Source: Alphaproteobacteria bacterium
Lineage (GTDB): Bacteria > Pseudomonadota > Alphaproteobacteria > Micropepsales > Micropepsaceae
Assembly (NCBI GenBank): GCA_019241645.1
Contig: JAFAWQ010000029.1
Span: 62,001 to 126,000 of the forward strand
Length of the DNA: 64,000 nucleotides
Reading direction: 5' to 3'
Program-made: the position numbers and the translations under genes
Shown: positions 1 through 64,000 of the stretch, one piece after another
How positions within the stretch are numbered: the first letter of the stretch is position 1
Layout of the letters: each line of letters starts with the position of its first letter
Notes under the pieces: generated by a model
Seen by the model: the letters and a program-made list of their open reading frames with translations, nothing else
What the model was told of the DNA's origin: nothing
Databases searched by the model: none

Positions 1-992
1 ATCGTTTCGATGCGGGTCTTCAGCCTGCGATAGGGAAGCGTGGCCTGCGAGCGCTCGAACTTTCCGAGCCGTTCCTCGATATGCGCGATGACGTCCGACA
101 GGCGGAACGGCGCCGGCGTCTCGACCGTCATATGGGTGGGCTCCGCCGTCTTGCGGACCGCGCGCTGTGCGGCGTTGTCACTGTAGCGCCGCTTCGCGTT
201 GACGACCGCTTCTCCGAGAATCTCGATTTCGGCGTCGCGGTGCTCGTCCGACGAGGTCAGCGCGGCAGTCAATTCCTGAAAATTCAGCAGCCAGAAGGGG
301 AGGTTGAAATTGTTGAGGTTGATGGCCTCGGCCCGGTCGCCGAATGCCGTGAGATATTCGTTGTGCACGTCCAGCACGACGATATGCGCGTGCTTGTGAT
401 CGTCGAGGATGCGCTGAAGGATCGCGGTAAGCGCGCAGGATTTTCCCGAACCCGTAGCGCCGGCGATGAGGAAGTGCTTGGACAGCAGATCGTCCACCCG
501 AAAGCTCGCGGCGACGGCCGGATCCTGATACAGTGTCCCGACCTTCACCGTGGCCAGCGCGGGCGGAGCATAGACACGCGTGAGGTCGTGACGGTCGGCG
601 AGGAGCACCGGGTCGCCGATGCTGGGTGGACTGGTGACGCCGCGCCGGAACGTAAGTCGCCGGTCAGCGCCCGCAATCACCACTTCCCCCACCAAATTCA
701 TTTCGACGAGACCCATCTCCTCGCCGTCGCTGTCGCCGGGTGGCAGCGGCGTGCTGACTGCTGTGACCAGGCCTATAACCGATGCCGCCGGTGTGGTGAT
801 CTTGGCCAATGCACCGATCTGGACGCGCGGTGCGTCGCTGCGCGGCACAGATTGCAGCGCGCGATCCAGCACAGCGACGGCGCGTGCTCCCGTGACGGAT
901 ACAACATGCGCAATGCGCTCCGGCGGCGAAGCCGGCACGCCGCGCCTTTCGCGGAATGGCTGGGCTACAGGTTTCAGGGCTGGCTGGCTCAT
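1..992 (-). CDS. HerA/DUF87-like ATPase, C-terminus cut by window edge
   Basis: About 330 N-terminal residues are visible; the gene runs off the left edge. A Walker A motif GATGSGKS lies at residues 178-185, followed by a Walker-B-like strand ending VVLDVHNEY. The first 170 residues match the beta-barrel (HAS) plus ATPase layout of HerA-type DNA translocases (family knowledge). The ATG overlaps the stop of the upstream histidine kinase as ATGA, so the two are probably translationally coupled. HerA proteins normally work with a NurA nuclease; none is visible here. The substrate is unknown. Confidence 0.8.
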
Positions 993-1915
993 GCCATGGC
1001 TCCGACAGAAACAGGTGATGGGACGCGCGAGAGCGGCGGCCGGGAGAGGTTTTCGGCCGGCCGCGTCAGGGCGCTGCTTACGATTGCGTTATCGGGTGGC
1101 ACGGCCGGCAGGGTGAGGAGAGCCGTTGTGCCAGCGCCCACATCGCTTGCCAGGCAAAGATCGCCGCCGTGCTGGCGTGCCAGCGCCACGGCAATCGGCA
1201 GCCCGAGGCCGGTGCCTCCATGACTGCGCAGATGATCGGCGCGCACCTGCCCGAAAGGCTTGAGCGCAACGACTAGCTCGTCAGGCGTCATGCCCGGACC
1301 GGTATCGGCCACGGCCACCGTGGCGCCGTCATTCGCCATCCGCCGCGCCACGACGATGATGCGTCCGCGCGGCGGCGTGAATTTGTGGGCATTCGAAAGC
1401 AGGTTGATGAGGATCTGCTTGATTCTGCGGCCATCCACGCGAAGCATCGGCAGATCGCGCCCAAGCCGCAGTTCCAGCCGCTGCTGCTTTTCGTCCATGC
1501 GCTCGCGCACGAGCATCAGGCTGGACTCGATCAGCTCGCGCAGATCATGCGGTGCAATCGACAGCGTGGCGGTTCCGCTTTCGATTTTCGAGATGTCGAG
1601 AATATCGGAGATGATGTTGAGCAGGTGCCGGCCTGCATCCGCGATATGGCATGCATACTCGATATTCTTGTCCGGATTTTGGCCGCCGAGATGCTGGATG
1701 AGGTCGGAGAAGCCGATGATCGCATTCAGCGGCGTGCGCAGCTCGTGACTCATGTTGGCGAGAAATTCTGATTTCGAGCGGCTCGCCAGTTCCGCTTCCA
1801 CCTTGGCGCTGCGCAAAGCCATTTCGCGCCTAGCCTGCAATTGCATGTGGCCAAGCGTCTCGCAGTATTCCGCGAGCAAACCAATCGTGCGGCCCGGCGA
1901 TCGTCGGGGTGCCAT
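989..1915 (-). CDS. Soluble histidine kinase
   Basis: 308 residues with no membrane segment. The H-box [10 protein letters not shown] puts the phospho-acceptor at His57. The N-box [10 protein letters not shown] includes Asn175, the G1 box DTGPGM is at 204-209 and the G2 box GTGLGL at 234-239, so all catalytic boxes are intact. Residues 25-50 look like a charged coiled coil joining a very short N-terminus to the HisKA helix. No sensor domain is recognisable, so the input must come from a partner protein. No response regulator gene is adjacent. The stop codon overlaps the start of the HerA-like ATPase gene. Confidence 0.9.
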
Positions 1916-2024
1916 GTCTGCGCCTCTTCGGCCGCAAATCTAGGCGAAATTCATTCTGCAACTGTTAAAAATTGCTTCGATGTTTCGCTATGGCACAGCT
2001 TTGGAACGATTTCCTTTCTCAGCC

Positions 2025-3470
2025 CTAATTGACCGTAACCGAAGCAGGCTGCGAGGGAATGCCGTTGGCGACGACTTCCAGCTTGCTCGCTCCGGTTTCC
2101 ATATTCGCCGGCACGTCAAAATTGGTCGACACCGTCTTGTTGCCGGTCGCGACAGCCATGGTGCTGTGATCGTGCGTACGGGCATAGAAAACATGGCCGG
2201 TGGAATTGTTGGTGATGCGCACCAGGGGATAATTGGTGGGCTGGTTGTCCTCGTCGCCGAACGCATTCGCTTGCGACAAGCCGTTGAACTGCTTGCCGGA
2301 AATCGGGTAGCTCGACCCGCGCGTTACGGTGGGCGGCGAGGTTGTGATGACGGGCGCCCATGCCGCCTGGTAGGTGCCGGTGGAGCGGTAGACTTTCTCT
2401 CCGCCAACGAGAACCTCGCCCGTCGGCAGCACCAGGATCGGGACGTAGACTCCCTGCGCGCTCAGGCCCATCGGCAGCAGCTTCTTGCCGTCGAATTCGT
2501 AGAACGATCCGCCGTTGGAGCCTTCAACCAGCACGTTTCCATTTGGAAGCAGCGAAGAAAAGGTATCCATGGCCTGGTCGCCATTGGGAAAGTCCGGCCC
2601 GCGCGTCCACTTGTTCTTCTTCGGGTCATAGATCGAAGTGTGCGCGGTGTTCTCGCCGTCCGGGATTGCGCCGGTGGCGAACACCGTGCCGTCCGGACGC
2701 AACATGGCCGCGCCGACTTCACCGGGCGGGTCGTAGCATTTGTCTTTCGGGCCGTAGGGAATGCAGCGGCCGCAGCAATTCTGCGGACCGCGCAGATCGA
2801 CAACGGTGCTGCCCGCACTCACCCATTTTCCCTGATCGGGCAGGTAGCGCTCGGACTGGGGATGCGTTTTCACATTGTAGGTCAGCACCGAGCCGTCAGG
2901 CAGCAAAGTCCAGCCCTCCTCGGCATTGAAGTCGTTTTTGTTTTTGGAGGGCACTCCTGACCATGCCATTGTTTTCGGATCGAACACGAACAGCTTGTCC
3001 TTGAATTTTTCGCCGACGAGGAACCGGCCATCTGCCAACACGGTCGCGGGCGAATCTCCAATGAAGGGAAGGAGATGGCTATCCGGCGTGATGTCTGCCC
3101 ATTTGTTCTTCACCGGATCGTAGATGGCGCTCTTGTTGGTGAAGGCGAAACTTCCGTTCAGATACTCTCCACCAGCAATCACGACCCGACCGTCGGCGAG
3201 CACGGAAGAGGCTACGTAGAGCGGCACATAACCGGACGGCGGGCTTGCCATCTGCTTCCACGTCCCGTTGACATAGCTGCCGGTGTTGTCAGGCGTCAGG
3301 GCAAACCAGTTGGCCTCGGAAAATCCCTGCACGATCACCCGGCCATCGGTAAGCAGGAGTTGAGTGATGGCGCTCTCGGGCGCCGGATGGGAAAGATTGA
3401 CCAGCGAAGCAGCCATGGCGGGAACGGAAACAAGCGTGAGCGCAAGGCCCAGCAAGGCGCGGCGGAGCAT
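2025..3470 (-). CDS. Secreted galactose-oxidase-like beta-propeller protein
   Basis: Chosen start is the ATG giving MLRRALLGLALTLVSVPAMA, a signal peptide, with a weak AGGA upstream; a longer ORF upstream is unlikely. The 481-residue product has repeated kelch-like blades (recurring VLADGRVVIAGG-type motifs). Its C-terminal Ig-like domain contains NYPLVRITNNSTGHVFYART, as in the galactose-oxidase C-terminal family. A cysteine-dense loop (NCCGRCIPYGPKDKCYD) lies mid-protein. Oxidase activity cannot be inferred. Transcribed divergently from the OmpA-like lipoprotein gene. Confidence 0.8.
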   Translation of the reverse strand: MLRRALLGLALTLVSVPAMAASLVNLSHPAPESAITQLLLTDGRVIVQGFSEANWFALTPDNTGSYVNGTWKQMASPPSGYVPLYVASSVLADGRVVIAGGEYLNGSFAFTNKSAIYDPVKNKWADITPDSHLLPFIGDSPATVLADGRFLVGEKFKDKLFVFDPKTMAWSGVPSKNKNDFNAEEGWTLLPDGSVLTYNVKTHPQSERYLPDQGKWVSAGSTVVDLRGPQNCCGRCIPYGPKDKCYDPPGEVGAAMLRPDGTVFATGAIPDGENTAHTSIYDPKKNKWTRGPDFPNGDQAMDTFSSLLPNGNVLVEGSNGGSFYEFDGKKLLPMGLSAQGVYVPILVLPTGEVLVGGEKVYRSTGTYQAAWAPVITTSPPTVTRGSSYPISGKQFNGLSQANAFGDEDNQPTNYPLVRITNNSTGHVFYARTHDHSTMAVATGNKTVSTNFDVPANMETGASKLEVVANGIPSQPASVTVN

Positions 3471-3582
3471 GGGAATTATCCTAGAAGGTCGGGCCGGGAC
3501 GTTAGCACTCTCCCGTCCATCCGCAACAGGTCCAGCCGGGCAATACATTCAATTTCAACATTCGATGCGTTATTGCTCGACG

Positions 3583-4023
3583 ATGCGTCGGGCTATGCGG
3601 TTGGCCTTTTCGGGACCTTTCTTTCTGGCGGTTGCCGCCTGCGGCACTTTGGGTCCGCCGGCCGCGCCGCCCAGCCCGGGCGCCACCTATGTGGTCATTT
3701 TTCCCAAGGCCAAATTGAGTATCGGGAGGGAAGCGGCCATGGTTATCAATCGGGCGGCGGCGGACGCCAACCTTCACGCGACAAAAAGGGTGCGTGTGGC
3801 CGGGCCGCCGGTGATCGCGACGCCCGGCTACAATCCCGGGCTGGCAGCTCCTCGCATCCAGGCTGTCGAGCGCGCGCTGATCGCGGCCGGCGTGGACGAG
3901 ACGCGGATTGTCCGGGGATCGCTGAGCGCGGAGACCTCGCGGGCGGGCGCGAACGGTGCCCAGCGCGTCGAAATTCATCTGCTCGACAACGCGCCGGACA
4001 GGCCGCGCCGCAAGCGTCACTAA
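3583..4023 (+). CDS. Small OmpA-like lipoprotein
   Basis: The N-terminus MRRAMRLAFSGPFFLAVAAC carries a lipobox (LAVAAC), predicting an outer-membrane or periplasmic lipoprotein. The remaining ~120 residues fit a compact OmpA-like fold: a YVVIFPKAKLS strand, a helix, and an RIQAVERALIAAGVDETRI segment. The start could be ATG at 3565, 3583 or 3595; none has a strong ribosome binding site. An open frame extends back to 3364 but overlaps the divergent gene and looks non-coding. The family is an inference. Confidence 0.65.
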   Translation: MRRAMRLAFSGPFFLAVAACGTLGPPAAPPSPGATYVVIFPKAKLSIGREAAMVINRAAADANLHATKRVRVAGPPVIATPGYNPGLAAPRIQAVERALIAAGVDETRIVRGSLSAETSRAGANGAQRVEIHLLDNAPDRPRRKRH

Positions 4024-4158
4024 GCCTTAATGGACGCGTGTGAATCTGCCGTGAGTGCCTATATCAGCAACGAGACGGCGACATCGCCGGATGCATTCGC
4101 AACCTGGATCGGCTAGGGGTGCGGCGTTCGAGGCGCCACCATTATTTCAACGGCCATC

Positions 4159-7080
4159 ATGACGACCCAATCACGTCCCAACCAGATCAATCGGGCTTCG
4201 AACGCCCTACTGGAGGAAACATCCTTCCTTTCCGGCGCCAATGCCGGGTTCATCCAGGGCCTCTATGAGCGCTGGCTGGATGATCCGGAGTCGGTAGAGC
4301 CTTCGTGGGGGCAGTGGTTTGCAGAACTCAGTCCGCAGAATCCCTCACAGGCCGAACACCAAAGGTGGCCCAATTGGCGGCCGGCGGCCGGTCCGGACGG
4401 TGAACTCATCGGCGCGCTCACCGGACTGTGGCCCCCGCGCAAGAGCGAGATTTCCGCCGCCGACACGCGCAGCGCCGCCAAGGATTCCGTCCGCGCCATT
4501 CATATGGTGCGCGCCTATCGCGTGATCGGCCATCTGGCGGCCGATCTCGATCCACTGCACCTCTGCCCGCAGCCCCGCCTCGCGCAGCTCGATCCCAATT
4601 TCTACGGCTTCCACGAGTCCGATCTCGACCGGCCCATCTTCATCGACGGCGTGCTGGGCCTCGAAACCGCCACGCCACGACAGATGGTGGACATCCTTCA
4701 ACGCACCTATTGCGGCCGCATCGGCTACGAGTTCATGCACATCAACGATCCCGAGCAGAAGGATTGGCTGCAACGGCGCATCGAGGGCCCCGACAAGGAA
4801 ATTCGCTTCACGCCGGAGGGCAAGCGCTCGATCCTCAACAAACTGATTGAAGCGGAAGGCTTCGAGAAGTTTTGCGCCGTGCGCTTCCTCGGCACCAAGC
4901 GGTTCGGCTTGGACGGCGGCGAAGCCATGGTTCCGGCGCTGGAGCAGATCATCAAGCGGGGCGGCCAGTTGGGCGTGAAGGAGATCGTGCTCGGCATGGC
5001 GCACAGAGGCCGGCTCAATGTGCTCGCCAATGTGATGGGCAAGCCGTACCGGCAGATCTTCCACGAATTTCAGGGCGGCGGAGCGCTGCCGTCCGATGTG
5101 CAGGGCTCAGGCGATGTGAAGTACCACCTCGGCGCCTCCAGCGATCGCGAGTTCGACGGCGTGCAGGTGCATCTGTCGCTCACGCCCAATCCCTCGCATC
5201 TGGAAGCGGAAGACCCCGTGGTGCTGGGCAAGGCGCGCGCCAAGCAATTCCAGCTGCGCGATAACGAAACGCGCGCCAGCGTGCTGCCGCTGTTGCTGCA
5301 CGGCGATGCGGCCTTCGCGGGACAAGGCGTCGTCGCCGAATGTTTCGCCATGAGCGGCACGCGGGGATACAAGACCGGCGGCACGGTGCATTTCATCGTC
5401 AACAACCAGATCGGCTTCACCACCAGCCCGGCCTACGCACGTTCGTCGCCTTATCCATCCGATGTTGCGCTGATGGTGCAGGCGCCGATCTTCCATGTGA
5501 ACGGCGACGATCCGGAAGCGGTGGTGCATTGCGCGCGGGTGGCGAGCGAATTCCGCCAGCTGTTCCACAAGGACGTGGTGGTGGACATGTTCTGCTACCG
5601 CCGCTTCGGCCACAACGAGAATGACGAGCCCGCCTTCACGCAGCCGGCGATGTACCGTGCCATTCGCGAGCATCGCACGACGCTGGAGCTTTATTCGAAA
5701 AGGCTGATCGAGGAAGGCACTGTTACCGCAAACGATGTGAAGGACATGATCGCCGCCTTCAACGCCAAACTCGATTCCGAATTCGAAGCGGCGAAATCGC
5801 ATCGCCCCAATCGCGCGGACTGGCTGGACGGCCGCTGGACCGGCTTTGAGAAAGCGCCGGAGGGCGATCGCCGAGGCGAAACCGCTGCATCAGCCGAGTC
5901 ATTGCAACGCGTCGGCCGCGCCATCTCAACCGTGCCGCCGGACTTTCATGCGCATCGCACCATCGCGCGACAGCTGCAGGCGAAGGCGACGATGCTGCAG
6001 ACCGGTCAGGCCATCGACTGGTCGACCGGCGAAGCACTGGCGTTCGGCACACTGTTGGACGAAGGCACACCCGTGCGGCTTTCCGGCCAGGATTCTTCGC
6101 GCGGCACCTTCAGCCAGCGCCATGCCGTGCTGATCGATCAGGAAACCGAGAAGCGCTACACGCCGCTCAAGCACATCCGCGACGGGCAGGCGGACTTCGA
6201 GGTCAATGATACGCTGCTATCCGAGGAGGCGGTGCTCGGCTTCGAATACGGCTATTCCTCTGCAGAGCCGAAGGCGCTGGTGCTGTGGGAAGCGCAGTTC
6301 GGCGATTTCGCCAACGGCGCGCAGGTGATCATCGACCAGTTCATCGCGTCGGGCGAAATGAAATGGCTGCGCATGTGCGGGCTGGTGATGCTCTTGCCGC
6401 ACGGCTACGAGGGACAGGGGCCGGAACATTCATCGGCGCGGCTCGAGCGCTATCTGCAGCTTTGCGCGCAGGACAACATTCAGGTCTGTTATCCGACCAC
6501 GCCGGCCAATTACTTTCACGTGCTGCGGCGGCAGATCCATCGCCTGTTCCGCAAGCCGCTGATTCTGATGACGCCGAAATCGCTGCTGCGGAACCGGCGC
6601 TGCATCTCGTTTCTGGAAGACATGGGCCCGGGATCGTCATTCCATCGCGTGTTCCGCGACCAGGCGGAATGCGTGCCGGGCGCCACGACGATGAAGCTGG
6701 TGGCGGACGATCAGATCAAGCGCGTGATCCTTTGCACCGGCAAGGTGTATTTCGACCTGATGGACGAGCGCGAGAAGCGCAACGAAAATCGTGTCCAGAT
6801 GCTGCGCATCGAACAGCTCTATCCATTTCCGGAAAAAGTATTGGCCGGGGAACTCGCGCGATTTCCGAATGCGCAAATCGTCTGGGTGCAGGAAGAGCCG
6901 AAGAACCAGGGCGCGTGGTGCTTCGTAGCGCCGCGCATCGAAGAGACGCTTGAACATATGGGCAGGCCTGCTGCCGTGCCCTATATCGGAAGGCCGGAAT
7001 ATGCCTCTACCGCGGCCGGCCTGATGAACCAGCACACCGCGGAACTGCATACATTGTTGGATGAGGCTTTGACGATCTAA
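4159..7080 (+). CDS. sucA: 2-oxoglutarate dehydrogenase E1 component
   Basis: 973 residues, the usual length for this thiamine-diphosphate enzyme, which decarboxylates 2-oxoglutarate in the TCA cycle and passes the succinyl group to SucB. The N-terminal segment [17 protein letters not shown] is typical of the family. [10 protein letters not shown] (about residue 278) and [10 protein letters not shown] (about 380) are conserved active-site blocks. The gene is intact and followed within 3 nt by a repeat element that separates it from sucB. Confidence 0.97.
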
Positions 7081-7082
7081 TT

Positions 7083-7205
7083 CCCTCCCTTGAAAAGGGA
7101 GGGTCGGATCGCGCAAGCGATCCGGGGAGGGATCATGCTACGGAAGGTGAAGATGACCCCCACCCGATCCGCTTCGCGGATCGACCTCCCCCTTTTAGGG
7201 GGAGG
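7083..7205. repeat. Hairpin-ended element R1 between sucA and sucB
   Basis: Left outer hairpin CCCTCCCTT/AAGGGAGGG (loop GAA, 7083-7103). Left inner hairpin GGATCGC/GCGATCC (7106-7123), then GGGGAGGG-ATC-ATG. On the right, CCCCCACCC, inner hairpin GATCCGC/GCGGATC (7166-7182) and outer hairpin CCTCCCCC/GGGGGAGG (7185-7205). The ATG at 7135 opens a 32-codon frame that ends in an ATGA overlap with the sucB start. The left outer hairpin is identical to that of R5. Confidence 0.85.
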
Positions 7206-7229
7206 CTTTTCGAGCGCAGAACTCTATCT

Positions 7230-8462
7230 ATGAGCATTCAGATAAAAGTGCCCGCGATGGGCGAGAGCGTTACCGAGGCCACGGTGGCGCGCTGGTTCAA
7301 GAAGGAAGGCGATTCGGTTTCGCGCGACGAACCGGTGCTCGAGCTCGAAACCGACAAGGTGACGGTGGAAGTTCCGGCACCGGCGGACGGCGCCATTGAA
7401 TCCATTTCCGTGCAGGCAGGCGCGACGGTTCAGGTCGGCGCCGTGCTCGGCGCCATTGCGGAAGGAAAAAAGGGAACGCCCAGCGCCACCGCGGCGACGC
7501 GCAATCCGGATGCGGCTGCACCGAAAACAGAAGCGCCGAAATCCGCTCCGCCGCGAGCAGCGCCGGTATCCAACGCGCCTGCCATGCCGAGTGTGCGGCG
7601 GATTTCAGAAGAGAGCGATATCAACCCCGCACAGGTTTCTGGCACGGGCAAGGATGGCCGCGTCACGAAGGGTGACATGCTGGCGGCGCTGGAAGCGCGC
7701 GCGGCACAACGCGCCACCACGCCGGCGCCAGTCGAAATTCCATCCGGCCCGCGCCCGCGCGCCGACCGCGAAGAGCGCGTGAAGATGAGCCGCCTGCGCC
7801 GCACCATCGCGCTGCGGCTGAAGGAATCGCAGAACACCGCAGCCCAGCTCACCACCTTCAACGAGGTGGACATGAGCGACGTGATGCGGCTGCGCGCCGA
7901 ATACAAGGACAGCTTCGAGAAGAAGCATGGCGTGCGCCTGGGCTTCATGGGCTTCTTCGTGAAGGCCTGCATCGCCGCGTTGAAGGAGCTGCCGAACGTC
8001 AATGCCGAAATCGAAGGCGACGACATCGTCTACAAGAACTATTACGACATCGGCGTTGCGGTCTCGACCGAGCGCGGGCTGGTGGTGCCGGTGGTGCGCG
8101 ACGCCGACGAGCTTTCCCTGGCGCAAATCGAGGCGGCGATTGCGGATTTCGGCGCCAAGGCGCGCGACAACAAGCTGAAGCTGGAGGAGCTGCAGGGCGG
8201 CACCTTCACCATTTCCAATGGCGGCGTGTTCGGCTCGCTGATGTCGACACCCATTCTGAATGCGCCGCAATCCGGTGTGCTCGGGATGCACAAGATCCAG
8301 CAGCGGCCCGTCGCCATCGAAGGCAAGGTGGAAATCCGCCCGATGATGTATCTGGCGCTGTCGTACGATCACCGGCTGATCGACGGCCGCGAAGCGGTGA
8401 CGTTCCTCGTGCGCGTGAAGGAAAACCTCGAAGACCCGCAGCGCCTGCTGCTGGACGTTTAG
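7230..8462 (+). CDS. sucB: Dihydrolipoyllysine-residue succinyltransferase (E2)
   Basis: 410 residues. The N-terminal lipoyl domain has the modification site [11 protein letters not shown] (Lys near 43). A Pro/Ala linker follows, then a peripheral-subunit-binding domain (about 115-150, [20 protein letters not shown]) and the catalytic domain ending [12 protein letters not shown], which has the active-site His. It forms the E2 core of the 2-oxoglutarate dehydrogenase complex. The start codon overlaps the end of a mini-frame from repeat R1. Confidence 0.97.
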
Positions 8463-8464
8463 TA

Positions 8465-8857
8465 ATGGCAGAGAGCCGCGAGGGCCAAGAATCGCTAGAT
8501 GAACTCGTGCAGTTCATCAACCGAATCCCGGGCGTTGTTGTTGTTAGTTCTGACGTAGCCGAGGACGGGTCTTGGTGGGTCAAGCTCCGCATCGACATTC
8601 ATCACCAATTAGCATGGAACATTGTTCAGGAGCTTGGTCACATTTTGAACTATCTTAGCCTCACGAAGAGGTTGCCAACCGTATTCATGCCAGTCTCGGC
8701 GCCACCTTATCTCAACGGTGGACCTGAGGAATTTTTGTATTGGGCAATAGAGAGCCGAGGCAGTCAGCCAATCAGTCCACATGATTTGAAGACCCGTTTG
8801 GAGTTCACCTTGCCTAGGCCTGTCGACAATGCGGCGGCATGGCTGGAGCCTCGCTGA
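8465..8857 (+). CDS. Conserved hypothetical protein inserted between sucB and lpd
   Basis: 130 residues starting 2 nt after the sucB stop. Visible motifs are ELGHILNYLSLTKRLPTVF and PVSAPPYLNGGPEEFLYWAI; the C-terminus LPRPVDNAAAWLEPR is Pro/Trp-rich. There are no transmembrane or signal segments. Base composition is visibly lower in GC than sucB or lpd, suggesting later acquisition. I recall similar unnamed proteins in other bacteria but no function. It is probably co-transcribed with sucAB because the spacing is operon-like. Confidence 0.75.
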   Translation: MAESREGQESLDELVQFINRIPGVVVVSSDVAEDGSWWVKLRIDIHHQLAWNIVQELGHILNYLSLTKRLPTVFMPVSAPPYLNGGPEEFLYWAIESRGSQPISPHDLKTRLEFTLPRPVDNAAAWLEPR

Positions 8858-8876
8858 AATACGAAGTGGAGCATCA

Positions 8877-10280
<1,404 letters not shown>

Positions 10281-10314
10281 GGCGAAGCACGAGAGCGTGT
10301 TCGCGAAAAAGGCC

Positions 10315-10644
10315 TCACGCCATCTCGCGGCAGAGCTGCGCGCATTTCTGGCAGGCGTCCACGCATTCTTCCATGCCGTCGAGCTTCGCGCAGTCCTGCG
10401 CGCAGGCGCTGCAAACCTCCGCGCACAGCGCACACATTTGGCGGTGAAACTGGCTCTTGTGCATGATGAAATCGGCGGCTGTCGCGCAGATGGCGGCGCA
10501 ATCGATCATCAGGCGGAAATGTTGCGGCGCCACATGCTCGCCACCTTCGTCCAGGCAGTGCGTCATCGCCATGCCGAGGCAGGTCTTGTGGCAGTGAAGC
10601 GCAGCTTCGACGCAATCCTGTTCCTGCCGGCTGAACGCGTGCAT
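10315..10644 (-). CDS. Cys-rich four-helix-bundle copper-binding (DUF326/Csp-like) protein
   Basis: 109 residues from the ATG giving MHAFSRQEQDCVEAALHCHK. Repeated C-x2/3-C and C-x3-H spacings run along four predicted helices (HCHKTC, DCAAICA, MCALCAEVCSAC, ACQKCAQLC), the pattern of the DUF326 family and copper storage proteins. There is no signal peptide, so it is cytosolic. Proposed role is copper sequestration (family knowledge). No copper regulator or exporter is adjacent. The start lacks a clear ribosome binding site. Confidence 0.85.
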   Translation of the reverse strand: MHAFSRQEQDCVEAALHCHKTCLGMAMTHCLDEGGEHVAPQHFRLMIDCAAICATAADFIMHKSQFHRQMCALCAEVCSACAQDCAKLDGMEECVDACQKCAQLCREMA

Positions 10645-10730
10645 ATGGGGGTGCCGAGGTGCTGCGCACTGATAATCGCCCGCGCCGCCAATCGTTCCTC
10701 TTCTCCCGCTTCCATAGTCGAACGAGGGCT

Positions 10731-10758
10731 TTGACGTGCGGTTGAAGCGCCCTATATT
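10731..10758 (+). promoter_or_regulatory. Sigma70-type promoter ahead of small ORF
   Basis: TTGACG (10731-10736), a 16-nt spacer and TATATT (10753-10758). It sits about 35 nt upstream of the extended Shine-Dalgarno of the 25-codon ORF and could also drive the DUF488 gene. Confidence 0.6.
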
Positions 10759-10793
10759 GGTGGGCGAAACGCAATTCGAAAGGAGGTGGTCCA

Positions 10794-10871
10794 GTGTCTC
10801 ATTGTCATGACCTGCGGCAGAACGGTGCCGCGACCTGGATCGATGCCTCTGGCGAGGTCCAGGTGGCTTGA
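10794..10871 (+). CDS. 25-residue small protein or leader peptide with full-length Shine-Dalgarno
   Basis: A GTG start 7 nt after AGGAGG, within GAAAGGAGGTGGTCC (about 10777-10791), which complements nearly the entire 16S anti-SD tail with one mismatch. The product is 25 residues, MSHCHDLRQN to the C-terminal GEVQVA, with one Cys and two His near the N-terminus and no hydrophobic stretch. A promoter lies upstream, and a 10-bp-stem hairpin lies between this ORF and DUF488. It could be a leader peptide, a regulated small protein or a ribosome-binding sRNA. Confidence 0.55.
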   Translation: MSHCHDLRQNGAATWIDASGEVQVA

Positions 10872-10915
10872 CGCCAGATTTCGGCGGTTCCGTTCGGAAT
10901 CCGTAGCCGACAATG

Positions 10916-10945
10916 GAAGGGCCGCTTCGCAAGAGGCGGCCCTTC
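10916..10945 (+). terminator. Hairpin between small ORF and DUF488 gene
   Basis: Perfect 10-bp stem GAAGGGCCGC/GCGGCCCTTC with a 10-nt loop. Only a weak T-rich tail follows (GTCCTTGTTG), so termination may be partial. Its position 45 nt after the small ORF and 21 nt before the DUF488 start resembles an attenuator. Confidence 0.5.
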
Positions 10946-10966
10946 GTCCTTGTTGATGATCCGCTC

Positions 10967-11506
10967 GTGACAATTCTCTATTCCATCGGGCATTCCAATC
11001 GTTCCCTCGAAGCTTTTGTGGCGTTGCTCCATGCGAACAACACGGAAGAGCTGGTAGACATCCGCGCTTTCACCCGGTCTCGTGCCAATCCTCAGTTCAA
11101 CGCCGGGACCTTCGCGCCAGCGCTGGCAGGGCAAGACATCGGCTACACGCACATCCCGGCCCTCGGCGGGCGTCGCAGCTCGAAGAGACAGGATTCGCCC
11201 AACGGGTTGTGGGAGAATGCGGCCTTCCGCGCGTACGCCGATTACGCGCTGACCGAGCCATTTGAAGAAGGGATCGTGCGACTTCTGGACATCGGCAGCG
11301 ACCGCAGCACCGCGATGATGTGTTCAGAAGCCGTGTGGTGGCGCTGCCATCGGCGGATTATCGCCGATTATCTCCTGGCGCGCGGCCACACCGTGTTGCA
11401 CATCGTCAGCAGCGCAGCGCCGAAGCCGGCTACGCTGACACCCGGCGCCATCATCCATGAAGATAAGAGAATAACCTATCCGCCGGTGCAGCAAACGCTG
11501 GTCTAG
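10967..11506 (+). CDS. DUF488 family protein
   Basis: 179 residues from a GTG giving the family-typical start MTILYSIGHSNRSLEAFVAL; an in-frame ATG at 10913 would lie in the hairpin region and is less likely. The segment MMCSEAVWWRCHRRIIADYL near residue 110 is the characteristic DUF488 Cys/Trp/His cluster. The biochemical function is unknown. It may be under control of the upstream small ORF and hairpin. It converges with, and overlaps by 4 nt, the polysaccharide co-polymerase gene. Confidence 0.85.
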   Translation: MTILYSIGHSNRSLEAFVALLHANNTEELVDIRAFTRSRANPQFNAGTFAPALAGQDIGYTHIPALGGRRSSKRQDSPNGLWENAAFRAYADYALTEPFEEGIVRLLDIGSDRSTAMMCSEAVWWRCHRRIIADYLLARGHTVLHIVSSAAPKPATLTPGAIIHEDKRITYPPVQQTLV

Positions 11507-13575
11507 GCCGCCAGCACCATGCCGATTGGCGGTGCCGGAATGCGCGCCAGAATTTCAACCGCCTGCATCACATCTGGTCTCGGATTCACGTCGGCGCGTG
11601 CCACCAGCATCACCGCATCGGCCTGGCGCGCAAGAAATTGCAGTGCAGTAGAACCCAGCGCCGGCGGCGCGTTTATGATCGTGAGATCGCTCACCCGGGC
11701 CAGATGCCGGATCAGCTGCGCCATCCTGGCGGACGAAAGGCGGCCCAACATCTTCCCGGCCACCGGTGAAGGGGAGAGCAGCAACACGTTGGAGCGCGTG
11801 TCTTTCAGCAGCGCACGGCTGAGCGGCGCGCGGCCCGCCAGCACCTCCGCCATTCCGTTGCGCACAGCGCGATAACCGACCAGCGGCGCCACGGCAGGCT
11901 TGGCCATGTTGGCATCTACGACAACAACCCGGCGTCCTTGGGCGGCGGCGGACCGGGCAAGGCTGAGGGCGACGGTCGGGGCTCCTTCTCCGGCTTGCGG
12001 TGATGTGACGAGAATGGTGCGCGGCCCGCCCCTTTGGGCGCCATACAGGATGCTGGAAGTGAGTCGCGCAATGGCCAGCGCATAGGGCGAGGTTGGCCAG
12101 TCCACGATGAGGTCGGCGGCACGTGGATGCGAGACGCCGGGCAGTTCCGCCAGCACCGGAATGGGTGGCTGTGCCGCATGTTGCCGTGGCACGCCCTGTC
12201 CAAGGCGTTCAGTAAGCAGCGCCGCCAGCAGCCCCAGCAGCAGACCGATCGGGATGGAGGCGGCGAGAATCAGCATGCGCCGCGGCGAATTCGGCGCGTT
12301 GGGCACGGCGGCATGCGAAATGATGTGCGCATCCGGCGCTTCGATCATGCTCTGATCCTGGATCGTGTGCAGCCGCGCGACGAAGGCCTCATAGATGGAA
12401 TGCGCCGACGCGGCGTTTACCTGCAGCGTTTTCAGCTTTACGCGCATCAGGTTTTCCGCCTGTGCCTGCCGTTCGACATTGGCCAGGCTGTTCTCCAACG
12501 CAGCAACCTGCGCCTGGGCGACAGAAACATCGTTGGATAACGCGCCGCCAAGGCGGGCCACTTCGTCGGAAATTTTCTGCTCCAGGTCGTGCTTTTGGGA
12601 TTGCACGGCGATGAGCTTGGGATGTTTCGGACCGTATTTTGTCGTGAGCTCCGCTTCGCTGCGGATAAGATCGGCTTCCTGCGACCGCAGCTGTATGATG
12701 AGGGGAGATGCAACCGCCTGCGAAATGTCGGCGCCGTGTCCGGATCGCGCAAGCGTATCGACGCGCGAGAACGTCGCCTGCTTTTGAGAAAGATCGGCCT
12801 TGGCCTGCACCAATTGGGTACTCAAGGTATTAATCTGCTGCTCTATGAGCGGCGTGCCGTTCGCAGAGTCGCTGAGATTGTGGAGCGCTTTGTAGCGCTC
12901 CACCCCGGCGTCCGCAGCCTGCACCTCGCGCGACAATTCGTGCACGCGGCCCTCAAGCCAATCCGTCGCTTCCCGCGTAGCCATGGATTTGGCGTCAAGC
13001 TGAGATTGCACATAGCTCTCCGCCACCGCATTGGCGATGCGCGCGGCCTTTTCCCCCGTGCTTGCCTTGAAGGTGATGGTAAGCGCAGTCGAGAGCCCCT
13101 CATTCTCCACCGAGAGGCGGCCGAGGAATTTCGTCACCACGCGCTCATGCTGCACTACCGGATCGGCGGCCGCGTCTCCGCCAAATAGATGGAAGCCGCT
13201 GCCGGCAAATTCGGAATCATGCTCGAGGTCAAGCTTGTCGACCACTTGCGAGGCCAGATCGCGCGACGTCAGAATCTGAATCTGGTTCTGCACGGACGCG
13301 GGATCGGTGGGAAGCTCCGAAAGAACGGCGGAAACGCCGGCAACGTTGTTCTTCCGCTGCTCCAGCATCACCACAGCAGAGGCGGAATAGAGGGTCGGCA
13401 ACAGCAGCAGGACGACGGCGGCCAGCGCGACGCAGGCTGCGGCCACGGTCAGGATGAGGGGATTGCGGCGATGTGCGAGTAGCAGAAGATCATTCAGCCG
13501 AAACGGCACAGGCGCGCGCATGGACAGGGCATTGCCTGCCATCGTGCCTGCCGGCATGATCTGCGTCCTCGCCAT
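11503..13575 (-). CDS. Polysaccharide co-polymerase (GumC/Wzz-like) with degenerate BY-kinase-like domain
   Basis: 690 residues. There is a Wzz domain with one membrane helix near 40-60, then a long periplasmic coiled-coil region with a C-terminal proline-rich stretch (VPNAPNSPRR). A second helix (about 430-452) and a cytosolic P-loop-like domain follow. In that domain the usual GEGKST is GEGAPT (no Lys), and the Walker-B Asp is replaced in LTIINAPPAL. The family's C-terminal Tyr cluster is absent. It probably controls chain length in Wzx/Wzy export but is unlikely to be an active tyrosine kinase (inference). Confidence 0.88.
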   Translation of the reverse strand: MARTQIMPAGTMAGNALSMRAPVPFRLNDLLLLAHRRNPLILTVAAACVALAAVVLLLLPTLYSASAVVMLEQRKNNVAGVSAVLSELPTDPASVQNQIQILTSRDLASQVVDKLDLEHDSEFAGSGFHLFGGDAAADPVVQHERVVTKFLGRLSVENEGLSTALTITFKASTGEKAARIANAVAESYVQSQLDAKSMATREATDWLEGRVHELSREVQAADAGVERYKALHNLSDSANGTPLIEQQINTLSTQLVQAKADLSQKQATFSRVDTLARSGHGADISQAVASPLIIQLRSQEADLIRSEAELTTKYGPKHPKLIAVQSQKHDLEQKISDEVARLGGALSNDVSVAQAQVAALENSLANVERQAQAENLMRVKLKTLQVNAASAHSIYEAFVARLHTIQDQSMIEAPDAHIISHAAVPNAPNSPRRMLILAASIPIGLLLGLLAALLTERLGQGVPRQHAAQPPIPVLAELPGVSHPRAADLIVDWPTSPYALAIARLTSSILYGAQRGGPRTILVTSPQAGEGAPTVALSLARSAAAQGRRVVVVDANMAKPAVAPLVGYRAVRNGMAEVLAGRAPLSRALLKDTRSNVLLLSPSPVAGKMLGRLSSARMAQLIRHLARVSDLTIINAPPALGSTALQFLARQADAVMLVARADVNPRPDVMQAVEILARIPAPPIGMVLAA

Positions 13576-13635
13576 CGATGCTGTGCCTTCCGCCTTCCTG
13601 AAAATACGATCTCCCCGTTTAACTCTTCGTGAACT

Positions 13636-14745
13636 TTAATTGGCCAGCGATGGCCGCATGCCGGAAAAGCTTCCCGCCATGGCCCACCACATCGGCTTGC
13701 GTTGCAAGTTCGAATCCAGAGGCAGCAGGCGGGGGCTGTAGCCGGCTAGGCGGGCGCGTAGCCCCGGCGGGTCGAGGAAGCGGTCGGAAAGCCCCCAGGT
13801 CAGGACCGCAGTCGTCGCCCTGTTGTCGAGAACCACATCGAGGAAACGCCGGCTTGCGTCCGCGACGGCGCGGTCCCGAAGGCTCACATCCGTTGGCCCG
13901 CCGCTGTCATCGACATCGTGCTCGGTGACCAGAATGCGCAAACCCAAGGCGTCAAGGCGCTCCAGAAAGATCCGCAGCTTTCGCTGGTCGACCTTTGCGC
14001 CGAAGGCCTGCAGATGTCCCTGCATGCCGTAAGCGTCGATAGGCACGCCGCGCGCCTTCATTCGCTCGAGGAAGTCGAGCGTGGCAGCACGGAAGAGATC
14101 GTGTTTGGGACCATCTGCCTCGCAGCCCCAATCGTTGTAGACGAGTTGCGCCGCGGGATCGGCGGCGCGCGCCGCATGGAACGCGGCTTGAATGTAGTCG
14201 GGGCCATAGGCGCGAAGCCAAAGGGATTCGCGCATGGCATCGCGGCGTCCGTGTTCCGGCGCCAGCGCTTCGTTGACGACATCCCAGGAAGCCACGCGCC
14301 CACGATAACGCGACATGACATCGTGGATGTAACGGACAAGAAAATCGTCGCGTGGCTTGGCGGCGATGGCGGCTCCCAGCCATGGCGGGTTGGCCTTGTG
14401 CCAGACCAGCGTATGTCCGCGGAATTGCATGCCCGTGCGCTGCGCGAAGGCGGAGAGCGCATCGGCGCCATCGAAATCATAAGCGCCGGGCCGCGGTTCG
14501 AGAACCGCGCGCTTCATCTCGTATTCCGGCACGAGAATTTTCGCCTCGCGTGCCAGCAGCGGTGCGAAATCGTGGTCGCGGAGCTCGAATGTCGTGGCCG
14601 CGCAGCCGTAGAGGCAACCCCGCCTGCCCGCGAGTGCTCCCAGTGTCTGCGGCGCGAAATCACCCGTCGGCTGAGCAAGCGCGCGGGTGCTCAAGGCGGA
14701 TGCACCAAGCGCCAGTCCTCCCGCGAAGTCTCTGCGCGTCAGCAC
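13636..14745 (-). CDS. GH10 family endo-glycanase (xylanase-like), Tat-type signal
   Basis: 369 residues from a GTG overlapping the upstream glycosyltransferase stop (GTGCTGA), implying coupled translation. The N-terminal TRRDFAGGLALG is a twin-arginine-type export signal. GH10 landmarks are GHTLVWH, the acid/base Glu in WDVVNEAL and the nucleophile Glu in ILVTEHDVDD. Its place inside an exopolysaccharide cluster suggests trimming or release of the polymer rather than plant-xylan degradation (inference). A longer frame to 15132 is an overlap artefact. Confidence 0.88.
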   Translation of the reverse strand: MLTRRDFAGGLALGASALSTRALAQPTGDFAPQTLGALAGRRGCLYGCAATTFELRDHDFAPLLAREAKILVPEYEMKRAVLEPRPGAYDFDGADALSAFAQRTGMQFRGHTLVWHKANPPWLGAAIAAKPRDDFLVRYIHDVMSRYRGRVASWDVVNEALAPEHGRRDAMRESLWLRAYGPDYIQAAFHAARAADPAAQLVYNDWGCEADGPKHDLFRAATLDFLERMKARGVPIDAYGMQGHLQAFGAKVDQRKLRIFLERLDALGLRILVTEHDVDDSGGPTDVSLRDRAVADASRRFLDVVLDNRATTAVLTWGLSDRFLDPPGLRARLAGYSPRLLPLDSNLQRKPMWWAMAGSFSGMRPSLAN

Positions 14746-15707
14746 GCGGGTTGCGCCGGTATCGCAACCCCTGCGTCGTCGCGCTTCCGCTTCACTTTGG
14801 CGAGCATGCCGATCACAAAGTCGGCCCATCGGCGATATGACTCGTCTGACGCGAAGATTTGAAAAAAGATGATGACCGCGAGGCGCGGCCGATAACATCC
14901 TCGCAGCATCGCGGACGCATAAAGCTCGAGCGCCTTCATCCGGTTTTGCGGCGCCACGCCCTTGGCGATGGTCCAGCCTCGGCAGCCATGGTACGCGCGC
15001 GCGGGAATTCGCGGCCGCATTTCCTCGATCCAGCCAGCGAGGCGCGCGCCTTTGCGATTCGCCGACGCGCGGCCCGGATCGTGGCAATCGTGCCAGATTG
15101 CTCCCGGCTCCTTGAGCATCGCGAATTGGCATCCTTCCAGGAACAGCCGGATGGCAAAATCGGTATCCTGACCGAACGGCAGGTGTTCGGAATAGCGAAC
15201 GTTACGTGCGACCGACGTTTCCACAGCGAGGGTGATGGTTGGGACGAAGCCGCGATCGCACAGCAGGTAGGTTGCCATGTGCTCGCCGGGACGCAAAGCG
15301 CGCGGCGGCTTCAACAACGTTCGGCCATTGCCGCGATCGACCACCACACGGGCATAGCCGACGAGATCGGTTGAGTCCTCCAACAGCGCTTTCATGCGCT
15401 CGAGGTGATGCGGCAGGAATTCATCGTCGGAATCCAGCGGCGCGATGAAGCGGCCTCGCGCGGTGTCGATTCCCGCATTGCGAGCCGCTCCACCGCCCCG
15501 GTTCTGCTGCTGGAGAAGACGAATCCGCGCATCTGCAAACCCCGATACGACGCCGGCGGGATCATCGCCGGAGCCGTCATCGACAACGACGATCTCAAAA
15601 TCCTGGCAGGTCTGCGCGAGCACGGAACGCAGTGCCCGGCCAAGCACATGCGCGCGGTTGTACACGGGAACGATCACTGAAAAGAACGGTGTCACGGCAC
15701 GTTCCAC
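14739..15707 (-). CDS. GT2 family glycosyltransferase
   Basis: 322 residues. The GT-A fold starts SVIVPVYNRAHVLGRALRSV, with the DDG motif in VVVDDGSGDD and the DxD-like LDSDDEF. It adds a sugar from a nucleotide donor to the lipid-linked repeat unit; the sugar is unknown. The start overlaps the end of the upstream polymerase gene by 16 nt and the stop overlaps the GH10 start. Confidence 0.9.
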   Translation of the reverse strand: MERAVTPFFSVIVPVYNRAHVLGRALRSVLAQTCQDFEIVVVDDGSGDDPAGVVSGFADARIRLLQQQNRGGGAARNAGIDTARGRFIAPLDSDDEFLPHHLERMKALLEDSTDLVGYARVVVDRGNGRTLLKPPRALRPGEHMATYLLCDRGFVPTITLAVETSVARNVRYSEHLPFGQDTDFAIRLFLEGCQFAMLKEPGAIWHDCHDPGRASANRKGARLAGWIEEMRPRIPARAYHGCRGWTIAKGVAPQNRMKALELYASAMLRGCYRPRLAVIIFFQIFASDESYRRWADFVIGMLAKVKRKRDDAGVAIPAQPAC

Positions 15708-17035
15708 GTTGCGCGGCGGGTTGCCGGTTCAGCGCAAACATTCGTTATGGATGCGAGGCAACCAATCATCAGCAGGAAGGCGACCCAGGCCGGTCCGTCG
15801 CTTTCGAGAAAATCCGATTCGACGAAATTGTGCAGGACTGAAAAAACGAAAATTGCGCAGAGTGGCGCGAAGAAGTTGCGGTTCCCGTGACGGTCGGCTT
15901 GCCGCAAGCCAAGCGCCGGCTGAACTATGAAGGCCAGCATCGCCAGCGCGAAGCCGATGCCGCCGATGGTCATCAAAACCTGGAGATAGCCGTTGTGGCC
16001 ATGCGATATGCCCTGCACCCATTTGTCCGACACGTAGTTGTAAAGTGGCGACAGGGCGCCGGTGTCAGCGAAGGAGCCGAAGCCCGCGCCCAGCAACGGA
16101 TGGTCGCGGATGAAAGCGAGTTCGGCCCGCCAGATCTCTACGCGGCCCGTAAATTCGGTGGGATCGGTAAAGAAACGCGTGACGGCAGAAAAATCGACGA
16201 TGACCGCGAGGCCTGCTCCCGCCAGCAACGCACCCCCGGCCAGCAGGACGATCCAGCGCTCCATGCTGTGCCGTGCCGTCCAGCGGAAGAGGAGACCGGC
16301 GGTCACCGCAACCGGCAGCAACCCAATGGAGGTCTTCGAACGGGTCATGATGGTGAAAACCACGGCTCCAGCGAACAACAGCCAAAGCATGGCGCGACGC
16401 CGGCTCAGCGCCTCGAAGAAGAAGAGCAGAGCGGTGATCGCGGACACAGCACCCGCGACGTTCTTGTGATAATAGAGCCCGCGCCAGTTTCCGATCAGCC
16501 CGGGGTCGGCTTCACCCGGCAGGTGCACGGCCTGATGGATGAGCGGAATCGACGCGAAGTTGATGATGAGGACTGCCCCAAGCACGTTGCGCAGAAGGAT
16601 CAGCGAGCGCTCGGCTCCGATGGTTTGCACTCCCAGTACAGCTGAAAGGGTTATGACGATTTCGAGCACGGCCCGCCGCAGCGAGACGCCGGGGGTTGGA
16701 GCCCAGAAACTTGTGACAAGGCACCAGCCAAGCAGCAGGACAAGCGTAATAGGAAGGGCGCGGAATGCGCTGAGCCCGCGGCATCGCCACGCCGAGGTCA
16801 CGATCGCCGCAAAAGTCGCGAGATAGCAAACCTGCCGCCAGATATTGCCTGCGCCGTCTCCGCTGTCGCCCGGAGCCAGCGCCGCCAAATTGCGGATGGC
16901 GAAGGGCTTCAGGCCGATAAAGATCAGCAGCAGGAAAACGACAAAGCAAAGTTCGGCAACGGCGTCCGCGGATCTTGGCGACGCGCGCTGCGGAATGCGC
17001 CAGAGCTCAGGCGCCGTGAATGACAGCGTATTCAT
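15692..17035 (-). CDS. O-antigen ligase/polymerase-like membrane protein (Wzy-type)
   Basis: 447 residues from the ATG giving MNTLSFTAPELWR; it overlaps the preceding glycosyltransferase by 29 nt, and no later Met precedes the first helix. Roughly ten or more hydrophobic segments are visible. A large periplasmic loop contains HPLLGAGFGSF and HGHNGYLQVL, the H-N-x-Y-L block typical of Wzy/WaaL proteins. It is predicted to polymerise repeat units on the periplasmic face. Confidence 0.85.
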   Translation of the reverse strand: MNTLSFTAPELWRIPQRASPRSADAVAELCFVVFLLLIFIGLKPFAIRNLAALAPGDSGDGAGNIWRQVCYLATFAAIVTSAWRCRGLSAFRALPITLVLLLGWCLVTSFWAPTPGVSLRRAVLEIVITLSAVLGVQTIGAERSLILLRNVLGAVLIINFASIPLIHQAVHLPGEADPGLIGNWRGLYYHKNVAGAVSAITALLFFFEALSRRRAMLWLLFAGAVVFTIMTRSKTSIGLLPVAVTAGLLFRWTARHSMERWIVLLAGGALLAGAGLAVIVDFSAVTRFFTDPTEFTGRVEIWRAELAFIRDHPLLGAGFGSFADTGALSPLYNYVSDKWVQGISHGHNGYLQVLMTIGGIGFALAMLAFIVQPALGLRQADRHGNRNFFAPLCAIFVFSVLHNFVESDFLESDGPAWVAFLLMIGCLASITNVCAEPATRRATWNVP

Positions 17036-17936
17036 CGTAACGGTGACCCAACAAGGCGGCCGTCTTCCCGGCTGCACGCCATATCTTGCACAGCGCCTGC
17101 GCGTGCATGTGCGCAAAGGGAACCGATGCCAGCAGCACGAAGGGATATAGAAGTGCAACGCCGCCGATCTTCAGGATTTCCGGAAGCATTTCAGCCGCGC
17201 CGCGGCAGTGCTTCAGAATGACCCGCATATCGGAATTGCCGGTGCGATAGGCCCGCTGCAGGGCCCAGCCGAAACTCGCGCGCGAGGCGGGGACCGATGC
17301 GTACACGATAGCTTCGTCGGCCCAGGCGAACCGGCGGCCCTGCCGCCGAAGCCGCTCGAAGCAATCGCGGTCCTCACCGCCACTGAGCGCGAAGTTCGGA
17401 TCGAAGGCGGGCGCCGGCAACTCTTCCAGGCAGACGCGGCGGATGAGGACATTGCTGGTGCTGTAGATTGCGGATATCGGTCCGGTCTTGCCTCGCATAG
17501 GCGCGATGCCATGGCACGCGGCGGCCGAGTCTTCCGGAGTCGACTCGAACGCCCGCAGGACGGCGCCGTGCAGCGCCTCCGCCTTGGTCGATGCCTGCAC
17601 CTTGAGGAAAGCCTCGAGCCAATCCGGCGTCGGCCACTCGTCATCGTCCAGCATGGCGATGAATTCTGCGGGCGAATTGGCGAGAATGTGCTCGATCAGC
17701 GCGTTGCGAGCCTGCGCAATTCCGCGCTCCGGGGCGACGATGCATTCGAGCGGCCAGCGATAACCGCGCGCGTGCAGCCGTTTGCAGACCGCGAGCGCTT
17801 CGCGGCCTTGGGCATCATTGTCCGCGACCAGTACCGAAACGCTGGCGGTTGTTTGCAAACCGTCGATCGCCAGCAGAAGGAACTCGAGGCCCGACGGGCG
17901 CCGGTAGCTCGGTATTGCAATTGTCACGTCAGGCAT
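17007..17936 (-). CDS. GT2 family glycosyltransferase
   Basis: 309 residues. It starts MPDVTIAIPSYRRPSGLEFL, has AQARNALIEH and the metal-binding MLDDDEWP motif. A C-terminal hydrophobic stretch (VALLYPFVLLASVPF) may anchor it to the membrane. It overlaps the flippase gene upstream (8 nt) and the Wzy-like gene downstream. Donor and acceptor are unknown. Confidence 0.9.
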   Translation of the reverse strand: MPDVTIAIPSYRRPSGLEFLLLAIDGLQTTASVSVLVADNDAQGREALAVCKRLHARGYRWPLECIVAPERGIAQARNALIEHILANSPAEFIAMLDDDEWPTPDWLEAFLKVQASTKAEALHGAVLRAFESTPEDSAAACHGIAPMRGKTGPISAIYSTSNVLIRRVCLEELPAPAFDPNFALSGGEDRDCFERLRRQGRRFAWADEAIVYASVPASRASFGWALQRAYRTGNSDMRVILKHCRGAAEMLPEILKIGGVALLYPFVLLASVPFAHMHAQALCKIWRAAGKTAALLGHRYDEYAVIHGA

Positions 17937-19233
17937 GCTGGGCCTTCCATCTGCGTGCGAGTACGAAAATCATTCGTGTGGCCACGAGATCGCCCAGCAG
18001 AATTCCGCAAAGGGCGGCGATCGGACCAATGGTCAATAGTAGAAGAAGGGTCGCGGTCAGCGAGACAGCGCTGGACCATGCCCCGGCGGAGGCCAGGCGG
18101 CGAAACTCTCCTGCCGATTGCAGGAGGACCGAGTCCGGCGTGCGCGCCGCGCGGGAAGCCATGATGATGCCCCAGATGACCACCACCACCGCGACTTCGC
18201 GGAACGGATAGTCTTCCTTGAGTAGAAGGTGCGGAAACCATGTGAGCAGCGCGGCCCCCAGCGCGACAGTCGCCAGCCAGATTGCGCCTGCCGCTGTTCT
18301 GAAATGGTTAACAGCCCGCAAAGCCCGGCCGGTATCCCCACCGATCAGCGCCCTCGCCATCAACGGCCGTTCCATGTCGGGCAGGGCAGCCAAAACCAGC
18401 GACACCGGCCGCATAAGAAGGCTACCCAAAGCCAAAACGGCAAATGCATGCGGTCCCGAGATGAACGTGACGAGATAGGCGTGCGCGTTGACGGTGAGTT
18501 CGCTCAGCACCACGCCAAGGACAGCCCAGCTGGACATGTTCCGCCACATGGCGATGTACGGCGCGAAACGTCCGTGACGCAGCGCGCGGAAATACAGGCC
18601 GGCATTCCTCATATCGAGCACCAGCAGCCCCGCGATGCCGGAAAGCACCAGTACGGTCGCTGCGCTCAAGGCCGTGAGCCGGTGCATGGTGAACAGCACG
18701 ATGACGCAGCCGGCGAGCAAGACGCTGTAGGCAAGATCGGATACGAGAACGCGGCCGGGATCAGCCTCGGCGTACGTCCAGCAACGCGCAAACCAGCGCA
18801 GGCTCATCACGCCAGCGTAGACGCCGAACAGAGCTGCGAGTGGCAGACCGGCGCCGCACAGGAACATCACCATCGCAACCGCGCTGGCCGAGATCAGCGA
18901 AAACACAAGATTGCTTTTGAACAGGCTGAGGAGTTCTGCGTGCGGCATGTCATCGGGCCGGCTGCCGCGCACGGAAATCGGCGGCGCAAACATCGCTCCG
19001 CAAAAGCTGAGGCTGAATGCCGAAACCACAAGGAGGAAAGAGAACAGGCCGAAATTCCCGCGGGGAAAATTGTGCAGGAACACCAGCGCAATCGCGAAAT
19101 GCGTCACCGATACGCAGACCGGGCCCATTGCCGAAAGCACATAACGGAGCGCAACCGATACCGTGGTCGCGTCGGATCGCGATGCCGGCGACATGTCCGC
19201 AACGGTCATTGTCTTGGTGGCGAGCGCGGTCAT
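17929..19233 (-). CDS. Wzx-like polysaccharide flippase (MATE/MOP superfamily)
   Basis: 434 residues from the ATG that overlaps the upstream WecG-type stop (ATGA). About twelve hydrophobic segments spread over the protein (for example FGLFSFLLVVSAFSLSF, ATVLVLSGIAGLLVL) fit an oligosaccharide flippase that moves lipid-linked units across the inner membrane. No catalytic motif is expected in this family. The assignment rests on topology and cluster context. Confidence 0.8.
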   Translation of the reverse strand: MTALATKTMTVADMSPASRSDATTVSVALRYVLSAMGPVCVSVTHFAIALVFLHNFPRGNFGLFSFLLVVSAFSLSFCGAMFAPPISVRGSRPDDMPHAELLSLFKSNLVFSLISASAVAMVMFLCGAGLPLAALFGVYAGVMSLRWFARCWTYAEADPGRVLVSDLAYSVLLAGCVIVLFTMHRLTALSAATVLVLSGIAGLLVLDMRNAGLYFRALRHGRFAPYIAMWRNMSSWAVLGVVLSELTVNAHAYLVTFISGPHAFAVLALGSLLMRPVSLVLAALPDMERPLMARALIGGDTGRALRAVNHFRTAAGAIWLATVALGAALLTWFPHLLLKEDYPFREVAVVVVIWGIIMASRAARTPDSVLLQSAGEFRRLASAGAWSSAVSLTATLLLLLTIGPIAALCGILLGDLVATRMIFVLARRWKAQHA

Positions 19234-20096
19234 GAGGTGGTTGCGGCGCTTCTGGGTACAACGATCGATGCGGTTCGGGTGAGCAGAGCGAACGTCGCGA
19301 GCGGGTTTGTGATGGTATAGCGCCAAAACAGGCGCCTTGGCTCGCGCCACAGGCGGTAAAGCCACTCAAGCGCGCAGGCCTGCATCCAGCGGGGAGCTCG
19401 CGTGTACTCGCCGATCACGAAATTGAAGCAACCACCGCAGGTGACAATCCAGCCTGCGTTCAGGCGATGACGGTTGCGAATGCAGAATTCGTACTCCAGC
19501 GGCACGCCCAACCCAACCCAAAGGATATCGGCGCCGGACGCGTTGACGATGTCGCAGATTGCGGCTTCATCCTCGGCCTTGAAGTATCCGTTCCTGCGGC
19601 CGGCAATCTGCAGTCCGGGATATCGCTTCCCCAGCGCGTCCGAACAGCGCGCATTCACCGCCTCCCTGCCGCCGAGCAAAAAGAAGCTGAGGCCATGATC
19701 GAGCGCGGAACGCGCCGCATCGTAGATGAAGTCGGTTGTCGCGCTGCGTTCCGGGATGGGATGTTGCGTGAGAAATTTTGAGGCGAGCACGATCGGCTGG
19801 CCGTCGGCGTGGATCAGGCTGGCGTCCTCGAAGCAGCGGCGGAACTGGGAATCGGTTGCGGCCAACGCGATGGCATGACCATTCGAGGCAAAAACAAGCT
19901 TCGGCCGCCTGCGGCCGCCGCGGGCCGCCAGGCAATCGCCGACCATCAGCGACGTGAGCTGTTGCCGCGACAGGCACGCCGTGCGCAATCCGCCCACCAT
20001 GATTTCGCGGTAGCGCCGGTGCGCCGTGCGTCGCTCGCTGGTGTTTTGCACCGCAAAGGAGCGAACAGTGCCGGCATGGGAAGGAAGCACCCTCAA
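19230..20096 (-). CDS. WecG/TagA/CpsF family glycosyltransferase
   Basis: About 288 residues from a TTG overlapping the upstream stop (TTGA), with AGAGGA 7 nt before it; GTG at 20090 or ATG at 20000 are alternatives. Family blocks seen are ASLIHADGQPIVLAS, FFLLGGREAVN and GLGVPLEYEF, followed by the C-terminal EWLYRLWREPRRLFWRY. The family transfers ManNAcA/ManNAc-type sugars as the second step on undecaprenyl-linked acceptors. This fits the adjacent priming transferase and UDP-sugar dehydrogenase. Confidence 0.85.
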   Translation of the reverse strand: MRVLPSHAGTVRSFAVQNTSERRTAHRRYREIMVGGLRTACLSRQQLTSLMVGDCLAARGGRRRPKLVFASNGHAIALAATDSQFRRCFEDASLIHADGQPIVLASKFLTQHPIPERSATTDFIYDAARSALDHGLSFFLLGGREAVNARCSDALGKRYPGLQIAGRRNGYFKAEDEAAICDIVNASGADILWVGLGVPLEYEFCIRNRHRLNAGWIVTCGGCFNFVIGEYTRAPRWMQACALEWLYRLWREPRRLFWRYTITNPLATFALLTRTASIVVPRSAATTS

Positions 20097-20773
20097 TGTG
20101 CGTTCCTCTGCCGGAAAGGCACGAGCAGCGTGCGGAACAAGATTTCGATGTCGAAACCGATGCCCGCATGGGCGACGTACCAAAGGTCGAAATCGATGCG
20201 CGCCTGCATGCTGTCGAGTGTGGGTGTTTCGCCCCTGTGGCCGTTCACCTGCGCCCAGCCCGTGATGCCCGGTTTCACACGCTGGCGCAGCCAGTACAGT
20301 TCGATCAGGCTGCCATAATACAGATCGTGCGCCTTGGCGTGCGGCCGCGGTCCGACAAGCGACATCTCGCCTCGCAGCACGTTGATAAGCTGCGGCAGTT
20401 CATCGAGACTCGTTCTGCGCAGAAACCAGCCGATCCGGGTGACTCTGGGATCGTGCCGTGTGGCCTGCCGAATGACATCCCCGTTTTCCAGCACCGTCAT
20501 GGTGCGAAACTTCAGGATCTCGAATGGACGGCCGCCGAGCCCGAGGCGGGTTTGGCGGAACAATGCCGGCCCTTTCGAATCGAGGCGGATTGCGATGGCG
20601 ATCAGGATGAACAGAGGTGCAAGCAGCACCAGCAGCAGGGCGGAAGCGGCGACGTCCAATATTCGCTTGCGACCGAGGCGAGCGCTGGGCTCAATCCGAA
20701 TTCGTTCGGGCTGCCCGAAATCGAACGGAATTGCGTCCGCATAAGTCTCGATAAACCGCTGCTCGACACCCAA
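20093..20773 (-). CDS. Undecaprenyl-phosphate sugar phosphotransferase (priming transferase)
   Basis: 226 residues, the short ExoY-like form with a single N-terminal hydrophobic hairpin (LDVAASALLLVLLAPLFIL). Catalytic blocks are FKFRTM-like ILKFRTMTV, TSLDELPQLINVLRGEMSLV, GPRP and KPGITGWAQVNG. It starts the exopolysaccharide repeat by moving a sugar-1-phosphate onto undecaprenyl phosphate. First gene of the tightly overlapping minus-strand run down to 13636. Confidence 0.92.
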   Translation of the reverse strand: MGVEQRFIETYADAIPFDFGQPERIRIEPSARLGRKRILDVAASALLLVLLAPLFILIAIAIRLDSKGPALFRQTRLGLGGRPFEILKFRTMTVLENGDVIRQATRHDPRVTRIGWFLRRTSLDELPQLINVLRGEMSLVGPRPHAKAHDLYYGSLIELYWLRQRVKPGITGWAQVNGHRGETPTLDSMQARIDFDLWYVAHAGIGFDIEILFRTLLVPFRQRNAH

Positions 20774-20976
20774 GACCGTGATCCGCGACTAATCCGCAAA
20801 TTACGATTGCAGAAGCCGCGCCACAGAACTTCAAAGTGGGTGTTTCAGACCGGGGCAGCGCGGGCGGCTGCATTAACCAAACCGATTTATGCCAGCACCG
20901 CAGAAAGCGACGGTTTTGACAGGCGATCATGCTCCACCTGTCCCGACTTTGGACGATCGTGTTCCAGCCGGGTTCG

Positions 20977-21990
20977 CTAATTTAACTGTCGTTGCCAGCG
21001 GGCAACGCGGCTGTTACCCAGACGAAGAAGCGGCAGCAGGCTGGGCAGATCGGATTCTTGCGGAGCCAGACCGTAACGCGGGAGCAGCCAGGGATTTTGC
21101 TTCGCGTGGAGTGTTCCGGCCAGAGTGGTGAAGGCATAGTCGTAACCGGCTTCGCGCACCGCCTTCCAGGCTTGTGAACCCACATCCCCAGCATTGCCGA
21201 AAGGATAGGCGAAGTACCGGCAAGATCCGACTTCCTGCTCGATTCGGCGGCGAGGCAGTTCCGCCTGATCGCGCAAGTACTTCGCTTCCTGTCGATCGTG
21301 CATGGGCCAATGCCAATGCGCATGGGCGCCAATGGTGACACCTTGCCCTGCTAGTGTGCGAACCTGGTTCCAATTCAGGAATTGTTCGCTGGCATTATAG
21401 AGCGGCGGCGCGCATTTGGGCCGCTTTAAAGCCGTCATCATCGTGGCGACAGCGTTTTCCGCTGCCTCGGCGGGCAACAGCCGCAGGCGAGAAAGAACGA
21501 CGTCGGCAACATGGTGCCGGGAGCCGTTCAACGCGCAAGGCCCAATATGGGGAAATGTGTAGTCGCCCTCGGCGGCACCATGGAGGAGGGCTCGCGCCAG
21601 CGTCATTCGGTTTAACTCCCCGGTATCGATGTGCCAGGTGCTGACAAAAAGGGCCCAGGGGAGATCGAGATTGCGGAGAACGCCCGCCGCAACGGTTGCC
21701 GTGTTCGCATAGCCGTCGTCCGACATCAGGAACACTGTGCGCCGGTGGCGGGCCGGCCTTCGTAGTGCGAAAGGAACCTCGGAGAGCGGCGTTACATCGA
21801 AATTCCGCTTCAATGTTTCGGCGATTTCGCCGAACCGCTCGATATCATGATGGTTGATCTGAAGCCGCGGATCGACAATCCGCCGCTCCACACCATGAAA
21901 GAAGATGGCGGCCGGTCCGCCGAACGGGCGAAGCAAGGCGGGAGGCAACGCGGCGGCTGCTTTTCTCAGGACCGTTGTTCGCCAACTCAA
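20977..21990 (-). CDS. Polysaccharide deacetylase (NodB-fold)
   Basis: About 337 residues if translation starts at the TTG at 21990 (AAGGT upstream); the frame is open to 22095. The NodB motif 1 FLMSDDGYAN, motif 2 IGAHAHWHW and later FAYPFGN and YDYAFTTLAG are present, so it is probably active. Substrate is likely an N-acetylated residue of the local polysaccharide (inference). Divergent from the UDP-sugar dehydrogenase gene across about 135 bp. Confidence 0.82.
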   Translation of the reverse strand: MSWRTTVLRKAAAALPPALLRPFGGPAAIFFHGVERRIVDPRLQINHHDIERFGEIAETLKRNFDVTPLSEVPFALRRPARHRRTVFLMSDDGYANTATVAAGVLRNLDLPWALFVSTWHIDTGELNRMTLARALLHGAAEGDYTFPHIGPCALNGSRHHVADVVLSRLRLLPAEAAENAVATMMTALKRPKCAPPLYNASEQFLNWNQVRTLAGQGVTIGAHAHWHWPMHDRQEAKYLRDQAELPRRRIEQEVGSCRYFAYPFGNAGDVGSQAWKAVREAGYDYAFTTLAGTLHAKQNPWLLPRYGLAPQESDLPSLLPLLRLGNSRVARWQRQLN

Positions 21991-22126
21991 GGGCTGTTTA
22001 CCTTTTCCGCACAGTCGGTGTGCGAGGAACGCCGTGCAGGAACCCGGCCAAGCTGGTGGCTTGGAGTTTGCTGGACTGAACCGGCGTGCGCCCATCTTGG
22101 TGCAAACCGCGGTTAACGGGTTTCAC

Positions 22127-23473
22127 ATGAACATTCGCGTCGCCCTCGGCGGCAGTCTCGATCTGCAGGCCAAACTTGAATCCCGGACGCTTACGCTGGG
22201 CGTGATCGGGCTCGGTTATGTAGGGTTGCCCCTGACACACGCCTTCTGGCAGGCCGGCGTGAAGGTCCTGGGCTTCGACATCGATGAGAAGAAGGTGGAG
22301 AAGCTGAACGGGGGAATCAGTTACATCAACCATTTCGCAAGCGACAAGGTCGAGGGAATGACGGCCTCGGGTCGCTTCCGTCCGACCTCGGATTTCAGCG
22401 AGCTTACCGGTGCGGACGCAATTCTGATCTGCGTGCCGACACCGCTAAACCCGACACGCGAACCCGACCTGCAGGCAGTCGTTTCGACGTGTGAGGCAAT
22501 TGCCGCCTATCTACGTCCGGAACATCTCATCGTGCTGGAATCGACGACCTATCCGGGCACGACGTCGGAAGTGGTCTTGCCCATCCTTGAGACGAGCGGC
22601 CTCAAGGCGGGCCGGGATTTCTATCTCGCGTTCTCGCCGGAGCGGGAAGATCCCGGCAGCAAGGTCGAGACTCATACCATCCCGAAGATCGTCGGCGGCT
22701 GGGACGAGCGTTCCGGCGAGCTGGCGACGCAGCTTTATACGTTGGCCTTCGAGCGGGTCTACCGGGTGAAGGACGCGCAGACCGCGGAGGCGGTGAAGAT
22801 CACCGAAAACATTTTCCGCGCCGTCAACATTGCGCTGGTCAATGAGCTGAAGCTTGCCTACTCGCGGATGGGGATCAACATATGGGATGTGATCGAGGCG
22901 GCGAAAACCAAGCCGTTCGGTTATATGCCGTTCTATCCCGGCCCTGGTTTGGGTGGCCACTGCATCCCCATCGATCCCTTCTACCTATCATGGCGCGCGC
23001 GCGCCTTTGAAATCGACACCAAGTTCATCGAACTCGCCGGCGAAGTGAATCGCGCCATGCCGCGCGCGGTCGTCAATACACTGCAGGATGCGCTGAACGC
23101 GCGGTTCGCGCGCGCCATCAAGGGGGCCAGAATTCTGATCGCCGGCATCGCATACAAGAAAAACCTGGACGATCTGCGCGAAAGTCCGGCGCTTCGCATC
23201 ATGGAAATCCTTCAGGGACTTGGGGCGGAGGTTTCATATCTCGATTCGTTTTTTCCAGAGATTCCCCGCACGCGCGAGCACGCAAACCTTCAGGGCATGC
23301 AGGGCATCGCTTTCGCCGAAGAGAGCGTAAGCAGTTTCGATGCCGTCATGATTGCAACCGACCACGACTGTGTGGACTACGAATCATTGGTGCGCTGGTC
23401 CAAGCTGGTGATCGACACGCGCAACGCAACAAAGTCCGTGCGCGACGGCCGCGACAAGATTGTTCTGGCCTAG
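22127..23473 (+). CDS. UDP-N-acetyl-hexosamine/UDP-glucose dehydrogenase family (WbpA/TviB-like)
   Basis: 448 residues from ATG 22127. NAD-binding GVIGLGYVGLPL, ICVPTPLNP, the catalytic Cys in GPGLGGHCIPIDPF and the C-terminal GIAYKKNLDDLRESPAL are all present. The Y-K-K-N-DD-R-ES pattern and GGHCIPIDP resemble UDP-GlcNAc/ManNAc 6-dehydrogenases more than UDP-Glc dehydrogenase. It supplies a uronic-acid sugar nucleotide to the cluster. Overlaps the convergent downstream gene by 4 nt. Confidence 0.9.
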   Translation: MNIRVALGGSLDLQAKLESRTLTLGVIGLGYVGLPLTHAFWQAGVKVLGFDIDEKKVEKLNGGISYINHFASDKVEGMTASGRFRPTSDFSELTGADAILICVPTPLNPTREPDLQAVVSTCEAIAAYLRPEHLIVLESTTYPGTTSEVVLPILETSGLKAGRDFYLAFSPEREDPGSKVETHTIPKIVGGWDERSGELATQLYTLAFERVYRVKDAQTAEAVKITENIFRAVNIALVNELKLAYSRMGINIWDVIEAAKTKPFGYMPFYPGPGLGGHCIPIDPFYLSWRARAFEIDTKFIELAGEVNRAMPRAVVNTLQDALNARFARAIKGARILIAGIAYKKNLDDLRESPALRIMEILQGLGAEVSYLDSFFPEIPRTREHANLQGMQGIAFAEESVSSFDAVMIATDHDCVDYESLVRWSKLVIDTRNATKSVRDGRDKIVLA

Positions 23474-24300
23474 CCGGCGCCCGTTACGCGTCGCCGCCAC
23501 CGGTTGAGCCCGTATTCCGCCTCCGCCCAAACACGTTCCCAGTCGGCGCGGGCATTGGAGGAGGAATGGCGCACCCATTGGCGAGGATGAACGATAAGAG
23601 ACACCACGGCCGGATTGGACGCAAGCGCCACCTCGGGCGGATAGGGATGCCAGTGGCGTGGTGCGGGCCGGTCGGCGATCCGCGCCGAGATGTGCGACAC
23701 GAGCCAGCGTTCGTAGGCCTCTGCTGAAATTTCCAACTCATCCAGCAGCGCGCGGTCGACAAAACAATTGTTGGAGACGCCCAGCCTGCGATTCAGAAAA
23801 TCCCCATGCGCGGCAACCGTACGAGGTGTCACTCCCGTTCGCTCGTGAAACTTGGCCACGTTTGCGCGGAATTGCGCCCGTAACTCCTCACGCGCATCCT
23901 CCACATCTGCCGCACTTCGGTACCCGCGTTGCCGCGCCAACGTCGAAGCCTCTTCGAAATGGTAGCCGATTTCGGTGCCATGTTGCACCATCTCTGCGAT
24001 CAATGCGCGATCGATTGTCGAAAGCCGGAAGTAATAGGTCGAGCGAATTCCCAGCTCACGTTCGACAGCAAACATGCGGCCCGCTCCACGTGGGTCGCTG
24101 TCGACATCGACCCGCAGCAGACATGTCGGCGCATTCGTTGTGTTGCCGGCGCGAATGGTGTTGGCAAATTCCACCAGCGGCAGGAAGCGATAACCGCGAT
24201 GGCGTATTCCCGTGAGCAGCAGGCGGTATTCGTCCAGCCGGTCCGGCATGAGATAGTTCTGACGGAGGCGCGGCCACAGCTTCGAAAACACCACCGCCAA
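23470..24300 (-). CDS. Polysaccharide-deacetylase-like (NodB-fold) protein
   Basis: 276 residues. Visible features are LLRVDVDSDP (a D-x-D like NodB motif 1), a Tyr-Tyr-Phe strand (GIRSTYYFRLS), GTEIGYHFEE and a late His-Asp pair in VAAHGDFLNR. The canonical HxxxH motif is not obvious, so catalysis is uncertain. The start lies 18 nt downstream of tRNA-Leu. It could modify the exopolysaccharide or a related glycan. Confidence 0.7.
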   Translation of the reverse strand: MAVVFSKLWPRLRQNYLMPDRLDEYRLLLTGIRHRGYRFLPLVEFANTIRAGNTTNAPTCLLRVDVDSDPRGAGRMFAVERELGIRSTYYFRLSTIDRALIAEMVQHGTEIGYHFEEASTLARQRGYRSAADVEDAREELRAQFRANVAKFHERTGVTPRTVAAHGDFLNRRLGVSNNCFVDRALLDELEISAEAYERWLVSHISARIADRPAPRHWHPYPPEVALASNPAVVSLIVHPRQWVRHSSSNARADWERVWAEAEYGLNRWRRRVTGAG

Positions 24301-24317
24301 CCTGCCCCCTATGTCCG

Positions 24318-24404
24318 TGGTGGCCCCGGTCCGACTCGAACGGACACGCCCTTTCGAGCTACGGATTTTAAGTCCGTTGCGTCTACCGGTTCCGCCACGG
24401 GGCC
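24318..24404 (-). tRNA. tRNA-Leu (anticodon UAA)
   Basis: An 87-nt cloverleaf with encoded CCA. The acceptor pairs GGCCCCG (24398-24404) with CGGGGCC, the discriminator is A, and the anticodon loop is CTTAAAA with anticodon TAA. There is a class II variable arm and the T-arm GTCCG-TTCGAGT-CGGAC. Confidence 0.97.
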
Positions 24405-24423
24405 CTCGGGCGAAAAGGCCAGT

Positions 24424-24451
24424 TTGACAGGGAAAAGTCCATGACTATATT
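24424..24451 (+). promoter_or_regulatory. Promoter for rpsD
   Basis: TTGACA (24424-24429), a 16-nt spacer and TATATT (24446-24451), about 60 nt upstream of the rpsD start and divergent from tRNA-Leu. Confidence 0.6.
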
Positions 24452-24513
24452 GCCCGCCTTTCCGCGGCGGCGTTGCCCCCGGAAGCCCCCGTTTTCTGCA
24501 ACTGGATGACTGA

Positions 24514-25131
24514 ATGACAAAGCGCGCGACTGCCAAATACAAGCTGGACCGCCGGGTGGGCGAGAGTGTCTGGGGCCGGCCGAAAAGCCCCGTGAACAAG
24601 CGCTCCTACGGTCCGGGACAGCACGGCCAGCGCCGCGCCAAGAAGCTGTCCGATTACGGCACGCAGCTGCGCGCCAAGCAGAAGCTGAAGGGCTATTACG
24701 GCAACATCACCGAGCGGCAATTCCACAAATACTATGTCGAAGCCGCGCGGCGTGCCGGCGACACCGGCGAGAACATGATCGGGTTGCTGGAGCGCCGGCT
24801 GGATGCGGTTGTGTATCGCGCCAAGTTCGTGCCGACGCCGTTTGCCGCGCGCCAGCTGGTGAGCCACGGCCATGTAAAGGTGAACGGCCGCCGCGTGACC
24901 GTTCCCAGCTATCAGGTGAAGGAAAAGGATGCGATCGAGCTGACGGCGAAGGCCAAGGACATGGCGCTGGTGCTGGAAGCCTCGAAGAGCGGCGAGCGCG
25001 ACGTGCCGGATTACGTGGACGCCGATCACAACAAGATGTCGGCCAAGCTGTTACGGACTCCCAAGCTTGGCGATGTGCCGTACGCGGCACAGATGCAGCC
25101 GCATCTGATCGTGGAATTTTATTCACGCTAA
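24514..25131 (+). CDS. rpsD: 30S ribosomal protein S4
   Basis: 205 residues, the full length for S4. It starts [20 protein letters not shown] and has [10 protein letters not shown] and the S4 RNA-binding domain ([17 protein letters not shown]). It is a primary 16S rRNA binder in 30S assembly. It stands alone here, not in an alpha operon, as is usual in alphaproteobacteria. Confidence 0.98.
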
Positions 25132-25231
25132 TTGCGCGTAATCCGATCTTTTGCAGGGCCGTGGATTATGTCCGCGGCCTTTTGCTTTTCGGCTAGAGCG
25201 CTTATGTGCCGTGCTCCACATGGAGGCGGCG

Positions 25232-25864
25232 ATGTTCCTGATCTTCGGTGACAAAGGCTCCGGCGCATTCTCGGCGGAGGCGGCGCTGGCGGAAGTCGGT
25301 GCGCCGTACGAGTTCAAGACCATCTCACTCGACAAAAACGAGCAGCGCTCGCCCGAATTCCTCGCCATCAATCCCAGCGGCAAGATGCCGGCGGTGCGAT
25401 TGCCGGAAGGACAGATTCTCACCGAGTCGCTGGCGATTCTGCTGACGGTGGCGGATCATTTCCCCAATGCGCGGCTGCTGCCGCCGCAGGCCAGCCCCGA
25501 CCGCGGCACCGCCTATCGCTGGCTCGCTTTCATGGCGGCGGAGATTTATCCGATGGTGGAAATCTCCGATTATCCGGAACGCTTCGCGCCCGCGGGCGAT
25601 CAGGCCGAAGCGCTTCGGCAGAAGGCGCGCGAACGAATTCGCGACCGGCTCTCGATTGTCGAGCGACAGGTCGCCGGGCCGTGGTTCCTGCCGAGCGGTT
25701 TTTCCATCCTCGATATTTACGCTGCGATGTTCTCGCGCTGGCGCGGCAGCATCGGCCGCGATTGGTCGGTGGACCGGAACATTCCGAATCTGCTGGCGCT
25801 GGCGGCAGCGGTGTCAGAACGCGAGCGCATCGTGCCGGTGTGGCGACGCCATTTTCCGCGCTAG
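25232..25864 (+). CDS. Glutathione S-transferase family protein
   Basis: 210 residues from the ATG preceded by GGAGG (5-nt gap); an upstream in-frame extension is rejected. The thioredoxin-like N-terminal domain has [14 protein letters not shown] and LTESLAI, the glutathione-binding cis-Pro and Glu-Ser pair. The all-helical C-terminal domain contains [10 protein letters not shown]. Substrate unknown. It converges with grxD and overlaps it by 4 nt. Confidence 0.9.
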
Positions 25865-26196
25865 GCGTTCTCCAGCGCGATGCCCTTTTCGGCGAGGAAG
25901 GGGCGGAGCTCATCCGCTTCGTACATCTCGCGCAGGATATCGCAGCCGCCGACGAACTCGCCCTTCACATAGAGCTGCGGGATGGTCGGCCAGTTGGAGA
26001 ATTCCTTGATGCCGGAGCGCACTTCCGGATCCTGCAGCACATCCACCGCTTTGAACTTCACGCCGAGGTTGGAGAGGATCTGCACCGTCGCCGCCGAGAA
26101 GCCGCATTGCGGAAACACCGGCGTGCCTTTCATGTAGAGCACGACATCGTTGGATGCGATGTCGCTGGCAATGCGGTCGTGTGTGGTGTCGGACAT
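25861..26196 (-). CDS. grxD: Monothiol glutaredoxin (Grx4/GrxD type)
   Basis: 111 residues from ATG giving [15 protein letters not shown]. The active site is CGFS in [20 protein letters not shown] and GGCDIL are the glutathione-binding blocks. These proteins carry [2Fe-2S] clusters and pair with BolA, encoded one gene upstream. A hypothetical gene separates the pair. Confidence 0.95.
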
Positions 26197-26234
26197 AGCG
26201 TTAGTTCCTCGGCAGCAAGTTCTATGACGTAGGT

Positions 26235-26645
26235 TCACCCCGGAGCAGCGTCAAGATGCAGCTTCGGATTGAGGTTGGCAGGATATTCATCGCAGGCGAC
26301 CATTGCTGTGATCTCATTAGGCGTGCCGCATTCCAGATACTGATGGCCTGGGCCCGTTTCCGCGGCAAGCACGTCCACCATCTCCGCAAATTGACGGATT
26401 GTCTCTCGGTCGAGAATCCACCGAAATTCCCCATCTTCGGGCAGGATGCCAAGTGGTCGGGTGGCTGGTTGAATCACAACGCTCTTTTGATCAACTGCCT
26501 CGCTAATTGAATCCAAACTCACCGCCCCGATTCCAGCTGAAGCGGCGCGGAATGCACCCGCAAGAGCTTGCATGTCTTGGCGATCGCCCCAAAACAGCAG
26601 CTTGGGACCACCTTTGAAATCATCGAAGTACCCGGAGCGAAGCAT
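26235..26645 (-). CDS. Hypothetical protein between bolA and grxD
   Basis: 136 residues from the ATG with AAGGA 6 nt upstream, within 3 nt of the bolA stop. It begins [20 protein letters not shown] and ends [11 protein letters not shown]; Trp and acidic residues are scattered, and there are no membrane segments. GC is lower than in bolA or grxD. I do not recognise the family. The compact, acidic make-up could suit an immunity-type or binding protein, but nothing supports a specific role. Confidence 0.7.
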
Positions 26646-26647
26646 TC

Positions 26648-26881
26648 TCAATCCTTCGCGCTGGTTTGCAGTTGCAGCGCGTGGAGTTCGGCGCCCATCC
26701 GGCCCTTCAGCGCCGCATACACCATCTGGTGTTGCTGCACGCGGCTCTTCGCCTTGAAGGCGGATGACGTCACGCTGGCGGACCAGTGATCGTTGTCGCC
26801 GGCCAGATCGGTCATGGTGATCTCGGCGTCGGGGAACGCTTCCTTGATCAGCTTTTCGATTTCGGATGCGGGCATCGCCAT
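26648..26881 (-). CDS. BolA family protein
   Basis: 77 residues with AGGAT 5 nt before the start. The BolA fold signature is HWSASVTSSAFKAKSRVQQH and the helix QMVYAALKGRMG. It is a partner of monothiol glutaredoxins in Fe-S cluster handling (family knowledge); grxD lies downstream on the same strand. Confidence 0.93.
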   Translation of the reverse strand: MAMPASEIEKLIKEAFPDAEITMTDLAGDNDHWSASVTSSAFKAKSRVQQHQMVYAALKGRMGAELHALQLQTSAKD

Positions 26882-27033
26882 AAGGTTATCCTACTCTTCT
26901 AAATCTTCGTCATCGCACGGCCGAGCGGAACAGCGAGGTCCGGGCGACCCAATTTGAAAATGGGTCACCCGGATCGCTCGCGAGAAGGCTCGCGACCGGG
27001 TGATGACGCAGGTGGTTTGCGCAAGTTCGCTCA

Positions 27034-29247
<2,214 letters not shown>

Positions 29248-29270
29248 GCCGACACCTGCTCGGTCCGGTT

Positions 29271-29391
29271 CTCCCCCTGCGCAGCGGGGGGAGTACGGCC
29301 GAAGGCCGGGAGGGGGGCGGCATGCGGAGAGCGGCCTTCGCCCCCTCCACCACGCTTCGCGTGGTCCCCCTCCCCCGCTTTGCAGGGGAGG
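29271..29391. repeat. Hairpin-ended element R2 upstream of purL
   Basis: Left outer hairpin CTCCCCC/GGGGGAG (29271-29293). Inner stem CGGCC/GGCCG, then GGGAGGGGGGCGGC followed by ATG at 29322. On the right, CGCCCCCTCC, inner hairpin ACCACG/CGTGGT (29349-29365) and outer hairpin CCTCCCC/GGGGAGG (29369-29391). Same architecture as R1, R5 and R9. Confidence 0.75.
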
Positions 29392-29536
29392 AGCCAAAGG
29401 GCCAAAGTTCCCATTCGAACCTTCGGAAATTGAGGGGGGTGCCCCGTCACTTGCACATCTACATCTTGTGGCTCAATCGGTGCTCGCACATTTGAAGTAC
29501 AGAAATAGGGGGGCGGCGGCCCCCCTGCCTTCACTT

Positions 29537-29665
29537 CCCTCTCCCCCTCCGGGGGAGAGGGATTGAGGGTGAGGGGGAGTTTCGGCGCGAACGCGAACGG
29601 CGAGCGGTTGCTGGCGAAGATCGCCCCCTCACCCCTTGCCCCTCTCCCCCAATGGGGGCGAGGGG
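29537..29665. repeat. GA-rich hairpin-ended element R3
   Basis: Left hairpin CCCTCTCCCCC/GGGGGAGAGGG (29537-29561), then GAGGGTGAGGGGG. The mirrored CCCCCTCACCC precedes the right hairpin CCCC-TCTCCCCC/GGGGGCGAGGGG (29639-29665). It lacks the inner hairpins, so it is a different subfamily from R1, R2, R5 and R9. Confidence 0.7.
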
Positions 29666-29731
29666 AATGCCTGGTTTGAATCCGCACCGAAACCTCGTTC
29701 CCAACTGTTGTATTTATGATACACAGAACTT

Positions 29732-30241
29732 CTAGCGAACACAAGTGCCTACGAGGCCGCCTAGCTGATCACGGGCAAACCACACTGTCTCCAGCAGCCT
29801 CCCGAACAGCGGGCTGCTGTCTCCTCGCGCGCATCTTGTCCTCCCCCGCTTGCGGGGGAGGTGCGAGCGAGCTCTTTGCGAGCGAGGCGGAAGGGGAAGG
29901 TGCGAGAGAATAACCTCCAGCGCGTAGTCGATGTCCTCGTAGATCGCAATGTTCGGGATGCGCAGCACACGCCAGCCTTTCGATTGCAGGTATGCGTCAC
30001 GGCGCTGATCGTGCGCAATCTCTTCCGCGGTTCCATGTGTCTCGCCATCCACTTCGACGATCAGTTTGCCGGCGTGAATTGCGAAATCCGAGATGTAAGG
30101 ACCGATTGGGTGTTGCCGGCGGAAGTTGTAGCCGATCTCTCGCAGGCTGCGCAGATGCATCCAGAGAATGACTTCGGCTTTCGTCATCTTGCGTCGAAAT
30201 GCCTTGGCTTTTGCCCGAGCGCTCTCTTCCGCCTTCCGCAA
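29732..30241 (-). CDS. DUF559 domain protein (Vsr-like PD-(D/E)XK nuclease fold), in element R4
   Basis: 169 residues from the TTG just after AGGGGGAAGTTCG; GTG 30283 is an alternative. The DUF559 core has Asp52 (SDF), Glu63 and Asp65 (LIVEVDG) and His69, matching the Vsr/REase-like active site. Residues 1-134 lie within R4. Codons about 113-134 read through its inner and outer hairpin sequences (SHLPRKRGR), and 135-169 read into flanking DNA, so the native stop is missing. Function within the element is unknown; a nicking or cleaving role is inferred. Confidence 0.75.
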   Translation of the reverse strand: MRKAEESARAKAKAFRRKMTKAEVILWMHLRSLREIGYNFRRQHPIGPYISDFAIHAGKLIVEVDGETHGTAEEIAHDQRRDAYLQSKGWRVLRIPNIAIYEDIDYALEVILSHLPLPPRSQRARSHLPRKRGRTRCARGDSSPLFGRLLETVWFARDQLGGLVGTCVR

Positions 30242-30336
30242 CGAACTTCCCCCTACCGTCTCGCCGCTTTTTGTTGCGAACACGCTTTCGCGTGCTTCGG
30301 TTCGCGGCGATCCACCTCCCCCGCAAGCGGGGGAGG
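29840..30336 (-). mobile_element. Element R4: hairpin-ended unit carrying a DUF559 gene
   Basis: Both ends are 22-bp hairpins, arms CCTCCCCCGC/GCGGGGGAGG with loop TT on the left (29840-29861) and AA on the right (30315-30336), so they are perfect inverted copies of each other. Inside the gene's 5' end is an inner hairpin with stem GCACGC/GCGTG and GACGGTAGGGGGAAG. At the 3' end is CCTTCCGCCTCGCTCGCA. The same end sequences frame miniature R9 in dnaX. No transposase other than the DUF559 protein is present. Confidence 0.65.
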
Positions 30337-30364
30337 ATAAGTCAGATGCGATACCGATCGCGCC

Positions 30365-31033
30365 TCACCCCAGACCCTCCAGCAGGCTTTCGAACATTGC
30401 GCGGCCGTCGGTGCCGCCGAGCAGCGGATCGCAGACGCGCTCGGGGTGCGGCATCAGCCCCAGCACGTTGCGCTTCTCATTCAGGATGCCGGCGATGTTG
30501 CGCGCGCTGCCGTTGGGATTCTCGCCAGCTGCATAGCGGAACACCACGCGGCCTTCGCCTTCGAGGCGATCGAGCGTTTCGTCGTCGGCGGTGTAATTGC
30601 CTTCGCCGTTTGCCACCGGAAACGTCACGCGCTGGCCGGAATCGTATTTGCGGGTGAAGACCGACTGCGTCTCCGTCACCTCCAGCCCCACGCCGCGGCA
30701 GGTGAATTTCAGCCCCGCGTTGCGCATCAGCGCGCCGGGCAGCAGCCGCGATTCCGTCAGCACCTGAAAGCCATTGCAGATGCCGAGCACCGTAACGCCC
30801 TTCTGCGCCTTGTCGATCACGTCGCGCATGGCGTTCGAAAGCGCCGCCATCGCGCCACTGCGCAGGTAATCGCCATAGGCAAAGCCGCCCGGCAGCACGA
30901 TCAGATCGACGTCGGGGATTTCGGAATCCGCGTGCCACACCATGTGCGGCTTCCGTCCTGTCACCTGCTCCAAGGCGACCGCGGCATCGCGGTCGCAATT
31001 GGAAGCAGGAAAGACGAGGACGGCGGATTTCAC
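30365..31033 (-). CDS. purQ: Phosphoribosylformylglycinamidine synthase, glutaminase subunit
   Basis: 222 residues. The class I amidotransferase triad is the nucleophile Cys in [11 protein letters not shown] plus the His/Glu of MPHPERV. It supplies ammonia to PurL. It lies 2 nt after the DUF2059 gene, in the purC-purS-DUF2059-purQ run, and is cut off from purL by element R4 and repeats R2/R3. Confidence 0.97.
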
Positions 31034-31035
31034 TG

Positions 31036-31659
31036 CTAGGGCGTACCCGGCTTCTTGGGAGCCGCGGCCGGCGGTGACACCTTGAGGGGCTTCATACCCG
31101 GCAAAGGAGCCTTCATCCTCTGCTTCCGCATTTCCATCATGATTTCCATCTGGATTTTGGGCGTCACTTCCGTGAGCTTTTTTCCCAGCCCGTTCCGGAA
31201 GAACGCCGCCAGGCCATTCAGTTCCTGCAATGTAAAATACTTGGACACGATGCGTGCCTGACTATCGAGCCCCTGGTTGATCTGGGCCATGATCTGCGCG
31301 CGCTTTTCCCGTTCGAACTTTTTCACGTCGAGCTTGGGATCGTCCTCCTTCGCGGAGGCGATCATGCGCGGCATGAACTCATCCAGCCTTTTTGCCATAT
31401 CCTTGGGATCCTGACGCGGATGGTAGACGATGATGAAGGCCTTGGCGGCCGCGACCTTTGCCGGGTCGACAGGCCCTGAGGGCAGGATCGCGGGTGGCCG
31501 CGACATGCCCGGCATGGCGCCCATGCCCGGATGAGGTGACACGGCCGGCGCCGGCTTTGCGGCGGGCTGGGCTGCTGCCGGTATTGCCAGGGCGGCGGCG
31601 CAGCAAATTGATGCCGCAAGCGCGCGTACGGCAAGCGGGAGATGAGACACATATCGCAT
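31036..31659 (-). CDS. Exported DUF2059-like protein
   Basis: 207 residues. The signal peptide runs to about AIPAAAQPA, followed by a Pro/Met-rich linker and a helical domain. The late motif [20 protein letters not shown] is the DUF2059 hallmark. Basic Pro/Lys C-terminus. Periplasmic; function unknown. Its insertion between purS and purQ is unusual and shows no evident link to purine synthesis. Confidence 0.8.
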
Positions 31660-31701
31660 GGCGTGATCCTGTCTTGTGGGTCGGCGCCGGGCAGGGCGCG
31701 G

Positions 31702-31944
31702 TTAATTTCGAAGGTCGATTTCGTATTTTTCGATGACGGTGTTGGCAAGCAACTTTTCGCACATCTCCTTAATCCGCGAGCGGGCCGCCTCAGCGCTGGT
31801 TTCCGCCAGTTCCAGGTCGATGACCTTGCCCTGGCGGACTTCCCCCACCTCGCCGAAGCCCAGGCCGTTCAAGGCATGGCCGATCGCCTTGCCCTGCGGA
31901 TCGAGCACGCCATTCTTGAGGGTGACAAACACGCGCGCTTTCAT
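31702..31944 (-). CDS. purS: Phosphoribosylformylglycinamidine synthase subunit PurS
   Basis: 80 residues, beginning MKARVFVTLKNGVLDPQGKA with the core VRQGKVIDLEL, both typical of PurS. It bridges PurL and PurQ in the FGAM synthase complex. Separated from purC by repeat R5. Confidence 0.95.
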   Translation of the reverse strand: MKARVFVTLKNGVLDPQGKAIGHALNGLGFGEVGEVRQGKVIDLELAETSAEAARSRIKEMCEKLLANTVIEKYEIDLRN

Positions 31945-31966
31945 CCTTCGGTTCCTCGTTCAGTTG

Positions 31967-32087
31967 CCCTCCCTTGAAAAGGGAGGGTCGGGGCGCGTCA
32001 GCGCTCCGGGGAGGGATCATTTTCATCCGGTGGAGGGACCCCCACCCGGAATGCTTCGCATTCCGACCTCCCCCATTCAGGGCGAGG
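31967..32087. repeat. Hairpin-ended element R5 between purC and purS
   Basis: Left outer hairpin CCCTCCCTT/AAGGGAGGG (31967-31987, identical to R1), then an imperfect inner stem around GGCGCGTCAGCGCTCC and GGGGAGGGATCATT (the ATG of R1 is ATT here). On the right, CCCCCACCC, inner hairpin GGAATGC/GCATTCC and an imperfect outer hairpin CCTCCCCC/GGGCGAGG (32067-32087). Confidence 0.8.
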
Positions 32088-32111
32088 AAAGTGTTAGCGA
32101 GCCCCGAAGCA

Positions 32112-32876
32112 TCACCGCACCAGCACCGGGCCGCGGGACTCCGCCTGCACCGATTCCGGCATGATGCCCAGCCGCTTTGCCACTTCGGAGTAAGCCTCCA
32201 CCACCCCGCCCAGATCGCGGCGGAAGCGGTCCTTGTCCATCTTCTCGTTGGTGGTGGCGTCCCACAGCCGGCAGGAATCCGGGCTGATCTCGTCGGCCAG
32301 AACGATACGCATGTAGTCGTTCTCCCATAGCCGGCCGAACTCCAGCTTGAAATCCACCAGCTTGATGCCGACGCCCAGGAACAGGCCGGAGAGGAAGTCG
32401 TTGATGCGGATCGACAGATTGACCATGTCGTCCAGATCCTGCGGCGCCGCCCATCCGAAAGCGGTGATGTGCTCCTCGCTCACCCAAGGGTCGTGGAGCT
32501 TATCGCTCTTGTAGAAGTACTCGATGATCGAGCGGGGCAGGGCCGTGCCTTCCTCGATGCCGAGACGCTTGGACAGCGAGCCGGCGGCGATGTTGCGCAC
32601 CACCACTTCCAGCGGAATGATCTCCACTTCCTTCACCAGCTGCTCGCGCATGTTGAGGCGGCGGACGAAATGGGTCGGCACGCCGATCGCGTTCAGCTGG
32701 CTCATCAGGTATTCGCTGATGCGATTGTTCAACACGCCCTTGCCGTCCAGCGTGGCCTTCTTGGTGGCGTCGAAGGCGGTGGTGTCGTCCTTGAAATATT
32801 GGATGACGGTTCCGGGCTCGGGCCCCTCATAGAGGATTTTGGCCTTGCCCTCGTAAATCTGGCGGCGGCGTTTCAT
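32112..32876 (-). CDS. purC: SAICAR synthetase
   Basis: 254 residues, normal length. Blocks seen are [42 protein letters not shown] and [10 protein letters not shown]. It condenses CAIR with aspartate in purine synthesis. First gene of the purC-purS-(DUF2059)-purQ-(R4/R3/R2)-purL run. Confidence 0.97.
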
Positions 32877-32917
32877 GGATGGTCCTTCCGGAGCGCGTGG
32901 CCGGCTCCAAAAAGCGA

Positions 32918-32937
32918 AACGGGGCTCTGGCCCCGTT
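32918..32937 (-). terminator. Hairpin with T-tract upstream of purC
   Basis: On the minus strand, stem AACGGGGC/GCCCCGTT with a 4-nt loop is followed by TCGCTTTTT, a rho-independent terminator layout, about 40 nt before the purC start. Nothing on this strand lies immediately upstream, so it may be a leader attenuator for purC. Confidence 0.5.
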
Positions 32938-33094
32938 GGGAGACTACCCTATCGGGCAGGGGGCAGGGGCGCAATCTTTAGCGCGGTGCGATCGTTCGCA
33001 GTTGGCGGCTTGATGGGCTAGAAATGCCGGGCGCGGTGATCAGGAGCGTCATTTTTTGTTCCTCTTCAACGGCTTAAACGGTTGAAAGGCTCTC

Positions 33095-33739
33095 ATGTTT
33101 CGCTTGTTTCAAGCCCTCATGCCTCGGGAGGATCGGTTCTTCGAGCTTTTTAGCAGACACGCCGCCATGCTGGTGCATGGGGCCCACGCCGTGCGGGAAT
33201 TGCTGAACGGCGGTCAAGGCGTAGCTGAAGCGGCCCGCAAGGTGATCGCTTACGAAACAGACGCCGATGCCATTGCGCGCGACGTGCTGCTGCTGGTGCG
33301 GCGCACCTTCATCACCCCGTTCGATCGCGGCGACATCAAGGATCTCATCAACACGCTGGATGACACCATTGACCAGATGCAGAAGACCGCGAAGGCGGTG
33401 CTGTTGTTCGAGGTCAGCGAGCTCGAGCCGGAAATGGCTCAGATGGGTGACTGCATCGTGCAGGCCGCAAATCTTACATCGGAAGCGGTGAGTCTGCTTT
33501 CCTCCCTCCGCAATAACGCCGCCCGGCTCAACACGATCACCGAAGAAATCATCCGGCTGGAGGACGATGCCGATACGCTGAACGACAACGGCATCCGGTC
33601 ATTGTTCAAGAACCACCGCGACGGCAACGCCATGAATTATATCATCGGCGTCGAAATCTATGACCATCTGGAAAAGGTCATGGATCGCTTCGAGGACGTT
33701 GCCAATCGCATAAGCGGCATCGTTATCGAGCAAATGTGA
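33095..33739 (+). CDS. DUF47/PhoU-like Pit accessory protein
   Basis: 214 residues, all helical, with the PhoU-like repeats (AYETDADAIARDVLL and RLEDDADTLNDNGI) that bind metal clusters through E/D-x3-D. It lies 3 nt before pit, the standard pairing, and probably controls phosphate uptake by the low-affinity transporter (family knowledge). Confidence 0.92.
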   Translation: MFRLFQALMPREDRFFELFSRHAAMLVHGAHAVRELLNGGQGVAEAARKVIAYETDADAIARDVLLLVRRTFITPFDRGDIKDLINTLDDTIDQMQKTAKAVLLFEVSELEPEMAQMGDCIVQAANLTSEAVSLLSSLRNNAARLNTITEEIIRLEDDADTLNDNGIRSLFKNHRDGNAMNYIIGVEIYDHLEKVMDRFEDVANRISGIVIEQM

Positions 33740-33742
33740 CGC

Positions 33743-34732
33743 ATGCTGGCGCTGCTTATCGGATTGATCGCTGTTGCACTGGCCTTCGATTTCCTCAACG
33801 GCCGCAACGATGCGGCCAACTCGATCGCGACCATCGTGTCCACCCGCGTGCTGTCGCCGCGCTATGCCGTGGCCTGGGCGGCGTTCTTCAATTTCGTCGC
33901 CTTCCTGGTGTTCGGACTTCACGTGGCCAACACCATCGGCCGCGGCATCATTTCGGCTGCCGCCATATCGGACCAGGTCATCTTCGGAGCGCTGATGGGG
34001 GCGATCTGCTGGCAGGTTCTCACCGGCTATTTCGGCATCCCGTCATCCAGCTCGCATGCCCTGATAGGGGCTCTGATCGGCGCGGGGGTATCGCACATAG
34101 GTTTCGGCGCCATCGTGTGGAGTGGCGTCGCGAAGACGGCGGCTGCCATCGTGCTCTCGCCGCTGACCGGGATGATCATCGCGCTGCTGCTGGTGCTGAT
34201 CGTTTCCTGGTCGTTCCGCCGCGTGCCGCCCGCGCGCGCGGACGGCATTTTCCGCAAGGTTCAGTTCGTCTCTGCGTCTCTCTATTCGCTCGGCCACGGA
34301 GGTAACGACGCGCAGAAGACCATGGGCATCATCACCGCGCTTCTCTACGCACACGGACAATTGTCCGGCGCCTTTCACGTGCCGCTTTGGGTGGTGGTCA
34401 GCTGCAACGGAGCCATGGCGCTTGGCACCCTGTTGGGGGGCTGGCGAATTGTGCGTACCATGGGCTCTCGAATCACCCGGCTTGCTCCGGTGCAGGGCGT
34501 GTGTGCAGAGACGGCGGGATCGATCACGTTGTTCCTGGCGACGGGCTTGGGCATTCCGGTTTCCACGACCCACACCATCACCGGGGCGATTGTGGGCGTG
34601 GGGGCGGCACGGAGAGCCTCGGCTGTGCGTTGGAATGTGGCGCAAGAAATTGTTATCGCCTGGATTATTACAATGCCGGCTGCAGGGTTGATGGGGGCGT
34701 TATTCTACGGGTTGGCAAAGTTGGTGAGCTGA
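33743..34732 (+). CDS. pit: Low-affinity inorganic phosphate transporter
   Basis: 329 residues with about ten hydrophobic segments. Both PiT signatures are present: DFLNGRNDAANSIAT near the N-terminus and SLGHGGNDAQKTMGI in the second half. IPSSSSHALIG and PVSTTHTITGA are the paired loop motifs. It imports metal-phosphate with protons. Operon with the DUF47 gene. Confidence 0.95.
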   Translation: MLALLIGLIAVALAFDFLNGRNDAANSIATIVSTRVLSPRYAVAWAAFFNFVAFLVFGLHVANTIGRGIISAAAISDQVIFGALMGAICWQVLTGYFGIPSSSSHALIGALIGAGVSHIGFGAIVWSGVAKTAAAIVLSPLTGMIIALLLVLIVSWSFRRVPPARADGIFRKVQFVSASLYSLGHGGNDAQKTMGIITALLYAHGQLSGAFHVPLWVVVSCNGAMALGTLLGGWRIVRTMGSRITRLAPVQGVCAETAGSITLFLATGLGIPVSTTHTITGAIVGVGAARRASAVRWNVAQEIVIAWIITMPAAGLMGALFYGLAKLVS

Positions 34733-34762
34733 ACCATCCAAACCGAAGGCCGCGTTGGTTGT

Positions 34763-35218
34763 ATGAGTAGTATTGCGTTGAAAGGTCCGGGCGTTCAGTA
34801 CGCAGCACTGCCATGGCGGCTGGTCGATGGAGAGCTGCAAATTCTCCTGGTCACCACCCTCACCACCCGCCGATGGATCGTGCCCAAGGGCTGGCCCATT
34901 TCGGGGCTCGCGCCCTCCGCTTGCGCCGCGCACGAAGCAGACGAAGAGGCCGGTGTCACCGGCGACGTGCAGCCGGAACCGATCGGCACTTTCCACTACG
35001 ACAAGCGCCGCAAGACAGGGGACACGCAGCGCTGCCGCGTCGAGGTCTTCGCGCTCGAAGTTTCCCGGCAGCGGCGAAGCTGGCCGGAAAAATCCGCGCG
35101 CGAGACCTGCTGGTGTTCGCCCGAAGAAGCAGTAGCCCGGGTGACCGAACCCGGTCTGCGGCGCGTCATCGCCTCCTTCCGGCAAATGGCTCGGCGTGAA
35201 ACGACCGTGGTGGAATGA
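34763..35218 (+). CDS. NUDIX hydrolase
   Basis: 151 residues. The Nudix helix region GWPISGLAPSACAAHEADEE retains the three catalytic Glu but has Leu for the first Glu and His for Arg, as in the DIPP-like subfamily of alphaproteobacteria. The N-terminal block RRWIVPKGWP is typical. Likely substrate is a diphosphorylated nucleoside or inositol derivative (not resolvable). Converges with the TauE gene. Confidence 0.85.
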   Translation: MSSIALKGPGVQYAALPWRLVDGELQILLVTTLTTRRWIVPKGWPISGLAPSACAAHEADEEAGVTGDVQPEPIGTFHYDKRRKTGDTQRCRVEVFALEVSRQRRSWPEKSARETCWCSPEEAVARVTEPGLRRVIASFRQMARRETTVVE

Positions 35219-35223
35219 GCCTG

Positions 35224-35955
35224 CTATGTATGTGCGGCGCGAAGGAACATCTGGGCCGCGCCGATCAACAGAATCATAGCGAGCACGACGCGAATGCTGC
35301 GCGCGGTCATGAACCGCACGCCGATGGCCGAGCCAATCAAGGAGCCAAACAACGCGGCAATTCCCAACGGTACCAAGGCTGTCAACAGGTGTTGACCTGC
35401 GGCTACCGTTCCGACCAATGCGGCGATTGAGTTCACCAGAATGAAGGGCGGCGACAGGGCGGCGGTTCGCTTCGGGCAGACACCTGCGGCGATAATCAGC
35501 GTTGCAGATAAAAATACACCGCCGCCTACACCGGTGATGCCGGAGGCCAAACCGGCGCTGCCACCCGTGAGAAATGCAGAAAGCCGGCTCGGCAGCCGAT
35601 CGGTGCGCGATGTTGCACGAAAGAACATTAAACTGGCCGTGACAACGAGCAGCGTTGCCGTAGCGCAAAGGTACATCCGGCCTGTCAGGACGATCATCCC
35701 ACCGACAAAGGCAGCAGGCAGCGCCGACACCGTGACACTCACGAACAGTCGCCAATCGACGGTGCCGGCGCGATGAACACGCCAAGTCGCGTAGGCGGCG
35801 GCGACAATATTCAACGCAAAAGCGGATGGGCGTATCTGCTCCACCGGGAAATCGCGCAACGTCATCACGGCGACGAAACCGCTGCCGCCGGCCTGCCCCG
35901 CCGTGCCATAGAGAGCAGATACAAGTGCGATGAGCAGCGCCGTGACCGCCAACAT
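35224..35955 (-). CDS. TauE/SafE family membrane protein (sulfite/anion exporter family)
   Basis: 243 residues and seven to eight hydrophobic segments. The duplicated family motif appears as YGTAGQAGGSGFVAV and SGITGVGGGVFLSA. Probable anion permease; substrate unknown. It is divergent from mgtC, with a strong inverted repeat near the mgtC start between them. Confidence 0.85.
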   Translation of the reverse strand: MLAVTALLIALVSALYGTAGQAGGSGFVAVMTLRDFPVEQIRPSAFALNIVAAAYATWRVHRAGTVDWRLFVSVTVSALPAAFVGGMIVLTGRMYLCATATLLVVTASLMFFRATSRTDRLPSRLSAFLTGGSAGLASGITGVGGGVFLSATLIIAAGVCPKRTAALSPPFILVNSIAALVGTVAAGQHLLTALVPLGIAALFGSLIGSAIGVRFMTARSIRVVLAMILLIGAAQMFLRAAHT

Positions 35956-36001
35956 CGATCCGTCCTGGTTGGATTCGGGCTGGACTATGACGGTGAAAAC
36001 T

Positions 36002-36034
36002 CCTGATAGTCTACTGCTTAAGTAGACTATCAGG
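36002..36034. promoter_or_regulatory. 14-bp perfect inverted repeat abutting the mgtC ribosome binding site
   Basis: Arms CCTGATAGTCTACT (36002-36015) and AGTAGACTATCAGG (36021-36034) with spacer GCTTA. The last two G of the right arm are part of the GGGAGG Shine-Dalgarno, so the RNA hairpin could mask it; as DNA it could be an operator for the divergent tauE/mgtC pair. Confidence 0.7.
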
Positions 36035-36043
36035 GAGGTGACA

Positions 36044-36742
36044 ATGTCACAGTGGGCTCATCTGGTTGCGCCGCAGGATTGGATGTTAGTGCTCCGCCTG
36101 TTCGTCGCGGCGATTCTCGGCAGCATCGTGGGCGCAGACCGCGAGCGGCTGGTTTGGGCGGCGGGCTTGCGCACGCATATGCTGGTATGCGTCGGCGCCT
36201 GCCTGTTCATGATCGTCTCATCGTTCGGCTTCGCGGATATTCTTGGGACAAGCAACGTCGTGCTGGATCCCTCGCGCGTCGCGGCCCAAGTTGTTTCGGG
36301 TATCGGCTTCCTTGGCGCAGGCTCAATACTTTTGCGCGGAGAAGTCGTGCGCGGTCTCACGACTGCCGCAAGCTTGTGGACAGTTGCCGCTATCGGGCTG
36401 GCGGTGGGCGGCGGACTGTACGTTCAGGCGGTTGCTGCAACGGTCGTCATCCTCCTCATCCTGGCCGGCATCAAGCCGCTGGAGGAACGTTTTCAACAAC
36501 ATCACAGGATGCATGAGCTGGTGTTGCAGACAGAGCCGGGCCAGTTGTCCATCTCCGCCCTCGAAACGGCGATCGGCTACCGCGCGCGACGCATCGTCCG
36601 TTACGTGGCGCGGCCAAGCGAAGAGACGTCCGGCCTGGAAGAAATTTCAATCACCCTCACACGCCTTTCGCACAAGGATGTTGAGGACATTGAACGCGAT
36701 CTAGGGCGCCTTGCTGCCGTCAAAAAGGTTATTCGGCCCTGA
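36044..36742 (+). CDS. MgtC/SapB family membrane protein
   Basis: 232 residues from ATG 36044 (GGAGG 5 nt upstream); GTG 36038 is less likely. The MgtC core RLFVAAILGSIVGADRER, QVVSGIGFLGAGSILL and GLTTAASLWTVAAIGLAVGG is complete, followed by a cytosolic ACT-like C-terminal domain ending AAVKKVIRP. The family is linked to Mg2+ limitation and ATP homeostasis. Confidence 0.9.
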   Translation: MSQWAHLVAPQDWMLVLRLFVAAILGSIVGADRERLVWAAGLRTHMLVCVGACLFMIVSSFGFADILGTSNVVLDPSRVAAQVVSGIGFLGAGSILLRGEVVRGLTTAASLWTVAAIGLAVGGGLYVQAVAATVVILLILAGIKPLEERFQQHHRMHELVLQTEPGQLSISALETAIGYRARRIVRYVARPSEETSGLEEISITLTRLSHKDVEDIERDLGRLAAVKKVIRP

Positions 36743-36875
36743 ACTAGCGCGCCGGCGGGAGAATGCTGCGCCTGTGACGATTGCGGCCGGAAACGAAAGT
36801 CTTCGCGAAAGCAAAGCCATGCGCTAATGTACCTGCCGGTGCCCGTGTAGTTCAAATTCAGATCAAGAGGTTGGT

Positions 36876-37208
36876 ATGAGCGGATCGTTCGAGGATCGCG
36901 AGAAGGCCTTCGAGTCCAAATGGGCGCACGACGAGGAACTGCGCTTCAAGATCGTGGCGCGGCGCAACAAGCTGCTGGGTTTGTGGGCGGCCGAGCAGAT
37001 GGGCCTCTCCGGCGACGAGGCGCAGGAATATGCCAAGTCGGTGGTCCGCGCCGATCTGGAAGAGCCGGGCCACGAGGATGTGGTGCGCAAGGTTCACAAG
37101 GATTTCGACGGCAGGAATATCGCGCGCTCCGACCATGCCATCCGGCTGAAGATGGAGGAACTACTGCAAATCGCCGCCGATCAGATCATGCACGAGACGG
37201 GGAAATAA
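36876..37208 (+). CDS. DUF1476 protein, F1-ATPase zeta-type inhibitor
   Basis: 110 residues, starting MSGSFEDREKAFESKWAHDE, with KLLGLWAAEQMGLSG and the C-terminal helix. DUF1476 is the zeta subunit family shown in Paracoccus to inhibit F1-ATPase. The N-terminal inhibitory helix is present. AGAGG lies upstream of the start. Stands alone here, away from atp genes. Confidence 0.92.
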   Translation: MSGSFEDREKAFESKWAHDEELRFKIVARRNKLLGLWAAEQMGLSGDEAQEYAKSVVRADLEEPGHEDVVRKVHKDFDGRNIARSDHAIRLKMEELLQIAADQIMHETGK

Positions 37209-37403
37209 TTACCCGGCACGGGGAATCCGTTTACCGCTTCGCTCTCGGAGGGTGCTTCAAGCGTGCACGTGGATGTTGCCACCGGGCCGCTGCGCAATCC
37301 CATCGGGCGGCTGGCGCGCCGACGCGGCGGGTTTCTGGACCACTGCAAGCGCGTGGATAGCCACGAGATCGTCGTCTGCAAAGGGCAGGAAAGTGGGGGC
37401 ATT

Positions 37404-38954
37404 GTGAAGATCAGCTGGGGATCTGTCTGCGGAGGTTTGTTGCTACTGCTGTTCTTGTTTGGGCATGCCGCACCGGTATCTGCAATCGGCTCGACGACTC
37501 CACCCATGTCGCAACAGCGGAGCCGCGAGCTCGAACAAATTATCCAGGACGCCATTGCCGAAACACGCAAAGAAAAGCCTGACGCGAAAGCGGTCGGGGA
37601 TACGCTTCGCGGCGTTTTGGCCGATCCCATCTTTCACACCCTACCGGACAATTACCGCCGGCTCGCCTATGCGATTTACGGAGCGGTTCTGTTTGATCAG
37701 GACGATTACCAGGCTGCCCAGGCCCCGATTGTTAGAGCGACCGAATTTCCGGAGGCAACGGAGTTTGAATGGCACCTTCGGTTCGGCACAGGTTACCGCC
37801 TGAAGGACTATGCTGATGCGGCCGTTGCCCTGACCGCCCTTGCTCGAAAATGGCCGGAGAAACTCGCCGACTATAACGACGTCGCAATTTCGCAGACGGC
37901 GTTCAAAGCGGAGGAGAATCTGACGGCGCCCGGTGCGGCCGGGGACTTGCTGGAAGCGCTATTCGCGGCGAGATGGCGACCGTCGAATCAATTCTCAACT
38001 CCTTCGGGGCTTTGGCTCGCCCTGGCGCGCATCCGCCTGCAGCGGGGCGATCTAGCCGGCGCAAAGGAGGTCATCGGAGAGATCAAAGACCCGGAAGCCA
38101 TGCTTCAGATGCATGCTGACAAGCGGTTCGATCCGATTGTGCGAGCAAGGCCCAGCGATTTCGATGTGATGAAGGCCTACCAGACATGGTTGGCGCAGTT
38201 GCGCGCGCTGGTGACAGCAAATCCGGACAAACTGGAAGGCGCCAACACTCTTGCGGAGTTGCTGCTGAAACTCGATCGAAACGAGGAAGCGCTAACAGTA
38301 ACGAGCGCAGCTATTAGGAGCTACAACTCCAATTCCAAGTTCTTCAGCGACGGTGACGATCAGATCAACTGGGCTCTCGACGTCCAGTCGCGGACGCTGT
38401 TTGCTCTTGGCCGAAGCGAGGAAGCTTTTGCCGCACTTGGTGAAGGTGCGGGTCAGAAGGAGCACGCGGCACCCAATGTTAGCCAAGCGATCAATCTCGC
38501 GGACCAATATAATCTTTATGACCGGCCTCAGGAGGCGCTGAAATCTGTCCAGACTCTGGACGGAAGCGAGGCAAGCGACTACGGCAAGATGGCGTTGGCC
38601 GACGCCCGCGCCTGCGCCTTTTTCCAATTGGCGGACCGAGAAAATCTCGCAAAGACGCTCAAATTCATGAAGGAGAATGCGGGCGACGGCTCTCAGCCAT
38701 ATCTGAACGCCATGCTGTTCGTTGGAGATCTCGATGCCGTCGCCATCGAAGTGATTGCCGAACTCCGCAACCCTCAAAAGCGCCTTTACATGCTGGAATT
38801 TCTTCAGACCTATTTGCCGTCCCACCATCCCACCAAGCGGGAGAGTGCGATTCATGCGGCATGGCTGGCGGTACGTGCCCGGCCAGAGGTTGCCGCCGAA
38901 ATCTCCAAAGTGGGAAGGGTCGAATCTTACCCGCTTCGGTCGCCAAGTTATTGA
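37404..38954 (+). CDS. Exported TPR-like helical-repeat protein
   Basis: 516 residues from a GTG with a G-rich ribosome binding site; the signal peptide core is CGGLLLLLFLFGHAAPVSA. The rest is helix-turn-helix repeats of TPR character (for example YAIYGAVLFDQDDYQAAQAP and ANTLAELLLKLDRNEEALTV). No enzyme motif. GC is lower than in flanking housekeeping genes. I do not recognise a named family; a periplasmic scaffold is the simplest reading. Confidence 0.7.
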   Translation: MKISWGSVCGGLLLLLFLFGHAAPVSAIGSTTPPMSQQRSRELEQIIQDAIAETRKEKPDAKAVGDTLRGVLADPIFHTLPDNYRRLAYAIYGAVLFDQDDYQAAQAPIVRATEFPEATEFEWHLRFGTGYRLKDYADAAVALTALARKWPEKLADYNDVAISQTAFKAEENLTAPGAAGDLLEALFAARWRPSNQFSTPSGLWLALARIRLQRGDLAGAKEVIGEIKDPEAMLQMHADKRFDPIVRARPSDFDVMKAYQTWLAQLRALVTANPDKLEGANTLAELLLKLDRNEEALTVTSAAIRSYNSNSKFFSDGDDQINWALDVQSRTLFALGRSEEAFAALGEGAGQKEHAAPNVSQAINLADQYNLYDRPQEALKSVQTLDGSEASDYGKMALADARACAFFQLADRENLAKTLKFMKENAGDGSQPYLNAMLFVGDLDAVAIEVIAELRNPQKRLYMLEFLQTYLPSHHPTKRESAIHAAWLAVRARPEVAAEISKVGRVESYPLRSPSY

Positions 38955-38990
38955 GAACCCAGTCCGGTAACGACTGCGCGGCGCGCGTAG

Positions 38991-39674
38991 TCACTCCGGC
39001 GAGGATTGCGCGTCGGCGAACGAGCCGTAGGCTGAGAAATCCACCTCGAATTTGACGAGCTTGGCCTGCAGCAGGGTGTAAAGCGGCATGCGCCAGGTGA
39101 CGGTGCGCGACAATCCGCTGCCGCTGACCTGCGCCGCGAACGTGGTTTTCCCCATGCGAATCGGAGCTGCGCGTTCGACCCAGCCGGGCACGGTGATGCC
39201 GAAGACGTAAGCGTGGTCGCCGAACATGGTCTGCAGCATTTCGCCGCCGAGTTTGTCGTTGTCCTCGTTGGGGCGTCCCCGCATGTTCTCGCGCCGCGCG
39301 CGATCCACGAGGAACGTGCGGCGGAAGGTGAGGTGGCTCGGCCCGATGCCGAACCAGCTGGCACCGTGATTGGTGAGACTCAGAGACTCGTCGGAGAAGC
39401 GCAAGGTCGAAAGCGATTTGAAGTCGATGATCGCGCTTTGCGTGACCTTGCCGTTCTGGCCAACCGCAATTCGCGCTCGCGTGCGGTTGCGGCCGAGCGA
39501 CAACGGCTGCTTCTTGTCTTTCAGGGCCTCGCCCAGAAGTCCGCTGGCGGTGATGGCGGTTTCGTAGTGGCCGCCGCCGCCGCGATCGATCGTCAGCCTT
39601 TGCGTGAGATCGAAACAACCTGAGAGCGCGAGCGCCGTTGCGACGACCAATGCCGTTCTGACGATCCGGCTCAC
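38991..39674 (-). CDS. Lipoprotein of unknown function
   Basis: 227 residues with the lipobox LALSGC near residue 20. A beta-rich body carries TQRLTIDRGGGGHYETAI at the N-terminus. Membership in a DUF3153-like family is only a guess. It overlaps the upstream DUF7079-like gene as ATGA and so is probably co-translated. Confidence 0.7.
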   Translation of the reverse strand: MSRIVRTALVVATALALSGCFDLTQRLTIDRGGGGHYETAITASGLLGEALKDKKQPLSLGRNRTRARIAVGQNGKVTQSAIIDFKSLSTLRFSDESLSLTNHGASWFGIGPSHLTFRRTFLVDRARRENMRGRPNEDNDKLGGEMLQTMFGDHAYVFGITVPGWVERAAPIRMGKTTFAAQVSGSGLSRTVTWRMPLYTLLQAKLVKFEVDFSAYGSFADAQSSPE

Positions 39675-40069
39675 GCGTCATGCTCCATGTTCTTCAGGCG
39701 GCTGGCCACTTCGAGCCACGCATCCTTGTAGATGCCCGCGTGGATGCGAGCACGGAATTTCATCCAGGCGCGCGGCACCGGGCTGGAAGCAAGGTGTGCC
39801 ATAACGCGTTGTTGCACGAACTCATCGGGCCAGCCCGCCCATTCGCCCGCCACGCTCAATCCGTTGGCGACGAACACTGGAGCGACTTCGTTTCGGAGGA
39901 TGCGTTCCGCTTCGGCAACTCCGAATCTAGCGCCATGAAGTGTCGCGGCGATCCGATCGAAGTCATCCGGCTGTAATTCCGTATCGAGAAAAAGATCGGC
40001 CAGCGCACACCATGCAGCAACCCGCCGTTCCAGATATCGATCGGATGCGAAATTTACGGTCCTCATCAC
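39671..40069 (-). CDS. DUF7079-like hypothetical protein
   Basis: 132 residues, helical. The motif ALADLFLDTELQPDDFDRI followed by VFVANGLSVAGEWAGWPD is what I associate with the DUF7079 group (moderate certainty). No catalytic residues recognised. Two-gene operon with the downstream lipoprotein. Confidence 0.65.
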   Translation of the reverse strand: MMRTVNFASDRYLERRVAAWCALADLFLDTELQPDDFDRIAATLHGARFGVAEAERILRNEVAPVFVANGLSVAGEWAGWPDEFVQQRVMAHLASSPVPRAWMKFRARIHAGIYKDAWLEVASRLKNMEHDA

Positions 40070-40126
40070 AAGGCCGTATCACTACCATCGGAGACGTGGG
40101 TGAAGAAGGTGTCGACCTGCCACCTC

Positions 40127-40612
40127 CTAAGGCTTTTTCGGTTGCTCTTTCGGTTCGGCGAGACCGGCGGCGCGCAGGGCTTCCGCATCCGCCAAATCCT
40201 GAGCGCGGCCAGACGCAAGCTTCCCTTCCATGAGGTCGGCGGCCGAAATGAAATGCGCATGGAGGTTGGTTTGCGGATCAACAACGGCCGAGACGCGGCG
40301 GGCCCAAGCCTGATTGAAATCCACGCCCGCAATATTCGGCAGGATGTCCACCATCGCTGGCGGCACACCCATGCGAAAGAAAGCACCAGGTTCGGTGAAG
40401 CTTCCAGGGTTCATTCCTTCCAATGGCGCTCCGAACGCCGCCAAGGCGCGAAACAGAGCAATCGCGTTATCCCCCGCGGGATCGACCAGGATATCCAGGT
40501 CCTTGGTCGCTCGCGGCTCTGCGTGAAGCGAAACCGCATAGCCTCCCACGACGAGGTACCGCACCTCCTCAGCGTTTAAGAAGCCGAACAGTTCTTTGAA
40601 GTCGTTGTGCAT
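40127..40612 (-). CDS. Nucleotidyltransferase-fold protein (toxin-antitoxin-like pair)
   Basis: 161 residues. The core VVGGYAVSLHAEPRATKDLD has the GG, HxxxR-T-D-x-D pattern of MNT/AbiEii-type nucleotidyltransferases. The metal-binding Asp pair is intact (DLDILVD). It overlaps the small upstream gene by 44 nt. Such pairs behave as toxin-antitoxin or RNA-modifying modules in other bacteria (family knowledge); which partner is toxic is not evident. Confidence 0.8.
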   Translation of the reverse strand: MHNDFKELFGFLNAEEVRYLVVGGYAVSLHAEPRATKDLDILVDPAGDNAIALFRALAAFGAPLEGMNPGSFTEPGAFFRMGVPPAMVDILPNIAGVDFNQAWARRVSAVVDPQTNLHAHFISAADLMEGKLASGRAQDLADAEALRAAGLAEPKEQPKKP

Positions 40613-40766
40613 CGGCGGGGACGCCTTTCAAGACCTGGATATCCGCGTTGAGCTCTGCAACCGCATCGAGGCGCTTGAACGCCGGCTGCGCACGCCAGTA
40701 ACGGTAGGATTCGAGCTTCATGTCTTCGAAACTTGCGAAACGACGAAGCATTACGTCTCTTTTCAT
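40569..40766 (-). CDS. Small partner of the nucleotidyltransferase
   Basis: 65 residues from ATG giving MKRDVMLRRFASFEDMKLES. The pattern RRFASFED, then YYR-like SYRYWRAQPAFKRLDAVAEL resembles small proteins commonly encoded just before such nucleotidyltransferases. The overlapping frames point to one transcript. Start at 40793 is possible. Confidence 0.65.
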   Translation of the reverse strand: MKRDVMLRRFASFEDMKLESYRYWRAQPAFKRLDAVAELNADIQVLKGVPADAQRLQRTVRLLKR

Positions 40767-40848
40767 AGGCCAAATGTTAGCATGAACGTCCATGGCGCGC
40801 TAACTCATGAGGCACCGACATTCGGGGGGCGGAGCCGGCGATGGCATC

Positions 40849-42168
40849 CTAAGGCGTTGTGTCGCCTTCCCCGAAGACGCGGGCGAAGATGGTGTCGACG
40901 TGCTTCAGGTGATAGTCGAGATCGAACAGCTGCTCGAGTAGCGCCGCCGGCAGCGCGCGCGTGACCTCCGCATCCGCCTTCAGCAATGAGAGGAGATCGC
41001 CTTCGCCGTTCCAGGCGCGCATGGCATTCTTCTGCACCAGCGCGTATGCCTCCTCACGGCCGACGCCCGCCTGCGTCAAGGCCAGCATCACGCGCTGGCT
41101 GTGCACCAGCCCGCGGGTGCGCTCCAGGTTTTCCTTCATCCGTTCGGGATAGACGACCAGCTTTTCCACCACACCGGCCATGCGCACCAGCGCGAAGTCC
41201 AGCGTGATGGTGGCGTCCGGCCCGATGTAGCGCTCCACCGACGAATGCGAGATATCGCGCTCGTGCCACAGCGCCACGTTCTCCAGCGCCGGAACCACGT
41301 AGCCGCGCACCATGCGCGCCAGGCCTGTGACGTTCTCCGTCAGCACCGGATTGCGCTTGTGCGGCATGGCCGAAGAGCCCTTCTGCCCGGGCGAGAAATA
41401 TTCCTCCGCCTCCAGAACCTCCGTACGCTGAAGATGGCGGATTTCGATGGCGAGCCGCTCCAGCGAGCTGGCGATTACGCCAAGCGTCGCGAAATAGGCG
41501 GCATGGCGGTCGCGCGGGATGACCTGGGTTGAAACGGCTTCCGTCCTCAGCCCCAGCTTCGCCGCCACATGCGCCTCCACCCGCGGATCGATGTTGGCGA
41601 AGGTGCCGACGGCGCCGGAAATGGCGCAGACGGAAATCTCCTCCCGCGCCGCCACGAGTCGCGCCTTCGCCCGCTCGAACTCGGCATAGAAGGTCGCGAG
41701 CTTGATGCCGAAGGTGGTCGGCTCCGCATGGATGCCGTGGCTGCGGCCGATCGTGACGGTGTGCTTGTGCTCCAGCGCGCGCTTCTTCAGCGCCGCCAGC
41801 AGCGTGTCGATATCGGCCAGGAGAATATCGGCGGCGCGCTTCAGCTGCACCGAGAGGGTGGTGTCGAGCACGTCGGACGAGGTCATGCCCTGATGCACGA
41901 AGCGCGCCTCCGGCCCCACGATTTCGGAAAGGTGCGTGAGGAAGGCGATGACGTCGTGCTTCACCTCGCGCTCGATTTCGTCGATGCGCGCGATATCGAA
42001 TTTGGCGTTGCGGCCCTTCTCCCAGACTTTCGCCGCCGCCTCTTTAGGCACAACGCCAAGCTTGGCCAGCGCATCGGTGGCGTGCGCCTCGATCTCGAAC
42101 CAGATGCGGAATTTCTCTTCAGGCGACCAGATCGCCGTCATCTCAGGCCGGGAATAGCGCGGGATCAT
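40849..42168 (-). CDS. purB: Adenylosuccinate lyase
   Basis: 439 residues. The fumarase-superfamily signature appears in the SSAMPHKRNPV loop (catalytic Ser), with HQGMTSSDVLDT and GRSHGIHAEPT. It acts twice in purine synthesis (SAICAR and adenylosuccinate). Intact and separate from the pur cluster at 27-33 kb. Confidence 0.97.
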   Translation of the reverse strand: MIPRYSRPEMTAIWSPEEKFRIWFEIEAHATDALAKLGVVPKEAAAKVWEKGRNAKFDIARIDEIEREVKHDVIAFLTHLSEIVGPEARFVHQGMTSSDVLDTTLSVQLKRAADILLADIDTLLAALKKRALEHKHTVTIGRSHGIHAEPTTFGIKLATFYAEFERAKARLVAAREEISVCAISGAVGTFANIDPRVEAHVAAKLGLRTEAVSTQVIPRDRHAAYFATLGVIASSLERLAIEIRHLQRTEVLEAEEYFSPGQKGSSAMPHKRNPVLTENVTGLARMVRGYVVPALENVALWHERDISHSSVERYIGPDATITLDFALVRMAGVVEKLVVYPERMKENLERTRGLVHSQRVMLALTQAGVGREEAYALVQKNAMRAWNGEGDLLSLLKADAEVTRALPAALLEQLFDLDYHLKHVDTIFARVFGEGDTTP

Positions 42169-42253
42169 GACTTTCCCTTATTCTTTACCGATCCGCGGCG
42201 AAAGTCGCTCTTGTCGACAAACTCACCCGTAGGCCGTTTCGCTCTGCAAAGCA

Positions 42254-42673
42254 TCACGGGTCCTCCAGCAGGAGGAAAGACAAATGACGATGGCCGCGAC
42301 GAATACGGTAGGTGCTGAAATCCTTTCGATCCAGCGTGAATACTTTGCGAATCGCGAGGGTCTCTGCCGCAGTCACCAACGAGGCATCCGCCAAATCCAT
42401 AGGCGCATCGGCATATTGCTGCATAAGCGCGAACGCGCGATCCAGTGCGGCGCGATCGAAGAACCAAACTCTCAGACCTTCATCGGCCACAAAGCGCATC
42501 AGACCATGCGCGCCGGGCGAGTGCGGTTTGAGCAGGTGGAATGCTTCGGTGAGAACCGGCAGGGTGGTAAGGAGCGGCTCTTTGATTTTCCGTAGCCGCT
42601 CGACGCAGAAGGCATGATCGCGGTCACGTGGATCGAAGAGAGCGACGAGCAGTCCCGTATCCGCCAGGATCAC
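42254..42673 (-). CDS. PIN-domain toxin (VapC-like)
   Basis: 139 residues. The PIN acidic positions are the N-terminal Asp in MILADTGLLVALFD, Glu in LTEAFHLL, Asp in DLADASLV and Asp in FTLDRKDF. Predicted RNase, neutralised by the ribbon-helix-helix protein encoded upstream (ATGA overlap). Confidence 0.87.
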   Translation of the reverse strand: MILADTGLLVALFDPRDRDHAFCVERLRKIKEPLLTTLPVLTEAFHLLKPHSPGAHGLMRFVADEGLRVWFFDRAALDRAFALMQQYADAPMDLADASLVTAAETLAIRKVFTLDRKDFSTYRIRRGHRHLSFLLLEDP

Positions 42674-42930
42674 CGGCGGTGCTTCCGCCTGATCACGTCG
42701 CCAGCTGCACGCTTGGCGTTTCGGGCCGGCGCGATCGCCCAGCCGCCCTCGCCAAGCTCGATGTGGCGGTATATTTCGTAAGGGTGCTGGGGAGCGGCGC
42801 TTTTCGATTTTTTGGCGTAAGCCTGGACGCCCAACTTCAGGACTTCCGAGATCGTCAGACCGGTTGCCGTGCGCAGTTCTTTCAGAATGCGTTCAGTCCC
42901 CTCATCCAGCCTGACCGTGCGCGTTCCCAT
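42670..42930 (-). CDS. Ribbon-helix-helix antitoxin
   Basis: 86 residues. The N-terminal strand GTRTVRLDEGTERILKELRT and TGLTISEVLKLGVQAY form a typical RHH DNA-binding domain. A basic tail (RRKHRR) follows. A perfect 10-bp palindrome 12 nt upstream is its likely operator. Confidence 0.82.
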   Translation of the reverse strand: MGTRTVRLDEGTERILKELRTATGLTISEVLKLGVQAYAKKSKSAAPQHPYEIYRHIELGEGGWAIAPARNAKRAAGDVIRRKHRR

Positions 42931-42941
42931 GGATCACCCAT

Positions 42942-42964
42942 TTGTAATACAGCCTGTATTACAA
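42942..42964. promoter_or_regulatory. Palindromic operator of the RHH antitoxin gene
   Basis: TTGTAATACA (42942-42951), spacer GCC, TGTATTACAA (42955-42964): perfect 10-bp arms just upstream of the antitoxin start. One half-site recurs upstream of the second RHH antitoxin at 57793-57802. Confidence 0.75.
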
Positions 42965-43031
42965 TATCTTTCCTTTTGCAACCCTAGTTCAGGCTCATCC
43001 AAGGGCAATGATTGCCGGGTGATGCGGACGA

Positions 43032-43493
43032 TCATTGCAGCGAGACGTCCTTCAAGCCCATTGCTTGCGCCAGCTTTCGTTGCCGGTTGTCAAAGGTCAG
43101 GAAATAGCGCCGCTGGAGCGTGAGGGCGCTGGCAACGTGGAGGATGTCGAGCGTCCGGCCGGCGGTCGCCGGCGTATGCTGGCGGCTGATGTCCTCGGCC
43201 AGTCGCACGGCCGCCCGCCACGATACATCTGCAAGAATCAGCCGCCCTTGCGCGAAGTCGTCGTCCAGCGCCGCCAGCGCCGCTTTGTGAACCGGCCGCG
43301 AGATGAACTTGCGCGCGAGCGCCAGCCCGATGCCGTTCATCACTTCGACGCGTCCGAACAGGGTTACGGCGAGCGCGCTGCGCCATCGCACGCGCCATGC
43401 CGCCACCGACCGCGATTCCGGCTCGTGCAGATAAAGCTTCAGCAGCGCGCTGGGATCGACATACGTGTTCTCAGCGGTCGCCGCGGTTCTCAT
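43032..43493 (-). CDS. PIN-domain toxin (VapC-like)
   Basis: 153 residues. YVDPSALLKLYLHEPES carries the first Asp, VEVMNGIGL the Glu, and TLDILHVASAL and FLTFDNRQ the later Asp residues. Overlaps its Phd-type antitoxin gene by 23 nt. Predicted RNase. Confidence 0.85.
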   Translation of the reverse strand: MRTAATAENTYVDPSALLKLYLHEPESRSVAAWRVRWRSALAVTLFGRVEVMNGIGLALARKFISRPVHKAALAALDDDFAQGRLILADVSWRAAVRLAEDISRQHTPATAGRTLDILHVASALTLQRRYFLTFDNRQRKLAQAMGLKDVSLQ

Positions 43494-43722
43494 CGTGAAG
43501 CTTGCGCGATTGCGCCGCTGAGAGCGGACGGGGTTGATACGATTGCAGGCGGCTCCAATAATCGATAGCGGGCGCCCCCGCCGAGTTCGGAGGCGTGTAC
43601 AAGACCAGGCGATAGCGCGGCGTACCCCGTTCCGTCAGCAGAACTTCACCCTCGGCTTCCAGCCGCTTGCGGATTTCCGGAAATTCGTTGCGCAGTTCGC
43701 GAATGGTCGCTGTTGCCTTCAT
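43471..43722 (-). CDS. Phd/YefM-family antitoxin
   Basis: 83 residues from the ATG giving MKATATIRELRNEFPEIRKR; ATG 43734 is an alternative. The block VLLTERGTPRYRLVLY is the Phd-like DNA-binding strand/turn. A strong -35/-10 pair places the transcript start at or next to this ATG, implying a leaderless mRNA. Confidence 0.82.
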   Translation of the reverse strand: MKATATIRELRNEFPEIRKRLEAEGEVLLTERGTPRYRLVLYTPPNSAGAPAIDYWSRLQSYQPRPLSAAQSRKLHDENRGDR

Positions 43723-43758
43723 GTGAGACATCATGTCTCACAAAGTCCTGAAAGTCAA
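43722..43758 (-). promoter_or_regulatory. Promoter with operator palindrome for Phd-type antitoxin
   Basis: On the minus strand, TTGACT (43753-43758), a 17-nt spacer, CATGAT (43730-43735). The palindrome TGTGAGACA/TGTCTCACA (43722-43742, 3-nt centre) covers the -10 and the start point, fitting autorepression. Confidence 0.65.
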
Positions 43759-43887
43759 TCTCTATCTTTGACGATTGGTCGAATGCCGATGCCGTGATTC
43801 GGCGGAGTGGCTTGCAGTGGTGCTACGCGCTATAGCCCCGGCTGCCGCAACTGGTTGACGCGATTCCCCGGCAGGAGGAAGAAACAC

Positions 43888-44238
43888 ATGCGTTCCATCG
43901 GTATATGGCAGGCGCTGGGATTTCTCATCATCGCCACCATGGTGGAGGTGAGCGGCGATGCCGTGGTGCGCATCGCGCTGCACAGCCCCGCCGGCCTCAC
44001 GTTTGCGCGGGTCGGATTGTTCGCGCTGGGCGCCGGGCTGCTGTTCGCCTACGGCACCTTCCTCAACCTCGCGCCGCTGGAGTTCCGCGAAGTGGTGGGG
44101 CTCTACATCGCGACCCTGTTCATCGTCTGGCAGGTGGTGAACTTCGCCTTCTTCCGCACCCTGCCGACGTCGCCGGTGATGGCGGGCGGCGCGCTGATCG
44201 TTATCGGCGGCGCCATCGTCTCCTTCTGGCGGCAGTAG
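43888..44238 (+). CDS. Small four-helix membrane protein
   Basis: 116 residues from the ATG preceded by GGAGGAA. Four hydrophobic segments: GIWQALGFLIIATMVE, LFALGAGLLFAYGTFL, LYIATLFIVWQVVNF and AGGALIVIGGAIVSFW. The size and the intramembrane Glu (TMVEVSGDAV) resemble SMR/DMT-type transporters, but the match is weak. It sits between two toxin-antitoxin pairs on the opposite strand. Confidence 0.75.
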   Translation: MRSIGIWQALGFLIIATMVEVSGDAVVRIALHSPAGLTFARVGLFALGAGLLFAYGTFLNLAPLEFREVVGLYIATLFIVWQVVNFAFFRTLPTSPVMAGGALIVIGGAIVSFWRQ

Positions 44239-44241
44239 GAT

Positions 44242-44667
44242 TCAGCTGATGACCGGCAACGCGCGGACGCCGGAGAAATCCCGGTCATGCGTGACCAGCG
44301 CATCGGCGCCAATGGCGAGCGCGCTCGCCAGCTGAACCGCGTCGGGCAGCTTGAGCCGGAGCGTGGCGCGCAGCCGCGCCGCGCTTTCCGCGATTACGGT
44401 ATCGAGGGGCACCACCTGCCAGGATTCGAGAACAGTACGGTAGCGCCGCGCCAGCGCTTCGTTTCCCGCCTGCAATGGGCCGGTGAGCACCTCCGCGACG
44501 GTGACGGTTGTGACGGCGAAGCTCAGCCGCCCTTCCGCCTGCCGCTCGAACAGCGGCAGAAACCGCGCCGCCAGTTCTCGGTGCCGCTCGAGCACATAGA
44601 TGATCGGCGGCGAATCCAGCAGGAGCAGCGCTCCGTCGGCTACGGTGCCGATGTTCAGCGATCCCAT
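44242..44667 (-). CDS. PIN-domain toxin (VapC-like)
   Basis: 141 residues from ATG giving MGSLNIGTVADGALLLLDSP. Acidic PIN positions are seen in LLLLDSPPIIYVLE, VTVAEVLTG, KLPDAVQLASAL and VTHDRDFSG. Overlaps the antitoxin gene by 13 nt. Confidence 0.83.
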   Translation of the reverse strand: MGSLNIGTVADGALLLLDSPPIIYVLERHRELAARFLPLFERQAEGRLSFAVTTVTVAEVLTGPLQAGNEALARRYRTVLESWQVVPLDTVIAESAARLRATLRLKLPDAVQLASALAIGADALVTHDRDFSGVRALPVIS

Positions 44668-44918
44668 TCGCCGCGCATCCGCGCGATGGCGGCGGTGCTG
44701 TTGCGGCCCCACAGGCCGCGCCCCGATCCGGCCAACGGCAGCAGAGATTTCTGTCCACTGCCAGCGTGATAGGTATCGGCGGGGATGAGCGCGGCGACGG
44801 CGCGCCCGTGCCGGGTGATCAGGGTGGCCTGGCCCTTCTCGGCCGCGTCCAGCAGTTCCGGAAGCCGGTTGCGCGCTTCTTCGGCTCCTTTACGGATTGT
44901 ACGCTCTCGTTTCGCCAT
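44655..44918 (-). CDS. Phd/YefM-family antitoxin
   Basis: 87 residues from ATG giving MAKRERTIRKGAEEARNRLP. The block LLDAAEKGQATLITRHGRAV is the Phd-type DNA-binding core. There is no Shine-Dalgarno; the -10 element ends 6 nt before the ATG, so the mRNA is probably leaderless. Confidence 0.82.
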   Translation of the reverse strand: MAKRERTIRKGAEEARNRLPELLDAAEKGQATLITRHGRAVAALIPADTYHAGSGQKSLLPLAGSGRGLWGRNSTAAIARMRGEWDR

Positions 44919-44924
44919 TCTTGC

Positions 44925-44953
44925 ATTCTGTACAGGACCGTACAGTTTGTCAA
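44925..44953 (-). promoter_or_regulatory. Promoter and operator for Phd-type antitoxin
   Basis: Minus strand TTGACA (44948-44953), a 17-nt spacer, CAGAAT (44925-44930). The palindrome CTGTAC-N6-GTACAG (44928-44945) fills the spacer, fitting autorepression. Confidence 0.7.
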
Positions 44954-45010
44954 GGCACACCAAAATGCTGAAAACTCGCCGAAGCCATGCGGCTTACAGG
45001 CAACCGGCAA

Positions 45011-45244
45011 ATGGATGATAAGGCAAAGAATTTGGCCGACCTTCTAACTCAGTTGCCTGTCTCAGCGCCGCTGTTTTTGCCAGACGAGATTTTGGCGATC
45101 TGGTTTCCGCCCTGGCGGGAAAACGGAATGGTAAATTCCGATAGCTTGGAAGCAGCGCAACCCTACGGTGAACGGTTTGGTTGTGTCTTCACGCACGATG
45201 CCAACTTGGATGAATGGTGCTATACGAAACAGCGCACTAACTAA
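45011..45244 (+). CDS. Small hypothetical protein
   Basis: 77 residues starting MDDKAKNLADLLTQLPVSAP, with LAIWFPPWRENGM and a Cys/Trp-containing C-terminus. Lower GC than neighbours and no clear ribosome binding site. It is followed 4 nt later by a 26-codon ORF, then a small membrane protein gene overlapping as ATGA, so the three form a likely mini-operon. Function unknown. Confidence 0.5.
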   Translation: MDDKAKNLADLLTQLPVSAPLFLPDEILAIWFPPWRENGMVNSDSLEAAQPYGERFGCVFTHDANLDEWCYTKQRTN

Positions 45245-45248
45245 GCTA

Positions 45249-45329
45249 ATGAGCCAGGCTGATCTGTGCGCTATGATGGACGCAGCAAGCCCGCCTAAGA
45301 AGCGCGGACCGTACAAGAAGGCTGCATGA
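45249..45329 (+). CDS. 26-residue basic-tailed mini-ORF
   Basis: Sequence begins MSQADLCAMMDAASP and ends PKKRGPYKKAA, a basic tail like those in DNA-binding proteins. The stop overlaps the next start (ATGA). It may be a real small protein or a coupling ORF. No strong ribosome binding site. Confidence 0.35.
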   Translation: MSQADLCAMMDAASPPKKRGPYKKAA

Positions 45330-45643
45330 TCGAGCTAATCGGTACGGTTAGTGTAATCGCGCTTGTAGCTGCCTTCTACTATTGGCGCCGGTTCCGCGCA
45401 TTTCGTGCCGAGGTTTTTATAGAAAACCAGCGCCTTTGGCGCGAGCTAGCGCAGGACTATCGCGACCGGTATCCGGAAGAGAAAGCATCGACCTCCATTG
45501 TCGAAGACGCTCTGTATTTTTCGCTCCACAGCGAGATGCGAGAGGGCGTATATCGGATGGCATGGCGCAATGTCCGAACAGGACAGCGGGAAAATCCGTT
45601 GCTGGATCAAATCAGACGCGACAAGGCGAAAATTTCAAACTGA
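45326..45643 (+). CDS. Small single-pass membrane protein
   Basis: 105 residues. An N-terminal helix (MIELIGTVSVIALVAAFYYW) is followed by a charged cytosolic domain rich in Arg and Glu. No family recognised. Third gene of a low-GC trio upstream of recA. Confidence 0.6.
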   Translation: MIELIGTVSVIALVAAFYYWRRFRAFRAEVFIENQRLWRELAQDYRDRYPEEKASTSIVEDALYFSLHSEMREGVYRMAWRNVRTGQRENPLLDQIRRDKAKISN

Positions 45644-45718
45644 GACACTACCCGACCCACCGGTAGACATAAAAAGAACAAGCCAAAATACTATTTAATA
45701 TCAATGCGATAACACACC

Positions 45719-45746
45719 TTGCATTTTAGAACGAAGCATGTACAGT
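45719..45746 (+). promoter_or_regulatory. recA promoter with degenerate SOS box
   Basis: TTGCAT (45719-45724), a 16-nt spacer, TACAGT (45741-45746). Between them is GAAC-N7-GTAC (45729-45743); on the other strand it reads GTAC-N7-GTTC, one base off the alphaproteobacterial LexA site GTTC-N7-GTTC. Confidence 0.6.
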
Positions 45747-45807
45747 CGCACCCTCGGGTTCTCGCTTCCGGTGGGAAGCGGCTCATGGAATAAGGAGAGG
45801 GACAGTG

Positions 45808-46890
45808 ATGAAAGAGGCGCTTTTGCGGGTGGTCGGCAAGGAAAAGGAAGAGGTCTCGGAGCGCAAGCGCGCGCTGGATGCGGCGCTGAGCCAGATCGAC
45901 CGCGCCTTCGGCAAAGGCTCGGTGATGAAGCTGGGGAGCCGCGATCCGGTCACGGAAGCCGACACCGTTTCCACCGGCTCGCTGGGGCTCGATATCGCGC
46001 TCGGCATCGGCGGCCTGCCGCGCGGCCGGGTGATCGAGATTTACGGGCCCGAGTCGTCAGGCAAAACGACTCTGGCGCTGCATGCGGTCGCCGAAGCGCA
46101 GAAGAAGGGCGGCATCGCCGCCTATATCGATGCCGAGCACGCGCTCGATCCCATCTATGCCCGCAAGCTGGGCGTGGATGTCGACGAGCTCTTGATCTCG
46201 CAGCCCGATGCCGGCGAGCAGGCGCTGGAAATCACCGACACCCTGGTGCGCTCCGGCGGAGTCGACATCGTGGTGGTGGATTCGGTGGCGGCCTTGACGC
46301 CGCGCGCCGAGCTGGAAGGCGAAATGGGCGATCAGCTGCCGGGCCTGCAGGCCCGGTTGATGAGCCAGGCGTTGCGCAAGCTCACGGGATCTATCGCGAA
46401 ATCCAACACCATCGTCATCTTCATCAACCAGATCCGCATGAAGATCGGCGTCATGTACGGCAATCCGGAAACCACCACGGGCGGCAACGCGCTGAAATTC
46501 TATGCCTCCGTGCGGCTCGATATCCGCCGCATCGGCTCGATCAAGGACCGCGATGAGGTGACCGGCAACCAGACCCGCGTGAAGGTGGTGAAGAACAAGG
46601 TGGCGCCGCCGTTCAAGCAGGTCGAGTTCGACATCATGTACGGCAAGGGCATCTCGAAAACGGGCGAGCTGCTCGATTTCGGCGTCAAGGCCGGCGCGGT
46701 GGAGAAGTCCGGCTCCTGGTATTCCCATGACGGCACGCGCATCGGTCAGGGCCGGGAAGCCGCGCGCAATTTCCTCGAACAGAACAAGGATATCGCGGGC
46801 CGCATCGAGGCCCAGATCCGGCAGAATGCCGGGCTCGTCAGCGCGGCTCTCGCGCATGGCGACGACCCGGATGGTGGGAGCGCCGACTAA
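45808..46890 (+). CDS. recA: Recombinase A
   Basis: 360 residues from ATG (GTG at 45805 is equally spaced from AAGGAGAGG). Walker [13 protein letters not shown]-type loop blocks and L2 region [15 protein letters not shown] are intact. It forms the DNA-strand-exchange filament and activates LexA cleavage. A GC-rich hairpin after the stop probably terminates it. Confidence 0.98.
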
Positions 46891-46956
46891 GAGCGCGAAA
46901 GCGATGAGTCCGGCGCAAAAGCTGGTTGTTCCCTATTGGCATGGGGAACGACTCCC

Positions 46957-46988
46957 GGAGGGGCGGTTCGCTAGCGAACCGCCCCTTC
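46957..46988 (+). terminator. Hairpin downstream of recA
   Basis: Stem GGGGCGGTTCGC (46960-46971) with GCGAACCGCCCC (46974-46985), extended by flanking pairs. A short T-poor tail follows, so termination strength is uncertain. Separate from repeat R6, which begins 27 nt later. Confidence 0.6.
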
Positions 46989-47014
46989 ACAGTTTTGACC
47001 AGACTTGTTCTTCC

Positions 47015-47471
47015 GCTTCCCCCCTTGTGGGGGAAGCTGTCAGCGGCCGCTTGAGTGGCCGATGACTGAAGGGGGGAAATGACCGTACAACGCGCCCGCG
47101 AATTGCGTTGGAGCATGACAGACGCCGAACGGCGCCTATGGGCGCTTCTACGCCGCAAGAAACTGGCCGGCTACCGCTTCCGAAGACAGGCGCAGATCGG
47201 GCCATATTATGCTGATTTCTTTTGTCCGAAGGCGCGGCTCATCGTGGAAGTGGACGGAGTTTTTCACGGCAACAAGGATCAGGACGAGCGGGACGAAGCA
47301 CGCACGCATTGGCTAGAGGCGCATGGCTGTCGCGTCATCCGCTTCTGGAACAAGCAAGTGTTCATCTATCCGGATCGAGTAGTCGACACGATCTGTGGTG
47401 AGTTGGAAGCCCCCTTCCGTCTCGCTCGCATTGCGCGAGCGAGCCACCTTCCCCCACCAAGGGGGGAAGGT
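47015..47471 (+). mobile_element. Element R6: hairpin-ended unit carrying a DUF559 gene
   Basis: Left outer hairpin GCTTCCCCC/GGGGGAAGC (47015-47037), an inner stem GTCAGCGGCC...GGCCGATGAC, then TGAAGGGGGGAA-ATG where the DUF559 gene starts. After the gene body come CCCCCTTCCGTC, inner hairpin TCGCTCGC...GCGAGCGA and outer hairpin ACCTTCCCCC/GGGGGAAGGT (47446-47471). The reverse complement of the right hairpin closely matches the left one, so the ends are inverted repeats. Same organisation and gene orientation as R4. Confidence 0.65.
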
Positions 47472-47492
47472 GAACAGTACGGATCGGGATGA
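47079..47492 (+). CDS. DUF559 domain protein (Vsr-like PD-(D/E)XK nuclease fold), in element R6
   Basis: 137 residues starting directly after the element's G-run (GGGGGGAA-ATG), which serves as ribosome binding site. Asp46 (YADF), Glu57 and Asp59 (LIVEVDG) and His63 mark the active site. Residues about 111-131 (ending [11 protein letters not shown]) are encoded by the element's right inner and outer hairpins. The stop lies 19 nt outside the element, just before alaS. Likely a DNA endonuclease; proposed to mobilise the element (inference). Confidence 0.8.
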
Positions 47493-47524
47493 CAGATTTC
47501 GCAGCGCCCGCTACAACGATTTCC

Positions 47525-50188
<2,664 letters not shown>

Positions 50189-50190
50189 CA

Positions 50191-51495
50191 ATGGCGCGCG
50201 CCGAACGCTCCAGCAAGAAGAAAAACAAGCGCCTTCCGCCGCCGTCGCGCGAATCCTCGCTGCGCCGGCAGGTTTATCGGGTGCTGGAAGCCGGGCACAT
50301 CCTGAACTGGAAGGTGCTGATTTTCGAGGCTTCGCTCATCACGCTCATTCTCGCCAACGTGGTTGCGGTGACGCTGGACAGCGTGAAAAGCATCAGCGAC
50401 CGCTACGACGCACAGTTCGACCTGTTCGAAACCGTTTCGGTGGTGATCTTCGCCATCGAATACGCCGTGCGGCTGTGGGTGTCGATCGAGGATCCCCGGT
50501 ACGCGGTGAAAGGCCCGTTCTGGGGCCGGCTGCGCTACGCCTTTTCGCCCGTCATGCTTGTCGACTTCCTGTCCTTCGCGCCCAGTCTCGTCGGTATTTT
50601 TGTTCCCAGCGCCATCGATCTGCGCATCCTGCGCCTGTTCCGGCTGCTGCGGCTGATGAAGATCGCGCGCTATTCGCCGGCGCTTTCCACCCTGATCGAA
50701 GTCATCAAATCCGAGCGCCGCGCTCTGTTCGGCACGTTGCTGCTCATCGTCTGCATCATGGTGATTTCCGCCTACATGATGTACGTGATCGAGGGTTCGG
50801 TGCAGCCCGACAAATTCGGCTCGCTGCCATCTTCGCTCTACTGGGCGGTGACGACCCTCACCACCACCGGATACGGCGACATCACGCCGGTGACCGCGCT
50901 TGGGCGCATGATAGCGGGCGTCACCATGATGCTGGGCCTGGCGATGTTTGCGCTGCCGGTCGGCATCGTAGCCACGAATTTCGTCACCGAGATTCACCGC
51001 CGCGATTTTGTCGTCACCTGGAGCATGATCTCGCATCTGCCGCTGTTCGAAGGCTTCAGCGCCGCGGCCATCAGCGATGTGATGAACGTGCTGCGCTCGC
51101 GCATGGTGCGCGAGCACGCGCAACTCACGCTTGCCGGCGACGAGGGAGACGAGATGTATTTCGTCATCTCGGGCAACGCGCGGGCGGAATATGAGCGCGA
51201 CACCATTGTGCTCGGCTCCGGCGATTTCTTCGGGGAAACGGCGGTGCTTTCGGGCGAGCCCTATGACTGCACGGTGGTGGCGAAGTCTTCCCTGCGCGTG
51301 CTGACGCTGTCGCATTCCGATTTTCAGGAACTCACCCGCAAGCATCCCAAGCTGAAGCGCCGTTTCGAGGCCGTCGCGCATCGCAAGGGACAAAAACTGG
51401 AGGCACGCGCGCGGCGCCAGGAAGGCCGCTCAACCGTGGACTCGGATGAGTTGGAGGAGGACTACAGCGCGGTGGCGCCTGCCGATATCGATTGA
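50191..51495 (+). CDS. Voltage-sensor-type potassium channel with cyclic-nucleotide-binding domain
   Basis: 434 residues. Six membrane segments, with an Arg-rich S4-like stretch (RILRLFRLLRLMKIARYS). The pore filter TTTGYGD lies in YWAVTTLTTTGYGDITPV. The C-terminal cNMP-binding domain has GDFFGETAVLSGEP, in which the Arg usually contacting the phosphate is not obvious. Homologous in layout to MloK1-type channels but with a longer basic N-terminus. Starts 2 nt after alaS. Confidence 0.92.
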   Translation: MARAERSSKKKNKRLPPPSRESSLRRQVYRVLEAGHILNWKVLIFEASLITLILANVVAVTLDSVKSISDRYDAQFDLFETVSVVIFAIEYAVRLWVSIEDPRYAVKGPFWGRLRYAFSPVMLVDFLSFAPSLVGIFVPSAIDLRILRLFRLLRLMKIARYSPALSTLIEVIKSERRALFGTLLLIVCIMVISAYMMYVIEGSVQPDKFGSLPSSLYWAVTTLTTTGYGDITPVTALGRMIAGVTMMLGLAMFALPVGIVATNFVTEIHRRDFVVTWSMISHLPLFEGFSAAAISDVMNVLRSRMVREHAQLTLAGDEGDEMYFVISGNARAEYERDTIVLGSGDFFGETAVLSGEPYDCTVVAKSSLRVLTLSHSDFQELTRKHPKLKRRFEAVAHRKGQKLEARARRQEGRSTVDSDELEEDYSAVAPADID

Positions 51496-51528
51496 ACGGG
51501 GCGGGCAAATTGTTGGCGAGGCTTGGCA

Positions 51529-51915
51529 ATGGAATTGAATCTTTCGGGACGCAAACTGGCGCAGGTGGGACTATCCTGCCGCGACCTTGATCGCGCGCGT
51601 AATTTCTATCGCGACACTTTGGGCCTGCCGTTGCTCTTCGAAGCCGGCAACATGCTGTTCTTCCAATGCGAAGGCTTGCGCCTGATGGTGGGCCTCGCGA
51701 GTAAGCCCGAGCAACCCATCGGCGGCTCCATTATCTACTTCGACGCGCCAGACATCGATGCGCTGGGCGCGGCGCTGGAAGCGAAGGGCGTCAAATTCAT
51801 CGGCGCTGCCGTGACCGTCCAACAGACCGACACGCACGATCTGAAGCTGCGCGAGTTCTACGATCCCGACGGCAATCCGCTGGCGCTCATGGGCCTCGTA
51901 TCGAAGCAACGCTGA
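51529..51915 (+). CDS. VOC-family (glyoxalase/dioxygenase-like) protein
   Basis: 128 residues from ATG 51529 with GAGG upstream (TTG 51523 possible). The VOC fold shows RKLAQVGLSCRDLDRARNFY, then REFYDPDGNPLALMG, which contains the C-terminal metal-site Glu/Asp region. Metal ligands and reaction are unclear. Converges on icd across a solo hairpin R7. Confidence 0.85.
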   Translation: MELNLSGRKLAQVGLSCRDLDRARNFYRDTLGLPLLFEAGNMLFFQCEGLRLMVGLASKPEQPIGGSIIYFDAPDIDALGAALEAKGVKFIGAAVTVQQTDTHDLKLREFYDPDGNPLALMGLVSKQR

Positions 51916-51919
51916 CAGA

Positions 51920-51938
51920 CCTCCCTTTCAGGGGGAGG
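51920..51938. repeat. Solo outer hairpin R7 between VOC gene and icd
   Basis: CCTCCC/GGGAGG within CCTCCCTTTCAGGGGGAGGG, like one terminal hairpin of R1 but with no partner. Lies between convergent genes and probably acts as a two-way terminator. Confidence 0.6.
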
Positions 51939-51960
51939 GGATAAACACGCGCGAGCAGAT

Positions 51961-53172
51961 TCACGAGAGTGCCTTCCTCAAGTTGTTATCCACCTTGTCG
52001 AGGAAGCCTTCGGTTGTCAGCCATTGCTGGTCGGGGCCGACGAGGATGGCCATGTCCTTCGTCATGAAGCCGGCCTCGACCGTGTCCACGCAAACGCGTT
52101 CCAGGGTGTGCGCGAATTTCGACAGCGCCTCGTTTTCGTCCAGCTTGGCGCGATGCGCGAGCCCCCGCGTCCAGGCAAAAATCGAGGCGATGGAGTTGGT
52201 GGAGGTGGATTCGCCCCGCTGGTGCTGGCGGTAGTGGCGCGTCACCGTGCCATGCGCGGCCTCGGCTTCCACCGTCCTGCCGTCCGGCGTCATCAGCACG
52301 CTCGTCATCAGGCCCAATGAGCCGAAACCCTGCGCCACCGAATCCGATTGCACGTCGCCGTCGTAATTCTTGCAGGCCCACACATAGCCGCCGCTCCATT
52401 TCAGCGCGGAGGCGACCATGTCATCGATCAACCGGTGCTCGTAGGTAAGCTTGTGCTCTTTGAAGCGCGCCTCGAACTCGGCCGCATACACTTCCGCGAA
52501 CAAATCCTTGAAACGGCCGTCATAGGCCTTGAGAATGGTGTTCTTGGTGGAGAGATACACCGGATAGCGCCGCTGCAGCGCGAAATTCATGGAGGCGCGG
52601 GCGAAATCGCGGATGGAATCGTCCAGATTGTACATGGCGAGCGCCACGCCGCCGCCGGGGAAGTCGAACACCTCGTGCTCGATGGTCTGGCCGTCCTCTC
52701 CGGTGAACACCACCTTCAACTTGCCCTTGCCGGGAACGCGAAAATCCGTTGCGCGGTACTGGTCGCCATAGGCGTGGCGGCCGATGACGATGGGCTCCGT
52801 CCAGCCCGGCACCAGCCGCGGCACGTTTCGGCAGATGATGGGTTCGCGGAAAATCGTGCCGCCCAGGATGTTGCGGATGGTGCCGTTGGGCGACTTCCAC
52901 ATCTTCTTGAGGCCGAACTCCTTCACCCGCGCCTCGTCCGGCGTGATGGTGGCGCACTTCACGCCCACGCCGGTGCGGCGGATGGCCTCGGCGGCGTCCA
53001 CCGTCACCTTGTCGTTGGTGGCGTCGCGATGCTCGATGCCGAGGTCGTAGTATTCCAGTTCGATATCGAGATAGGGCAGGATCAGCTTCTGCTTGATGAG
53101 GTCCCAGATGATGTGGGTCATCTCGTCGCCATCCAGCTCGACGACGGGATTTTGAACCTTGATCGTGTCCAT
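51961..53172 (-). CDS. icd: NADP-dependent isocitrate dehydrogenase
   Basis: 403 residues, the homodimeric eukaryote-like type common in alphaproteobacteria. Blocks are [52 protein letters not shown] and [13 protein letters not shown]-cycle step producing 2-oxoglutarate, the substrate of SucA-SucB-Lpd in this window. Confidence 0.97.
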
Positions 53173-53244
53173 CCGGGCCTCTGCGAATTCGCGCGCGGCG
53201 GGTATAACGGCGAGGATGATACGAGGTCAAAACGCAGGCGATGT

Positions 53245-53372
53245 ACCTCCCCCCTTGTGGGGAGGTCGAACCATTGAGCGCCGCGAAACGATTCGGGTGG
53301 GAGGCGGCGGCTGTGATCTTTATCGCCCCACCGGCTCGCTTCGCTCGCGGACTTCCCCACAAAGGGGGAGGT
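53245..53372. repeat. Hairpin-ended element R8 upstream of RNA methyltransferase gene
   Basis: Left outer hairpin ACCTCCCC/GGGGAGGT (53245-53266); the right outer hairpin (53351-53372) reads, in reverse complement, almost the same (20 of 22). The centre has GGGTGGG mirrored by CCCCACC, and the right inner sequence GGCTCGCTTCGCTCGC. The right end supplies GGGGGAGGTGA as Shine-Dalgarno for the following TTG-started gene. Confidence 0.75.
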
Positions 53373-53377
53373 GAATC

Positions 53378-54127
53378 TTGCCTCCTTCCATCATTCTGTC
53401 CCACCCACAGCTGGGCGAGAATATCGGCGCGGCGGCGCGCGCGATGGCGAATTTCGGCCTCACCGATCTCAGGCTGGTGAAGCCGCGCCACGGCTGGCCC
53501 GATGCAAAGGCGACCGCCATGGCGGCCGGCGCGGCGAAGGTGGTGGAGGAGGCGCGCGTGTTCGACACCTTGCGCGAAGCACTTGCCGATCTGAACATCG
53601 TTTACGCCACCACGGCCCGCGAGCGCGGCATCGCCAAGGAGGTGCTGACGCCGGCAGAAGCGGCGGCGCGCCTGCACATGGCGTCTGCGCGCGGAGAAAA
53701 AGCCGGCATCCTGTTCGGCAACGAGCGCGCCGGCCTTGACAACGACGAAATCTCGCTGTGCGATTGCGTCATCACCATTCCCACCGCGCATTTCGCCTCC
53801 ATCAATCTCGGCCAAGCCGTGTTGCTCACGGCGTATGAATGGTTTCGCGCCGCGGACATCACGCCGCCTGCGCGGCTGGAGCATGGGCCGGTCCATCGCA
53901 AGCCCACGCGCGCCGAACTGGTCGATCTGTTCGATCATCTGGAGCGCGAGCTGAAGGCAAGTGGCTTCCTGTTCCCGCCAGAGAAACACGATGCCATGAG
54001 CCGCGCCATCCGCGCCACCATCCATCGGGCCCGGCTCACCTACCAGGAGGTGCAGACCCTGCGCGGGATGATTGCAGCGCTGGCCAAGGGCAAGCACCGG
54101 CCCTCCAAGGATGTAAAGGACGCTTGA
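53378..54127 (+). CDS. SPOUT RNA methyltransferase (TrmJ/TrmH-like)
   Basis: 249 residues from TTG, 6 nt after GGAGGTG contributed by repeat R8. SPOUT motifs are LSHPQLGENIGAAARAMANF, GILFGNERAGLDNDEI and IPTAHFASINLGQAVLL; the C-terminal extension is helical. Closest to TrmJ, which 2'-O-methylates tRNA position 32 (family knowledge); exact target not proven. Confidence 0.88.
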   Translation: MPPSIILSHPQLGENIGAAARAMANFGLTDLRLVKPRHGWPDAKATAMAAGAAKVVEEARVFDTLREALADLNIVYATTARERGIAKEVLTPAEAAARLHMASARGEKAGILFGNERAGLDNDEISLCDCVITIPTAHFASINLGQAVLLTAYEWFRAADITPPARLEHGPVHRKPTRAELVDLFDHLERELKASGFLFPPEKHDAMSRAIRATIHRARLTYQEVQTLRGMIAALAKGKHRPSKDVKDA

Positions 54128-54166
54128 CAGGCCTTCCGGTCGTCTCTATGTAAAGCACGCTTTACA
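54124..54166 (+). promoter_or_regulatory. Promoter and palindromic operator of membrane-protein/XRE pair
   Basis: TTGACA (54124-54129) overlaps the methyltransferase stop; TATGTA (54147-54152) lies 17 nt on. The palindrome TGTAAAGC-AC-GCTTTACA (54149-54166) covers the -10 end and start point and is probably bound by the XRE protein encoded downstream. Confidence 0.65.
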
Positions 54167-54178
54167 GGAGGTGGGCTC

Positions 54179-54589
54179 ATGCAGGCCGCGACCGCGCCGG
54201 TGAAATATGCCGGCCGCAACTATGTGATCGAATGCGTCGTCATTATGGGGCTGTATGTTGCCGCCGTGGCGGCGCGCCCCTGGCTGGTGGCCCACGCCGC
54301 CAATAGTGGCCTTGCCACCGCCGCGAAGGTGCTGCCGGCCGTTCCCATCTGGCTGATGTTCGGTTCGGTCTGGCGCTACTACAGCCGGATCGACGAATTC
54401 GAGCGCTTGAAGTTTCTGCTGACCCTGGCGCTTTCGTTCGGCATCGGCTCGTGCGCGATTGTCACATACGCCTTTCTGATGGACGCGGGCCTGCCGCCGC
54501 TGGCCATCACCTGGGCCTGGCCGACTTTGGCGATTTCGTGGGCGCTTACCACCGGCATCATGCAGATTGCCGAACATGCTGACCGGTGA
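54179..54589 (+). CDS. Small membrane protein paired with XRE regulator
   Basis: 136 residues with four hydrophobic segments (for example VIECVVIMGLYVAAVAA, LLTLALSFGIGSCAIVTYAF). Good GGAGGTG site upstream. It is followed after 4 nt by a 64-residue XRE-type protein, a frequent pairing in which the HTH protein represses the operon. Function unknown. Confidence 0.78.
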   Translation: MQAATAPVKYAGRNYVIECVVIMGLYVAAVAARPWLVAHAANSGLATAAKVLPAVPIWLMFGSVWRYYSRIDEFERLKFLLTLALSFGIGSCAIVTYAFLMDAGLPPLAITWAWPTLAISWALTTGIMQIAEHADR

Positions 54590-54593
54590 GGCG

Positions 54594-54788
54594 ATGAAAA
54601 ACAGCCTGCCCGAACTTCGATCGGAACGCGACATGACGCAGAGCGACCTCGCTGACGCGCTGAACGTGTCGCGGCAGACGGTGAACGCCATCGAAACCGG
54701 CCGCTACGATCCCAGTTTGCCGCTCGCTTTCGCCATCGCGCGGCTGTTCAAATGCAAGATCGAGGACGTATTCAGCGACCGGAAATAG
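54594..54788 (+). CDS. Short XRE-family HTH regulator
   Basis: 64 residues, a single helix-turn-helix (MTQSDLADALNVSRQTVNAI) with the family ending CKIEDVFSD. Starts at ATG 54594. Probably represses its own operon through the 18-bp palindrome upstream. Confidence 0.87.
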   Translation: MKNSLPELRSERDMTQSDLADALNVSRQTVNAIETGRYDPSLPLAFAIARLFKCKIEDVFSDRK

Positions 54789-54828
54789 GCGGCTGGCATT
54801 TGGAGCGGCGGGAGCCTATATCGCTCCC

Positions 54829-54917
54829 GGGAGCCGGCGGTGGACGAAACGCTCGCCAACCCGGTCAGGTCCGGAAGGAAGCAGCCGTAACGAATCCGCT
54901 TCGGGTCGCCGCCGTCT
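54829..54917 (+). ncRNA. ffs: Signal recognition particle RNA (4.5S type)
   Basis: Contains the invariant SRP core GGTCAGGTCCGGAAGGAAGC with GGAA-type tetraloop surroundings. The ends GGCGG (about 54836) and CGCCGCC (about 54907) form the terminal stem. Size is that of the small alphaproteobacterial form; end positions are approximate. A 7-bp hairpin CGGGAGC/GCTCCCG lies just upstream. Confidence 0.9.
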
Positions 54918-54984
54918 CTCACCTTTCCATCAGTTACTGACGAATCCGCGCGACCTCGGCGCTCGCGCATTGCTATAGTCGGGC

Positions 54985-56814
54985 ATGGACGAGAGCGAGA
55001 CATCCCTGGGCCTTGGATTGGACGAGCCGGCGCAGCCGGCGCGCGCCGAAGCCTACCGCGTGCTGGCGCGCAAATACCGTCCCCAGGATTTCACCGGGCT
55101 GATCGGCCAGGATGCGCTGGTGCGCACGCTTTCCAACGCGTTCGCCACCGGCCGCATCGCGCACGCCTTCATGCTCACCGGCGTACGCGGTGTCGGCAAA
55201 ACGACGACGGCCCGCATCATCGCACGTGCGCTGAACTGCATCGGCCCGGATGGCCAGCGCAAGGAACCGACCATCCATCCCTGCGGCGTGTGCGATCCGT
55301 GTGTGGCCATCGCCGAATCGCGCCACATGGATGTGCAGGAGATGGACGCCGCTTCGCGCACTGGCATCGACGACATCCGCGAGATCATCGAAGGCGTGCG
55401 CTACGCACCGGCCAGCGCGCGCTATAAGGTCTACATCGTCGACGAAGTGCACATGCTGTCGAAACAGGCGTTCAACGGCCTGCTGAAAACACTGGAGGAG
55501 CCGCCGCCGCATGTGAAGTTCGTGTTTGCGACGACAGAAATTCGCAAAGTTCCGGTGACCGTGCTGTCGCGCTGCCAGCGCTTCGATCTGCGGCGCATCG
55601 AGACGCCGGTGCTTGTCGCGCATCTGCGCGGCATCGCGGAAAAGGAAAGCATCGAGATCGAGGACGCGGCGCTGGCGCTGATTGCTCGCGCCGCCGAAGG
55701 CAGCGTGCGGGATTCATTGTCGCTGCTGGATCAGTCCATCGCGCATGAAGAGGCGCACGCCATCACCGCGGAGTCGGTGCGCGGCATGCTGGGTCTGGCG
55801 GACCGCGGACGCGTGCTCGATCTCTTCGAAAAGCTGATGGCGGGCGATATTGCCGCCGCGCTTGCCGATCTTGCGCAACTCTACGATTGCGGTGCCGATC
55901 CGCTGGCGGTGATGCAGGATCTGCTCGAAACCACGCACTTTCTGACCCGCTTAAAGGTGGCGCCGAGCGCGGAAGGATTTTTCGACGGCGGCAGCGCGGA
56001 AGCGAAGCGCGCAGCGGAGATGGCGGCGAAGCTGCCGGTGCCGGCACTCACCCGCGCCTGGCAGATGCTGCTGAAAGGTTTGCTCGAGGTGCGTGACGCC
56101 ACGCGGCCGATTCAGGCGGCGGAAATGGCGCTGGTACGGCTCGCTTACGCCGCCGATCTTCCGCCAACGGACAAACTCGTCCGCGATTTGCTGGATGGCA
56201 GGGAAGGCCAAAGGAATTCGCTCTCTTCCAAAACGGCAGACAAGGCGACGACGCCGGGACCGCGTACTCTGTCGGCAGCACCAGTGCGAAATTATCCTCC
56301 CCCGCTTGCGGGGGAGGAGGACCGCGTAGCGGTGGAAGGGGGAAATGCTGCACAGTCCCCCCTCCGTCTCGCTGCGCTCGACACCTCCCCCGCAAGCGGG
56401 GGAGGATATTTCCGTACGCTTGACGAGCTCGCCGCCTTTGCCGCGCAGAAAGGCGCGCCGGTGCTAAAGGTGCACATCGAGAACGACATGCATCTCATCA
56501 AACTGGAGCCCGGACGGATTGAATTCCGGCCGTCCAACAAAGCGCCGCAATCTTTGGCGGCCGATCTGGCGCAGAAGCTGAAAGACTGGACGGGGTCACG
56601 CTGGGTGGTGAGCTTGTCGCGCGAGGGCGGCGCGCCGACCATCGCGGAAGCGCGCAAGGCCGCGACACAGGCGAAGCTCGATGCCGTCGCGCAGGAACCG
56701 CTGGTGCGTGCCGTGCTGGATCGATTTCCCGGCGCCGAGATTATCGGCGTGCATGACAAGCCGGGCGACGCCGAACTGGCGGCAACAATCGAAAATCCCG
56801 AGGACAGCGCATGA
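54985..56814 (+). CDS. dnaX: DNA polymerase III subunits gamma and tau, with in-frame repeat insertion
   Basis: 609 residues. Walker A GVRGVGKT at 66-73, zinc-binding Cys85, 100, 103, 106, then VYIVDEVHML and the sensor region. Residues about 437-474 (PPPLAGEE to TSPASGGG) are encoded by repeat R9, inserted in frame between the clamp-loader domains and the tau-specific C-terminal region. The tau region resumes at FRTLDELAAFAAQKGAPVLK. The insertion lies in the normally variable linker, so function is probably kept. Confidence 0.96.
   Translation: MDESETSLGLGLDEPAQPARAEAYRVLARKYRPQDFTGLIGQDALVRTLSNAFATGRIAHAFMLTGVRGVGKTTTARIIARALNCIGPDGQRKEPTIHPCGVCDPCVAIAESRHMDVQEMDAASRTGIDDIREIIEGVRYAPASARYKVYIVDEVHMLSKQAFNGLLKTLEEPPPHVKFVFATTEIRKVPVTVLSRCQRFDLRRIETPVLVAHLRGIAEKESIEIEDAALALIARAAEGSVRDSLSLLDQSIAHEEAHAITAESVRGMLGLADRGRVLDLFEKLMAGDIAAALADLAQLYDCGADPLAVMQDLLETTHFLTRLKVAPSAEGFFDGGSAEAKRAAEMAAKLPVPALTRAWQMLLKGLLEVRDATRPIQAAEMALVRLAYAADLPPTDKLVRDLLDGREGQRNSLSSKTADKATTPGPRTLSAAPVRNYPPPLAGEEDRVAVEGGNAAQSPLRLAALDTSPASGGGYFRTLDELAAFAAQKGAPVLKVHIENDMHLIKLEPGRIEFRPSNKAPQSLAADLAQKLKDWTGSRWVVSLSREGGAPTIAEARKAATQAKLDAVAQEPLVRAVLDRFPGAEIIGVHDKPGDAELAATIENPEDSA
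56296..56405. repeat. Hairpin-ended miniature element R9 inside dnaX
   Basis: Ends are the same 22-bp hairpins as R4 (arms CCTCCCCCGC/GCGGGGGAGG; loops TT and AA). Inner left stem ACCGC/GCGGT, then GGAAGGGGGAA-ATG. Eight nt later follows the mirrored TCCCCCCTCCGTCTCGCT, inner TCG...CGA and the right hairpin. This equals the left and right ends of a DUF559-carrying element joined together. 110 bp, no stop in the dnaX frame. Confidence 0.9.
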
Positions 56815-57128
56815 ACATCACCGATATCTTCAAGCAGGCGCAGGAGGTTCAGGCGCGCGCCAACGCCATGCAGGAACAACTCGGCTTCATCGAGGCCGAG
56901 GGCGTGGCCGGCGCGGGGCTGGTGAAACTGGTGCTGAACGGCAAGGCTGAATTGAAATCGCTGTCGATCGATCCATCGCTGCTGCGTCCTGAGGGGCGCG
57001 AGATCGTCCAGGATCTGATCGTCGCCGCGCACGGCGATGCGAAGGGAAAAGTTGAGCGGCGCGTGGCGGAAGAGATGCAGAAGCTGGCGCGCGACATGGG
57101 CCTGCCGCCCGGCATGATGCCTGGATGA
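56811..57128 (+). CDS. YbaB/EbfC nucleoid-associated protein
   Basis: 105 residues starting MNITDIFKQAQEVQARANAM; overlaps dnaX by ATGA. Helical hairpin and beta core, with a Met/Pro-rich C-terminus (MGLPPGMMPG) typical of the family. Binds DNA; conventionally followed by recR, but a toxin-antitoxin pair on the other strand intervenes here. Confidence 0.93.
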   Translation: MNITDIFKQAQEVQARANAMQEQLGFIEAEGVAGAGLVKLVLNGKAELKSLSIDPSLLRPEGREIVQDLIVAAHGDAKGKVERRVAEEMQKLARDMGLPPGMMPG

Positions 57129-57167
57129 TCACAGACGGACTTACTACTCATTGGGGCCTAACGCCGA

Positions 57168-57569
57168 TCAAGGCGGAGTAATGAGGGGGATCACCTCGCG
57201 CTTGTTGCGCCGGTAAACTCCAAAATCGGCGCGGTTGACGGTCATCACAGGCAGCGCGGGATGAAGTTCGCTCATCCGGATCAGGCACAAATCCGCGAGA
57301 TCTGGCTGCCTGTCGGCATAGCGTTTCGCGAGCAATTCGAGTTGGGGCATGTGCTGGCTGAAATCGAATGCCACCTTCACCAGGCCGTCGCGAACCATTT
57401 CGAAGACAATCGCGCAGCTTGCGAGATGAAAGGCGGTTTCGGCGAGCACCGCCTCGCAGGTCAGCAGCGGTTCTGTCACCTGCTCCGCCACGCTAATGGC
57501 CCAGTCGTGGAATTTGTCATTGCGATTGACGAACGCCACCAGAAATCCGGTGTCGGCAATGCCCTTCAT
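57168..57569 (-). CDS. PIN-domain toxin (VapC-like)
   Basis: 133 residues from ATG giving MKGIADTGFLVAFVNRNDKF. PIN acidic residues appear in IADTGF, VLAETAFHL, PDLADLCLI and VNRADFG. Starts 1 nt after the RHH antitoxin stop. Confidence 0.85.
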   Translation of the reverse strand: MKGIADTGFLVAFVNRNDKFHDWAISVAEQVTEPLLTCEAVLAETAFHLASCAIVFEMVRDGLVKVAFDFSQHMPQLELLAKRYADRQPDLADLCLIRMSELHPALPVMTVNRADFGVYRRNKREVIPLITPP

Positions 57570-57570
57570 A

Positions 57571-57783
57571 TCAGCCCTTGCTGAAGCCCTTACGGCTGGA
57601 AAGGTCTCGCGCACCTCTGATAGTTCCTGCCAGGCGCATGAAAGGGCGCGATTTATCGTCGGCACGCGCGCGTTCGAGCTGGGTCCGCACGATCTGTCCC
57701 TGCGAAACGCCAGTGCGCTGCGAAGCTTTCTCCAACCAGGCTGCGAGTTCTTTGTCCAGCCTGACTGTCAGTGTATGACCCAT
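57571..57783 (-). CDS. Ribbon-helix-helix antitoxin
   Basis: 70 residues from ATG giving MGHTLTVRLDKELAAWLEKA. The N-terminal TVRLD strand is shared with the RHH antitoxin at 42.7 kb. Basic C-terminus. Leaderless transcript predicted. Confidence 0.82.
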   Translation of the reverse strand: MGHTLTVRLDKELAAWLEKASQRTGVSQGQIVRTQLERARADDKSRPFMRLAGTIRGARDLSSRKGFSKG

Positions 57784-57791
57784 AAGCTGGA

Positions 57792-57819
57792 ATTGTAATA
57801 CATTTTGCGGAAGGTGCAA
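57792..57819 (-). promoter_or_regulatory. Promoter of RHH antitoxin with operator half-site
   Basis: Minus strand TTGCAC (57814-57819), a 16-nt spacer, TACAAT (57792-57797). The half-site TTGTAATACA (plus strand 57793-57802) overlaps the -10 and equals one arm of the 42942-42964 palindrome. Confidence 0.6.
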
Positions 57820-57909
57820 GGGCCTATTGACACGCGAGCAAGTTCCCGGCAACCGGCGCCATCGTCAAACGGCGTGACGGCCCGGTACGGCACCTGCTAC
57901 AGCGTCAGC

Positions 57910-58512
57910 ATGTCGTCACCCATGATCGGCGCGGAAATCGAGCGCCTTATTCAGTTGCTTGCGAAACTTCCCGGTCTTGGGCCGCGCTCGGCGCGCCGTG
58001 CGGCGCTGGTGCTGCTCAAGAAACGCGAGACTCTGCTGGAGCCGTTGGGTGCGGCCATGCGCGCTGCCGCCGCCGCAATCCGCAATTGCGAGGTATGCGG
58101 CAATCTCGATACCGCTTCGCCATGCACATTGTGCCGCGATGCGCGCCGCGATCCGGCGGTGCTGTGTGTTGTGGAGGACGTCGCCGATCTGTGGGCGCTG
58201 GAACGCGCCGGTGTATTCAAGGGCCGGTATCACGTACTGGGTGGGGCGCTCTCGGCGCTGGATGGCGTGACACCGGAGAAGCTGAACGTCGCGCCGCTGC
58301 TCTCACGTGTCGCCAACGGTGTCGAGGAAGTGATCCTTGCGATGAATGCGACCGTGGAAGGACAGACCACCGCGCATTACGTGATGGATACGCTGGCGTC
58401 CTCGAATGTGAAAGTCACGCGGCTCGCGCATGGCGTGCCCGTGGGTGGCGAGCTCGACTACCTCGACGAGGGTACACTGTCCGCCGCATTCACGGCCCGC
58501 AGACCGCTCTGA
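57910..58512 (+). CDS. recR: Recombination protein RecR
   Basis: 200 residues from ATG giving [20 protein letters not shown]. Four-Cys zinc finger [16 protein letters not shown], Hh[13 protein letters not shown] and Toprim [10 protein letters not shown]-type block. Acts with RecF/RecO in gap repair. The 3' end overlaps rmuC by 55 nt on the opposite strand. Confidence 0.95.
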
Positions 58513-59591
58513 ACGACCTTGAGCCGGGGCGGTTCCGCGGTTGCAGTCTCGTCCGGCAGCGCCAGTTCGACCTGCTCGATGCGAGAGGCGCGGCCCTCGA
58601 TCCGCTTCATCGAGGTTTCGATCTCGGCAATGTCCTTGTTGGCGCGGTCGAAATGGCTGCGCAGATTGCCGACCCTATCGCCCAGCCGTTTCACGTCCTG
58701 CAGCAACTCCACCACGGCTGCCTGAATCCTGTGGGCCTGCTCGCGCATCCTGGCGTCGCGCATCAAGGTCTGGATGGTGTTGATCGCCAGCATGAAAACG
58801 TGTGGCGAGACGATCACCACCTGCATGCGCCGCGCCTTCTGCACGAGCTCGCTGCAAGATATATGCAACTCGGCATAAATGGATTCTGACGGCACGAACA
58901 TGATGGCCGGCGTCTGCACTTCGCCGGGAATGAGATATTTCTCTGCGATGTCTTTCACGTGCTTCTGTATGTCGGCCTTCAGGCGCGCGAGCGCGGGTTT
59001 GCGCTCGCTCTCTGCCGCCTGGCGCAGCGCTTCATAGGCTTCGAGCGGAAATTTGGAATCGACGACGATCACGCCTTTCACATTCGGAACGCGGATGATG
59101 CAATCCGGCCGGCTGCCATTCGAGAGCGTCGGCTGAAATTCGTAATGCCCCGGCGCGAGCTGGTCGGCGACGATGGCCTCCATTCGATCCTGGCCAAAGG
59201 CGCCGCGCGTCTGCTTGTCGGAAAGAATCTCCTGGAGCGACATCACCTGCGTCGAAAGCCCGGCGATGTTCTTCTGCGCTTCGTCGATCACGGTGAGGCG
59301 CTCGCCGATGCTGCTGATGGTTGCCGCCGTTTTGGTCGCGCTCTCCGACAGCGTTTCCGAAACGCGCCGGTTCAGCGCCTCGATTTGGTGGGACATGGTG
59401 CGCTGAAGCTCGGCCTGCGCGGCGATGGTCTGCTTGAACTGGCCGGCAATCTCGCCCTGCGCCACGATCACATGGTCGAGCCGCTGGTCGGCGGCCGGCA
59501 CAGGCTCCTGCTTGCGGCGCAACAAGGCGAACGCCACAAGCGCCGCGGATATGATGAGTGAAGCAGCCAGCAGCAGATATGCGGTATCCAT
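58458..59591 (-). CDS. rmuC: DNA recombination protein RmuC family
   Basis: 377 residues. N-terminal membrane anchor ([19 protein letters not shown]), long coiled coil to about 120, then the RmuC nuclease-like core with [20 protein letters not shown] and [19 protein letters not shown]. The C-terminus overlaps recR in antisense. Confidence 0.92.
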
Positions 59592-59716
59592 GAGCGGGTG
59601 ACCGGGTTTGCGATTCGGGTGGCAGTATAGCGTGTTCCCGGCTTGTACTCACCAGCTCGCCGGTAGAAATCCGCAGCTTTCTTGACCATTTAGGCGGGAA
59701 TCCCTATCTCCACTCC

Positions 59717-60235
59717 ATGTCCATTCGCCCAGTCCTGACAGCGCCCGATCCGCGGCTCAAAGCCATGTCGGAGGACGTCGCGCAGGTGAATGACGAGCTG
59801 AAGAAGCTCATCGATGACATGCTGGAGACCATGTACGCCGAGGACGGCATTGGTCTCGCCGCCATCCAGGTCGGTGTTCCGAAGCGGTTGCTGGTGATGG
59901 ATTTGGCCCAGAAGGAGGGCCGGCGCGAACCTCAGGCTTTCGTCAACCCCCGCATCCTGTGGGCCTCGGACGAGACCACCACGGTTCAGGAGGGCTGCCT
60001 TTCGGTGCCGGACATCTGGGAGGATGTGGAACGCCCGACCCGCATCACCGCCGAGTTCCTCGACCGCGACGGCACGTTGAAAACGGTGGAAGCCAACGGT
60101 CTGCTGTCCACCTGCCTGCAGCACGAGATGGATCATCTGAACGGCGTGTTGTTCATCGATCATCTGTCGAAGCTCAAGCGCTCCATGGCGCTGCGCAAGG
60201 TGCAAAAGGCCCGTCGCCTCGAACAGGCGAGCTAG
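59717..60235 (+). CDS. def: Peptide deformylase
   Basis: 172 residues. All three motifs: GIGLAAIQVG, EGCLSVP (metal Cys) and QHEMDHLNGVLF (two metal His and catalytic Glu). Removes the N-formyl group from nascent proteins. Usually next to fmt, which here begins 3.6 kb downstream after five membrane-protein genes. Confidence 0.97.
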   Translation: MSIRPVLTAPDPRLKAMSEDVAQVNDELKKLIDDMLETMYAEDGIGLAAIQVGVPKRLLVMDLAQKEGRREPQAFVNPRILWASDETTTVQEGCLSVPDIWEDVERPTRITAEFLDRDGTLKTVEANGLLSTCLQHEMDHLNGVLFIDHLSKLKRSMALRKVQKARRLEQAS

Positions 60236-60417
60236 GTCCGCCTCAACCGTTTTTCCATTTCGATCATAATTTCAGACTGAACAGAAAGATTCGCGTAGAA
60301 TCTTTCATCCCGGCTATGGACATCGGTTCGCTTCGCCCCATGTAACATCGAGGCAAGGGAGTTGGGGCGCACGCCAGACTGCGTGGGCAGCTTCCGCTGC
60401 CGTGGGAGGGGCATCCC

Positions 60418-60909
60418 ATGCTTGAGCGGATTTTTCCGAAGGCGTTCGACAACACCTATCGCGGTCATTGGCTGGGCATCGCGCTCTTCGCTCCCATCGT
60501 TTTCGTGAAAGCCGCGCAAGGCGTGGTGTCGATGCTGACGCCAGCAAGCACCATGGCCGGCGCCGACGGGATTCCGCTGGACCGGTTCAATCCCATTGCC
60601 GCCGATACCGCGGTCGAGATGTTCGCGCTGCTGGGCATGTATCTGCTTGTGGTGCCGGTCATCGGTGCCGTCGCGTTGCTCCGCTATCGCGCCATGATCC
60701 CGTTTCTGTTCCTGATGCTGCTGGCCGTGCAGCTCGGCGCGCGGACGCTGAATTACCTGCATCCCATCGTGCGCGTGTCGGCAGGCGGCGGACAGCCAAT
60801 CGGCTTGTATGTGAACCTCGCAGTCCTCGCTCTCACCGTCGTCGGATTTGTTCTGTCGGTGTCTGCTTCAAGCGCGCGCGCATCACAGGTGGAGGGGACA
60901 CGTCCATGA
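60418..60909 (+). CDS. Membrane protein of unknown function
   Basis: 163 residues with four hydrophobic segments (GIALFAPIVFVKAAQGVVSM, FALLGMYLLVVPVIGAVALL and others). Its stop overlaps the next start (ATGA), so the two are coupled. No family recognised. Confidence 0.75.
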   Translation: MLERIFPKAFDNTYRGHWLGIALFAPIVFVKAAQGVVSMLTPASTMAGADGIPLDRFNPIAADTAVEMFALLGMYLLVVPVIGAVALLRYRAMIPFLFLMLLAVQLGARTLNYLHPIVRVSAGGGQPIGLYVNLAVLALTVVGFVLSVSASSARASQVEGTRP

Positions 60910-61658
60910 CGGCCCCGCCATCAGCCATTCCCATTTCCTGGTCGCACATTCCGCCGGGCAGCGCGTGGTGGATGTACGCCATCGTGGTCGCAGTGCTGGC
61001 ATTCCACATCGGCGGCGGCAGCGTGGCGATTGTGTCGGGTTACGGGGCCGTGCTGATGCGAAAAGGCGCGGAGCTGCACCGAAAGCTGGGAAAGGTTTTC
61101 GTGATTGCCATGTTGGTGATGGCCGCCTTTGGCACGGTGCTGTCCGTTGAGATCAATCAGCCAGGCAATATCGGCGGTGGAATTCTCGCCGCCTATCTTG
61201 TGCTCACAGGCGTGATGACGATCCGGCAAAAACCCGCGACGGTTGGCCGGTTCGAGAAAGCCATTGTGCTCTTGCCGCTGGGCGTGAGCGCGCTCTTTTT
61301 GGCGTGGGGCATCCAATCGACGCGGAATGGCGGCGCGCTCAATGGCTTCGGCTCGCCGCTTTATTATACATTTTCCGGTCTTGCGGCGCTCTTTGCCGCG
61401 CTGGATATGCGGATGATTCTGAGTGGCGGCGTTTCGGGCATTCAGCGGATCAGGCGACATTTGTGGCGGATGTGCGTGGGGCTGTTCTTCGCCTCCGGCT
61501 CTTTCTTTCTCGGCCAGCAGAAGGTGATGCCGAAAATCATGCACGGCTCGCCGGTGCTATGGGTGCTGGCGCTGGCGCCACTGGGATTCATGATCTACTG
61601 GCTGATCCGCACCCGGCGCAAAGGGAAACAATTGCCGGCGCTGGCAGGTATTGCCTGA
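60906..61658 (+). CDS. Membrane protein (DUF2306-like)
   Basis: 250 residues and about seven hydrophobic segments. Contains HIGGGSVAIVSGYGAVLMRK, GAELHRKLGKVFVIAMLV and a C-terminal tail RTRRKGKQ. The H-R-K-x-G-K pattern resembles DUF2306 integral membrane proteins. Coupled to the upstream gene. Function unknown. Confidence 0.75.
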   Translation: MTAPPSAIPISWSHIPPGSAWWMYAIVVAVLAFHIGGGSVAIVSGYGAVLMRKGAELHRKLGKVFVIAMLVMAAFGTVLSVEINQPGNIGGGILAAYLVLTGVMTIRQKPATVGRFEKAIVLLPLGVSALFLAWGIQSTRNGGALNGFGSPLYYTFSGLAALFAALDMRMILSGGVSGIQRIRRHLWRMCVGLFFASGSFFLGQQKVMPKIMHGSPVLWVLALAPLGFMIYWLIRTRRKGKQLPALAGIA

Positions 61659-61680
61659 CGCAATCGCCGCTTTGGGGGGC

Positions 61681-62376
61681 ATGATGGACGAATCGCAACA
61701 GAAAGCAGCGCGGCTCGCGGGCTTTCTCTACCTTTTTACCAACGCGGTGGCGATTTTCGCCTTTGTCGTGCGCGGTCGCGTGGTCGTTCGCGGCGATGCT
61801 TCGCAAACCGCCTCGAACATTCTTGCGTCGGAACATCTCTTTCGCAGTGCCATCGTCGCGGAACTGGTTTGTGTTGCCGGCACGATTGCGCTTGTGGTCG
61901 CGCTGTACGTTGTCCTGCGGCCCGTGAACCGAAACCTGGCGGTATTGGCGGTCTGCTGGCGCATGGCGGAGAACGCCGTGCTCGCGATGGTGACGCTGGC
62001 CGAGTTCGCCGTGCTCGCCTTTCTCGAACGTGTGCCATACCTCGATGCGATCGGCATGCCGGAGCAACAGTCGCTCGCCTATGCGGCGCTGCGCATTTAC
62101 GGCGCGGGTTTCAACATCGGTTTCCTTTTCCTGGGGCTGGGATCCGCCCTGTTCAGCTACCTCTGGCTGAAGTCCGGATACGTCCCAAAGGTCATCGCGG
62201 TATGGGGAATACTCGCTTCGCTCTTGATGGCGGTTTGCATGGCCGTCGTGATGATTTTTCCCGCGCTCACGGCCTCCCTGTCCATTGTCTATCTGGCGCC
62301 GATGGGAATCTACGAGATCGGCTTCGGCCTGTGGCTGCTGATCCGCGGAATCAGACCGCCAGCGGAAGCGATCTAA
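61681..62376 (+). CDS. DUF4386-family membrane protein, copy 1
   Basis: 231 residues from ATG 61681 (or 61684) after a G-rich site. The DUF4386 start block AARLAGFLYLFTNAVAIFA, then ASEHLFRSAIVAELVC and FLFLGLGSALFSYLWLKS. Six or so helices. First of three tandem paralogues. Confidence 0.85.
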   Translation: MMDESQQKAARLAGFLYLFTNAVAIFAFVVRGRVVVRGDASQTASNILASEHLFRSAIVAELVCVAGTIALVVALYVVLRPVNRNLAVLAVCWRMAENAVLAMVTLAEFAVLAFLERVPYLDAIGMPEQQSLAYAALRIYGAGFNIGFLFLGLGSALFSYLWLKSGYVPKVIAVWGILASLLMAVCMAVVMIFPALTASLSIVYLAPMGIYEIGFGLWLLIRGIRPPAEAI

Positions 62377-62386
62377 GAGGCATTCC

Positions 62387-63094
62387 ATGCGCAAAGAATT
62401 ATCGTTGCACTTCTACGCACGGCTGGCGGGTTTTTTATATCTCTTCATCATCGCGATCTTCGACGCCGCCGACTACTTCATCCTCACGCCCGCTATCGTG
62501 CCGGGAAATTTTGCCGCTTCGGCACAAAATGTCATGGCGTCGGAAACGCTCTATCGTTTTGGTCTGGCATGCCAGTTCGCCGCCAGCTGGCTGACAATCG
62601 GGCTGGCCGGATCTCTCTATGTGGTGGTCAGAGCGGTCGATCCCAGCGTCGCAATGTTTGCGCTGGCGTTCCGGATCGTCGAAGCGGCGCTGGGCAGCAT
62701 CTGCACCCTCAGCAGTTTCGTCGCCTTGCGGCTCTACACCGGAGCTTCCACGGCCTTCGGCGAGGATCAGTCGCAAGTCCTGGTGCAGCTGCTGGGGCGT
62801 TTCTACGGCGCCTGCTTTCAGATGACGGTGATCTTCTTCTCCGTCGGCTCAATCCTGTTCTTCTACCTGTTTCTGAAGTCACGCCTTATTCCCCGCCTGA
62901 TTTCGGGTTTCGGGATTTTCGCTTCCATTCTTGTGACGCTGCTTGGTTTCTCCAATCTCGTCGTGCCGCGCTATTCGGAGGCGTTATCACCGGGCTGGAT
63001 CGCGATCCTGGTAGCTGAAGTGGCGGCAGGTTTATGGCTTCTCATCAAAGGCGTCGATTTGAGCTTTTGGAAAACGCGAGAGGCGCTCTCATGA
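62387..63094 (+). CDS. DUF4386-family membrane protein, copy 2
   Basis: 235 residues. Repeats the family layout: YARLAGFLYLFIIAIFDAAD, ASETLYRFGLACQFAASWL and FFSVGSILFFYLFLKSRLIP. Overlaps copy 3 by ATGA. Function unknown. Confidence 0.85.
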   Translation: MRKELSLHFYARLAGFLYLFIIAIFDAADYFILTPAIVPGNFAASAQNVMASETLYRFGLACQFAASWLTIGLAGSLYVVVRAVDPSVAMFALAFRIVEAALGSICTLSSFVALRLYTGASTAFGEDQSQVLVQLLGRFYGACFQMTVIFFSVGSILFFYLFLKSRLIPRLISGFGIFASILVTLLGFSNLVVPRYSEALSPGWIAILVAEVAAGLWLLIKGVDLSFWKTREALS

Positions 63095-63807
63095 TGGAAC
63101 GTCCGGCCGCGCAGGCGCGTATTGCCGGCGCCTGCTATCTGGTCACGATTTTCGCCGGCGCTTTCGCAGAATTTTTTTCCCGCGACAGCCTGACCGTCTC
63201 CGGCAATGCCGCCGCCACCGCGCACAACATCATCGTGCACGAAACCTTGTTTCGCTTTGGCCTGGCTGCCGATCTGGTGATGTTGGCGGCCTATCTTGGC
63301 GTGACGTGGCTGCTCTTCGTGCTGTTGAAACCGGTGAGCAAGAATATCTCCGGCCTTGCAGCGCTTTTCAGTCTGCTGGGAATCGCGGTTGTGGCGGCAA
63401 ACTCCATCAATCACGCCGCGGTTCTTGTCTTCCTGAAGGCGCAGACGCCGGCGCTGCAGCTGGATCAACTCAATGCGCTCGCCTACAGCTTCCTGCGGTT
63501 GCACGGCCAGGGTTACAACATCGCCAGCGTATTCTTCGGTTTTTATTGCGCGCTGATTGGTGGGCTCATTCTGCGATCCACGTTTCTGCCGCGGCTGGTC
63601 GGTGGGCTGATGCTGCTGGCGGGAATTTGTTTCCTGGTGGATTCCTTCGCCATCATTCTATCCCCGCAGTTTGCCAGGCTCCTTTATGTCTACACATCGA
63701 TTGCCAGTCTGGTGGGCGAAGGGTCGCTGACACTGTGGCTGCTGCTGTTCGGCGTGAATGAGACGCGCTGGCGCGAACAGGCAGGCTGTCACGGCATGAT
63801 GGCGTAA
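63091..63807 (+). CDS. DUF4386-family membrane protein, copy 3
   Basis: 238 residues from ATG 63091. Family blocks ARIAGACYLVTIFAGAFAEF, HETLFRFGLAADLVML and GFYCALIGGLILRSTFLPRL. Diverged clearly from copies 1 and 2, so an old duplication. Coupled to copy 2. Confidence 0.85.
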   Translation: MMERPAAQARIAGACYLVTIFAGAFAEFFSRDSLTVSGNAAATAHNIIVHETLFRFGLAADLVMLAAYLGVTWLLFVLLKPVSKNISGLAALFSLLGIAVVAANSINHAAVLVFLKAQTPALQLDQLNALAYSFLRLHGQGYNIASVFFGFYCALIGGLILRSTFLPRLVGGLMLLAGICFLVDSFAIILSPQFARLLYVYTSIASLVGEGSLTLWLLLFGVNETRWREQAGCHGMMA

Positions 63808-63834
63808 GTGAGCGAACTGCTGCAAAATCGCTGA

Positions 63835-64000
63835 ATGACGTTGCGTCTTGCTTTCATGGGTACGCCCGATTTTGCGGTGCCGACGCTTATTGAGCTGATC
63901 GGGCAGGGGCACGAGATTGCCGCCGTGTATACGCAACCGGCGCGGCCGAAGGGACGCGGACTGTCGGCGGAGCCGTCGCCGGTGGCGAAGGCCGCCCGGG
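63835..64000 (+). CDS. fmt: Methionyl-tRNA formyltransferase, N-terminal fragment at window edge
   Basis: The first 55 codons are visible: [20 protein letters not shown] and [19 protein letters not shown], a clear Fmt start. The rest lies beyond the window. Forms formyl-Met-tRNA, the substrate later trimmed by Def, encoded upstream. Confidence 0.93.

Follow-up and report, generated by a model that had tools for sequence, protein, structure and literature searches.

Within the window, by which is meant the whole stretch of 64,000 nucleotides analyzed, a gene of the DUF559 family lies at the recA-alaS junction (recA at 45805-46890, alaS from 47489), enclosed in an element, R6, that spans positions 47015-47472. 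Read 5' to 3', R6 consists of two hairpins, a G-run, the DUF559 gene, a C-run and two further hairpins. The left outer hairpin (47015-47037, plus strand) has a pyrimidine 5' arm and a purine 3' arm (GCTTCCCCCCTTGTGGGGGAAGC). It is followed on the same strand by an imperfect inner hairpin recognized by eye (47039-47066; GTCAG-CGGCC...GGCCG-TGAC) and by the G-run GAAGGGGG at about 47068-47076, which is an exact mirror of the hairpin purine arm GGGGGAAG and is a candidate for the third strand in an intrastrand triplex. The DUF559 open reading frame (47079-47492, plus strand) encodes a predicted Vsr/EDxHD-fold nuclease of 137 aa. The right-hand features are oriented on the minus strand: a C-run at 47410-47417 (CCCCCTTC on the plus strand, GAAGGGGG on the minus strand), identified by eye as the candidate right third strand and located within the 3' tail of the reading frame, an inner hairpin at 47421-47443, and an outer hairpin at 47445-47472 that is an inverted copy of the left outer hairpin. 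Since the reading frame continues through this right end, the C-terminal tail of the protein is translated repeat, a feature also present in other members of the DUF559 family.

A second DUF559 element of the window, R4 (29840-30336, minus strand), has the same layout, with its DUF559 domain at 29897-30220 on the minus strand and its outer hairpins at 30315-30336 and 29840-29861. The sequence CCTTCCG(T/C)CTCGCTCGCA is common to both elements. Where a hairpin is listed on either side of an element, the left and right loop sequences are in most cases reverse complements of each other, so that the two ends are inverted copies. In addition, four gene-less doublets with an architecture like that of R6 were recognized by eye in the window: one at 56295-56405 with outer hairpins as in R4 (CCTCCCCCGCTTGCGGGGGAGG), one at 7083-7205 composed of a hairpin, inner hairpin and G-run followed by a C-run, inner hairpin and hairpin, one at 31967-32087 that resembles it, and one at 29536-29665 of the type CCCTCTCCCCC...GGGGGAGAGGG plus GGGTGAGGGGG. 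The shared order of parts in R6 and R4, the inverted ends, the common 3' boundary and the smaller gene-less elements had all been proposed in an earlier note on this DNA, and each is borne out by the sequence; the extent given there for R6 requires a small correction, as its right hairpin ends at 47472, not 47471. The home genome contains five DUF559 genes, all five with such hairpins on both sides, and four of the five pass the threshold for a left/right inverted repeat described below (L003 fails).

The window protein is a clear member of its family, scoring 122.6 bits (E 8.6e-36) against PF04480 (DUF559), for which the curated cut-off is 20.6, and its score of 22.3 bits against the Vsr model TIGR00632 is far under the cut-off of 97.85. 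An AlphaFold2 model (pLDDT 76, pTM 0.68) was compared with known structures using Foldseek, which returned 3hrl, the DUF559 protein NGO0050, the homing endonuclease I-Bth0305I (3r3p, E 2.7e-4) and, more weakly, 1vsr (E 8.8e-3); a Vsr-like nuclease fold had been ascribed to DUF559 in the earlier note, and 3r3p is the closer match. A PDB profile search gave 3hrl (6e-38) and 3r3p (2.9e-5), which makes I-Bth0305I the closest non-DUF559 structure both by sequence profile and by fold; matches to cholera-toxin B and related chains (E 0.017 to 0.11) and to PvuRts1I (0.35) in the same search were taken as chance. Residues of catalytic type (E17, D46, E57, D59 and H63 in A1 numbering) are invariant across 31 sequences, and PADLOC matches are weak. 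EDxHD homing endonucleases are described as using a restriction-enzyme-like, metal-dependent mechanism (PMC3943268). Among Xanthomonas DUF559 genes (20 of 22 long enough for the comparison), differences at the three codon positions amount to 0.093, 0.085 and 0.241; the frequency of differences at third positions is thus 2.6 times that at the other positions, which indicates that the protein is kept by purifying selection.

The generality of the hairpin framing was evaluated in a genus sample of 37 genomes, 29 of which have a DUF559 match (68 rows in all). From these, 54 loci were used (five from the home genome, 29 fetched by search and 20 by region); three of them gave no tblastn match, and in 50 the flanks were long enough for the comparison. 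The left/right inverted repeat in the 200-bp flanks exceeds the 99th percentile of shuffles at 40 of these 50 loci, compared with 6 of 150 pseudo-gene positions, and the left/right end match averages 29.5 for true pairs against a maximum of 19.4 over 5000 re-pairings. The two ends of one element are therefore cognate. To these were added 80 named multi-phylum loci among the matches listed and 29 from an alphaproteobacterial class sample, and a strict test was applied that calls for a perfect pyrimidine-arm hairpin, its arm no shorter than 7, in the 250 bp next to the DUF559 gene; as controls, 559 pseudo-gene positions were taken from the multi-phylum and class sets. Such hairpins are present on both sides at 88 of the 153 DUF559 loci tested and at 0/559 controls, and on at least one side at 131/153 loci and 14/559 controls; removal of two loci duplicated across the sets changes the figures to 87/151 and 129/151, respectively. 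A general lack of flanking hairpins at DUF559 genes, one of the two outcomes that the earlier note had named as refuting its view, is thus not what was found. A cruder inverted-repeat score placed 72 of 108 loci above the shuffle threshold, but 61 of the 559 natural controls exceed it as well, and this score is therefore not relied on as main evidence.

According to record titles, the named loci with hairpins on both sides belong to Alpha-, Beta-, Gamma- and Deltaproteobacteria, Chloroflexi, Planctomycetota and Bacteroidetes, as well as to MAGs of Thermodesulfovibrionia (Nitrospirae-like), Omnitrophota and Gastranaerophilales; as many of these loci come from MAGs, single cases may be mis-binned. 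A perfect pyrimidine-arm hairpin within 250 bp is found on neither side at 22 of the 153 loci, and all six divergent, low-scoring DUF559-like genes tested are without hairpins on either side. The latter (L056 and L059-L063) form a short divergent DUF559-like family in the genus, with scores below about 76 bits and often as the sole copy of the genome, and represent a different lineage, possibly a host gene. In Neisseria gonorrhoeae, the species from which structure 3hrl comes, TM-like palindromes flank the DUF559 gene on both sides. Taken together, the pairing of DUF559 genes with palindromes is real, general and cognate.

The common form of the ends, CCCTCTCCC-n-GGGAGAGGG-TT-GGGGTGAGGG, is that of the PIT/BoxC/TM motif, whose consensus is approximately CCCTCTCCC-n-GGGAGAGGG-TTA-GGGTGAGGGG (Hoyne et al.; Holder et al. 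2015, PMC4666352). As described in the latter paper, this motif combines a C/T-G/A hairpin with a third G-run, is intergenic, occurs in inverted pairs and is very widespread, having been reported in more than 260 genomes with 23 copies in E. coli K-12. The same paper states that the E. coli motif folds as an intrastrand triplex in vitro, that a stable triplex was not found in vivo by DMS footprinting, and that neither the function nor the means of spread was known and a mobility gene had not been found (PMC4666352). Among the element ends studied here, 180 have an arm usable for a test of the G-run, and 137 of these are not mirror-symmetric. The third strand of a class II triplex runs antiparallel to the purine arm, and it is therefore expected to be a mirror of that arm. 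Within the 137 asymmetric ends, the mirror is the better fit for the G-run in 69 and a direct copy in 12, and the two tie in 56; at the left end of R6, the fit is 8/8 for the mirror and 6/8 for the direct copy. Judged by their sequence, the ends of DUF559 elements conform to the PIT/BoxC/TM layout, with a pyrimidine-purine hairpin and a putative mirror purine third strand.

The E. coli K-12 locus sapF-ycjD-fabI (L234; positions of note 578-931 and 1097-1133) contains a DUF559 gene, ycjD. A degenerate CACCCTCTCCC...GAGGGGG stretch lies at the 3' end of ycjD, and a full TM motif is located about 160 bp downstream of the reading frame. YcjD looks like a decayed member of the DUF559-palindrome family.

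Across genomes, the ends vary with the nuclease they enclose. For 44 genus elements, the end similarity to the element whose protein is closest in another genome stands at a median relative rank of 0.07, where 0.5 is expected, and the rank is below 0.2 for 38 of the 44. The correlation between protein and end similarity is 0.30, a value matched by none of 2000 permutations. End similarity is 0.54 for similar proteins, 0.38 for pairs from the same genome and 0.32 for dissimilar proteins; because end similarity tracks the protein, and same-genome pairs are close to dissimilar ones, the ends follow the nuclease and not the host.

Gene-less palindromes dispersed in the genomes show a related pattern. 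Palindrome types were assigned by reading, and exact types (alpha and gamma) as well as a short core were used for counts. In the seven genus genomes with an alpha-type DUF559 gene, the alpha palindrome is present in 2 to 48 copies, compared with a median of 1 in the other 30 (p 0.002), and the gamma palindrome, with 5 to 88 copies in four genomes carrying the matching DUF559 gene, is commoner there than in the other 33 (p 4e-5). Across the 37 genomes, removal of the elements' own ends gives p values of 0.012 for alpha and 6e-5 for gamma. When the borderline loci L037 and L038, whose ends are similar and not identical, are added, the gamma test is weaker and remains positive (p 1e-4, or 0.0016 without own ends). 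Reversed-pattern controls for the exact palindromes are near or at zero. Among the matches listed, alpha palindromes form plus/minus pairs approximately 100-145 bp apart. The 88 gamma copies of one genome (G003) are mostly outward pairs (minus, then plus) about 68 bp apart, an orientation opposite to that of DUF559 ends, and in two Sinorhizobium loci (L197 and L198) the DUF559 gene is bordered left and right by palindrome pairs with a similar outward pairing. These pairs look comparable to rhizobial RIME elements, which are, to our knowledge, gene-less repeats without an assigned enzyme. Palindromes are also numerous in some genomes without a matching gene: 160 alpha palindromes were counted in G035, where the DUF559 found is of delta type only, 39 in G004, where no alpha-type DUF559 was found, and 24 in G029, where no DUF559 was found at all.

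A class-wide comparison of the core palindrome with its reversed control covered 115 alphaproteobacterial genomes, approximately one per family. The median log2 ratio of palindromes to reversed control is +1.04 in the 30 genomes with DUF559 and -0.26 in the 85 without (p 3e-9), and an excess of at least 10 copies occurs in 19/30 and 8/85 of them, respectively; four of the 30 genomes with DUF559 show no palindrome excess. Matches to the Y1 transposase family PF01797 are absent from the home genome (0 matches; the control is positive in 5 of 14 genomes), so that RAYTs are not the mover of the palindromes here.

Sites with and without the element were compared at several junctions. At recA-alaS, 30 genus loci were fetched, and DUF559 is present in one of 28 readable junctions, that of the home genome; by eye, a gene-less doublet occupies the junction in L009 and a single hairpin in L007, L020 and L034. 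At the Xanthomonas hppD-hmgA junction, DUF559 is present in 22 of 30 loci, and by eye six of the eight loci without the gene have a single palindrome at the place of the element, one a decayed right end (L211) and one nothing (L228). At the Sphingobium nrdA-nrdB junction, readable in 29 of 30 loci, nine loci carry the full element, nine a single palindrome and 11 neither. Sites without the element, which the earlier note had asked for, are thus found at recA-alaS (27/28), hppD-hmgA (8/30) and nrdA-nrdB (20/29). The lone palindromes are compatible with plain deletion between repeats, and the intergenic palindrome retained at such sites is also an element end, so that target and end are indistinguishable. 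The full Sphingobium elements belong to two DUF559 subfamilies about 60% alike that are interleaved in sister species. The site states at this junction require a minimum of 11 changes on the host tree. All but one of 200 shuffles give more changes, and because the states are thus clustered on the tree, vertical descent also contributes. In Xanthomonas, gene and host distances are weakly correlated (Mantel r 0.34, p 5e-4).

Several observations speak against free transposition of the gene-bearing copies. Among the genus loci fetched, DUF559 genes within one genome are at most 58% identical. Among the best 30 Sphingobium matches to the subfamily of the nrdA-nrdB site, a list that therefore favors the sharing of a site, the same site is shared by 46/46 pairs with at least 75% identity, 35/37 pairs at 65-75%, 52/134 at 55-65% and 1/213 at 45-55%. 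No near-identical copies at different sites were detected among the loci fetched from the genus genomes or among the best 30 Sphingobium matches, and apart from the palindrome itself nothing resembling a target duplication was seen. Searches with the window protein gave matches in 36 of 72,556 plasmid records and 2 of 50,697 phage records. Since copies within a genome are at most 58% identical and close relatives occupy one site, the gene-bearing copy looks locus-bound.

Several other sites deserve mention. In one genus locus (L083) and one Sphingobium locus (L246), the DUF559 element follows the nrdA stop codon, with the last residues being ...GETTDYDECLACQ in both; the nrdA site in the two genera is either a shared old site or a case of repeated site choice. 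DUF559 elements also follow the end of an hppD-like gene in L090, L101, L113 and L152 (Xanthomonas), L131 (Pseudoxanthomonas) and L118 (Lysobacter), with an hmgA-like start next in most. The ycjD region is covered in 3333 of 5426 E. coli genomes; three E. coli loci without ycjD (L235-L237) were ruled out as simple empty sites, as efflux genes follow sapF there. Azospirillum offers no site contrast, the same insertion being present in all seven records with at least 80% coverage, and no contrast between presence and absence of the element was found on Sinorhizobium plasmids.

These data bear on several alternative explanations. In the earlier note, the element was regarded as a candidate autonomous mobile unit and DUF559 proteins as mobilizing the palindrome family; read as an autonomous transposon, the whole hairpin-ended element would excise and insert at new sites, with DUF559 as its transposase. 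The pairing of one gene with inverted hairpin termini, which amount to terminal inverted repeats, is real, and sites without the element exist, as at recA-alaS in 27 of 28 readable genus genomes. However, copies fetched from one genome never exceed 58% identity, close copies at different sites are absent from the best 30 Sphingobium matches, no target duplication is seen outside the palindrome, and plasmid and phage records with matches are few, so that an autonomous transposon appears very unlikely. A second possibility is a strict homing endonuclease gene, in which DUF559 would cut a single site per subfamily, the lone intergenic palindrome, and spread by allelic copying, the dispersal of palindromes having another cause. 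The similarity of the fold to I-Bth0305I, closest after the DUF559 crystal structure, the site sharing of the more similar Sphingobium pairs (46/46 and 35/37 among the best 30 matches), the frequent changes between full, single-palindrome and empty states on host trees and the weak agreement between gene and host distances in Xanthomonas all favor such a model. It leaves the enrichment of type-matched gene-less palindromes unexplained, however, the site-sharing figures come from a list that favors this outcome, and vertical descent with deletions accounts for part of the pattern, given the clustering of the Sphingobium site states on the host tree. Strict homing is accordingly regarded as unlikely.

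Another alternative is that DUF559 is a Vsr-like host repair enzyme and that the palindromes around it, be they terminators, regulatory sites or hot spots, owe their spread to a different agent. This would agree with the purifying selection on the Xanthomonas gene, with the occurrence of palindromes in genomes without DUF559, and with the Caulobacter protein VsrA, which is described as having a DUF559 domain and working with a solitary cytosine methyltransferase (PMC12907096). Nevertheless, a repair role predicts neither the matched left and right ends nor the co-divergence of ends and proteins across genomes and the type-matched enrichment, and the Vsr model score (22.3 bits against a cut-off of 97.85) also argues against it; we consider this explanation distinctly unlikely. 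Chance framing resulting from G+C-rich composition or intergenic hairpins has almost no probability left: background hairpins do occur in G+C-rich genomes, and the crude score was passed by 61/559 controls, but hairpins on both sides were found at 0/559 controls, reversed-pattern controls for the exact palindromes are near or at zero, and such an artefact is refuted by the end matching, the two-sided hairpin test and the end-protein co-divergence.

The explanation that we regard as probable, with moderate confidence, is a partnership between palindrome and nuclease, in which a RAYT-like cognate nuclease that is not an HUH enzyme would act on triplex palindromes. Each end is a PIT/BoxC/TM-type palindrome with a separate G-run that could fold back as a third strand. 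The DUF559 nuclease would recognize its own palindrome type when single-stranded, for example at replication forks, and cut at the foot of the palindrome. Once cut, gene-less doublets might be copied into other positions, in the way proposed for REPINs and RAYTs, whereas at the nuclease's own locus the cutting of a lone palindrome would lead to the gene-bearing allele being copied in by recombination (homing), and recombination between two palindromes would remove the gene-bearing element again. With homing at its own locus and doublets copied elsewhere, the gene-bearing copy would, in this proposal, stay while the palindromes spread. The action of the nuclease on the palindrome is the step that we infer, and its support is comparative throughout. 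Weighing against the partnership are the genomes rich in alpha palindromes in which no alpha-type DUF559 was found (G035, G004 and G029), the palindrome excess in 8 of 85 class genomes without DUF559 and its lack in 4 of 30 with it, the outward gamma pairs of G003, the 22 of 153 loci with a hairpin on neither side, the option that lone palindromes arise by plain deletion, and the DMS footprinting result for the E. coli motif (PMC4666352). These considerations suggest that the cognate nuclease and the triplex palindromes constitute one old, widespread, locus-bound unit, of which the gene-less palindromes are the dispersed part.

Comparison with known systems helps to place this proposed unit. 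PIT/BoxC/TM sequences represent the same motif class, and the difference here is a nuclease gene between two copies. REPIN/RAYT systems likewise consist of palindromes in inverted doublets, each type being tied to its own nuclease gene, and RAYTs are described as IS200/IS605-derived Y1 transposases, each of them distinctive and present once per genome (Bertels and Rainey 2011, PMC3116915). REPIN/RAYT palindromes are described with a GTAG or CGTC tag at the foot (PMC3733652). The DUF559 genes fetched from any one genus genome are similarly distinct single copies, at most 58% identical. The differences are a Vsr/EDxHD fold in place of HUH/Y1 and a palindrome that is a triplex motif. The absence of an HUH enzyme means that this is not a REP-RAYT system by membership; by analogy, it may work like one. 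I-Bth0305I shares the EDxHD fold, the catalytic-type residues and the presence or absence at a fixed site, but it is described as belonging to a mobile intron and having long DNA-binding regions (PMC3943268), in contrast to DUF559, which is a single small domain between palindromes, intergenic and without an intron or intein. Vsr and Caulobacter VsrA are alike in the 1vsr fold and, for VsrA, in the DUF559 domain itself (PMC12907096), whereas the DUF559 protein here is far below the Vsr cut-off, is framed by repeats and is not paired with a methyltransferase gene. Unlike insertion sequences and transposons, with which the terminal inverted repeats are shared, near-identical copies at different sites were not found among the loci fetched.

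The broader proposition, to which we would assign an even chance, is that DUF559 nucleases are dedicated enzymes of PIT/BoxC/TM palindromes across bacteria, reading the intrastrand triplex without an HUH, DDE or recombinase enzyme, with YcjD as a decayed member. The statement in the earlier note that no such system had been described holds, within the open-access PMC papers searched, for the link between DUF559 and the palindrome, of which no description was found there; it does not hold for the palindrome, which is the PIT/BoxC/TM motif already described in PMC4666352. The presence of DUF559 between two copies of the motif provides a named candidate enzyme for the spread of PIT/BoxC/TM palindromes, and suggests that DUF559 supplies the partner so far missing for a common and unexplained family of bacterial repeats. 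If true, this would assign a role to a large family still listed under "unknown function" in Pfam, would mean that the REP-RAYT arrangement was invented twice, the second time on an unrelated basis, and would establish dispersed repeats moved by a Vsr/EDxHD-fold nuclease as a new class.
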